A DNA stretch of 35,626 bases from Micromonospora endophytica (GTDB lineage: Bacteria > Actinomycetota > Actinomycetes > Mycobacteriales > Micromonosporaceae): positions 1 through 35,626 of the forward strand of contig NZ_POTX01000034.1 in assembly GCF_003236305.1 (NCBI RefSeq). Reading direction: 5' to 3'. Positions 1 through 35,626 of this stretch are shown here, piece after piece (positions within the stretch are counted from its first letter, which is position 1; every line of letters starts with the position of its first letter). Both the position numbers and the translations under genes were made by a program. A model generated the notes under the pieces. It was not told the DNA's origin, did no database searches, and was given only the letters and a program-made list of their open reading frames with translations.

Positions 1-604
1 GCCCTGGGTCGGGGGCATAAGCGGGCAGCAGCAGGACAGCCTCGAACGGTAACGCGCGGTCGGGCTGGCGGGCCGGCAGCACGGCCCGGCCGGGCAGAGT
101 ACCGACAGGTGGCTCCGGAGCGGGCCGATGTGGCAGGGCCTCCTGACGGGCTGCCGGCACTGGCCAGTCCAGCTGTGCCTCGATGCCGGCACCGCTGACG
201 ACCCCGGCGTCGAGGGCGGTTCGGGGATCCGGTATTCCACTGCCGGGCAGGCTGAGCCGCAATGTCGACAGCGGGCCATCGATCGTTCGGTAGCGCAGCA
301 TCGGCCCCTGGAGCTCGACCTTGCCCTGCTTGCCGTGCGCCACGGCGACCGCGTCCCCGCGTACGAGAATGGCAGGGTTCTCTCCCAGCGCGGCGACCGC
401 ACAAGCCGGACCACCACCGCCGAGCCGCCCAGCCAGCCGGGCGATCAACACCGAGCCGTCCGCACCACCGGCGTCGGCGGCGACCTCCCGCACGAGCGCC
501 AGCAGGACGTCGGTCGCCGTACCCCCGTCCGCGCAGACCGCCAGCAGCGCGCCGGTACGCATGACCAGCCCGACGCCCGGCAGCGGTTGCACCCGCACGC
601 TCAC
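1..604 (-). CDS. Hypothetical protein resembling N-terminal region of actinobacterial FHA-domain proteins (3' end outside window)
   Basis: An uninterrupted minus-strand frame starts at GTG 604 and runs off the left edge after about 201 codons. The GTG overlaps the TGA stop of the upstream membrane protein gene (GTGA), and GGGAGG lies just before it, so translation is probably coupled. The protein begins VSVRVQPLPGVGLVMR. Around residues 50-105 it has the pattern VLIARLAGRL...FACAV-like...ILVRGDAVAVAHG, which resembles the degenerate PP2C-like N-terminal domain that I know from actinobacterial FHA proteins. After residue 145 it becomes rich in proline, alanine and arginine, as expected for a linker. 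The FHA domain itself would lie outside the window, so the family assignment is inference. A rare TTA leucine codon lies near the left edge. Confidence 0.6.
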   Translation of the reverse strand, partial: MSVRVQPLPGVGLVMRTGALLAVCADGGTATDVLLALVREVAADAGGADGSVLIARLAGRLGGGGPACAVAALGENPAILVRGDAVAVAHGKQGKVELQGPMLRYRTIDGPLSTLRLSLPGSGIPDPRTALDAGVVSGAGIEAQLDWPVPAARQEALPHRPAPEPPVGTLPGRAVLPARQPDRALPFEAVLLLPAYAPDPG

Positions 605-1020
605 AGGAGCCTCCCGCCCCGGAACCGCCAGCGCAGGAACGGCACCCGCATCGGCCCGTTCGCGGCGAACCAGACGGTCATCCAGACCACCCCGAAGTGA
701 GTGGCGAAGGCCCATCCCGGCGGTGCCGCCCCGATCAGCGGCACCGCACCGGCCGTCAGCAAGAACCAGAGGAGCAGTCCTTCCGGTACGCCGGTGAGCA
801 GCCCGAACAGCGTCGGCCAGTCCTTCTCCCAACGGAACTGCATCAGCAGGTGGTACAGCAGTTCCCAGCCGATGCCGAGTACCGCGACCGCCGTCAGCAC
901 GACGAACGCGTCCCGGTAGCTCAGCGTCAGCAACGGGACCAGTGCGAGGGTCACCAGCGAGCCGACAAGCGCGATCAGGAAGAACCTGGTCTGGATGCGG
1001 CCGATCAGGATCGGGACCAC
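601..1020 (-). CDS. Small integral membrane protein, unknown function
   Basis: I start this at GTG 1020 (protein VVPILIGRIQTRFFL, 139 residues) because GGAAGGAAG lies about 6-8 bases upstream. The longer frame into the upstream gene has no ribosome site. The start lies inside the last 16 bases of the FAD oxidoreductase gene, and the stop overlaps the start of the next gene. Four hydrophobic segments are visible: about residues 10-28, 33-55, 75-100 and 105-122. They are joined by short loops with a conserved-looking aromatic and acidic turn (FRWEKDWPTLFGLLTG). The C-terminus is basic (RWRFRGGR) and probably cytoplasmic. I do not recognise the family. Its tight coupling to an FAD enzyme suggests a membrane partner or anchor, which is inference only. 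Confidence 0.75.
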   Translation of the reverse strand: MVPILIGRIQTRFFLIALVGSLVTLALVPLLTLSYRDAFVVLTAVAVLGIGWELLYHLLMQFRWEKDWPTLFGLLTGVPEGLLLWFLLTAGAVPLIGAAPPGWAFATHFGVVWMTVWFAANGPMRVPFLRWRFRGGRLL

Positions 1021-2555
1021 TGTGCACTTCCTTCCACCGGCCGGTTGAGGATCCAGCGAATCCACTGGGCGGTCGAGCGCAGCGGCCCGAGCCGAGGGGC
1101 CCAGCCACGCCGGGCCAGGTCATCGGCGATCTCCTGGGCCGCCACCTGCAGCCCGAGGAAGGTGTCGACGCCGGGGAAGTAGCCGCCGAGCGTCGCCGTC
1201 CCAGAGGCGTACAGGGCGCCGTCGCCGCTGGCCGTGCCCTTGATCTCGAATGTCCGCTCTACTTCCAGGCGGCCCAGGGGGTTGCGCCCGGCGCCGCCGT
1301 TGGTGAGCAGGTCGTTCAGCAGTCGGTGGTCGGCGATGTCGGCTTCCAGGCCAGTGCAGTCGATGATGAAGTCGGAGGGAATCTTCTGCACGCCGTCGTC
1401 GCGTTGCACGACGCTTGTCAGCCGGTTCCCTGGCTGCACCTCCTCGACCAGGCCCCGGTACGCGCGGTACCAGCCCGCGTCGCGCCCGGCCTGCAACTGC
1501 TTCTGCCACCGGCGTCGTTTCGGGGTGTTGGTGCCGCCCATCCGGCGGTACTCGGCGGCCCGCTCCTCGCCCTCCAGCCGGCGCATCTTCGCCTTGAGCT
1601 GCCCGCCCCACACCGACTTGGGGTAGTTGAATCCCTGATAGGCGAACCCGTTACCGCCCTTGCGCCGTGACCACGGGTGCGGGCCGTGGGCGCCGGTCAC
1701 GAACGTCCGGAAGACGTGCTCGATCTCGGTCCGCAGACCGAACTTCTCGCGGTCGTCCATCAGCCGTTGCAGGACCCGCGACGCGACGATCCCGCCGCCG
1801 CGGACCATGACGGTGCCGGGGGTGGTCTTCAGGTATTCATACACGTGCTCGTGCGGCTCGTAGGCGTTGACGACGTGGTGGAAGTCGCCGTGGGTCTCCC
1901 GGAACGCCTGTAGGTCAGGCAGGAACCTCAGCCCGGGGTAGCCGACGGCGATGTGCACGAAGCGTGACCGGTAGGCGATCCGTTTGGTCGCCGTGGTTCC
2001 GGCCGGCGGGGTGAGGATCGTGTAGTAGCCGCCCCCGACCCGGCGGCGGACCATCCGTACCACACCCTTGACGAGCATTTCCGGGTACGCGATGCGCGCC
2101 GACTCCCGTTCCAGGCTGGCGAACACCGCCCCGGCCCGGGGCGTCCAGTAGTCGGAGAAGATCGGCTCACCGAGCACCCTCAGCAGCGGCCGGACGCTCC
2201 GGTCCTGCCATCCCTCCGACAATGCGTACGACGGGAAGCCCCAGATGTTGTCCGGCCGCGACGAGGAATCCGACCGGATCCGTTCCGGCTCCGGAATCTG
2301 CGACACCCGGGTCAGGTACTGATAGGTTTGCCACGGGTGGTCGATGTTCGACAGCACGGCGATCTGGTTCGTCGGCACTCCGGCGATCCGTAGATAGTCC
2401 ACGGTGACGAACGAGCCGATCCCGCCGCCGACGGTGACGAACGGAACGTCACGCACCTCGATGCCCGACTCCTCGACCATCGAATCCGTCCATGTAGGAT
2501 TCTCGATGAGGCGCGACGTCAGATCGCCGGACGTGCCGGCGTTCCTGGGTTCCAT
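1005..2555 (-). CDS. FAD/NAD(P)-binding oxidoreductase, 516 residues
   Basis: The start is ATG 2555, preceded by GAGGAAG at an 8-base spacing. The same frame stays open upstream to 3053, but that part is debris of other genes. A Rossmann dinucleotide-binding signature, VPFVTVGGGIGSF, sits at residues 38-49. A second nucleotide-binding strand is suggested by PGTVMVRGGGIVASRVL near the middle, and FIIDCTGLEADI plus ALYASGTATLGGYFPGVDTFLGLQVAAQEIADDL near the C-terminus look like the FAD-closing motif of flavoprotein monooxygenase/oxidoreductase folds. A basic insert (KAKMRRLEGEERAAEYRRMGG...PKRRRWQKQL) lies in between. The substrate is unknown. The gene is the first of an overlapping set with a four-segment membrane protein and a probable FHA-type protein, so it may serve a membrane-linked regulated system rather than a metabolic pathway. 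Confidence 0.8.
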   Translation of the reverse strand: MEPRNAGTSGDLTSRLIENPTWTDSMVEESGIEVRDVPFVTVGGGIGSFVTVDYLRIAGVPTNQIAVLSNIDHPWQTYQYLTRVSQIPEPERIRSDSSSRPDNIWGFPSYALSEGWQDRSVRPLLRVLGEPIFSDYWTPRAGAVFASLERESARIAYPEMLVKGVVRMVRRRVGGGYYTILTPPAGTTATKRIAYRSRFVHIAVGYPGLRFLPDLQAFRETHGDFHHVVNAYEPHEHVYEYLKTTPGTVMVRGGGIVASRVLQRLMDDREKFGLRTEIEHVFRTFVTGAHGPHPWSRRKGGNGFAYQGFNYPKSVWGGQLKAKMRRLEGEERAAEYRRMGGTNTPKRRRWQKQLQAGRDAGWYRAYRGLVEEVQPGNRLTSVVQRDDGVQKIPSDFIIDCTGLEADIADHRLLNDLLTNGGAGRNPLGRLEVERTFEIKGTASGDGALYASGTATLGGYFPGVDTFLGLQVAAQEIADDLARRGWAPRLGPLRSTAQWIRWILNRPVEGSAQWSRS

Positions 2556-2617
2556 GTGGTGTTCTTCCTCACCGAAACAGAGGGCCTGCCGCCCGACGGG
2601 CATATAGATACCACAGT

Positions 2618-2643
2618 CCATCCACGCCCCGGGGCGTGGATGG
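2618..2643. repeat. 26-bp perfect palindrome
   Basis: CCATCCACGCCCC (2618-2630) is followed immediately by its exact reverse complement (2631-2643). It lies 63 bases upstream of the FAD gene start, beside transposase debris. It could be a transposon-end hairpin (IS200/IS605-type ends often carry CCACGCC...GGCGTGG hairpins), a hairpin in the mRNA leader, or a dyad operator. The sequence alone does not decide between these. Confidence 0.85.
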
Positions 2644-2776
2644 TGGTCCCCGTGCCGGTGCCTGTACCGTTCGGGAACTCGGTCATAGCCCGTGAAGTGC
2701 GGTTTCTTGTGGTGTTGGAGCTTGGGTCGACCTGGGTCGAAGTTGCTGCCCCGTTCGATCAGGCACTCGGGGCGCG

Positions 2777-2850
2777 GTGTACCTGGCGCGCCCCGGTCCC
2801 GGATCATGGCCGGCGTGCTCGCCCAGGTCCATGACGAGGTTGCCCGCCTG
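2777..2850 (-). pseudogene. Degraded fragment of an rve/DDE transposase (IS3/IS481-like)
   Basis: Reading the minus strand, one frame gives QAGNLVMDLGEHAG and, after a frame change, the next gives MIRDRGA followed by (first frame again) RYTAP. Joined, these resemble the segment of IS3/IS481-type integrase-core transposases that usually reads like NLLMDLG-(x)n-F-LIRDRD-K(F/Y)T, which carries the second catalytic aspartate. No terminal repeats or remaining transposase could be recovered on either side. The fragment directly abuts the truncated kinase gene at 2877, so this insertion, or a deletion that followed it, probably destroyed the kinase. The match is from memory of the family and covers only about 25 residues. 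Confidence 0.45.
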
Positions 2851-2876
2851 CCCAGGCCAGTCAACTCGCCCTGGAA

Positions 2877-3020
2877 GGCCCGCTGCAGGGAACGGCGGCC
2901 GGACGCGGTGGTGGCGGTCTTGACGAACCAGCGACGTCCGGACACCTCGACACCGTAGGAGACACACCCGGAGTCCTGGGCGTCGAAGACCACGAACGCG
3001 GAATCCAGACGTAGCTCCAT
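2877..3020 (-). pseudogene. 5' stump of a Ser/Thr protein kinase gene
   Basis: From ATG 3020 the frame encodes 48 residues beginning MELRLDSAFVVFDAQDSG and including GRRWFVKTATT, where the lysine corresponds to the ATP-binding VAxK lysine of protein kinases. This start is typical of a family of actinobacterial kinases of around 300 residues. After SLQRA (2877) the sequence changes to transposase-like debris and the rest of the kinase (HRD, DFG) is absent. The frame stays open into the FAD gene, but the junction sequence has no kinase character. A non-functional remnant is the best reading. Confidence 0.65.
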
Positions 3021-3066
3021 CACGCAAAGCAGAGTAGGGCCGTACCCCGTCACAGAGCTCGAATGC

Positions 3067-3636
3067 TCAGGTCATGACGCGGACGCCGGGCCAGCGTTCG
3101 GTGGGGCGGTGACGAGCGAGTCGCCGCCGAGAAATCTCCGGGCTGACCCTGGCCGGGTTGCGCCGCCATACGCCGTCGAGCAGGTCGTCGAGGCCGTGCG
3201 GTGCGCAGACGACGACCTGGTCATGCGCGTCCAGGCGGACGGCCACAGCGGTGGCGTACTCAGGCCAGGTCGCGACCGCGTCGGCGATGCTCCGCAACGG
3301 GGCCACCGGGCCGCCACCGAACTTCGCGGGATACCAGGTGTGCACGGCCGCCTGGTTCTTCGCCTCCCACGGCGGCTCCGGCCAGACCGCTACCAGCCGC
3401 GCGGTGGCCCAGTCGTCGTTGTCGCGGGTCAGGTCCGCCGGGTCAAGGAAGACGACGTCGACATCGCGCACCGATGACGGGTCGAAGCCGGCTCCGTACC
3501 GTTCACCCCACACCAGGTCGCGGATAACGCCGGCACCGAGCCAGGCGTCCGACAACCCGGAGTCCCGTACGACGCCCAGCGCCCGGATCAGCCATCGGCT
3601 GCCCTGGACGAGTTCCCTCAGCTCGTCCTCCCGCAC
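3067..3636 (-). CDS. Nucleotidyltransferase family protein (DUF925/NTP_transf_6 type)
   Basis: This is a 189-residue protein starting at GTG 3636. The start is supported by TAGACT six bases upstream (3643-3648) and the lack of a ribosome site, so the transcript is probably leaderless. LSDAWLGAGVIRDLVWG is followed by VRDVDVVFLDPADL, which carries the acidic DxD metal-binding pair of the nucleotidyltransferase fold. PPWEAKNQAAVHTWY is the family signature. The C-terminal third (TAVAVRLDAHDQVVVCAPHGLDDLLDGVWRRNP) also fits the usual length and layout. Members are predicted nucleotidyltransferases with unknown acceptors. It stands alone, convergent with nothing and unlinked to the kinase stump 47 bases downstream. 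Confidence 0.85.
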   Translation of the reverse strand: MREDELRELVQGSRWLIRALGVVRDSGLSDAWLGAGVIRDLVWGERYGAGFDPSSVRDVDVVFLDPADLTRDNDDWATARLVAVWPEPPWEAKNQAAVHTWYPAKFGGGPVAPLRSIADAVATWPEYATAVAVRLDAHDQVVVCAPHGLDDLLDGVWRRNPARVSPEISRRRLARHRPTERWPGVRVMT

Positions 3637-3642
3637 GGTCCC

Positions 3643-3648
3643 AGTCTA
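3643..3648 (-). promoter_or_regulatory. -10 box of a probable leaderless promoter
   Basis: TAGACT on the minus strand, followed by GGGACC and the GTG start at 3636. No clear -35 element was found. Confidence 0.5.
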
Positions 3649-3743
3649 GGAGCACCGCCAGCGACGGCATCACATCGTCGCCTGCGGATCGTCGTGTGCT
3701 CGGGTGGATGATCCGGGAGCCGGTGGCGAGGGTGCGGAGAGGG

Positions 3744-4244
3744 TCAGGGTGTGGCGGGTGGAGGGTCGTCGTCGCGGCCGATCAGGGGCAGCTTAGCGGT
3801 GGTGGCGATGTGGAGGATGGCTTTCTCCATCGAGGTGGTCTCGGGCAGGACGACTTCGCCATTGTGACCGAGGACGTCGTGCGGGGCGTACCAGTCGCGC
3901 ATGTTGTCCGCGGTGAACTCCGTGGCCTGCGGGCGCATCTGATGCCGGCGCAGGGTTTCGGGCAGGGACACGTCGAGATAGACGAACAGCGTCCGACCGC
4001 GATGGGCGTGATGCAGGAACGTGAGCAACTGCCGGTACCGGGCGGTGTGCATGAGCCCTTCGAGGATCACGTGATAGCCGTGATCGAGGGCCATCCGGAC
4101 CGTCTGCTCGATGAGAGCAGGCGCGAGCCCACCGGGCCTGTCCCGTTCCCGCAGCAGCACACGGCGTAGATGGTCCTGCTCGACCTTACCGATCAGCGAC
4201 GATGTGTTCGGTGGCCATAAGCTGGGAAAACGCGTGACGCACAT
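3744..4244 (-). pseudogene. P-loop nucleotide kinase (zeta-toxin/AAA kinase-like) lacking its P-loop
   Basis: From about 4187 downward the protein reads KVEQDHLRRVLLRERDRPG, ALIEQTVRMALDHGYHVILEGLMH, RTLFVYLDVSLPETLRRHQMRPQ and MRDWYAPHDVLG. This is the body of a small actinobacterial kinase family in which the N-terminus normally reads like LIVIRGNSGSGKS...WVEQDHLRR. Here the 60-70 bases before KVEQDHLRR contain no GxxxxGK[ST] in any minus-strand frame, so the ATP-binding site is missing. An ATG at 4244 could start a short product, and the open frame continues to 4391, overlapping the next gene upstream. Without a P-loop the product should not bind ATP normally, hence a 5'-truncated pseudogene. 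Confidence 0.7.
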
Positions 4245-4305
4245 GTTCGTGACGTAGTGAGCGCCGATGTTCGGCGGAGCAGCGGCGAGTAGAAGCGACT
4301 CCTGG

Positions 4306-4875
4306 TCAAGGGGCCACGGCCTGCGCGCCGCCTGCGTCTTGTCCAGGTGTTCCGACGATGCGGCGGGCTTCCGCGAGGATTTCACCTTCAAGGTCTTGCT
4401 CAGTCATGTCCGTGTACTCAAGCGTGTCGTAGACGTCATCGAGCTCGACGAGACGGTTGGCGAGGGCCAATCCGTCGTGACCGATAGTGGAGTGCGCCCA
4501 GGTGGCGAGGTCCATGGGCGACATGAGCCCGGCGAGGACCCGCGAAGCCAGGACTCGGAGTACGGCTTCCTGACCAGTCTGGCTGCCTCGTGGGTAGTAG
4601 TTGAGCCCAAGGTCCGCCAGCGCGGCTTCCAGCAGTTCCGGCACCTCCTCGTCGGCATGCCGGCCGTGGATTCCGGCGAGCATGGCAAGGTTCGGCCCGT
4701 CAAGGCCAGCGACCAGCAAGTCGCATGCGGTGTCGACCAACTCGCTCGCTCGAGTCTGACCAAGACTCCACAGGGCGGCTTCTTCTTGCATCCTGGCGAG
4801 GGCCTCGTTGCGTTCCACGCCGCTATCGTGGATCACGACGTGCGAGACGGCGTCCCATTTTGTCGGCAGAGTCAC
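4306..4875 (-). CDS. Hypothetical acidic protein, 189 residues
   Basis: The frame starts at GTG 4875 (MTLPTKWDAVSHVV). It is mostly alpha-helical and acidic: ALARMQEEAALWSLGQ, LVDTACDLLVAGLDG, VPELLEAALADLGLNYYPRGSQTGQEAVLRVLASRVLAG and LVELDDVYDTLEYTDMTEQDLEGEILAEARRIV. There is no signal peptide or membrane segment. It resembles hypothetical proteins common in Streptomyces and Micromonospora, for which I know no function; the size and acidity would fit an immunity-type protein, which is only a guess. It faces away from the unknown gene at 5021 across about 145 bases. The ribosome site is weak. The truncated kinase follows directly downstream. Confidence 0.7.
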   Translation of the reverse strand: MTLPTKWDAVSHVVIHDSGVERNEALARMQEEAALWSLGQTRASELVDTACDLLVAGLDGPNLAMLAGIHGRHADEEVPELLEAALADLGLNYYPRGSQTGQEAVLRVLASRVLAGLMSPMDLATWAHSTIGHDGLALANRLVELDDVYDTLEYTDMTEQDLEGEILAEARRIVGTPGQDAGGAQAVAP

Positions 4876-5020
4876 CGGGCCACTTCGATGCCCGGCGATG
4901 CTGTCCCAGTGCGCCGACGCGCCCGTCGCGCTTCGTGCGGGTTCAGGCTGACCGTCCCAGCGATGGCTGAAGGGCGGGTGCTGCGGCGGCGGTCAGATGA
5001 TCAGCTGGGATAGTGCGGCG

Positions 5021-5605
5021 GTGCCGAACTTGGACTTCTACGCAACCGAGAACGACTGGCCGACGGTCCTTCACGCTGTGTTCGATTCACACCTTTTCCG
5101 CGTTTTCGAAGCGGATTCGGAACCAGATAGGGAAGTACGCGAGTTCCACACCGTCGACGAGGTTCCGGCTGGGTCTAGCGGGCGACACCTGATGTTGTTC
5201 GTCGTCGGGTCCGGGCCAGGTCCGACGGCGAAGCGCATTGACTTCGTCCCCGGCATATCTGACGCGAGGTTCCGGTACTCCTGTGAGGGTTGGGGTCTGA
5301 TCCAGCTTCACTATGGGGGACCGTTCGGAGACCAGGAGTTGCGGTGGAGCCATACCAACCACAACACCGAGAAGCGTGCCGCAGCGTGGGCATCGACCTT
5401 GCATCGCTTGGGTGATCCCGCCGCGTGGGACTGGACGGCCGTGACCAGTGCTTCGGGAAAGCTGAATCGGGCGATCCGGAAGTTAGCCATCGACAAGATC
5501 GGCTCGCACCCGGTCCTGCCAGGCGCTGCGCAGTTCATTGCAGCAGCGAATCTGCGGCATGAATACGGCACTGGGATCCACGCGATGCCGTGCTTCGGCG
5601 GTTGA
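5021..5605 (+). CDS. Hypothetical protein, 194 residues
   Basis: I prefer GTG 5021 (protein starts VPNLDFYATENDWP) over the ATG at 4997, because the family I recall begins with a similar (M/V)PxLDFYAT segment and the extra eight residues look untranslated. Features are a beta-rich N-terminal half (HLFRVFEADSEPDREVREF, GRHLMLFVVG, ARFRYSCEGWGLIQLHYGG), then SHTNHNTEKRAAAW and a basic, helical C-terminus ending LRHEYGTGIHAMPCFGG. There is no signal peptide, membrane segment or recognised catalytic motif. The function is unknown. The coding sequence is less GC-rich than its neighbours, which fits arrival by horizontal transfer into this island-like stretch. Confidence 0.65.
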   Translation: MPNLDFYATENDWPTVLHAVFDSHLFRVFEADSEPDREVREFHTVDEVPAGSSGRHLMLFVVGSGPGPTAKRIDFVPGISDARFRYSCEGWGLIQLHYGGPFGDQELRWSHTNHNTEKRAAAWASTLHRLGDPAAWDWTAVTSASGKLNRAIRKLAIDKIGSHPVLPGAAQFIAAANLRHEYGTGIHAMPCFGG

Positions 5606-5607
5606 TG

Positions 5608-6227
5608 TCACCGCGCCGGCCGCTTTGAAATCCCTGCCAGCGGCTTGGGCACCTGGGTGTCGAGGAGTTCGGCTTCGAGGTCAGCGAGCCGCTTGTCGAG
5701 AAACCGGTTGTTGGAGCGGGCGGCCTGCAGCTTCTGATCGAGGACCCGGTTGTCCTCGGTGAGTCGGCGAAGACGCTGTTTGAGCTCGGTGTTCTCCTCA
5801 GCCAGGCGCTGGGCGGTGCCCTCGGTGTATTCGGCCTGGAGGTCGCGGAGCTGGCCGAGCAGGAGACCGATCCGCTCGCGCTGAGTGTCGATCTCGGCGT
5901 AGGCCGCCTTGACGGCGTCCTCGGCGTTGAGGGCGCGCTGTTGCCAGGACGCCTCGACGTTCGCATCGTGCGTTTCCCGGTCTCGCCTCCTCCGGTCGCC
6001 GGCTGCCTCGATGGCGGTGACCACGAGTCTCTTGGCGTCGGCGTTCTGGTAGAGGAAGGTGCGAGACACGCCGGCTCGGGCCGCGACCGCGGGATAGGTG
6101 ATGGGGCCCGCTCGCGGCGCATGGTGCGCAGTGTCGTGTCGATCCGTTGCAGCTTGTCGCGGGTGCTCTGCTGACGGGCGCGGTTGGCCGCCTGCGTCCG
6201 GGCGGTTCCGGCGCCGGTCGTGCTCAT
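5608..6227 (-). pseudogene. DUF6262-family recombinase partner (tnpC-like), frameshifted
   Basis: The first gene part starts at ATG 6227 (MSTTGAGTARTQAANRARQQ) and overlaps the integrase B stop as ATGA. The N-terminal 40 residues are in one frame up to MRRERAP. From there the sensible continuation, ITYPAVAARAGVSRTFLY, is in another frame, so one base is missing within 6103-6109 (GGGGCCC on the plus strand). Restored, the product has a basic N-terminus, a helix-turn-helix (PAVAARAGVSRTFLYQNADAKRLV) and a long coiled coil (AEENTELKQRLRRLTEDNRVLDQKLQAARSNN). This is the layout of DUF6262 proteins, which follow paired tyrosine recombinases as tnpC follows tnpA/tnpB in Tn554. The frameshift could be real decay or a sequencing error in a homopolymer. 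Confidence 0.8.
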
Positions 6228-8793
6228 AGGTCATCCTTCGAGCTGCCGACCGTGACGAGGTCGGAGGTTCGGAATCCGACGCCCCAGAGCCGGTGAAAGT
6301 AGTCCTGCGGGCGGCGTAGGTCGAGCGCGAGCGCGTCTTCCAAGAGGTTGAGACCGGCCAGGGCCCGTTCCAAGCCGTCGATCGTTTTGGCGGTGGGCTC
6401 GAACTGCTGGTGCAGCCAGTCGGCCATCTCGTCGGTGGGCGCGCGTTCGGCGAGTGAGGACCACTGCTCGCGCTTGCGGCGCCAGTAGAGCAGGTCAGCG
6501 TCGGTCATCACGAACTTGTCGCAGCCCTCGCAGTTCAGCTTCCAAGGGCAGGCGCCGCCGTCAACGACGACCTGATAGGTGCAGATGCCGCCGTCCGTGG
6601 GTGCGCTGCGGCGCCCGAGATCGATCATCAGCGCGCGGGCCTGCTCGGCAGGCAGCGGGGTCACCCCGCTGGAGACCAGCGCGCCGGGTTGCTGGGTTCC
6701 TGGCCCAGCGACCCAAATGGTCTGCAGCACGTCGTCGATCTCGCTGACTGCGACCTTGGCGTAGTGCTCGGTCATCCGTTCCGAGAGATGGCCGAGGTAG
6801 CGCTTGATGTGTTGGAGACTCGCACCGGCTGCCAGGAGGCGGGTCGCGAGGGTGTGACGGGCTTGATGGGGCACGGCCGGATCGAGGTTCATGCGGGCGA
6901 TCCACTGGCGGAATCGGATGTTGAACCAGGCGTTGCTGATGGCGTAGGTGCCGTGCGGGTTGCGGTAGCCGCGGGGAAACAGCGCCATCGTGCCGCGTTC
7001 CTGCAGGGCGGGTGTTCGCCCGTACCGGTCTTCGAATCGGGTGATGGTCTTGCGCTGCCGTTCCCGCAGCCGTTGGAAGGTGTAGTCGGGGATGCGGATG
7101 GCCTCGTTGTAGTTGCCGACCTTCGTCTGGTCGTGCCAGAGCAGCGGGGCGCCGTTGTGAATTCCGATGCAGTCCAGCCGGAGGCCGATCACTTCTCCGG
7201 CCCGCCGGCCGGTCGCGACGATCGTCTCCCAAATATCTCGTATCCCCGATCCATGACATCGGCCTGCTCCAACTGTTCCAGGTTGGCCTGGTCCACCAGG
7301 GCTCTGGCGGTGTCGTCGGCGTAGGGGCTACGCGGGCGGAAGGGTCGCTTGCCGGCCAGCGGGAACGCCCAGACGACTTTGCGGTCCATGCCGATCTGGT
7401 CGGTGCGGCCCGTTTCCAGCTCGGCCCGCATCATGCGCCGCAAAGCATCGAAGGTGCTCTTGGAGGTGATCTCGCTGATGGTCGGTGTCTTGGTGTTGTT
7501 GCTCGGCCGCAGGGAGGGTAGGTGGTCTCGCGCTCGGCGACGTTGATCGGCGACGAACTGGTCGACATGCTCGACCGACAGCAGGGACGGATCGTGTCCG
7601 CCTCCCGGTGCTCGGGCTTCGAGGAAGTATCCCAACTCTTGCACCGCGACGCGGATGGCGAAGTAAGTGCCGCGACCCCGAGGACAGTCCGCAGAGCGCA
7701 AGAGATCGGCAAGATGTTCCCAGAGCAGGTCCCGCAGCCATCGTTGCGGGACCTGGGTGAGGTCGAACCGGTTGTTGAGCTTGGGGATCCGGCGCCCGAA
7801 GTGCTCGAAGTCGATGTAGCCGGCCTCCTTGCTCTCCGTCGGTGTGACGTAGACGATCTCCAAATCGCGGAGCATCTCGGTCACGATCACCCGCTCCTGC
7901 TCTCCCCGGCTGTCCCGATCGAACTCGTCCAGGGATCCAAGATCGCGGCAAGTCTCCACCACCCGCAGGATCGCGTGCATCCACCAGCGGGTGTGGTCGG
8001 TGCGCTGCGTGTAGGCGTGCAGGCCCCATTTCAGCTCGGCCTTGATCAGGGGCTTCATGCCGTAGAGGCTGATCTGGCCGGGCCGTGGAGCTGGCTGGAC
8101 CTGACGACACCAGCGGCGGAATGCCGTCTCGTCGTCGTAGGCGACCGGGACGACGTCGCCGCGTCGGTCAAGCCAGCGCCCCCAGTTAGACGGCAACCGT
8201 GCCCCGCCTGGCCGGCCGGCTCGCCGGTAGAGCTTCTCGTGGTCCTCACAAAGTAGTAGCGGCGAGCGAGCCAGTTCCGAGCACGAAACCGCAGCGCAGT
8301 CGCCGTAGGAGGCGCAAGGTTCCTGCCGCGCCACCCACTCGTCGAACACGGTGGTGTCCGGAACCTGTGTGGATCCGCTGACTTCCAGCCACTGATGCAG
8401 GTGGAAACCGCACAGCTCGGCCGCCATGCTTCGCTGGGCTGGTCGGCCGCATTCCTCGACACGACAGTCCGGTGGTGGGGCAAGCCGTCTGCTGGGCTCG
8501 CCCGGCGAGGCGGTGCGCAGGAACTCCAACCGATCCATCCCGGACACTTGCCGCTCGTACCACTGCTTCAGATGGTTGCCGCAGAGCTCCCGAGACTTGA
8601 TGTAGCCGTCACAGCCGTCGATCAAGCAGTTCCAGTGCAGGGCCGGATGGTCTTTCGGGATGTGGATGACGTCGCCGCGAAACAGCGGGTCGAACCCCGG
8701 GCTCTCGATCAGGGCGGTCAGGACCTCCAGCCGGTCCCGGGGCTCTCGGCCGTTGACTCGAACCAGCGCGAGATGGGGAACGGTCGCCGTCAC
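6224..8793 (-). pseudogene. Large tyrosine recombinase (integrase B, tnpB-like), frameshifted
   Basis: Translation would start at GTG 8793, which overlaps the stop of integrase A (GTGA). The N-terminal part is rich in Cys/His pairs (DCRVEECGRPAQRSMAAELCGFHLHQW, CASYGDCAAVSC, LLLCEDHEKLY), a zinc-ribbon-like DNA-binding region. The frame ends at 7189 in an out-of-frame tail. The true continuation WETIVATGRRAGEVIG-LRLDCIG, with the first catalytic arginine, is one frame away, so one base is missing at about 7228-7233. The rest holds HQARHTLATRLLAAGASLQ (H-x-x-R box), YLGHLSERMTEHYAKV (catalytic tyrosine) and a C-terminal zinc-like CTYQVVVDGGACPWKLNCEGC. Intact length would be about 856 residues. 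It is a cut-and-rejoin recombinase for a mobile element and is now split. Confidence 0.85.
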
Positions 8794-9330
8794 GTCTGGC
8801 TCCAGACCTTGCGCAGAACCGCCTGGAACTGGGGATCGTGAATATCGGTGTGGCCGTAGATCTCGTCGACGGTGGCGCTGGACGCCCAGCCGCCGGCATC
8901 GCGGGCGATCACGAGGTTGCCACCGGAGGCATCCAGGACCGCGGTGGCGAAGTTGTGCCTGGTCTGGTGCGGATGAACCCGCCCGAGTCCGGCGCGCAGA
9001 CCCGCGCGCCGGAACATACTGCGGGCACCCGCCGCGGACAGCGGCTGCCCGTAGTGGTCGCCGCCGAGTTGCACCAGCAGCATCCCGTGGCCCGTCGCCG
9101 CTGTGCGGGGATATTCGCTGGTCATGTAGGCGAAGTAGGTGTGGATCATCGCGGGGCTGACCCGCCGGATCAGGCCACCGCGCACGAGGCCGTTGACCAG
9201 ATCCCAAGGGTGTTTCGTCTTGACCCTGGCCTTGTTGACGTTCGCTTCTCGATGGCAGATGTGCACGTGCGCGGCGCGGGCCTGCGCGCACTCGGCGTTC
9301 TCCCGCAAGTGCAGGTCAGCGAGGTGGAGT
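8790..9330 (-). pseudogene. Tyrosine recombinase (integrase A, tnpA-like), 5'-truncated
   Basis: The recognisable part begins near ADLHLRENAEC (about 9325) and continues with CHREANVNKARVKTKHPW, IRRVSPAMIHTYFAYMTSEYP, the catalytic HQTRHNFATAVLDASGGNLVIARDAGGW (H-x-x-R) and DEIYGHTDIHDPQF with the nucleophilic tyrosine. The N-terminal core-binding domain and the first catalytic arginine box (usually R-I-x-x-x-L-G-L-R before xDLH) are missing. Upstream of about 9335 the minus frame stays open to 9587 but has no integrase character, and better coding signs appear on the other strand. The gene stop overlaps the integrase B start, so the three-gene order A-B-DUF6262 is preserved. This enzyme could not catalyse recombination. 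Confidence 0.8.
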
Positions 9331-9341
9331 GGGCTGGCTGA

Positions 9342-9722
9342 CGTCTCACCAGGCGGTGTGCCCTGGTCAGGAAAGTCGAAGATCGACAGATCCTCGACGA
9401 GATCGCTTGGGTGGAGGATTCGTACGACGCCGATCGGTACGCGGCGTTTCTCGACGTGTACTACCGGACTACGTGAACCAGGTGGGGAGTCCGTTCGCTG
9501 GCGAGCCTGGTGGCAGTCGTCTACCAGCCGGGCGATATGGGTTCGGCCGGGCTGCTCGCGCGGCGGCAGGCTGTGGCCAGCGGGCACTCAGTGAGTGAGA
9601 TGCAGAACGTCGAGCGTGACGGTGAGTTGATCGTGTGGTGCTCCGATGGTGCTCGGATGTTCGGCACCTTGTCAGCACGGGCGCGACCGTTCCAGCACGG
9701 AAGCAGTTCCGCCGTCCGCTGA
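9342..9722 (+). pseudogene. Degraded reading frame of unknown family, interrupted by TGA
   Basis: From the stop at 9339 this frame reads RKVEDRQILDEIAWVEDSYD followed by ADRYAAFLDVYYR, reaches TGA at 9474-9476, and continues in the same frame as SLASLVAVVYQPGDMGSAGL then LARRQAVASGHSVSEMQNVE and RDGELIVWCSDGARMFGTL to a stop at 9720-9722. Both halves look like real protein with favourable third-position GC, but there is no start codon before the first half. Near the TGA a single-base insertion would open another plausible path (YYRDYVNQV). I do not recognise the family. A GTG at 9510 could start a 70-residue product. Most likely this is a gene fragment cut by the same event that truncated integrase A. 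Confidence 0.4.
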
Positions 9723-10058
9723 GTGTGGCGGCCCGCTGAGCGCAACGCCTGGACCAGCAGAAACAAGACACCTTCCGTGTGGACGGAGGGCGGCCCAATC
9801 AGTACGTTTTACGAGGCTGCGAAAGGTTTAGAGACATTATGCCCGGTTCGGACTACGGATCAGAAGGTTCCGAGTCCAAGTCGAATGGACAGCAAGGCCC
9901 TGCCCTCTACTCTTGACCTACCTACGTCTGACCAGGGCAAACGCCGCTTGATGATCTTCAGCAAGAGAGCACAGCAGCGCCCCAAAGCGACAGGTGAACG
10001 TGGGGGAAATGCGGAAAACTGCCGGTCATCGGCCTACATAAATGGGCAGCGACCAGTG
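9723..10058. other. Gene-free, lower-GC segment between integrase module and tRNA half
   Basis: I see no coding frame with actinobacterial codon bias here. Base composition drops visibly (runs such as TACGTTTTACGAGG and GGTTTAGAGACATTATG), unlike flanking chromosome-type DNA. The segment ends exactly at the tRNA-Arg break point and probably belongs to an integrated element. Confidence 0.5.
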
Positions 10059-10096
10059 TTAGGAAACCGATGCTCTATCCCCTGAGCTACGAGGGC
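10059..10096 (-). tRNA. 5' half of tRNA-Arg(CCU), broken after the anticodon loop
   Basis: Read on the minus strand from 10096 the sequence gives acceptor strand GCCCTCG, TA, D-arm GCTC-AGGGGATA-GAGC, A, anticodon stem TCGGT and loop TTCCTAA, which is tRNA positions 1-38 with anticodon CCT. The next base should begin the complementary stem strand (ACCG-type), but the sequence turns to CACTGGTCGC. No TpsiC arm or acceptor 3' strand follows. A -10-like TAGACT lies at 10107-10112, ten bases before the tRNA start, so the promoter survives. A break at the anticodon loop is the usual crossover point for tyrosine recombinases that use tRNA genes as attachment sites. Confidence 0.75.
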
Positions 10097-10316
10097 GCGA
10101 GGGCCCAGTCTAGCGACCTGCGGGTTCGCCTGGGGTGGCAGGGAGTGGCCCACGTTCACCACGTCACCCGCACCCCGTTCTCCCAGCCCAGGAGCACACC
10201 CGAAGTCTCCGTGCGACTCCGGGTGATCTTGGCAGGCAGGGCAGGGCCTATCTCGCCAACGACACCTCTCTGCTGCCAACCCCTTGACACAGAGAGGCGC
10301 CGTTAGATCCACAGAC

Positions 10317-10439
10317 CCTCTGCAACGGGTCACCGGGTACAGCCGGGAGACGATCCGCCAGGCACGCCGACCGGAAGTCCGGCGGGCGACCAACCTCAAC
10401 CGGCGCAGAACATCACCTCAGCCACCGGCGGACTACTGA
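10317..10439 (+). pseudogene. C-terminal remnant of a small helix-turn-helix protein
   Basis: One plus frame reads PLQRVTGYSRETIRQARRPE and ends RATNLNRRRT...PPADY before TGA at 10437. The piece VTGYSRETIR looks like the recognition helix of small HTH proteins that precede AbiE-like genes in actinobacteria. No start or N-terminal half is present. The evidence is short and tentative. Confidence 0.3.
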
Positions 10440-10463
10440 CCCTACGGCGACCGAAAGCCCTAC

Positions 10464-10682
10464 GTGATCGCCGAAACCCTCACCGCGCTGCACGGCCCGA
10501 CCGACGGCACGGTGAGGCTTCCGCGTCACCTTGACTGGTCCGGGCACCCCGACTACGACCTGAACCGGCCCGCACGCCTGGCCAGCATGTACAAAATGGT
10601 GCTCACCGAAGCCAGCACGACCGAGGATCTGCACACCTGGCTCGACGCCGACCTCCTCCGGCGGCGCTGGCCCATCCTCTGG
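10464..10682 (+). pseudogene. Hypothetical AbiE-locus companion protein, 3'-truncated
   Basis: Starting at GTG 10464 the frame gives about 73 residues: IAETLTALHGPTDGTVRLPR, then HLDWSGHPDYDLNRPARLAS, MYKMVLTEASTTEDLHTWLD and ADLLRRRWPILW. In related actinobacteria I recall a protein with this sequence directly before a nucleotidyltransferase of the AbiEii/AbiGii type. Here the frame breaks after ILW at 10682 and the following bases belong, in another frame, to the interior of the nucleotidyltransferase. The C-terminus of this protein and the N-terminus of the next one have therefore been lost together in one deletion. The function of this family is not known to me. Confidence 0.55.
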
Positions 10683-10683
10683 C

Positions 10684-10942
10684 GCGTTGGCCGGCGGTTA
10701 CGCGGTTCAGGCCGCTGGGCTCGTCGAGCGGGCCAGTGAGGACGTCGACCTGTTCACCGCCTGGGACCGCCGCGACGAGTTCACCGCCGCGGTCGCCGCC
10801 GTCGTGCACGCCTACCGGAACGACGGCCTGACCGTCGAGACCGAGCGGCAGTACGACACGTTCGCCCGGCTGGCCGTCACCGACGGCACCCGGATTTCCA
10901 AGGTCGAACTCGGCGTGGACTGGCGCGCCAACGCGGGCGGCC
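10684..10942 (+). pseudogene. AbiEii/AbiGii-type nucleotidyltransferase fragment, truncated at both ends
   Basis: The frame reads ALAGGYAVQAAGLVERASED, VDLFTAWDRRDEFTAAVAAV and ISKVELGVDWRANAGG. GG(Y)-x(8-10)-R-x-SEDVDLF is the nucleotide-binding and metal-binding core of the AbiEii toxin family, the nucleotidyltransferase half of abortive-infection/toxin-antitoxin pairs. The start is missing (fusion to the previous gene at 10683) and, after the family segment VELGVDWRA, the C-terminal helical domain is absent. The open frame runs on to 11055 into the convergent gene without family character. The active-site motif is intact, but such a short fragment is unlikely to work. Confidence 0.7.
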
Positions 10943-10994
10943 TCGCGGTCGCCAGCGTTGTCCAGCCGCCCCAACGGCGGTGGGCCGGCGGTCA

Positions 10995-12122
10995 TCAGCG
11001 GGGGCCGAAGACCGCGCCCAGCTTGGACAGCCGAGCGTTGTCCAGCTCCCACTGAAGCACGGTATCGAGCGTGTCGAGTGCCCGCCCCTCGACCGTGGCC
11101 TTCGTGCTCTGCACGCCGTCGACCACCTCGGGCAGGGCCGCCACCACCGCTGCGGTGGCGGTCCGGATGGGCTCTTCGGCCCCGTCGGCCACGGCCCGGA
11201 TCAGGTCCACCACCGGGCTGCGGGCGGTGCCCGCGTACCGCCCGGCGATCCGCTCCAGGCCGGCCGGCATTCCGGCCCCCGCCTCCCGCGTCGCCGCGGA
11301 CAGCCCGGCGAGGAGGAACTCGGCCAGTTCACTGCGGCCCACGGCGAGACCGGGCAGCACCGCCGCGACCGCGGCCCGGGTCGCTGTCTCCGCAGGCGTC
11401 TCGGCGCCGCCGTCTTCCGGGGCGTCCGCTTGGTAGGCCAGCCGCCGCCGACCCGCGGTGCTCATCTGGAACAGCACCATGAGCGTCATCGCCCGGTAGA
11501 AGTCGCTCACCCCGTCGGCACCCGCCAGCGCAGCCAGCAGCGGCACCGCGCCCGGGGTGGCGGGCACCACCGAGCCCTGCGGGAACGCGTCGTTCGCGAT
11601 CGCCTCGATCAGATCACCCACACCGTCGAAGGTGCGGCCCTCGAAGGGCACCACCTGGGCGGCCGCACGAAGATCGGCGGCAGGACGACGGAAACCACCG
11701 CACTTGAGTCCAGCAGGCGCGGGCAGAGACGGCGCGGCGGCCGGCTGCCCACCGACGACCTCCGCGCGGATCCGGTCGGCCTCGGCCCGGTCGAGCTCGT
11801 GCGCGAGGCCCTCCCGGGAGAAGCGCTCGATCGCCTTGTCCGGAAACTGGCCGCACGCCGAGTTGACCTGCCCGCCGTACCTCCGGGCAATGGCCGCAAC
11901 GGCCTTCTTCTCGGCCGGTGAGACCTCCAGCGGACCCTCGTAGGGCAGGTCCACAGCCAGCGAGTGGGCTCGCCACCAGCCGGCGAAGCGATCCTCCAGC
12001 GGGTCGGTCGGCACCTCCCGTACCGCGACCAGCAGGTGGCCGCGCTCGGCCAGCTTCTCGGCGACGGCATAGGCCGAAACCTCATCCGGCACCGACACGA
12101 CGAAGCGCATCTCACGAATCAC
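10995..12122 (-). CDS. Hypothetical protein, 375 residues
   Basis: The start is GTG 12122 (MIREMRFVVSVPDEVSAYAV), supported by TAGCAT six bases upstream and no ribosome site; ATG 12110 is an alternative. The N-terminal 95 residues look like a small alpha/beta domain (RFVVSVPDEVSAYAVAEKLAERGHLLVAVREV). A proline/alanine-rich linker follows near residue 130, and then a long alanine-rich helical domain with HEAT-like spacing (SVVPATPGAVPLLAALAG, YRAMTLMVLFQMSTAGRRRL, VDLIRAVADGAEEPIRTATAAVVAALPEVVDG). There is no signal peptide or membrane segment. I do not recognise a characterised family; the N-terminus faintly recalls regulatory ferredoxin-fold domains. It marks the return to ordinary high-GC chromosome after the decayed segment. 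Confidence 0.75.
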   Translation of the reverse strand: MIREMRFVVSVPDEVSAYAVAEKLAERGHLLVAVREVPTDPLEDRFAGWWRAHSLAVDLPYEGPLEVSPAEKKAVAAIARRYGGQVNSACGQFPDKAIERFSREGLAHELDRAEADRIRAEVVGGQPAAAPSLPAPAGLKCGGFRRPAADLRAAAQVVPFEGRTFDGVGDLIEAIANDAFPQGSVVPATPGAVPLLAALAGADGVSDFYRAMTLMVLFQMSTAGRRRLAYQADAPEDGGAETPAETATRAAVAAVLPGLAVGRSELAEFLLAGLSAATREAGAGMPAGLERIAGRYAGTARSPVVDLIRAVADGAEEPIRTATAAVVAALPEVVDGVQSTKATVEGRALDTLDTVLQWELDNARLSKLGAVFGPR

Positions 12123-12301
12123 GGCGGCATGCTATCGACGATGGGTCGGGCTGCCCGGCCCCGCGGGCGCGGCAACACCGAGCCTGCCGCCGTCGCCGGC
12201 CGGCACCCCGCACACGATGTGCGAGGCCGCGGCGCATCAGCGCTCAACCGAGTACGAGGCCGGGCGCTGTCGGGATGTGAAGGATCGGCATGGGATGCCG
12301 C

Positions 12302-12910
12302 TCATGTGGTCGGGGCGTTGAGGACGCAGTCGACCGCCGTGTAGAGGGTTTCGGTTTCGGACTTCAGGATCGAGTCCTCTGCGGGCAGGGCTCGATCGAT
12401 GGAGAGCCCTTGGAGGACGGTGAGCAGGAACCTCACCCGGCGTGCGTGGTCTTCCCTGGGGAGCGCGCCTTCGTCAGCGAGAACCGTCAGCCAGTACTCG
12501 ATACGGCGCCACGCTGCCCGCTCCACGGCGAGATAGGCCGCGCGTACCTGCTCGGTCGGTTCGGGGGCGATGAACATCTGGTACGCGTTGCCCCACGCCT
12601 CCCGTGCCTGCTTCCCGACTCCGGCGGGGGCGAGCACCTGCCGGAGGCAGTTGACCAGTCGGTCTCGGGCGGGTAGCGACCGGTCGTGGATCGGGTCATC
12701 GGGGAAGACGTGGTCGTAGATCCTGGCGAGCACCGCGTCCTGCAGCGCCCGCTGGGTCGGAAAGTGAAACCTGAGCGAGCCCGTGCTCACCCCGGCCCGT
12801 GCCGCGACCGCACGCACGCTCAACCGCGCAGTCAAGTCCTCGGCGAGCATCGCCGCCGCGGCCGCGAGGATCCGTTCCCGTGAGCCGGTGCTCCCGTCGT
12901 CCCGTGTCAT
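12302..12910 (-). CDS. TetR-family transcriptional repressor
   Basis: I start at ATG 12910 (MTRDDGSTGSRERILAAAAA, 202 residues) because AGGAGG lies directly upstream. The N-terminal TetR DNA-binding domain covers residues 10-58 with the helix-turn-helix SVRAVAARAGVSTGSLRFHF. The C-terminal ligand/dimer domain is helical (EAWGNAYQMFIAPEPTEQVR, VRFLLTVLQGLSIDRAL). The gene is divergent from a two-gene membrane operon (13018-14667). The space between them holds three 17-bp palindromes that match each other, one touching its own leader. It therefore probably represses both itself and the divergent operon until an unknown ligand binds. Confidence 0.9.
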   Translation of the reverse strand: MTRDDGSTGSRERILAAAAAMLAEDLTARLSVRAVAARAGVSTGSLRFHFPTQRALQDAVLARIYDHVFPDDPIHDRSLPARDRLVNCLRQVLAPAGVGKQAREAWGNAYQMFIAPEPTEQVRAAYLAVERAAWRRIEYWLTVLADEGALPREDHARRVRFLLTVLQGLSIDRALPAEDSILKSETETLYTAVDCVLNAPTT

Positions 12911-12920
12911 CCGCCACCTC

Positions 12921-12937
12921 CTAGTACATCGTACTAG
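12921..12937. promoter_or_regulatory. TetR operator 1
   Basis: CTAGTACATCGTACTAG, a perfect 7-3-7 inverted repeat just upstream of the TetR ribosome site. It shares its last four bases with operator 2. Confidence 0.75.
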
Positions 12938-12950
12938 CACGCCGTGCTAG
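12934..12950. promoter_or_regulatory. TetR operator 2
   Basis: CTAGCACGCCGTGCTAG, a perfect 7-3-7 inverted repeat matching the consensus CTAGYAC-N3-GTRYTAG shared with operators 1 and 3. Confidence 0.75.
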
Positions 12951-12958
12951 CGTTCCCA

Positions 12959-12975
12959 CTAGTACAGCGTGTTAG
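12959..12975. promoter_or_regulatory. TetR operator 3
   Basis: CTAGTACAGCGTGTTAG, a 7-3-7 inverted repeat with one imperfect pair. It is placed on the side of the divergent membrane operon. Centres of the three sites are 13 and 25 bases apart. Confidence 0.65.
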
Positions 12976-13017
12976 TGGAAGCGGCGACCAGCGTCGACCA
13001 GCGGCGAGCGAGGGAAC

Positions 13018-13668
13018 ATGATCGAGGACTGGCGGCGACGGCGGGCAGCCAAGCGCATCACCAGCGGAGACGGGCGGGCATTGAAACGCCTCCGCTGGTG
13101 GCAGCTGCCCTTCCGCGCACTCTTCTACCTCGCGCTGCCCAACGGGGACGGCCGGCAGACGGTGTATGCCGTCGACATCCCACGCCGGACCGACCCGGAC
13201 GGCGGCAAGGCGAAAGCGCACCTGTATCTCGACGGCAGACACCACGCCGAGTCCAAGCTCCCGGCGGCCTTCCCCGTCGAGGGCGGCACCATCGAAGTGG
13301 CGATCAGTGCGTTCGGGCTCAAACGCTGCCACTACGTCACCGCCGCCGGCGCGGAGCACCGGCTCATTCCCGATCCGAGGTCCGCCGAAGGGCGCCGTGC
13401 CCGCGTCGAACGCGAGCACCCGACGCTGAGCCGCTCGATCAGCCTCCTCTCGGTGCTGATGCTCGTCATCGGCGTAGGTCTGAACCTGCTGCAACTCGCC
13501 GGGCCGATATCGCAGATTCCCCCGATCGCCGAGAACTTCGGAACGTTCGAATCGCCCATCCGCCTACCGATCTGGCTCAACTTCGCCCTCGCCATCGGGG
13601 CCGTGCTGGGGAGCACCGAGCGGGCACTCCGCCTGCGTTACAGCGTGCTCGACCACGCCGGGAAGTAA
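13018..13668 (+). CDS. Membrane protein of unknown function, 216 residues
   Basis: ATG 13018 is preceded by GAGGGAA. The N-terminal two thirds is soluble and beta-rich (YLALPNGDGRQTVYAVDIPR, AHLYLDGRHHAESKLPAAFP, TIEVAISAFGLKRCHYVT). This part is followed by a charged stretch (RRARVEREHPTLSRS) and two membrane segments, about residues 140-160 and 183-200. It ends 21 bases before the CPBP protease gene, so the two are probably one operon under the TetR operators. The family is unknown. A role with the protease, for example as substrate or regulatory partner, is inferred from position only. Confidence 0.8.
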   Translation: MIEDWRRRRAAKRITSGDGRALKRLRWWQLPFRALFYLALPNGDGRQTVYAVDIPRRTDPDGGKAKAHLYLDGRHHAESKLPAAFPVEGGTIEVAISAFGLKRCHYVTAAGAEHRLIPDPRSAEGRRARVEREHPTLSRSISLLSVLMLVIGVGLNLLQLAGPISQIPPIAENFGTFESPIRLPIWLNFALAIGAVLGSTERALRLRYSVLDHAGK

Positions 13669-13689
13669 CCACATCCACAGGAGGACACC

Positions 13690-14667
13690 ATGACCGCGGC
13701 ACCCAAGCCGAACTCACTACTCACTCCGGGCGAGCCCCGCAACGGGGCGTCAGTTCCCGCCGGGGTCGAATACCACCGGGTACTCGCCAGCGACAAACGC
13801 CGGATCGGTCGCGGCATTCTCGCGATCATCCTCCTGCTGGCCGGGTTCGTCATCTTCCCGACGGTCCTCGGCAGGGCGGCTGCGGCCATCGACGTACAGC
13901 AGGGCAACACCCCGCCGATCCTGGGCGGCACCGACTACACGCCGCTCTACCACGCCGGTACCATGCTCTCCCTCGGCCTGCTCATTCCGTGGAGCATGTT
14001 CATCCAGCGGTGGCTCTACGGCGTACCCGGTGCGTCCCTGCACTCCGTGACGTCGCGGTTCCGCTTCGACCTGCTCGGCAGGTCGCTGCTCATCTTCGGT
14101 CCCGCCTGGCTGGTGGTCACCGCCCTCGGAGCTCTCCCGCCCGTCGAGCAGTTCCCCTGGTCGCAGACCGACCTCATCGCCATCTTCCTCGCCACGATGC
14201 TGCTCACCCCGCTCCAGTCGGCGGGCGAGGAATACGGCGTGCGTGGGTTGATCTTCCGCGTGATCGGAAGCTGGACCCGCAGCCCGCGGGCGGGACTGGT
14301 CGCCGGGGTACTGGTCTCGAGCGTGCTGTTCACGGCCGCACACGGCGCAACGGATCCGTACATCATCGTCTGGTACTTCGTGCTCTGGACCGGACTGGCC
14401 ATCATCACCTGGCGCACCGGCGGGCTGGAGATCGCAGTCATGCTCCACGCCGTCCTCAACACGTTCACGTTCGTCCTGGCCACAATCTTGCGGGTGGACC
14501 TCGGCAGTGCCCTGCAGGACCGCTCAGCCGGAGTCGGCACGCCGTACCAGCTCGTCCCCACCTTTGCGGTCGTCGTCATCACCGCAACCATCTGGTGGCG
14601 TACCCGGAAGACAGGACCAGTAGTTACCTCAGGCCGCAGTCAAACGCCAGGTCACGCGCGGTCGTGA
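13690..14667 (+). CDS. CPBP-family intramembrane glutamic protease
   Basis: The 325-residue protein starts at ATG 13690 with AGGAGG upstream. After a 40-residue cytoplasmic tail it has about eight membrane segments. The catalytic CPBP (CAAX protease/bacteriocin-processing, formerly Abi) motifs are present: motif 1 GEEYGVRG (E180, E181, R185), motif 2 FTAAHG (H218) and motif 3 MLHAVLNT (H253, N257). These enzymes cleave within the membrane; bacterial members are linked to prenyl-protein processing, peptide maturation or self-immunity to bacteriocins. Here it is the last gene of a TetR-controlled pair with an uncharacterised membrane protein, and no peptide precursor gene is visible nearby. The substrate is unknown. 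Confidence 0.9.
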   Translation: MTAAPKPNSLLTPGEPRNGASVPAGVEYHRVLASDKRRIGRGILAIILLLAGFVIFPTVLGRAAAAIDVQQGNTPPILGGTDYTPLYHAGTMLSLGLLIPWSMFIQRWLYGVPGASLHSVTSRFRFDLLGRSLLIFGPAWLVVTALGALPPVEQFPWSQTDLIAIFLATMLLTPLQSAGEEYGVRGLIFRVIGSWTRSPRAGLVAGVLVSSVLFTAAHGATDPYIIVWYFVLWTGLAIITWRTGGLEIAVMLHAVLNTFTFVLATILRVDLGSALQDRSAGVGTPYQLVPTFAVVVITATIWWRTRKTGPVVTSGRSQTPGHARS

Positions 14668-14672
14668 CGGGG

Positions 14673-14710
14673 CAGCGGCGGCCCCGGAGGTGGGGCCGGC
14701 GTGGCCGCTG
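14673..14710 (+). terminator. Probable transcription terminator hairpin after the CPBP gene
   Basis: CAGCGG-C-GGCCCC, loop GGAGGT, then GGGGCC and, after a seven-base bulge, CCGCTG. The core 6-bp GC stem starts 6 bases after the stop codon. There is no T-run, as is common for actinobacterial terminators. It may also serve the converging SMR gene. The rest of the 262-base gap up to 14930 holds nothing I recognise. Confidence 0.45.
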
Positions 14711-14929
14711 ACCGCGACCGAGTGATTGGCAGGCCGGAGCCGGCCTGATGCCGGGCCTGATGCCACAAGGTGACGCAGGGCGATCGGACGTTCCCTGCGA
14801 CCCAACCCTGACCACGCGAACGTGAACGTAGCGGTGGACCCCTTCTACGAACCGCCTCGCGCAGCGGCGGCCCTGCTCTCGGCGCGGCGCAGGGAGGGGC
14901 ACACGTTGTCCATGCCCCACCGAGTCTCC

Positions 14930-15250
14930 TCAATGTGCCCCGCCGAGGTTGAGCACCACCACGCCACTGACGACGAGCCCGATTCCCACGACCTTCGCGA
15001 GGGTGAGCGGCTCACCGAGGAAGGCCGCTCCGATCGCCGCGATCGCTGCGGTGCCGAGACCGGCCCAGAGGGCGTACGCCACACTGACCGGGATGTGCTG
15101 CACCGCCCGGGCGAAGAGATAGAACGAGGTCAGGTAGGCCGCGACGAGACCGAGCGTCGGCCACAGGCGGGTGAAGCCCGCGGTCGCCTTCATCAAGCTC
15201 GTTCCCAGGATCTCCGCGATGATCGCGAAGGTCAGCAGCAGGTATCCCAT
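14930..15250 (-). CDS. Small multidrug resistance (SMR) family efflux protein
   Basis: ATG 15250 (MGYLLLTFAIIAEILGTSLM, 106 residues) has AAGAGGAAC upstream, and the length is normal for the family. Four membrane helices are clear. The membrane-embedded glutamate in helix 1 is E13 (AIIAEILGTSLMKAT), the residue that binds protons and cations in EmrE. WPTLGLVAAYLTSFYLFARAV and IPVSVAYALWAGLGTAAIA are the usual SMR helix 2/3 signatures. A single gene without a paired second SMR subunit suggests a homodimer. It exports lipophilic cations or guanidinium-like compounds in exchange for protons. The substrate class cannot be told here. Confidence 0.9.
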   Translation of the reverse strand: MGYLLLTFAIIAEILGTSLMKATAGFTRLWPTLGLVAAYLTSFYLFARAVQHIPVSVAYALWAGLGTAAIAAIGAAFLGEPLTLAKVVGIGLVVSGVVVLNLGGAH

Positions 15251-15319
15251 GCCAGTTCCTCTTTCGTACGCGCACACACTCGCGCAATGGGTGAACGAAT
15301 CATGGCGGCTGCGCCACCG

Positions 15320-16189
15320 TCACCGGTTGGCGGACGGCACCGCCGGTCCGGTGCTGGCGAGGAAGACCCGCAGGGTCCGCGCCGGCTGCCCGGTGACGCG
15401 CTCGACGGTGTCGGTCACCTCCGCGAAGCGGCCCGCCCGGACCCGCTCGAAGGTCAACACGTTGAGATCTCTTTCGAACCCCGTCGTGCCGACGACCGCC
15501 TCGGCGATGGTCACCTCCCGGTGCGACACGGGCCGTCCGGCGGCGGCGGAGAGCAGGTCCGCGGTGCGCGGCAGCGACAGTGACTCCGGGCCGGAGAGTT
15601 CGTACACCTGACCGGCGTGCCCCTCATCGAGCAGGGCCCGCTCGGCCACCGCTGCGATGTCCCGGGCGTCGATCCAGGCCACCGCCGCACCCCCGCTGGG
15701 GAAGGGGAACTCCCCAGTGTCGACGATCGAGTCGCGGTAGAAGCGCGGATCGGTGAAGACCTGCATGAACCAGCTCGGTCGCAGGATCGTCCAGGTCCGG
15801 CCGCTGTCCTGTACCGCGCGCTCCGCACGCGGCGCCCATCCATCCGGCCCGGTGTGGTCCGGATCCCGCTCGGAGAGCAGAACGACCCGGGCCTGGGCTG
15901 GGATCTCGGCCAGCAGCGCGCCGATCAGCTCCGGCGCGTCCGCCCGGTCCGGGCGGACCACGTACACCGCGTCGACGCCCTCGGCCGCCGCCGCCCACCT
16001 GGACGGTTCGTCCCAGGAGAAGGCTGTCGGACGGACGTCGGCGAGGTGGATGGTGGACGGATCGCTGCTTCCGCCGCGCACCTCCACGCGCGGCCGCGCC
16101 GTGAGCAGCTCCGCCAGCGGCACACCCGTCTTGCCCCGGACCCCGGTCACCAGCACGCGAGTCGTGCCGGCCAAGTTCGCACCCTGCAC
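15320..16189 (-). CDS. NmrA-like NAD(P)-binding oxidoreductase
   Basis: I choose GTG 16189 (VQGANLAGTTRVLVTGVRGK, 289 residues) because GGGAGGG lies about 7-10 bases upstream; ATG 16207 is possible but has no ribosome site. VLVTGVRGKTGVPL is the N-terminal Rossmann motif of the NmrA/atypical SDR group. GVDAVYVVRPD, RVVLLSERDPD, TILRPSWFMQVF (the typical LRPxxFM segment) and AWIDARDIAAVAERALLDEGHAGQVYELSGPESLS follow in family order. Members sense or reduce with NADP(H), often acting on quinones or redox signals. It is divergent from a MarR regulator with two palindromes between, so MarR probably controls it. The same frame stays open upstream opposite the MarR genes but has no homology there. 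Confidence 0.85.
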   Translation of the reverse strand: MQGANLAGTTRVLVTGVRGKTGVPLAELLTARPRVEVRGGSSDPSTIHLADVRPTAFSWDEPSRWAAAAEGVDAVYVVRPDRADAPELIGALLAEIPAQARVVLLSERDPDHTGPDGWAPRAERAVQDSGRTWTILRPSWFMQVFTDPRFYRDSIVDTGEFPFPSGGAAVAWIDARDIAAVAERALLDEGHAGQVYELSGPESLSLPRTADLLSAAAGRPVSHREVTIAEAVVGTTGFERDLNVLTFERVRAGRFAEVTDTVERVTGQPARTLRVFLASTGPAVPSANR

Positions 16190-16208
16190 CGTGAACCACC
16201 CTCCCATA

Positions 16209-16223
16209 CTTGAGTCACTAAAG
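16209..16223. promoter_or_regulatory. MarR operator, NmrA side
   Basis: CTTGAGTCACTAAAG, a 7-1-7 inverted repeat with one mismatched pair. It begins with the same ATACTTGAGT (16206-16215) that recurs at 16247-16256. Confidence 0.55.
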
Positions 16224-16248
16224 CTATTGCCGCCAGCTAAGCACCGAT

Positions 16249-16265
16249 ACTTGAGTGGGTCAAGT
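16249..16265. promoter_or_regulatory. MarR operator overlapping the MarR -10 box
   Basis: ACTTGAGTGGGTCAAGT, a perfect 6-5-6 inverted repeat. Its last base is the first base of TAGTCT (16265-16270), the probable -10 box six bases before the MarR start, so binding there would block MarR's own transcription. Confidence 0.65.
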
Positions 16266-16276
16266 AGTCTCGTCAC

Positions 16277-16711
16277 ATGAGCCACCCGACGGACCACCTC
16301 AACCAGCAGGTGTGGGACTTCGTGTACGCCTACGACGCCGCGTACGACCGGGCGGCGCGGGCGGCGGGGCTGAGCTCCGCACAGGCCTGCCTGCTCGACC
16401 ATCTGGAGAGCGGCAGCCGCACCATGGGCGAACTCGCCGCCGAGCTGCTCTGCGACGCCTCGAACGTCACCCAGCTCGTCTCCCGGTTGGAGGGCGGCGG
16501 ACTCGTCGACCGCGTACCCGATCCGGCCGACCGACGCGTCAAGCGAGTGTCGATTACGCAGGCGGGTCGCGGCGCCCGTCGCGAGGTCCACCGGGCCTTC
16601 GACTTTCCCACCGCCCGGCTCGGCCGGCTGACCGAACAGGAGCAGCGTCGGCTGTCGGAGCTGCTGGCCAAGACCCTCGCCCCCGATCCGGACCGGGTCC
16701 CGCGCGGCTAG
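16277..16711 (+). CDS. MarR-family transcriptional regulator
   Basis: This is a 144-residue protein from ATG 16277. It has no ribosome site; TAGTCT lies six bases before ATG, so a leaderless transcript is likely. The winged helix-turn-helix covers roughly residues 35-100: LSSAQACLLDHLESGSRTMGELAAELLCDASNVTQLVSRLEGGGLVDRV, then the wing DPADRRVKRVSITQAG with the conserved D-x-R-D/R. Helices at both ends form the dimer. It lies opposite an NmrA-like gene, separated by two related palindromes. Autorepression and repression of that gene are inferred from operator positions. A redox or phenolic signal would fit the target but is not shown. Confidence 0.9.
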   Translation: MSHPTDHLNQQVWDFVYAYDAAYDRAARAAGLSSAQACLLDHLESGSRTMGELAAELLCDASNVTQLVSRLEGGGLVDRVPDPADRRVKRVSITQAGRGARREVHRAFDFPTARLGRLTEQEQRRLSELLAKTLAPDPDRVPRG

Positions 16712-16761
16712 CCCGCTCCGCAGGGAATGGTCGGATTCGGCCGCGTCCGAGGGAAGATGAC

Positions 16762-16771
16762 TTGTCCACAA
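16762..16771. promoter_or_regulatory. Possible operator of the second MarR gene
   Basis: TTGTCCACAA (TTGT-NN-ACAA) lies seven bases upstream of the -10-like TACGCT (16778-16783). MarR sites often have such half-sites. The palindrome is short, so confidence is low. Confidence 0.35.
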
Positions 16772-16789
16772 CTTGGTTACGCTCTCTGC

Positions 16790-17257
16790 ATGGACGCAAC
16801 GCCTCGCTGGCTCGCCCCGGAGCAGAAGGCCGCCTGGGACAGCTTCATCCGCATGCAGGAGAAGCTCATCGGACGACTCTCCCGCCGAGTCCAGGCCGAC
16901 TCCGGGCTGTCCGCCGCCGACTACCTCGTGTTGGCCAAACTCACCGAGGTCAGCGGCCGGCGGATGCGCCTCATGGACCTGGCCAAGCTGTTGGAGTGGG
17001 AGAAGAGCCGCATGTCCCACCAGGTCGGGCGAATGACGAAGCGCGGACTGGTGGCCAAGGAGGAATGTCCCGACGACGGGCGTGGAGCGTTCATCGTGGC
17101 CACCCCGGCCGGCGTCACGGCGATCGAAAACGCCGCACCCACACATGTCGGACATGTCCGCCGACTGTTCATCGACGCCCTCTCCCAGGAAGACCTCGAC
17201 ACGCTCGCCCGGATCTCGAGTCAGGTCCTCGCGCACATGGAGAAGCAGCCCGACTGA
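16790..17257 (+). CDS. MarR-family transcriptional regulator
   Basis: I start at ATG 16790 (MDATPRWLAPEQKAAWDSFI, 155 residues). TACGCT followed by six bases precedes it, while the upstream extension has no ribosome site. The winged HTH covers LSAADYLVLAKLTEVSGRRMRLMDLAKLLEWEKSRMSHQVGRMTKRGLVAKEECPDDGRGAFIVATPAG, with the typical DD-x-R-G wing. The N-terminal WLxxEQxxAW and C-terminal FIDALSQEDLDTLARISSQVL helices are usual for the actinobacterial subgroup. It lies 78 bases after the first MarR and 137 bases before kup, all on one strand but with separate promoters likely. The target is unknown, possibly itself or the flanking genes. Confidence 0.88.
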   Translation: MDATPRWLAPEQKAAWDSFIRMQEKLIGRLSRRVQADSGLSAADYLVLAKLTEVSGRRMRLMDLAKLLEWEKSRMSHQVGRMTKRGLVAKEECPDDGRGAFIVATPAGVTAIENAAPTHVGHVRRLFIDALSQEDLDTLARISSQVLAHMEKQPD

Positions 17258-17394
17258 TCGTCCGAGCGACAGATCATCGCCGACTCAGCACGGTACTCGC
17301 GTGGGTGAACGGCGGCAGACCAGCGCCGTACGGTCGGAGCGGCGATTAGCCTCGTGCCGTTGCCGACGATGCGCGGTGTCAGGAGGAGGCTCGG

Positions 17395-19326
17395 GTGCCT
17401 GACGTCGTGCCGGCCGGGCGATCCTCGGGTGGAGCCTACGTCGTCCGGGCCGCGCTCGTCGTCGTCGCGCTCGGGGTCGTGTTCGGCGACATCGGCACCA
17501 GTCCGATCTACACCATGCAGACCGCCTTCAACCCGGCCGACCCGCATCCGGTCCCGGTCAGCCGGGACAACGGGTTCGGTGTCGTCTCGCTGATCTTCTG
17601 GTCGGTCATGATGATCGTGACCCTCACCTACGTCACTCTCGCGATGCGGATGAGCAACGAGGGTGAGGGCGGCATCATGGCGCTGATCACCCTGTTGCGT
17701 CGCCGCAGCACGGGAACTGCCGGTCGGACGGGTGCGGCGTTGGCGACGGCGGGTGTCTTCGGCGCCGCGCTGTTCTTCGGCGACAGCATGATCACCCCGG
17801 CGATCTCCGTACTCGCCGCGGTGGAAGGACTCAAGGTCATCCAGCCGTCGACGGAGACCCTCGTCGTTCCGATCACCGTACTGATCATTCTGTTGCTGTT
17901 CGCGCTGCAACGCCGCGGCACCGCCACCGTCGGACGCCTGTTCGGGCCGGTGATGGTCGCGTGGTTCGCGGCCATCGGCCTGTGCGGGGTGGCCGGCGTC
18001 GTCCGGCAGCCGGCGATCCTCGGCGCACTGTCACCCACCCACGCCGTCAACTTTCTCGCCGGGCATTTCCACATCGCCTTCTTCGCCCTGGCCGCCGTCG
18101 TGCTCTCGGTCACCGGCGCCGAGGCACTGTACGCGGACATGGGGCACTTCGGCCGTCGGGTCATCACGCGTGGCTGGCTGTTGCTGGTGCTGCCCGCCTG
18201 CACGCTCAGCTACTTCGGTCAGGGCGCGTTGATTCTCGCCGCCCCGTCGGCGGTGAGCAGTCCGTTCTTCCTGCTCGCACCCGGTTGGGCGCGTCTACCG
18301 ATGGTCGTGCTGGCCACGGCGGCCACGGTCATCGCCTCCCAGGCGGTGATCACCGGCGCCTACTCGGTGACCGCGCAGGCCGCTCGGCTCGGTTACCTGC
18401 CACGGTTACGCATCGCGCACACCTCGGCGTCGACAATCGGTCAGATCTACGTACCGTCGATCAACTGGCTGCTCATGCTCGCCGTCCTCACCCTGGTGCT
18501 CACCTTCGGCAGCTCGACAGCCCTGGCGTACGCCTTCGGGATGTCGGTCGTCACCACCATCACCATCACCACTCTGCTCTTCTTCCACCTCGCCCGGGTG
18601 CGCTGGCACGTTCCGCTCTGGCTTGTGGTTCCCGGTGCCGTCATCCTGCTCACCGTCGACCTGCTGTTCCTGTCGGCGAATCTCACGAAGCTCACGCACG
18701 GGGCGTGGCTGCCGCTGCTCATCGGGCTGGCGGCCTTCACCGTGATGAGCACCTGGCAGCGGGGTCGGGAGGTGGTGACCCAGGAACGCGAACGCCGGGA
18801 AGGGCCCCTGCGTACCTTCGTCGACGACCTGCACGCTGGCCGCTTCCCGCACACCCGCGTGCCCGGCACGGCGGTGTTCCTCAACCGCAGCAAGGAGACG
18901 ACGCCGTTGGCGATGCGCGCCAACGTGCGGCACAACCGCGTGCTGCACCGCCATGTCGTGATCATGCTGGTGCAGACCGTGCCAGTTCCGCAGGTGTCCC
19001 CTGCGCACCGGATCCAGGTCGACGACCTGGGCTACACCGAGGACGGGATCGTCCACGTCACCGCCAGGTTCGGATATCTCCAGGCCCCGAACGTGCCCGA
19101 GGCGCTGGAGTTGCTCCGGGCCACCCAGACGGAAGGCCACGTGGAGGTGACGGACGCCTCCTACTTCCTGTCCCCGGTCGACGTGGTCGCCGGGCGCGCC
19201 CCGACGATGGCGCGTTGGCGCAAGCGCCTGTTCGTCGCCACCTCCCACCTCGCCGGCGACGCCGCCGCGCACTATGCCCTGCCCCGGGACCGCACCGTCA
19301 CGATCGGCTCCCAGATCGAGGTCTGA
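17395..19326 (+). CDS. kup: Kup-family potassium uptake transporter
   Basis: GTG 17395 follows AGGAGGAGG. The 643-residue protein has the KUP/HAK/KT layout: about twelve membrane helices in the first 440 residues, then a soluble C-terminal domain. The family signature ALGVVFGDIGTSPIYTMQTAF is at residues 25-45, and other typical parts are NEGEGGIMALITLL, FGAALFFGDSMITPAISVLAAVEGL, TGAEALYADMGHFGRR, TGAYSVTAQAARLGYLPRLRIAHTS and GQIYVPSINWLLMLAVL. It imports potassium, probably with protons, across the cell membrane. The C-terminal part includes GTAVFLNRSKETTPLAMRANVRHNRVLHRHVVIM, typical of the cytosolic domain. The 137 bases upstream contain no c-di-AMP riboswitch that I can fold. Complete and ordinary for its family. 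Confidence 0.95.
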   Translation: MPDVVPAGRSSGGAYVVRAALVVVALGVVFGDIGTSPIYTMQTAFNPADPHPVPVSRDNGFGVVSLIFWSVMMIVTLTYVTLAMRMSNEGEGGIMALITLLRRRSTGTAGRTGAALATAGVFGAALFFGDSMITPAISVLAAVEGLKVIQPSTETLVVPITVLIILLLFALQRRGTATVGRLFGPVMVAWFAAIGLCGVAGVVRQPAILGALSPTHAVNFLAGHFHIAFFALAAVVLSVTGAEALYADMGHFGRRVITRGWLLLVLPACTLSYFGQGALILAAPSAVSSPFFLLAPGWARLPMVVLATAATVIASQAVITGAYSVTAQAARLGYLPRLRIAHTSASTIGQIYVPSINWLLMLAVLTLVLTFGSSTALAYAFGMSVVTTITITTLLFFHLARVRWHVPLWLVVPGAVILLTVDLLFLSANLTKLTHGAWLPLLIGLAAFTVMSTWQRGREVVTQERERREGPLRTFVDDLHAGRFPHTRVPGTAVFLNRSKETTPLAMRANVRHNRVLHRHVVIMLVQTVPVPQVSPAHRIQVDDLGYTEDGIVHVTARFGYLQAPNVPEALELLRATQTEGHVEVTDASYFLSPVDVVAGRAPTMARWRKRLFVATSHLAGDAAAHYALPRDRTVTIGSQIEV

Positions 19327-19401
19327 CGAACAGCGGTGAACCGGGGGCGGTCGCGGGCCGTGGTACCCGCAACCAGCCACGCACATCGAGGAGCATCGTC
19401 A

Positions 19402-20673
19402 ATGACCTCACGTGATGCGGGCCGCCTGTGGCTCGTACGTGTTCTCGCGCCCCTGACCTGCTGGGCGGCCATGGCCGGCCTGGCCCCCCAGCCGGCGGCG
19501 ATGGCCGACCCGAGCGCGCCGATCGTCGGCGTGGCGGGCAAGTGCGTAGACGTCCAGTGGTCCGGAACCGCGAACGGCACGACCGTCTGGCTGTGGGACT
19601 GCAACGGCACCAACGCGCAGAACTGGGCCGGGGTCGGACACCAGGGCACGCTGCGCGCGTTCGGCAAGTGCCTGGACGTGGCCGGCGGCTCGCACCGCGA
19701 CGGCACCCGGGTGCAGCTGTGGGAGTGCAACGGCACCGACGCGCAGAGCTGGCGACCGGAGAACGGGCGACTGATCAACACTGGCTCCGGCAAGTGCCTG
19801 GACACCTCCGGTGGGGCGCAGACCGGCACGCCGTTGCAGATCCGCAGCTGCGCCGACGCCACCACGCAGACGTGGGCGCAGCGCGGCCGTCCGGAGGGTG
19901 GCGGAACGGTGGCGGCCGGAACGGTGGCGGCCGGAACGGCGGCGAAGAAGGGCGTCGCCACGTGGGCGTTCCCGCCCGGCCGCGACGGGATCCGCGACGT
20001 GGGTGCGGCCTGGTACCACGACTGGTCCACCTCGAACAGCGACGTGCCGGCATCCGCTGAGTTCGTACCGATGATCTGGGGTGCCGCGTTCGTCAACGAC
20101 ACCGAATTGGCCACCGCGCAACGGTCCGGCCGTACGCTGCTCGGCTTCAACGAGCCGGACCTGCCGCAGCAGGCGAACATGTCGGTCGAGCACGCGCTGG
20201 ACCTGTGGCCCCGGCTCCAGAACACCGGCATGCGGCTGGGCAGCCCAGCGGTCGCCTTCGGCGCGGACACCCCGGGCGGTTGGCTGGACCGGTTCCTCGC
20301 CGGTGCCCGTGACCGCGGGCTGCGGGTCGACTTCATCGCCCTGCACTGGTACGGCTCGGACTTCGGCGACGACGCCGCGAACCACCTGATGCAGTACGTG
20401 CGCGCGGTCCACGAACGCTACCGGCTGCCGATCTGGATCACCGAGTTCGGCCTGATCGACTTCAGCCAGGGCACGCCCCGCCACCCGTCGCCGCAGCAGC
20501 TCGTCACGTTCATCAACAAGGCGACCGCCGCGTTGCAGGCCACGCCGTACGTCGAGCGGTACGCCTGGTTCGCCCTGCCGGCCACCGGCGAGCACGCGCC
20601 GCACGGTCTGTACCGCGACAACGGCACCGCCACCGAGGCCGGCGCGGCCTACCGGGCGGCGGGCCGGTCGTAG
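19402..20673 (+). CDS. Secreted GH128-type glycoside hydrolase with N-terminal ricin B lectin domain
   Basis: I start at ATG 19402 because GAGGAG lies nine bases upstream. The 423-residue protein has a signal peptide (residues 1-36, cut near PAAMADP). A beta-trefoil CBM13/ricin B domain spans about 40-160, with three repeats each ending in Q-x-W (NAQNW, DAQSW, TTQTW) and paired cysteines. A short linker (GGGTVAAGTVAAGTAA) leads to a glyco_hydro_cc/GH128 catalytic domain: GAAWYHDWSTS, LLGFNEPDLPQQANM (probable acid/base E251), FIALHWYG and IWITEFGLIDF (probable nucleophile E348). GH128 enzymes cleave beta-1,3-glucan; the lectin domain probably binds the polysaccharide. The protein acts outside the cell on fungal or plant glucan, inferred from the family. 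Confidence 0.9.
   Translation: MTSRDAGRLWLVRVLAPLTCWAAMAGLAPQPAAMADPSAPIVGVAGKCVDVQWSGTANGTTVWLWDCNGTNAQNWAGVGHQGTLRAFGKCLDVAGGSHRDGTRVQLWECNGTDAQSWRPENGRLINTGSGKCLDTSGGAQTGTPLQIRSCADATTQTWAQRGRPEGGGTVAAGTVAAGTAAKKGVATWAFPPGRDGIRDVGAAWYHDWSTSNSDVPASAEFVPMIWGAAFVNDTELATAQRSGRTLLGFNEPDLPQQANMSVEHALDLWPRLQNTGMRLGSPAVAFGADTPGGWLDRFLAGARDRGLRVDFIALHWYGSDFGDDAANHLMQYVRAVHERYRLPIWITEFGLIDFSQGTPRHPSPQQLVTFINKATAALQATPYVERYAWFALPATGEHAPHGLYRDNGTATEAGAAYRAAGRS
19903..19944 (+). repeat. 15-bp tandem repeat in the linker of the GH128 gene
   Basis: GGAACGGTGGCGGCC occurs at 19903-19917 and 19918-19932, followed by a partial copy with one change (19933-19944). It encodes repeating G-T-V-A-A units between lectin and catalytic domains. 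The repeat stays in frame whatever its copy number, so linker length may vary between strains. Confidence 0.75.
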
Positions 20674-20737
20674 ACCAGAAGCGTCCCGGGTGCCCCGGTC
20701 GGTGCGTAGCGCGCGCCGCTCGGGGTACCCGCCGGAC

Positions 20738-21286
20738 ATGGCGCGGTACACAGATCCCGAGCTGCGGGAACAGCTCAAGGAAGAGATCAAGGCGTCCGAC
20801 CGGGGCGGCCGACCGGGACAGTGGTCGGCGCGCAAGTCCCAGCTGCTCACGAAGGAGTACGAGAAGCGCGGCGGCGGCTACCAGGGCCCGAAGGACGAAC
20901 GCCAGAAGTCGCTTCAGCGCTGGGGCGACCAGAAATGGCGAAACCGGCAGGGAACCACCCGGGCGCGGCACGACGGCGAAACCGACAGGTACCTCCCCGA
21001 GCAGGCATGGAACCAGCTCTCCGCCGAGCAGCAGCGGGCGACCGACGCCAAGAAACGCAAGGAGTCGAGGTCCGGCAAGCAGTATGTCGCCAACACCGGG
21101 CCGGCCCGGCGGGCCCGCCGCAACGCCGCAGCGGTGCCGCTGACGGAGCTGCCGGTCGCCGAGGCGACCCGGCACGTCAGAGACCTCGACACCGGTCAGC
21201 TGAGGGCGGCGCTGCGCGCCGAACGTGCCGGGAAGGGCCGCAAGACGCTCATCCAACGGTTGCAGTCGGCGCTCGACCGCCGCTGA
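20738..21286 (+). CDS. DUF5872-domain protein
   Basis: I start at ATG 20738 (MARYTDPELREQLKEEIKAS, 182 residues); the extension to 20690 is not supported by a ribosome site. The highly charged protein contains the DUF5872 pattern: ASDRGGRPGQWSARKSQLLTKEYEKRGGGY, then SLQRWGDQKWRN, RYLPEQAWNQLSAEQQRATDAKKRKES and QYVANT. A basic tail (RRARRNAA) and a C-terminal helical segment (LDTGQLRAALRAERAGKGRKTLIQRLQSAL), resembling the short SAP/Rho-type helical motif found in nucleic-acid-associated proteins, complete it. The function of DUF5872 is unknown to me; a DNA- or RNA-linked role is inferred from charge. It stands alone, convergent with the ferredoxin gene. Confidence 0.8.
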   Translation: MARYTDPELREQLKEEIKASDRGGRPGQWSARKSQLLTKEYEKRGGGYQGPKDERQKSLQRWGDQKWRNRQGTTRARHDGETDRYLPEQAWNQLSAEQQRATDAKKRKESRSGKQYVANTGPARRARRNAAAVPLTELPVAEATRHVRDLDTGQLRAALRAERAGKGRKTLIQRLQSALDRR

Positions 21287-21353
21287 CCCGGGTGCGGCGG
21301 AGAACGCCTGACCCGCTGGTGTCAACAGGTGTCGAGTTACCGTGCTGCCGGCG

Positions 21354-21575
21354 TCAGGCCGGCGCGATCAGGGTGCCGTCGGCGTCGCGTACGGCGATCG
21401 CCTCGACCGGGCAGGACTCGGCGGCGTCGATGACCGTCTCGGTCGGCTCGACCGCCGGCGCGGTCGGCACCGCCCGCCCCGACTCCAGCAGGAAATGGGC
21501 TGGTGCCATGCCGACGCAGCCGCCCGAGCCGATGCAGCGCCCAGCGTCGACCTCGATCCGCCAGTCGGCGCTCAC
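21354..21575 (-). CDS. [3Fe-4S]-type ferredoxin, P450 partner
   Basis: The 73-residue protein starts at GTG 21575, overlapping the P450 stop as GTGA, so the two are translationally coupled. IEVDAGRCIGSGGCVGMAPAHF and AAESCPVEAI give cysteines C14, C20 and C55 followed by proline. The spacing C-x5-C...CP, without a cysteine at the middle position, is that of single-cluster [3Fe-4S] ferredoxins found beside actinobacterial P450 genes. It passes electrons from a ferredoxin reductase, not encoded here, to the adjacent P450. Confidence 0.92.
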   Translation of the reverse strand: MSADWRIEVDAGRCIGSGGCVGMAPAHFLLESGRAVPTAPAVEPTETVIDAAESCPVEAIAVRDADGTLIAPA

Positions 21576-22777
21576 CAGGCCACCGGCATCCGGGCCAGAC
21601 CCCGGACGATGATCCCACTCTTCCAGGTCAGCTCCGACTCGGGCACGGCGATCCGCAGCCCGGGCAGCCGCGCGACGAGCGTGCCGATGCCGACCTGCAG
21701 CTCCATCCGGGCAAGCTGGGCACCCAGGCAGTGATGCACGCCGTGCCCGAACCCGATGTGCGGGTTGGTCTCCCGGCCGAGATCGAGTCGATCCGGGTCG
21801 GTGAAGACTGTCTCGTCCCGGTTCGCCGAGGAGAGCGAGCCGATCACCGGCTCTCCCGCCCGCACCAGCACCCCACCGACCTCGATGTCCTCGGTGGCGT
21901 ACCTGGCGAACGAGGAGGCCACCCCGAGCGGGACGAACCGCATCAGCTCCTCGATCGCGGTCGGCAACAGCTCCGGCTCGGCCCGTAGCCGCGCCAACTC
22001 GTCGGGGTGGGTGAGCAGGACGTACGCGAAATTGGGCAGCTGGGTGACGGTGGTCTCGTGGCCGGCGGCGAGCAGCCCGGCGGCAAGCTGCACGATCTCC
22101 TGCTCGGTGAACCGGTCCTGCTGCTCGTCGCGGGCCTGGACCATCGCGCAGAGCAGGTCGTCGGTGGGCTCGCGGCGCCGCTGCTCGACCAGCTCGCCGA
22201 TGTAGCCGTGCAGGTTGTCGAGGTACTCCTGGATCCGCTCGGGGGTCAGCGAGGTGGTCGAGACGATCGCCTCCGACCAGACGTGGAACAGGTGCCGGTC
22301 GGCGAACGGCACCCCGAGCAGCTCGCAGATCACCTGGATCGGCAACGGGGTGGCGAAGTGCTCGACCAGGTCGACCGGCGGACCGGCCGCCACCATGGCG
22401 TCGATCAGCTCGTCGGCGATCTGCCGGGCCCGGGGCCGGAGCTGCTCGACCCGGCGGGCGGTGAACGCCTTGGCGACCAGCCGCCGCAGCCGGGTGTGCT
22501 CCGGCGGGTCCATCGACAGGATGCCGTCCCCGATCTGCCGTGGGGTGAGCCGCGGCTCGTCCCGGCCGACGCTCGCCGCCCGGCTGAACCTCGCGTCACC
22601 GAGGACGGTCCGCACGTCGGCGTAGCGGGTGGCGAGCCACGCCTGCTCGCCGAAGGGCAGCTGCACCCGGGTGAGGGGCTCCTCGCGCCGCAGCTGCGCG
22701 TAGTGCGGGTCGAGTTGGAGCCGGTCGGGGGCGCTGAACGGGTACGACCGGGCGGCGGTCCTGGCGACGTCTGTCAT
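21572..22777 (-). CDS. Cytochrome P450
   Basis: This 401-residue soluble bacterial P450 starts at ATG 22777. All landmark motifs are present: PPEHTRLRRLVAKAFT (helix C, residues 91-106), the oxygen-binding helix I LLAAGHETT (235-243), the K-helix ELMR (E277-R280), and the heme-binding loop GFGHGVHHCLGAQLAR with axial cysteine C350. The sequence style (AEDLV-type N-terminus, PIQVICELLGVP) is that of CYP105/CYP107-like enzymes that tailor secondary metabolites or xenobiotics; the exact subfamily and substrate cannot be fixed. It is coupled to its ferredoxin and follows an LLM oxidoreductase and a SARP regulator on the same strand, which suggests joint control. Confidence 0.95.
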   Translation of the reverse strand: MTDVARTAARSYPFSAPDRLQLDPHYAQLRREEPLTRVQLPFGEQAWLATRYADVRTVLGDARFSRAASVGRDEPRLTPRQIGDGILSMDPPEHTRLRRLVAKAFTARRVEQLRPRARQIADELIDAMVAAGPPVDLVEHFATPLPIQVICELLGVPFADRHLFHVWSEAIVSTTSLTPERIQEYLDNLHGYIGELVEQRRREPTDDLLCAMVQARDEQQDRFTEQEIVQLAAGLLAAGHETTVTQLPNFAYVLLTHPDELARLRAEPELLPTAIEELMRFVPLGVASSFARYATEDIEVGGVLVRAGEPVIGSLSSANRDETVFTDPDRLDLGRETNPHIGFGHGVHHCLGAQLARMELQVGIGTLVARLPGLRIAVPESELTWKSGIIVRGLARMPVAW

Positions 22778-22866
22778 TGACCATTCCCCCAGCGAAGAAC
22801 CCGCGACGACCTAAAGTGACGTTCCGATCGCCGATCGTAGTGGAGGGCATTGATCGATGCCAGTGG

Positions 22867-23829
22867 TCAGCTTGCGTCCGGTTGCCTCAGGGCCCAGGCC
22901 AGGCGGGTCAGGCTGTTCAGGCGATCGGTCTCGGCCGGGAGCAGGACGACGCTCGTGGCCCCGGCGGCGTGCCGGGCCGCGATCTGTGCCGCCACCTCGT
23001 CGGGAGTTCCGGCAAGCGACAGCTGTCGTACCCATTCGTCAGGCATCGTCGCCGCGAACTCCTCCGGGCTGGCCGACCCCCGGCGATGTTCCGCCAGGTC
23101 GGACGCGAAGGGCAGCAGGGCCAGATGCGGTGCCCAGTCCGGTTCACCGATCCACGCCAGGCCGGGGCGGACCAGATCGCGTGCTGCCCGTCCGTCCTCG
23201 CCGACGACCGCCGCGTCGTAGGTGATGACCTGCGGTGATGCCGCCGTCCCGAAGCGGGTGATCGAGTCCGCGACGTAGGGCGGCGCGGCCGGTTCGGCCA
23301 GCAGCAGTCCGTCGGAGACCTCTCCGGCCACGGCTATCGACTTCGGGCCGCGCACCCCGAGCACGACCGGCGGCACCGTCTGCGGTTTCTCGCTGAGCAC
23401 CACGCCTTCGACGTTGACGTACCGGCCCGCCGCCGGGCCCGGCTCGCCGCGCAGCAGGGTGCGTACGGCGATGGCGTACTCGCGCAGCCGGGTGAGTGGG
23501 CTGGCCGGCCACTCGCCGACCTGCCGCATCCAGTCCGGCATGCCGTGCCCGATGCCCACGATCAGCCGGCCGGGGAACAGCTGCGCGAGCGTCGCGATCT
23601 CCATGGCGGCGAACGCGGCGTTCCGCGCCCCGGCCGGCACGATCCCGATCCCCACCACGATCTGCGACGTGGCCGCCAGCACGGCACCCGCCTGGGCCAC
23701 ACCGCCCCGGAATCCCAGATCCTCCACCACCCACAGCTCGTCGAAACCGAACTGCTGTGCCCGCCGGGCGAACGTCAGCACCTCGTCCGCGGGCAGGTCC
23801 CGTGGCAGCATCACTCCGACACGCGCCAT
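22867..23829 (-). CDS. LLM-class (luciferase-like) F420/flavin-dependent oxidoreductase
   Basis: ATG 23829 has AGGAGG eight bases upstream, giving 320 residues, normal for the family. It starts MARVGVMLPRDLPADEVLTF, followed by GFDELWVVEDLGFRGGVAQAGAVLAATSQIVVGIGIVPAGARNAAFAAMEIATLAQLFPGRLIVGIGHGMPDWM. This is the TIM-barrel bacterial luciferase/F420-dependent pattern (xGIGHG...W). PPVVLGVRGPKSIAVAGEVSDGLLLAE and the C-terminal AGTPDEVAAQIAARHAAGATSVVLLP are also typical. Such enzymes use F420H2 or reduced FMN to reduce or oxygenate organic substrates. It lies between the SARP gene and the P450 pair and may act on the same substrate, which is inference. Confidence 0.9.
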   Translation of the reverse strand: MARVGVMLPRDLPADEVLTFARRAQQFGFDELWVVEDLGFRGGVAQAGAVLAATSQIVVGIGIVPAGARNAAFAAMEIATLAQLFPGRLIVGIGHGMPDWMRQVGEWPASPLTRLREYAIAVRTLLRGEPGPAAGRYVNVEGVVLSEKPQTVPPVVLGVRGPKSIAVAGEVSDGLLLAEPAAPPYVADSITRFGTAASPQVITYDAAVVGEDGRAARDLVRPGLAWIGEPDWAPHLALLPFASDLAEHRRGSASPEEFAATMPDEWVRQLSLAGTPDEVAAQIAARHAAGATSVVLLPAETDRLNSLTRLAWALRQPDAS

Positions 23830-23883
23830 GACCCGATCCTCCTGTGCGGGGTCGTCGATGGTGACCGCGGGCTCGGACCGTGG

Positions 23884-23967
23884 TCAGCGGTTGAGGTAGG
23901 CGGCCAGACCGCCGAGCTCCTCGACTGCCCGCCCGAACCCTACGGGTTCCCCCGGCGCACCGGCCAT
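23884..23967 (-). CDS. Possible 27-residue small ORF between the SARP and LLM genes
   Basis: ATG 23967 lies ten bases after the SARP stop and encodes MAGAPGEPVGFGRAVEELGG followed by LAAYLNR, then TGA. It fits the space between two same-strand genes and has coding-like composition, but there is no good ribosome site. It could be a translated short peptide, the tail of a deleted gene, or chance. Confidence 0.25.
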   Translation of the reverse strand: MAGAPGEPVGFGRAVEELGGLAAYLNR

Positions 23968-23977
23968 CGCACCAAAG

Positions 23978-25822
23978 CTAGTTGAGCGTGAGGGCACCTT
24001 CCGGGGCGGCGTGCTGTGCCAGCGCCCGGTCCCAGGCGTACTGGCGGAGCAGGCCGTGAAAGGTGAACCGGTCCTTGCCGCACTCCTCGATCAGGTGCGC
24101 GCCGGCGAGCCGGTCGAGCAGCGGGTACGCCTCGGTGAGACAGATGTCGGCGAGCACGGCCGCGGCGGCGGCCGAGAAGTCACCGTCGGGCAGCAGGCTC
24201 AGCAGCCGGAACAACCGCTGGGCGGCGGGCGACACGGTGGCGTACGACCGGTCCAGGGCGACCTGGACGGCGGTCTCCTCGTCGTCGTCGGCGGTGAGCG
24301 CCGCGAGCCGGTTCCCGGCCCGCAACCCGGTGAGCAGGTCGGCGATCCGGCGGTACGGCCGCTGCGTCAGGTTCGCCACCGCGATCCGCAGGGCGAGTGG
24401 CAGGTGGGCGCAGAGCTCCGCCAACTCGGCCGCCGCCTGCGGTTCGTCCCGCACCCGGCGCTGGCCGAGCAGCCGGGTCAGCAGCGTCTCGGCCTCGTCC
24501 GGGGTGAGGATGTCCAGGGCGATGCGGTGGGCGCCGTCGCGGGCGGCCAGACCGGCGAGCCGATCCCTACTGGTGATCAGCACCAGGCAGCCGGGACTGC
24601 CCGGCAGCAGCGGTCGCACCTGTTCGGCCGAGCGGGCGTTGTCGAGCACCACGAGCATCCGCCGGCCGGCCAGCAGCGACCGGTACGCGCTGGCCGCCTC
24701 CTCGCCGTCCGTCGGCACCCGTTCCGGCCGTACGCCGAGCGAACGCAACAGCACACCCAGCGCCTCGGCCGGGCGTACCGGTGGCGTCGGTGCGTAGCCG
24801 CGTAGGTTGAGGTAGAGCTGTCCGTCCGGGAAGCGGCCGGCCGCCCGGTGTGCCCAGTGCACCGCGAGCGCGGTCTTGCCCACCCCGGCCGTACCGGAGA
24901 TCACCACCGGGGTCGCCGGCTGGGCGTCGTCGGACAGCAACGTGTCCAGTTCCTCGATCGCGGACCGCCGGCCGGTGAACCCGGCGACGTCCGCCGGCAG
25001 CTCACGCGGCACCGCGGCGGCCCGCACGGTCACCGGCGGGAGGGCACCCGCTGGCGGCACCAGTGACGGCCCGTCGTCGCCCCGGACCAACGACTCGTGC
25101 AGGGTGCGTAATCGCTCGCCGGGGGCCACGCCGATCTGCTCGTCGAGCAGCTGACGGACCCGGTGGTAGGCGTGCAGTGCCTCGGTCTGCCGGCCGGACC
25201 GATGCAGCGCCAGCATGAGCAGGGCGTGCAACCCTTCCTGGTACGGATGCGCGCCGGTCAGGTTCGTCAACTCCGGCACCAGTTCCCGGTGCCGCCCCAG
25301 GTCGAGGTCGAGCTGGACGCGCCGCTCCAGGGTGTTCAGCCGGCGCTCCTCCAAGTGCACGGCGGCGGCCTGCAACAACGGCGTGCTGAGCCCGTCCAGT
25401 GCCGATCCGCGCCAGAGGCTCAGGGCGCTGCTCAACGCCCGGCTCGCCTCGACCAGGCTGCCCGCGCCTTCGAGCGCGTCGGCCCGGGCGATCTCCTGGT
25501 CGAAGCGATTCAGGTCGAACTCCCAGTCACCGAGCAGGAGCAGGTATCCCGAGCCCTTGGTGGCGATCAGGGTGCCGTCCGGTTGCGCGCCCCGGAGCAA
25601 CCGGCGCAGGCTGCCCACCCGGTTCTGTACCTGGATCCGCGCGCTGCCCGGAGGGTCGTCCCCCCAGGCGGCACCGACCAGCCGACCGATCGACACCACC
25701 CGGCCGGCGTCGAGCAACAGGGCGGCCAGGATGCACTCGCTTCGAGTGCCGCCGAGCGCCAGGATGTCATCCCCGGCGCGAACCTCCACCGGCCCGAGCA
25801 GCCGGAAGCCATGTGGCGTCAC
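23978..25822 (-). CDS. SARP-type pathway regulator with BTAD and NB-ARC ATPase domains
   Basis: GTG 25822 follows GGGGGTGA; the protein has 614 residues. The N-terminal winged helix of the OmpR type (residues 1-97; FRLLGPVEVRAGDDILALGG, VQNRVGSLRRLLRG, LIATKGSGYLL) is followed by the BTAD domain (about 100-250; RFDQEIARADALEGAG, LERRVQLDLDLGRHRELVPEL, LMLALHRSGRQTEALHAYHRVRQLL). An NB-ARC/AP-ATPase module with Walker A GTAGVGKT (310-317), MLVVLDNARSAEQVRPLLPG and LITSRDRL comes next. Large SARPs such as AfsR also carry a C-terminal TPR domain; here the protein ends soon after the NB-ARC winged helix. SARPs activate antibiotic and other secondary-metabolite genes. The LLM-P450-ferredoxin genes downstream are the obvious targets. 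Confidence 0.92.
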   Translation of the reverse strand: MTPHGFRLLGPVEVRAGDDILALGGTRSECILAALLLDAGRVVSIGRLVGAAWGDDPPGSARIQVQNRVGSLRRLLRGAQPDGTLIATKGSGYLLLLGDWEFDLNRFDQEIARADALEGAGSLVEASRALSSALSLWRGSALDGLSTPLLQAAAVHLEERRLNTLERRVQLDLDLGRHRELVPELTNLTGAHPYQEGLHALLMLALHRSGRQTEALHAYHRVRQLLDEQIGVAPGERLRTLHESLVRGDDGPSLVPPAGALPPVTVRAAAVPRELPADVAGFTGRRSAIEELDTLLSDDAQPATPVVISGTAGVGKTALAVHWAHRAAGRFPDGQLYLNLRGYAPTPPVRPAEALGVLLRSLGVRPERVPTDGEEAASAYRSLLAGRRMLVVLDNARSAEQVRPLLPGSPGCLVLITSRDRLAGLAARDGAHRIALDILTPDEAETLLTRLLGQRRVRDEPQAAAELAELCAHLPLALRIAVANLTQRPYRRIADLLTGLRAGNRLAALTADDDEETAVQVALDRSYATVSPAAQRLFRLLSLLPDGDFSAAAAAVLADICLTEAYPLLDRLAGAHLIEECGKDRFTFHGLLRQYAWDRALAQHAAPEGALTLN

Positions 25823-25858
25823 GTTTCACCCCCGTGCCGAAACGCCAGTTACAAGCGG

Positions 25859-25873
25859 CGGGAGTTCCTCCCG
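25859..25873. promoter_or_regulatory. 15-bp palindrome in the SARP upstream region
   Basis: CGGGAGTTCCTCCCG, a perfect 6-3-6 inverted repeat 36 bases upstream of the SARP start. It could be an operator, a leader hairpin, or a terminator for the small membrane gene read toward it. Confidence 0.4.
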
Positions 25874-25929
25874 ACCACATTTCCTCAGCTGTTGTTTCTA
25901 CCCACCTTCGCCACGTCAGACAAGGGAGA

Positions 25930-26193
25930 TCAACCTCTTTTGATCGCAGTCGGCACACCGTGATAGGCCATCAGAATCAGCCGGGCCAGGGCCACCAGCA
26001 GGCCCGGACCGAACACCATCAGCCACAGTGGTCGTGGGCCGTCGATTGTGGTGATCAGCACCACCGAGGTGATCACGTGGACGGTGAGCACCGGCAACCG
26101 CAGCCGTGCCGACCGCAGCGGCAACGAGGCCACCACGATCGACACGACGGCGATCACGGCGAGGATCAGAAAGATGATCCAGTAGCCGAACAC
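25930..26193 (-). CDS. Small three-segment membrane protein
   Basis: The 87-residue protein starts at GTG 26193, with AGGA six bases upstream and ten bases after the stop of the giant secreted protein gene, so it is probably co-transcribed. Hydrophobic segments are MFGYWIIFLILAVIAVVSIV, LPVLTVHVITSVVLITTI and LWLMVFGPGLLVALARLILM. The C-terminus is positively charged (YHGVPTAIKRG). The family is unknown. It could assist the upstream secreted protein or simply be a conserved small membrane protein. Confidence 0.7.
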   Translation of the reverse strand: MFGYWIIFLILAVIAVVSIVVASLPLRSARLRLPVLTVHVITSVVLITTIDGPRPLWLMVFGPGLLVALARLILMAYHGVPTAIKRG

Positions 26194-26202
26194 TCGTCGA
26201 TC

Positions 26203-29200
26203 CTAACTACTGTGCGCCGGGTCTCCGACGAGGTTGTGGTCCACGCAGAAGTTGGCGCTGCTCGGGTTGTAACCCGCAGGCTGCGGCGGGAGGAGGGAGA
26301 GCCCCGACATGTTCCACGGGTTGCCGGAACGGTCCGTCAGCGGAAGGCACCAGCCGAACGGATTCGCCCAGAACGGAACTGTTTCGCCAGGGTCCGGCGC
26401 GTTGCTGAACGACTGGAAGTCGCCCCGCAGCACCGGCTGGTTGCTCGTGGAGTTGCCGCCGGTGATCGTCATGGACTGACCGTTACGGTAGAGATACTGG
26501 TCCGGCATCCAACTGGCCCGCAGGATGGGAATGTTGCTGTTCGCCCGGATCGTGCCGTCCGCGCAGGCTCTGAAGTTCAGTTCCTGCCAGATCGGTGGCG
26601 CGATCACGAACGGACTCGCGCTCAGGCCGGCAAAGAAGCCGTCGTTGAAGAACATGTGGTAGACGTCCTCCACGAGCGGCCGGATCAACTCCGCCGCGCC
26701 CAGCCGGTCCAGGTAGTCCCGCATCTCCTCCGCTGGACCGTCCTCACCGAGCATCGGCCGGTAACCGACGGATCCCCCGGAGGTGAACAGCGCCCTGACA
26801 CACGTCGCGTTTGTGGTCGACGGGTTGCCGTTGGCGTCCACCGCGACCGCGGCCTTGCCGGCGTAGGCGTAGGCACGGCCGGGCAGGACCCCTCCGTTCG
26901 TCAGCGGATTGACATTTGTCGATACGCCGTTGTGGGCGTTCAGGTCTTTGGTCTGATAACTCAGGTCGGGCCGCCGGATCCCGTAACCCGTCTCGATCGC
27001 GACGAACAGGTCGGTGACGAACTTGGGTAGGTGGGTGTGGCCGGTACGGTGTTCGTACTCCGTGTACTCACTGCCCGCCACGATCTTTCCGGCGCTGTCC
27101 ACCACGAACGAGACGGTGGCCTTGGTCCGGCCCTTGTGCCGGTTGTCGTCGTCGAAGAATGCCGGCCGGGCGCTGCTTGTCGGACGATCCGTGTACGGCT
27201 GGGCGAACCCGATCCAGCGAGCGATGCTCTTGCCGGCCGGATGGTTGACCGGGTCGGTGCCCGCAGCCAGCACCTCCGACCGCCAGTTGGAGGCGTAGGT
27301 GCGCACGCTCGCCGGATGGCACCAGCCCCCCGCGCCGGGGGCGCAGTTGGGCAGATCGAGGATGGTCTTGGTCTCGTCCAGCGCCCAGTTGTACAGCTTC
27401 TCCCGGCTGGCAAGCGGGCCGCCGAGCCACGAGCTGGGTGGCTGGGTGTCGATGTTCTGGTTCTCGTCGAAGACCGCGACCGCCTCGATCGACTCCTCAC
27501 GGAAGGTGCCGGTGATCGGCACGAAGGCCATCGCGTCGAAGGCCACGTCCTGCGTGCCGTTACCGTCGGGCGTCACCGAACTCAGCGTTACCTCGGGAAC
27601 CCCGTTGAACATGAAGGCACCGAGTGACACCCACCGGTTCCCGTTGCCCGGCTGGCGGACCACCCGGGTCCGATCCCCTCGCGCCGTCTTGATCACGTAC
27701 TTCGCGAACTTGGTGTGCGCCCCGTGGTCCGGCAGGGCCACGTAGACGGCCATCGGCCCGTTGCGCGACGCGTTGAGTTTCCAGGTCGCGTTGACCTCAA
27801 GTTTCCCTCCCTCGTCGGCCGCGGTTCTGGTGTGGGTGAACCAGAAGTGCCCACCGAAACCGCCACCGATCTGATGGGTGTCGATCTTGCCGGGGTACTG
27901 CCCCGCCGAGTCCGCCTTGTAGCTGAACCGGAAGGTGCCGGCGTTCGTCCAGGGCCGTCCGCAGCCGGGCCGAACCGACGGCGTGCCGTCCGGCACGTCG
28001 TCCACGATCTGGGCGTTGCTCGGCAGGCCGTCGAGGGTGCAGCGCGGCGCGTAGGCGGTGCCGTCCTCCTGGTACACGTAGCCCGGGTCGAACCGCAGCA
28101 ACTCGTTGCCACAGCTGTAGCTACAGTCCGTCTTCCAGGTGCTCGCCTTGTTGTACCAGCACTTCAGGTCGTACTTCCCGGCGGCGCTCTTGTGGGCGCA
28201 GGGCCCGGCCGGCGCGCCGATCACCTCCGGGTCGTTCGGCAGGTACGACTTGCCGGGCTCGCAGTTGTTCGTCGCGTCGCAGAACTGCGTCACCGGCGGC
28301 TTGACCCGGGACCGGTTGATCGGCGCGGTCATTGTGTCCCCGTTCCACCAGGCCGCCCGGTAGCCGGCGACCAGGGTGCCCGGGCTCTCCAGCACCTCGA
28401 CCGGGTGTCCGGCCCAGCCCATCACCTTTTCCGGGTACGGCCAGTCCTGCGGATGCGCCGCGTCCTGGTAGGTGACGTCCAGGAACGCCGTCCGGTTCGC
28501 CGGGTACGTGGGGTTGACCGGGTTGTTGGCCCAGCCGACGCCCCACGCGCCGTTGTTCGCCGCAGCCTCCGACGCCGGGTAGAACCCGGAGTTGTACGCC
28601 CACACCGCGTAGAACCAGTTCTCGATCTTCGACACGTCGCCGTTGTTGATGGTCAGCCCGGCGCCCCGGGTCTGGTTCCACTTGTCCTGAAGGATCCGTA
28701 GGCCCGCGGCCACGTTGGCGGCGAAGTCCAGCGCCACCGCCCGCTGCTGGTCGTACGGCAGTGCCGTTTCCCCGGGTTTGGTCCGGCCGGCCAGCCGCAT
28801 GCCGTCGGTCACCTGCGTGACGCCGTACCCGCAGTCGGCGTCGGACCACTTGATGGTCCAGTCGTCGGCCGGGGTGCTGTTGTAGATGTCCACGCCGAAG
28901 TAGTTGCCGATCAGCGGGTTCGCGGTCACGCCGGGCACGGCGAACCGGGCCGCCTGCCACAGGTTCGACTCCTGCGCCGCAATGCCGAGCATGATCTGTG
29001 CCGGCACGTAGCCGCCGCCGTTGAGGGTCCGGGGCGGGAACATCCCCTGCGGGGTGTACGCCGGCATGCCCAGGTTCTTCCAGTTCGCCGGACGGTTCAC
29101 CGTGAGCACGTTCCGCACGGCCTGGTCGACCGCCCACTCCACCTGCCGGGGCTTGGGCTGCATCGCCTGGTTACGGGGGTCGTTACGGGGCACCGAGCAG

Positions 29201-30504
29201 TAGCGGTCGGCGAAGTCGGCCGGGTCGTTCGGGTCACCTGCGGCGATCCGGGCGCCCTCCTTCGCCGCGCCGACGCCGAGCGCCGGGCTGGCGGCCATCC
29301 CCGCGTTCGGCCCCTGCCCGCCCTGGATCCCCTCCGCCGGTTCGGCGGCGAAGACCAGCGGCTGCCCGGACCCGACGGCCTCGGCCGCGATGGCGAGCGG
29401 TTGCTCGGCGGCCACCCCCTGCTCCGGTCGGGCCGGGTCCGGCCGGGCCGCCGGCCCCACCGAGCTGACCGCGAGCCGACCGTGCGTGGAGATCCGGCTG
29501 CCCTTCGGCACCGCGAGCACCGACACGCTGCCCAGGCCGGTGCCGCGTTCCTGCGCGGCACCGGTGACCTGCACCCGGCCCCCACGGCCGGAGGTCACGT
29601 CGAACTCGGTCAGACCACCGGTGGCGAGCGTGCTGACCGTGCCGCGCGCCGACTGGACGCCCTGCTTCGCCGCGACGGGCACGCTGGTCCGGCGGACCGC
29701 AGCCCGGTCCCGGCCGACCTGCTCCAGATAGACCACGCCACCGTCGGCGTCGGCGGCGAGCTTGAACGGCACCCCGGCGGCCGGGGCGAGCACCCGCCGG
29801 GTGCCGTCGGACGCCACCCGGACCAGCGCGCCGTTGTCGGCGGCGACGATCCCCTGGGCGGTCGGCACCGCCGCGCCGAGTTGGCCGGGCACCACGATCC
29901 GCTCCCGCAGCGCCCGGGCCGCCGTGTCCACCCGGACCAGCCGGGTCCGCCCCTTCTCCCCGTCGAGCTGGGTGAGCAGGGCCTGTTCACCCAGGCCACA
30001 GCCCGGGTTGTAGTAGGCGAGCGAGGTCTGGATGGGCAGCTTCGTCACCGCGCCGCTGCGCATGTCGACGGTGGCGGTGAACCCACCCCGCTCGAACAGG
30101 TCGGTCTTGTTGGTGAAGGTCCGCGGTGCGTAGACCACCACGAGGGTACGACCCGAGCCGGTGAGGCAGGCGTTGCCGATCCACCGGTCGGCCTCGAATC
30201 CAGGCTCCGCCAGGCTGGCCAACGTGTGCCAGCGGTACCCGTCCGCCACGTCCGCGATCAGGATGTGGAACCCGACCGAGTCACCCGTGGTGACCCACGC
30301 CCGGTCCGGGGACGACTCCCAGTCGGCGCCGAGCACCGCGGTCCGCTCCTGCTCCGGTACGGCCACGGCCGGCGCGGGTGGCCCGCCCGGCGGGGCTTGT
30401 CGTTCCGGCTCCGGGGCGGCCTGAGCCACGCCCGACGTTGACGTCGCCAGCAGCACCGCTGCCAGGAGCACACCGGTGCTGGTGCGCCATCGTTCCCTGT
30501 TCAC
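26203..30504 (-). CDS. Giant secreted protein with lysozyme-like and golvesin-like domains, 1433 residues
   Basis: It starts at GTG 30504 with GGAAGGAAA upstream. The signal peptide is at 1-30 (cut near AQAAPEP). Residues 55-345 form a beta-propeller-like region (DRAWVTTGDSVGFHILIADV, GRTLVVVYAPRTF, GVVYLEQVGRDRAAV). Residues about 440-700 include PAQIMLGIAAQESNLWQAAR (putative catalytic E512), DCGYGVTQVTDGMR and FYAVWAYNSGFYPA, the pattern of transglycosylase SLT/lysozyme folds. A cysteine-rich stretch is at 740-850. A golvesin C-terminal-like domain is at about 855-1000 (FRFSYKADSAGQYPG, HFWFTHTR, GNRWVSLGAFMF, VAFDAMAFVP). A long C-terminal region carries no motif that I recognise. It is probably exported and cell-wall acting. 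Similar proteins in actinobacteria are annotated as golvesin-like or NocE-like. Its role is unknown. Confidence 0.85.
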   Translation of the reverse strand: MNRERWRTSTGVLLAAVLLATSTSGVAQAAPEPERQAPPGGPPAPAVAVPEQERTAVLGADWESSPDRAWVTTGDSVGFHILIADVADGYRWHTLASLAEPGFEADRWIGNACLTGSGRTLVVVYAPRTFTNKTDLFERGGFTATVDMRSGAVTKLPIQTSLAYYNPGCGLGEQALLTQLDGEKGRTRLVRVDTAARALRERIVVPGQLGAAVPTAQGIVAADNGALVRVASDGTRRVLAPAAGVPFKLAADADGGVVYLEQVGRDRAAVRRTSVPVAAKQGVQSARGTVSTLATGGLTEFDVTSGRGGRVQVTGAAQERGTGLGSVSVLAVPKGSRISTHGRLAVSSVGPAARPDPARPEQGVAAEQPLAIAAEAVGSGQPLVFAAEPAEGIQGGQGPNAGMAASPALGVGAAKEGARIAAGDPNDPADFADRYCSVPRNDPRNQAMQPKPRQVEWAVDQAVRNVLTVNRPANWKNLGMPAYTPQGMFPPRTLNGGGYVPAQIMLGIAAQESNLWQAARFAVPGVTANPLIGNYFGVDIYNSTPADDWTIKWSDADCGYGVTQVTDGMRLAGRTKPGETALPYDQQRAVALDFAANVAAGLRILQDKWNQTRGAGLTINNGDVSKIENWFYAVWAYNSGFYPASEAAANNGAWGVGWANNPVNPTYPANRTAFLDVTYQDAAHPQDWPYPEKVMGWAGHPVEVLESPGTLVAGYRAAWWNGDTMTAPINRSRVKPPVTQFCDATNNCEPGKSYLPNDPEVIGAPAGPCAHKSAAGKYDLKCWYNKASTWKTDCSYSCGNELLRFDPGYVYQEDGTAYAPRCTLDGLPSNAQIVDDVPDGTPSVRPGCGRPWTNAGTFRFSYKADSAGQYPGKIDTHQIGGGFGGHFWFTHTRTAADEGGKLEVNATWKLNASRNGPMAVYVALPDHGAHTKFAKYVIKTARGDRTRVVRQPGNGNRWVSLGAFMFNGVPEVTLSSVTPDGNGTQDVAFDAMAFVPITGTFREESIEAVAVFDENQNIDTQPPSSWLGGPLASREKLYNWALDETKTILDLPNCAPGAGGWCHPASVRTYASNWRSEVLAAGTDPVNHPAGKSIARWIGFAQPYTDRPTSSARPAFFDDDNRHKGRTKATVSFVVDSAGKIVAGSEYTEYEHRTGHTHLPKFVTDLFVAIETGYGIRRPDLSYQTKDLNAHNGVSTNVNPLTNGGVLPGRAYAYAGKAAVAVDANGNPSTTNATCVRALFTSGGSVGYRPMLGEDGPAEEMRDYLDRLGAAELIRPLVEDVYHMFFNDGFFAGLSASPFVIAPPIWQELNFRACADGTIRANSNIPILRASWMPDQYLYRNGQSMTITGGNSTSNQPVLRGDFQSFSNAPDPGETVPFWANPFGWCLPLTDRSGNPWNMSGLSLLPPQPAGYNPSSANFCVDHNLVGDPAHSS

Positions 30505-30722
30505 CCTTGGGGGTTTCCTTCCCGGAGATCTGAAGTGCCTGCTGAACGCAGCCTCACGTGGGCAACCATCGATTCGTCACCGATCGATCACAGGGCGGTC
30601 GCGGTGGGTGTCGGCGGCGCGCTGTCGGATTCCGCCGAGGTACGCGCCCTCGCCGCCGTCCGGCCACCCACGCCGCCGGGCGAGCTGAGCAGACCCACCA
30701 GATCGGGAGGAAATCCCCGCTC
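30505..30722. other. Intergenic region between the APH-family gene and the giant secreted protein gene
   Basis: 218 bases, both neighbours on the minus strand. It should hold the promoter of the secreted protein and the end of the kinase transcript. GGTGGGTGTCGGCGGCG and CGCCGCCGTCCGGCCACCC can pair imperfectly, a possible terminator. Nothing else is recognised. Confidence 0.3.
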
Positions 30723-31571
30723 TCAGGACGGTGCGAGCACCTCGGCGAGCATTCGGTGGCCCTGGGCTTCGAACTGCTCGTCGCCGACCTGGTGGGCCCA
30801 GGCCGCGGTGCCGATCGCGGCGCGTACCCGGGTGCGGCGCCAGGCGTCCGGCTCGCGGGGATCGGCACCGTAGCCGTCGAGAAAAGCCGCCTCAAGGGCC
30901 GGATCGCGGCGGAAGTCCTGGGCGGCCAGCCGGCTGAAATCCGTGTACGCGGGCCGCATCGCCGCCCGCCCGAAATCGATGACGCTCACCACGCCGTCGT
31001 GCACCAGCCAGTTCCGGGGCTGCCAGTCGCCGTGGGTGGGCACCAGGGTCGCCGGTGGCGTCGGCCAGGTGGCGATCTCGGCGCGTAGCCGCCGTACGCC
31101 ACTCGCCTCGATCCGGTGCGGCCGGCGCAGCCACGCCAGTGACCTCTCGTTCTCGCTGCGCTCGTAGCCGGCGTCGGTGACGGCGACCTGAGCGTGCAGC
31201 AACGCCAGCAGCTCACCGGCCTGCCGGTGGATCCCGGGATCGTCGGCGTACCCGCTGCCGAGTACCAGCTCACCTGGCAGATAACGGGTCACCAGGAGTT
31301 TGGCATCCGCGCTGCCGTTCACCAGCTCCGGCGCGCGACCCCGCTCGGTCCAGGGGCGCAGCCAGGCAAGATGGGCGTGGAGTTCCCGCTGGATGTGCTG
31401 GTCCTCGTCGCCACCGGCCTTGACGATGAATCGGGCACCGGCACGGGTGACCTCGAGGACTGTCGTCGCCACCAGACCCCAGCTGTGGTCTCGTTCGACG
31501 GTCGCGCCCGGCAGCCACCGGCCCAACAGCGCGTGCTGTCGGGGTGAGAGGTCGCCGAACCCGATTACCAC
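30723..31571 (-). CDS. Aminoglycoside phosphotransferase (APH/choline kinase-like) family kinase
   Basis: I start at GTG 31571 (VVIGFGDLSPRQHALLGRWL, 282 residues). TAACAT lies seven bases upstream, and a terminator hairpin lies just before it at 31596-31637; longer starts run through that hairpin. The ATP lysine is in ARFIVKAGGDEDQ and the paired glutamate in IQRELHAHLAWL. The catalytic loop is THGDWQPRNWLVHDG (about D182) and the metal aspartate is in VSVIDFGRAAM (about D199). These are the APH signature. Members phosphorylate antibiotics, sugars or other small alcohols. Without a resistance context, a physiological small-molecule kinase is as likely as antibiotic resistance. Confidence 0.85.
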   Translation of the reverse strand: MVIGFGDLSPRQHALLGRWLPGATVERDHSWGLVATTVLEVTRAGARFIVKAGGDEDQHIQRELHAHLAWLRPWTERGRAPELVNGSADAKLLVTRYLPGELVLGSGYADDPGIHRQAGELLALLHAQVAVTDAGYERSENERSLAWLRRPHRIEASGVRRLRAEIATWPTPPATLVPTHGDWQPRNWLVHDGVVSVIDFGRAAMRPAYTDFSRLAAQDFRRDPALEAAFLDGYGADPREPDAWRRTRVRAAIGTAAWAHQVGDEQFEAQGHRMLAEVLAPS

Positions 31572-31595
31572 CACGAGGATGTTACGAGATGCGCG

Positions 31596-31637
31596 ACCGC
31601 CTTGCCGGACCCCGCAACGGCGGCCCGGCAAGGCGGT
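31596..31637 (-). terminator. Strong transcription terminator hairpin after the protease gene
   Basis: ACCGCCTTGCCGG (31596-31608) and its exact complement CCGGCAAGGCGGT (31625-31637) form a 13-bp perfect stem with a 16-base loop. It lies eight bases beyond the protease stop codon and separates that transcript from the kinase gene downstream. No T-run follows. Confidence 0.75.
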
Positions 31638-31644
31638 TCCGGGG

Positions 31645-32352
31645 CTAGGTACGGACACCCTTGATGCCGCTTACCGCCTCGATCCAACCGGCGAGGACGG
31701 AGGTCTGGAGCGCGATCGCGTCGTTCAACTCGTTGCCGGTGATGATCATGCCCTGCACCAGGTCACCCTGCCAGACGGCCGCGCCGGAGTCGCCCTTCAT
31801 CGGCGTACCATCACCCGAATCGAGGCGCATCTGGTCGACCACTGACGCCCCGACGCGCATGCTGCACACCTTCAGCGATTGCGGGATCGGTCCGTTCGGG
31901 TACTCACCGCCCCAGCCCCGGACCGCCACCGTCACGCCGGCCTTCAACAGCGAGGGCCCGGCGTTGAACCGGACCACGTTCTGGGTGTTCTGGACCGGCC
32001 AGGAGAGTTCGAGAAGCGCGGCGTCGCGTCTTTTGAACTCGTTCGACCAGCCCCGGACCGTGATCTGCTGGCCGTGCTTCGGCCGCCGGTCACCCACCCA
32101 GACCCGGATAGTGTTGGGGTCGTCGGGGACGCAGTGGTCCGCGGTCAGCACCCACTGGGCGCCGATGAGGATCCCGGTGCAGGCGTACGTGTTGCCGTAG
32201 TTGACCCAGATGTTCACCTGACCTCTGAGTACGCCGCTTGTCGTGCCGCCCATGATGGCCGACGCGGGCGCGGCGGCCCCGGCCACCGAGGCGACCGTGG
32301 CGACGACGGCCAGCGCGAGCGCGGTACGCAGTCGGCTGCCGAACCTCGTCAT
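31645..32352 (-). CDS. Secreted trypsin-like serine protease (S1 family)
   Basis: ATG 32352 (MTRFGSRLRTALALAVVATV, 235 residues) lies five bases after the stop of the ricin-fold gene, with GGTGA before it; GTG 32361 is an alternative overlapping that stop. A signal peptide covers residues 1-32, followed by IMGGTTSG, similar to the mature N-terminus of S1 enzymes. The catalytic triad is visible: H73 in VLTADHCV, D110 in RRDAALLELS and S189 in MKGDSGAAVW. One cysteine pair flanks the histidine (ACTG...DHC). The absence of a long propeptide suggests activation by signal cleavage alone or by a short activation peptide. The protein acts outside the cell. Coupling with a lectin-like secreted protein suggests joint action on an external target. 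Confidence 0.92.
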   Translation of the reverse strand: MTRFGSRLRTALALAVVATVASVAGAAAPASAIMGGTTSGVLRGQVNIWVNYGNTYACTGILIGAQWVLTADHCVPDDPNTIRVWVGDRRPKHGQQITVRGWSNEFKRRDAALLELSWPVQNTQNVVRFNAGPSLLKAGVTVAVRGWGGEYPNGPIPQSLKVCSMRVGASVVDQMRLDSGDGTPMKGDSGAAVWQGDLVQGMIITGNELNDAIALQTSVLAGWIEAVSGIKGVRT

Positions 32353-32357
32353 CGCCG

Positions 32358-32900
32358 TCACCGGATCAGGTTCCACACCTGGTACAACCCGTCGTTGCAG
32401 GCCCGGGCGTACGCGTCGTTGATGCCGTGGGTGTCGAGGCAGATCAGCCGATTGTCGAACCAGTTCTGCCGCAGCTTCACCCGGTTCCAGCCGGAGCCCA
32501 CCCCCTCCAGCCGCTGCGCGCCGGTGCCGGAGTTGCAGGCGTAGGTGTAGAGCCGAGGGCCGCCGTACTCGTCCATGGACAGGCACATCCCGGTGGCCCG
32601 GTTCTTCACCTGCACGTACTCGTAGCCGGCCGGTGAGGTGCCCTTGGGCCCGTGGACCTCCCAGGTCTGCCAGTTGTTGCCGGCCTGGCAGGGCAGCGTG
32701 TAGACCGGACCGTAGACGGAGCCCGCCGGGGGGAACCCGCTGTCCAGGCAGTAGCCGGTCTGGTAGTTCCTGAACTGCCCGGTCAACACGTACGCCGACG
32801 CCGGAGATCCCACCACCAGCACGCCACCCGCGACCATTGCGCACAGCGCGACGAGCCGGGTGATCAACCACCGACGCGTCGTCGTACCTTTGATCGACAT
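32358..32900 (-). CDS. Secreted ricin-fold (RICIN-like) protein
   Basis: ATG 32900 has AGGAGG upstream; the protein has 180 residues. The signal peptide runs to about residue 36 (ALCAMVAGGVLVVGSPASA). The mature part has three trefoil-like repeats with cysteine and Q-x-W-type closures: RNYQTGYCLDSG...GNNWQTWEV, VKNRATGMCLSMDEYG...TGAQRLEGV, and NRLICLDTHG...DGLYQVWNL. This matches ricin-type beta-trefoil lectins that bind sugars. No catalytic domain is attached. It precedes the protease gene by five bases and ends in the same transcript, so the pair is probably secreted together. Its ligand is unknown. Confidence 0.85.
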   Translation of the reverse strand: MSIKGTTTRRWLITRLVALCAMVAGGVLVVGSPASAYVLTGQFRNYQTGYCLDSGFPPAGSVYGPVYTLPCQAGNNWQTWEVHGPKGTSPAGYEYVQVKNRATGMCLSMDEYGGPRLYTYACNSGTGAQRLEGVGSGWNRVKLRQNWFDNRLICLDTHGINDAYARACNDGLYQVWNLIR

Positions 32901-33023
32901 TCTGGTCCTCCTGTCGACGATGGCCCGCCCGGTCGGACGGCCACCGGATGAGTACAGCGTCGATCAATGCGGAAGACCATGCAGAACCACAGGCAATAGT
33001 CGGACCCGTCGATGCGCTGGCCG

Positions 33024-33797
33024 TCAGGTGGTGAGCAGGCCGCGAGCGGCGCGTACCTGGTCGACGGCGCGGAGCAACGCCCCGACCACCCGCTCTTCGA
33101 GCTGCCCGTCGAGTCGGGCGACCGGGATCGAGAGGCTTATCGCGTCCACCGCGGGCGTGTGCAGCGGCACCGTCACCGCGAAACACACGATGCCCTCGGT
33201 GTTCTCCTCGTGGTCGACGGCGTAACCGCGTTCGCGACTGGCCGCGAGGTCGGCGTGCAGGGCGACGAGGTCGGTGATGGTGTGCCTGGTCAACGCCGGG
33301 GGCGCGACACCGACCAGCGCGTCGACCACCTCGTCGGCGCGCGCGGCGAGCAGCGCCTTGCCCAGTGCGGTGGCGTGGGCCGGCAGCCGCCGACCGATGG
33401 CGCTGTACAGCCGCAGCGGGTGCCGGGACTCCCGCTTGGCGGTGTAGACCACGTGTGCCCCGTCGAGGCGGCCGAGGTGGACGGTCTCGCCGAACTCTCG
33501 TGACAGGTCGTCGAGCACGCCGGCCAGCAACCCGACCGCGTCGTCGGTGTCCAGGTACGCGGCGCCGACCTGGAGCGCGCGGACCCCCAGCCCGAACCGG
33601 GTGCCGGTGTCATCGGCCTCCACCCAGCCGCGCTGCATCATCGTGCGCAGGATGCCGTGCAGGCTGCTCTTCGGGATGCCCAGGGCCCGGGCCAGGTCGA
33701 CCAGGGACCGCCGACCGCCGGAGGCGGCGAGTGTCTCCAGCACCTCAAGTGTGCGCCCCGCCGACTTGACCGGCTGGAACCCCTCGGCGACTGCCAT
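33024..33797 (-). CDS. IclR-family transcriptional regulator (KdgR-like)
   Basis: The 257-residue protein starts at ATG 33797 (MAVAEGFQPVKSAGRTLEVL). TACAGT lies six bases before the start and no ribosome site is seen, so it is probably leaderless. The winged HTH covers residues 10-75 (RRSLVDLARALGIPKSSLHGILRTMMQRGWVE). The effector domain follows with VHLGRLDGAHVVYTAKRES, AIGRRLPAHATALGKALLA, GYAVDHEENTEGIVCFAVTVPLH and AISLSIPVARL, the usual IclR layout. It is divergent from eda-kdgK, with 53 bases between the starts, so it very probably controls those genes, likely responding to a keto-deoxy sugar acid as KdgR proteins do. Confidence 0.92.
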   Translation of the reverse strand: MAVAEGFQPVKSAGRTLEVLETLAASGGRRSLVDLARALGIPKSSLHGILRTMMQRGWVEADDTGTRFGLGVRALQVGAAYLDTDDAVGLLAGVLDDLSREFGETVHLGRLDGAHVVYTAKRESRHPLRLYSAIGRRLPAHATALGKALLAARADEVVDALVGVAPPALTRHTITDLVALHADLAASRERGYAVDHEENTEGIVCFAVTVPLHTPAVDAISLSIPVARLDGQLEERVVGALLRAVDQVRAARGLLTT

Positions 33798-33815
33798 GGC
33801 GTCACTGTAGCGGGA

Positions 33816-33856
33816 TTGACATCACCGGGATCAGCAGTAGGGTCACGTATGTGACC
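33816..33856 (+). promoter_or_regulatory. eda promoter and IclR operator overlapping the eda start
   Basis: TTGACA (33816-33821) and TAGGGT (33838-33843) are separated by 16 bases and lie seven bases before GTG 33851, a leaderless promoter. The perfect inverted repeat GGTCACGTATGTGACC (33841-33856, 6-4-6) covers the end of the -10 box, the start site and the start codon. A repressor bound there would block transcription, so this is the best candidate IclR operator. Confidence 0.7.
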
Positions 33857-34507
33857 GCCGTTCATCCTTCTGAACAGTCCGCAGACGTCTCGGAGACCCT
33901 GGCCAAGGGACGGATCCTCCCGGTCGTCGTGCTCGACGACGCCCGCGCCGCCGCTCCGCTCGCCGCCGCGCTCACCGCAGGTGGCCTGCGCAGCGTGGAG
34001 GTGACCTTCCGCACCGACGCCGCCGCCGACGCCATCCGCGCCATGTCCGAAGACCCGCAGTTGTTCGTCGGGGCCGGCACCGTGCTGACCCCGGGCCAGG
34101 TGGACGAGGCCGTCGCGGCCGGCGCTCGGTTCATCGTCTGCCCCGGCTTCAGCCCCCGGGTGGTCGCGCACTGCCAGCAGGTGGGCGTCCCCGTCTTTCC
34201 GGGCGCCGCCACCGCCACGGAGATCCAGATGGCGATCGACGCCGGCCTGGACACCGTCAAGTTCTTCCCCGCCGAGCAGCTCGGCGGAGTTGCCATGATC
34301 AAGGCGCTGGCCGCGCCCTTCCGGTCCGTCCGGTTCATCCCCACCGGCGGCGTCAACACCGGCAACCTGCGCGACTATCTCGCCCTGCCCGCCGTCCTGG
34401 CCGTCGGCGGGACCTGGATGGTGGCGCCCAGCCTGCTCGCCGAAGGCAGGTGGGACGAGGTGACCACGCTTACCGCCGCCGCCGTCAACGCCGCCCGGGA
34501 GAGCTGA
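33851..34507 (+). CDS. eda: 2-keto-3-deoxy-6-phosphogluconate aldolase
   Basis: The 218-residue protein starts at GTG 33851, with the promoter immediately upstream and no leader. It is a class I aldolase with the KDPG/KHG aldolase motifs: ILPVVVLDD, RSVEVTFRT (E50 and R54, matching the proton-relay Glu and substrate Arg), FVGAGTVLTPGQVDEAVAAGARFIVCPGF, and DTVKFFPAEQLGG with the Schiff-base lysine K137. It splits KDPG into pyruvate and glyceraldehyde 3-phosphate. The KDG kinase gene follows after six bases, so the two form the lower part of a sugar-acid (pectin, alginate-type or gluconate) pathway. No upstream dehydratase gene is inside the window. Confidence 0.95.
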   Translation: MTAVHPSEQSADVSETLAKGRILPVVVLDDARAAAPLAAALTAGGLRSVEVTFRTDAAADAIRAMSEDPQLFVGAGTVLTPGQVDEAVAAGARFIVCPGFSPRVVAHCQQVGVPVFPGAATATEIQMAIDAGLDTVKFFPAEQLGGVAMIKALAAPFRSVRFIPTGGVNTGNLRDYLALPAVLAVGGTWMVAPSLLAEGRWDEVTTLTAAAVNAARES

Positions 34508-34513
34508 TCCACG

Positions 34514-35614
34514 ATGCCCGTTCTCGATCTGCGCCCCGCCGACACGTGCCGGTACGACCTCGTCTCACTCGGCGAGGTGATGCTCCGACTCGACCCCGGC
34601 GAGGGGCGCGTCCGCACCGCCCGCAACTTCCGCGCCTGGGAGGGCGGCGGGGAGTACAACGTCGCCCGTGGCCTGCGCCGCTGCTTCGGGCTGCGCACCG
34701 CCATCGTCACCGCCTTCGCCGACAACGAGGTGGGACGGCTGATGGAGGACCTGATCCTCCAGGGCGGGGTGGACACCTCGTTCATCAACTGGCTGCCCTA
34801 CGACGGCATCGGCCGTACCGTCCGCAACGGACTGAACTTCACCGAACGCGGCTTCGGCGTGCGCGGCGCGGTCGGCACCTCGGACCGGGGTCACACCGCC
34901 GCCAGCCAACTGCGCGCCGACGACGTCGACTGGGACCACCTCTTCGGCGATCTCGGGGTGCGCTGGCTGCACACCGGCGGCATCTACGCCGCGCTGTCGG
35001 AGACCACCCCGGAGACCATCGAGGCGGCGATGACCGCGGCTCGCCGGCACGGCACGATCATCTCGTACGACCTGAACTACCGGCCCAGCCTCTGGAAGGC
35101 GGTCGGCGGGCAGGCCCGCGCGCAGGAGGTCAACCGGCGACTCGCCCGGTACGTCGATGTCATGATCGGCAACGAGGAGGACTTCACCGCCTGCCTCGGC
35201 TTCGAGGTGCCGGACACCGACGCCAGCCTCGCCGAGCTGGAGGTGACCAACTTCCGGCGGATGATCGAGGAGGTCACCCGGGAGTTCGACAACTTCCGGG
35301 TGATGGCCACCACGCTGCGCACGGTACGCACCGCCACCGTCAACGACTGGGGTGCCATCGCCTGGGGCGGCGGTGAGTTCGTCGAGGCGACCCACCGCCC
35401 CGGCCTGGAGATCATGGACCGGGTGGGCGGCGGAGACAGCTTCGCCTCGGGCCTGATCTTCGGCCTGCTGGAAAAGGGCGACCTGGCCATCGCCGTGGAG
35501 TACGGCGCCGCCCACGGCGCCCTCGCCATGACCACCCCCGGCGACACCTCAATGGCCGACCGCAAGGAGGTCGAAGCCCTGATCCGCGGCGCCGGCGCCC
35601 GCGTCCAACGCTAA
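34514..35614 (+). CDS. kdgK: PfkB-family sugar kinase, probable 2-keto-3-deoxygluconate kinase
   Basis: ATG 34514 lies six bases after eda, with GGGAGAG upstream. The 366-residue protein is ribokinase-like. VSLGEVMLRLDP and the substrate loop WEGGGEYNVARGLRRCFG are at the N-terminus. ISYDLNYRPSLW and MIGNEEDF follow, and the signature DRVGGGDSFASGLIFGLL (residues 302-319) contains the catalytic base D308 and the anion hole. It would phosphorylate 2-keto-3-deoxygluconate with ATP to give KDPG, the substrate of the neighbouring aldolase. The substrate is inferred mostly from operon context. The stop TAA is at 35612-35614, and only a short C-run follows before the window ends. Confidence 0.9.
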   Translation: MPVLDLRPADTCRYDLVSLGEVMLRLDPGEGRVRTARNFRAWEGGGEYNVARGLRRCFGLRTAIVTAFADNEVGRLMEDLILQGGVDTSFINWLPYDGIGRTVRNGLNFTERGFGVRGAVGTSDRGHTAASQLRADDVDWDHLFGDLGVRWLHTGGIYAALSETTPETIEAAMTAARRHGTIISYDLNYRPSLWKAVGGQARAQEVNRRLARYVDVMIGNEEDFTACLGFEVPDTDASLAELEVTNFRRMIEEVTREFDNFRVMATTLRTVRTATVNDWGAIAWGGGEFVEATHRPGLEIMDRVGGGDSFASGLIFGLLEKGDLAIAVEYGAAHGALAMTTPGDTSMADRKEVEALIRGAGARVQR

Positions 35615-35626
35615 CCCCCCCCCACC

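Follow-up and report, generated by a model that had tools for sequence, protein, structure and literature searches.

The closest described systems are tRNA-borne islands that displace the 5' part of their target gene. In the available part of the Islander survey (PMC4383910), 3760 of 3919 islands have a 3' fragment of the tRNA gene and 159 have a 5' fragment, so islands that leave a 5' fragment are a known kind, of rare polarity. As far as that text describes them, the 5'-fragment islands resemble the locus presented here: an intact tRNA gene and a same-strand fragment bracket the island, one of the crossover classes is anticodon-centred, and tandem arrays occur. Archaeal pTN3-like integrases, in the available text of their description (PMC8371274), show a second likeness, as they target the 5' half of a tRNA gene as attB and an element-borne promoter drives expression of the rebuilt tRNA.

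The locus lies in the window, the whole stretch of 35,626 nucleotides that we analysed, which is the complete contig C277 of the 561-contig draft genome of Micromonospora endophytica (G000). Its features are the following.

10059..10096, minus strand: displaced 5' half of tRNA-Arg(CCU), nucleotides 1-38, identical to the intact gene on contig C125, with no 3' half after it
10066-10059, minus strand: core TTTCCTAA, at the anticodon-loop end of the half tRNA
10092..10243, minus strand: promoter and arm preceding the half tRNA (putative right-end arm of the preceding unit), matched at E 3e-33 by a profile from relatives that includes the window copy
9924..10061, minus strand: putative element left end, forming the element side of attL, matched at E 4e-24 by a profile of 44 left ends, the window's included
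5640..9329, minus strand: relic of a recombinase trio, which we take to be Tn554-like, with a TnpA lacking its N-terminal part, a TnpB in two frames and a DUF6262 TnpC-like protein (Pfam Phage_integrase twice and DUF6262)
3065..3999, minus strand: cargo, an NTP_transf_6 nucleotidyltransferase (3067-3636; Pfam) and its neighbour, with an 87% DNA match to locus L101 8955-9888
10319..10933, plus strand: AbiEi/AbiEii-like gene remnants, carried as cargo by an older unit that precedes the stub, with 86-92% DNA matches to pieces of L080, L082, L084, L103, L107 and L111
12259..14668, no strand assigned: TetR-like and CPBP-like genes (named by inspection), older island cargo, 92% identical over 2.4 kb to L097 6928-9329

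Read on the minus strand from 10096 to 10059, the window contains a perfect 5' half of tRNA-Arg(CCU) that includes the anticodon and is preceded by a promoter. Identity to the intact C125 gene stops where the anticodon loop ends, and the window diverges after TTTCCTAA. The unbroken identity spans 67 bases ending at 10059 and includes, upstream of the half tRNA, a TAGACT -10-like box (by inspection); the half tRNA and its upstream region together are 84.8% identical to the C125 copy over 151 bp. ARAGORN finds no tRNA anywhere in the window, and no Rfam family matches the window at gathering thresholds. At a relaxed Rfam threshold three matches appear around the half tRNA, all far below the gathering threshold. 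A 20-nt piece of the half tRNA, with up to 3 mismatches, is found once compared to 0.00 times expected in shuffles, and a chance origin is excluded. An earlier note on this DNA had described a tRNA-Arg(CCU) broken after the anticodon loop, with a -10 box upstream and no 3' half, and both the identity to the C125 gene and the ARAGORN result confirm this description. The tRNA 3' end that it expected, CGAGGGC, was slightly wrong, as the actual 3' strand reads CGGGGGC.

The genome contains 47 tRNAs (Rfam) and a single intact tRNA-Arg(CCU), at C125:3889-3815, which is also the only one reported by ARAGORN among the Rfam tRNA places. From 29 nt upstream of this gene to its nucleotide 38, the C125 sequence matches the window without a difference, so the promoter region is duplicated. 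The 3' half of tRNA-Arg(CCU), sought with up to 3 mismatches, occurs once, on C125. The count in G000 is therefore two promoter-plus-5' halves versus one 3' half, which implies that the element carries a promoter and a 5' half and strands the original ones at the window. Had the element brought a 3' half, the imbalance would be the reverse, and thus a 5'-half-carrying element is the simplest reading. An intact tRNA gene and a fragment of the same gene, the mark of an island, are both present in this genome. The matching 3' half and the second tRNA-Arg(CCU), for which a search of the genome had been proposed, were found together, intact, on C125. The window and C125 are separate draft contigs that cannot be joined directly; paired by logic and by analogy with relatives, they would be the two ends of one insertion.

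The half tRNA is very probably the host-side half of attL, left by an element whose attB was the anticodon loop of the only tRNA-Arg(CCU) gene. From the structure of the sites we infer the following reaction. The attP site would consist of a second tRNA promoter and 5' half, followed by the core and then by the conserved left end. Crossover in the core by a tyrosine recombinase would join the host promoter and 5' half to the left end, which gives the stub at window 10059. At the other end, the promoter and 5' half of the element would be joined to the host 3' half, giving the complete tRNA-Arg(CCU) at C125:3889-3815, and this rebuilt tRNA would then run from the element-borne promoter. Every further insertion would split the rebuilt tRNA again, so that units stack, with the newest adjoining the host 3' half. 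A crossover in the anticodon loop had been anticipated in the earlier note, and agrees with the end of identity to the C125 gene at the loop, where the core lies. Its idea that the missing half sits at the far end of the element is supported as regards the far end, but what that end carries is most likely a complete tRNA-Arg(CCU) and not a bare half, since a promoter and a 5' half come with the element itself.

Both element ends are conserved in Micromonosporaceae, the left end over ~120-160 bp after the core, with the motifs CCTGC and GTCGC, and the right end over ~160 bp before the 5' half. The window has both ends according to profile matches, with the window itself included in both profiles. 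Among 86 distinct left ends, 31 have an inverted copy of GAGCATCGG, a tRNA-side sequence, on the element side across the core, differing at no more than 2 of 9 positions; paired recombinase core sites should show such an arrangement. In the window left end this inverted copy is absent (6 mismatches of 9). The flanks of the stub in Acidimicrobiia, Planctomycetota and others differ from those in Micromonosporaceae, and judging from these flanks the same trick seems to exist there with different arms. A left-end repeat, CCGCAGG..CCTGCGG, was considered as a terminator hairpin silencing the stranded promoter and was dropped as a general feature. Across 39 aligned left ends CCTGC and GTCGC are invariant or nearly so and the opposite hairpin arm is variable; the window left end folds no better than shuffles (z -0.65), and two of seven sequences fold well (z -4.8 and -4.6).

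By inspection, a GTGTGCTC motif of the right arm is a recurrent insertion site of IS110-family elements or their right ends. The IS110 lies upstream of the arm in L080 (12970-14160), L107, L138, L170 and L192, and in L088, L090, L097 and L106 its right end abuts the left-end core, with the 5' half missing. Of 125 stubs or tRNAs, 7 have a member of the IS110 cluster in the 5 kb upstream of them. We rejected the IS110 transposase as mobiliser, as both placements look like insertions of a hitchhiker into att sequence. In L084 a two-gene module (MIEEATVDAY..., VSEYQYYEF...) is found at 31-1461 before the stub and at ~14476-15906 near the right end of the next unit, which suggests a repeated right-end module.

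We compared up to 6 kb of DNA upstream of 109 stubs with that upstream of 49 intact tRNAs, where a pair shares at least 700 bp at nearly equal distance from the core. This gave 35 stub/tRNA pairs, from partly redundant loci and with several pairs sharing the IS110-bearing right end; among the 30 listed, 29 have a shared piece that reaches the core, L177/L099 being the one that does not. Past the core, an element follows in one genome of such a pair, and the tRNA 3' half in the other. The match that extends furthest upstream reaches 5.9 kb, in two pieces (L170 and L080). The empty-site comparison suggested earlier thus succeeds for relatives, with these pairs of occupied and empty sites, but no long pair for the window's own stub is among the 30 of 35 pairs listed.

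Similar imbalances recur across the genus. At least two copies of the 5' half are present in nine of 25 genomes (G000-G024), namely G000, G002, G004, G006, G008, G012, G013, G018 and G023; the two copies of G023 are complete tRNAs. In the same 25 genomes, with the 3' half sought at up to 3 mismatches, 5' halves outnumber 3' halves in G000, G002, G004, G006, G008, G012, G013 and G018, with four versus two in G008 and three versus one in G013, and G014 has one 5' half and zero 3' halves found. The order from stub to tRNA, with both ends on one contig, is seen in G002, G012, G008, G018, G217, G272 and G287. Relatives have tandem same-strand halves on one contig, the stub being upstream and the intact tRNA downstream in those that were read; in G000 the two are on separate contigs. 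Genes downstream of the tRNA (clusters c0 and c1) recur in at least eight relatives, and the upstream genes differ in most neighbourhoods.

Three of these genomes show further variation. G014 (L104, L211; ~100 contigs) has a stub and a tRNA-Arg(CCU) 3' half that is unmatched at up to 3 mismatches, the tRNA being missing, divergent or in an assembly gap. The two complete tRNA-Arg(CCU) genes of G023 (L081 7748 and 11017) are 3.3 kb apart and have differing promoters. G004 (L085 9895) has an intact tRNA without an element-type arm, and upstream identity ends at the first base of the tRNA.

The exact stub sequence, sought in 84,980 named genomes, occurs in 91 stretches, 80 of which are listed as loci; the pattern excludes stubs followed by an A, and some were therefore overlooked. 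The 80 loci are mostly from Micromonosporaceae. The genera include Micromonospora, Salinispora, Plantactinospora, Actinoplanes, Dactylosporangium, Virgisporangium and Planosporangium as well as several other actinobacteria, and stubs are also found in Acidimicrobiia, Planctomycetota and records labelled Acidobacteria. None of the 80 readable matches has a T arm within 45 nt of the stub (81 matches in 80 loci; L191 ends after 5 nt). Beyond the genus we surveyed the 15 genomes reached through stub loci. Tandem same-strand halves on one contig are present in G378, G380, G382, G383 and G384, with an intact tRNA at one half in the last three and at neither half in G378, where the second copy is at the contig end, and G380. 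The halves of G381 are on opposite strands of one contig, one of them intact. Two copies on separate contigs, one intact, are found in the planctomycete drafts G370, G372, G373, G374 and G376 and in the Acidimicrobiia draft G377. Single copies are found in G371, G375 and G379, and G371 has a complete tRNA-Arg(CCU) ~200 bp downstream of the stub. In L180 (Acidimicrobiaceae) two 5' halves, at 6216 and 7910, lie 1.7 kb apart with similar upstream sequence and no 3' half after either, as in a very small unit.

Phage_integrase matches in nine genomes pointed to one tyrosine integrase subfamily near the site. Among the 25 genus genomes, members with at least 74% identity number four (in G004, G005, G006 and G018), and all four are upstream of the tRNA or on the contig of the stub. 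As a control, of 13 relatives with at most 52% identity in the same genomes, five are on other contigs and the remaining eight lie at distances above 460 kb. The subfamily has 40 copies (E 1e-190 or better) in 39 of 354 Micromonosporaceae genomes from six genera; 33 copies share a contig with a 5' half and seven are on contigs without one. Of these 33, 21 lie between two tandem same-strand halves, in intervals of 37-170 kb and 16-72 kb from the downstream half, four of them on the opposite strand. Another 11 are within 32 kb of a half, nine upstream and two downstream, and five of the 11, including the two downstream, are opposite in strand to the half. The remaining copy, with 64% identity, is 379 kb from a half (G208). 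Two consecutive intervals of G367 each contain one integrase. Genomes with the integrase carry two or more 5' halves in 27 of 36 cases, compared to 6 of 21 genus genomes without it (Fisher p 0.0009), with mismatch limits for the 5' half of at most 2 in the former and at most 3 in the latter.

An upstream stub and a downstream intact tRNA were read directly in four of the 21 intervals (G018, G217, G272 and G287), the last three fetched across the whole interval. The integrase contains Phage_int_SAM_3 and Phage_integrase domains. It is followed by a pentapeptide-repeat gene in G272, and a gene with HTH and M78-peptidase matches is found slightly further on in G217. The linked integrase is absent from G000, and where 21 intervals of relatives contain it, the window contains only two broken Phage_integrase genes of another kind. 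No recombinase shared within 5 kb downstream of 97 stubs is present among the 14 commonest protein clusters there. Single tyrosine recombinases are located near the stubs in L185 and L187. The enzyme of the family is most likely an integrase related to L207:6235-7692, carried by the large islands; this assignment is by genetic linkage, from which the reaction is inferred.

No integrase match was found in the stub-to-tRNA intervals of G002 (10.3 kb), G012 (12.8 kb), G008 (20 kb) and L172 (2.1 kb). Such short units would have moved in trans or would be deletion derivatives. Whether they are only deletion derivatives of the large integrase islands, never mobile alone or in trans, is evenly poised. 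The units of G002 and G012 have defence cargo like that of the large islands and lack the integrase, which favors deletion, but they keep both conserved ends, and stubs recur beside different genes in many genomes, with one interval as short as that of L172. The G002 and G012 intervals, with both ends and no integrase match, fit helper-dependent units and deletion derivatives alike, and so does the L172 interval, which is bounded by a stub and a tRNA.

The cargo was sampled by picking island proteins that look like defence genes and then scanning them, and the sample is not a census. G012 contains JetC of Wadjet with adjacent DUF2397 and DUF3323/DUF2399 proteins as well as AbiEii; G002 a TOTE-type primase-helicase and a DUF4143 ATPase; G272 DrmA-like and MzaA-like proteins, a cytosine methylase and a weaker match to a GajA-like ATPase; G217 MzaC-like and MzaE-like proteins; and G287 a protein with caspase, NB-ARC and TPR matches. 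The protein at L287:3398-5749, one of ten cargo proteins in its scan, gave zero matches, and that at L287:1734-3389 matched many helicase-type models and no other kind. Among 10 island proteins scanned with Pfam, there are no tra or rep genes. By analogy with integrons, tRNA-Arg(CCU) might serve as a landing site for standard-ended units, many without integrase and loaded with defence genes, stacked in arrival order by an integrase acting in trans from large helper islands, each unit rebuilding the tRNA, with analogous systems in Planctomycetota and Acidimicrobiia that use different arms. We regard this wider picture as possible but doubtful; if true, the stack of stubs would document, in order of time, the acquisition of immunity genes.

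Next to the left end of the element, on the inside, lies the recombinase trio of the window, and its two Phage_integrase proteins and DUF6262 protein might be taken for the enzyme that inserted into the tRNA. This is very unlikely. The TnpB of the trio is present in 10 of 250 family genomes, G000 included, but 10 neighbourhoods from the nine other genomes (two from G070) contain no tRNA-Arg(CCU) 5' half at up to 5 mismatches and only one tRNA, a tRNA-Lys. TnpB is absent from the stub-bearing G002 and G008, the trio has no match beyond itself in 36 loci compared, and the window trio is truncated at 9329, where its DNA match to G070 ends. We also looked for an intact Tn554-like element with its own ends at the stub; the truncated trio and the lack of tRNA-Arg(CCU) halves in the other neighbourhoods do not bear it out. 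The TnpB-like gene is in two overlapping reading frames at window 7192-7327, and its G070 relative is a single open frame.

The G009 counterpart of the 3065..3999 block is ~320 bp upstream of an intact tRNA (L101, tRNA at 10205), and in the window the right arm and 5' half expected after the block from the G009 order are missing at 3065, which suggests the loss of a further right end. To the right of the stub, AbiEii has a Pfam match in L084, and the G020 unit that holds the L097 6928-9329 block is just upstream of a tRNA (left end 6372, tRNA 10124). By these matches the region of ~10.1-14.7 kb is older island material and not clean chromosome, and the window is probably a piece of a decayed stack of units. 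The claim that the half tRNA marks an island edge stands, with the edge at 10059 and the element to the left according to the left-end profile. The island extent of 3 to 11 kb proposed with it has a real edge but is too simple, as older island cargo is also found right of the stub. For the window gene at 17395-19326, ~7 kb right of the stub, 11 of 12 relatives have no counterpart at E 1e-100, and that in G012 has 46% identity and is on contigs other than the tRNA's; a synteny test with this gene therefore does not identify the true chromosomal left flank.

Slightly less probable than the trio as the inserting enzyme is a dead tRNA locus, left by failed restoration or by deletion of the 3' half after integration. 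It would account for a window without a 3' half, but the sole 3' half found in G000 belongs to an intact tRNA that has the promoter and 5' half of the stub in duplicate, and stub and intact tRNA share a contig in the seven relatives given above. No separate orphan 3' half was found in the draft G000. The failed restoration offered in the earlier note is thus not borne out: with an intact tRNA on C125, restoration appears to have taken place, with unusual polarity. Anticodon loops of tRNA-Arg(CCU) are group I intron sites in some bacteria, which would favor an intron or another unusual complete tRNA, but this reading is hardly credible, as ARAGORN and Rfam find neither in the window, no group I intron is detected in the window or in the 40 of 80 stub loci scanned at Rfam gathering thresholds, and an intact tRNA-Arg(CCU) is present elsewhere in G000.

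The insertion of 5'-half-carrying elements is probably not the only use of this gene. The 3' halves outnumber the 5' halves in G001, G009, G010, G016, G019, G020 and G021, and G008 also has an extra 3' half. Tyrosine-integrase genes or remnants facing the tRNA are found within ~600 bp downstream of it in G001, G010, G020, G021, G023 and on C125, where the match is weak (E 9e-6). Ordinary 3'-displacing islands and 5'-displacing islands seem to share this anticodon loop, the former lying downstream and the latter upstream, so that one tRNA gene is apparently loaded from both sides. The broken tRNA provides a searchable marker for the island family. Given the sampled cargo, which includes Wadjet-, DrmA-, Mza- and AbiE-like genes, the stub may also help find defence loci. 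In addition, the linked enzyme is a candidate integrase for the antibiotic-producing Micromonosporaceae, and its att site can be predicted.

The known systems are compared here from the parts of each source that were available. The Islander islands (PMC4383910) require an integrase, whereas here one tRNA is used family-wide with a linked integrase subfamily, and some intervals lack an integrase. The pTN3-like integrase gene (PMC8371274) is split at the site, whereas here the enzymes are bacterial and the integrase lies well inside the island. AICEs (PMC3218068) likewise use tyrosine integrases and include tandem insertions in a tRNA-Arg gene, but the vast majority of those with tyrosine integrases are in tRNA 3' ends, whereas here the intervals that bracket the integrase are 37-170 kb and the 5' half is displaced. 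In mycobacteriophage tRNA-dependent lysogeny (PMC10865867), an element-borne tRNA sequence also makes insertion into a tRNA gene tolerable, but there a whole phage tRNA replaces a tRNA that is not rebuilt, whereas here a half and a promoter would rebuild the gene. Tycheposons (via PMC10872708) are likewise cargo elements bordered by a tRNA gene and equipped with a tyrosine recombinase, but displacement of the 5' half is not described in the available text. No description of this island family was found in the literature searched, among the matches listed. What is new, by this comparison, is a family with a linked integrase, conserved ends and defence cargo, and one tRNA gene used from both sides.
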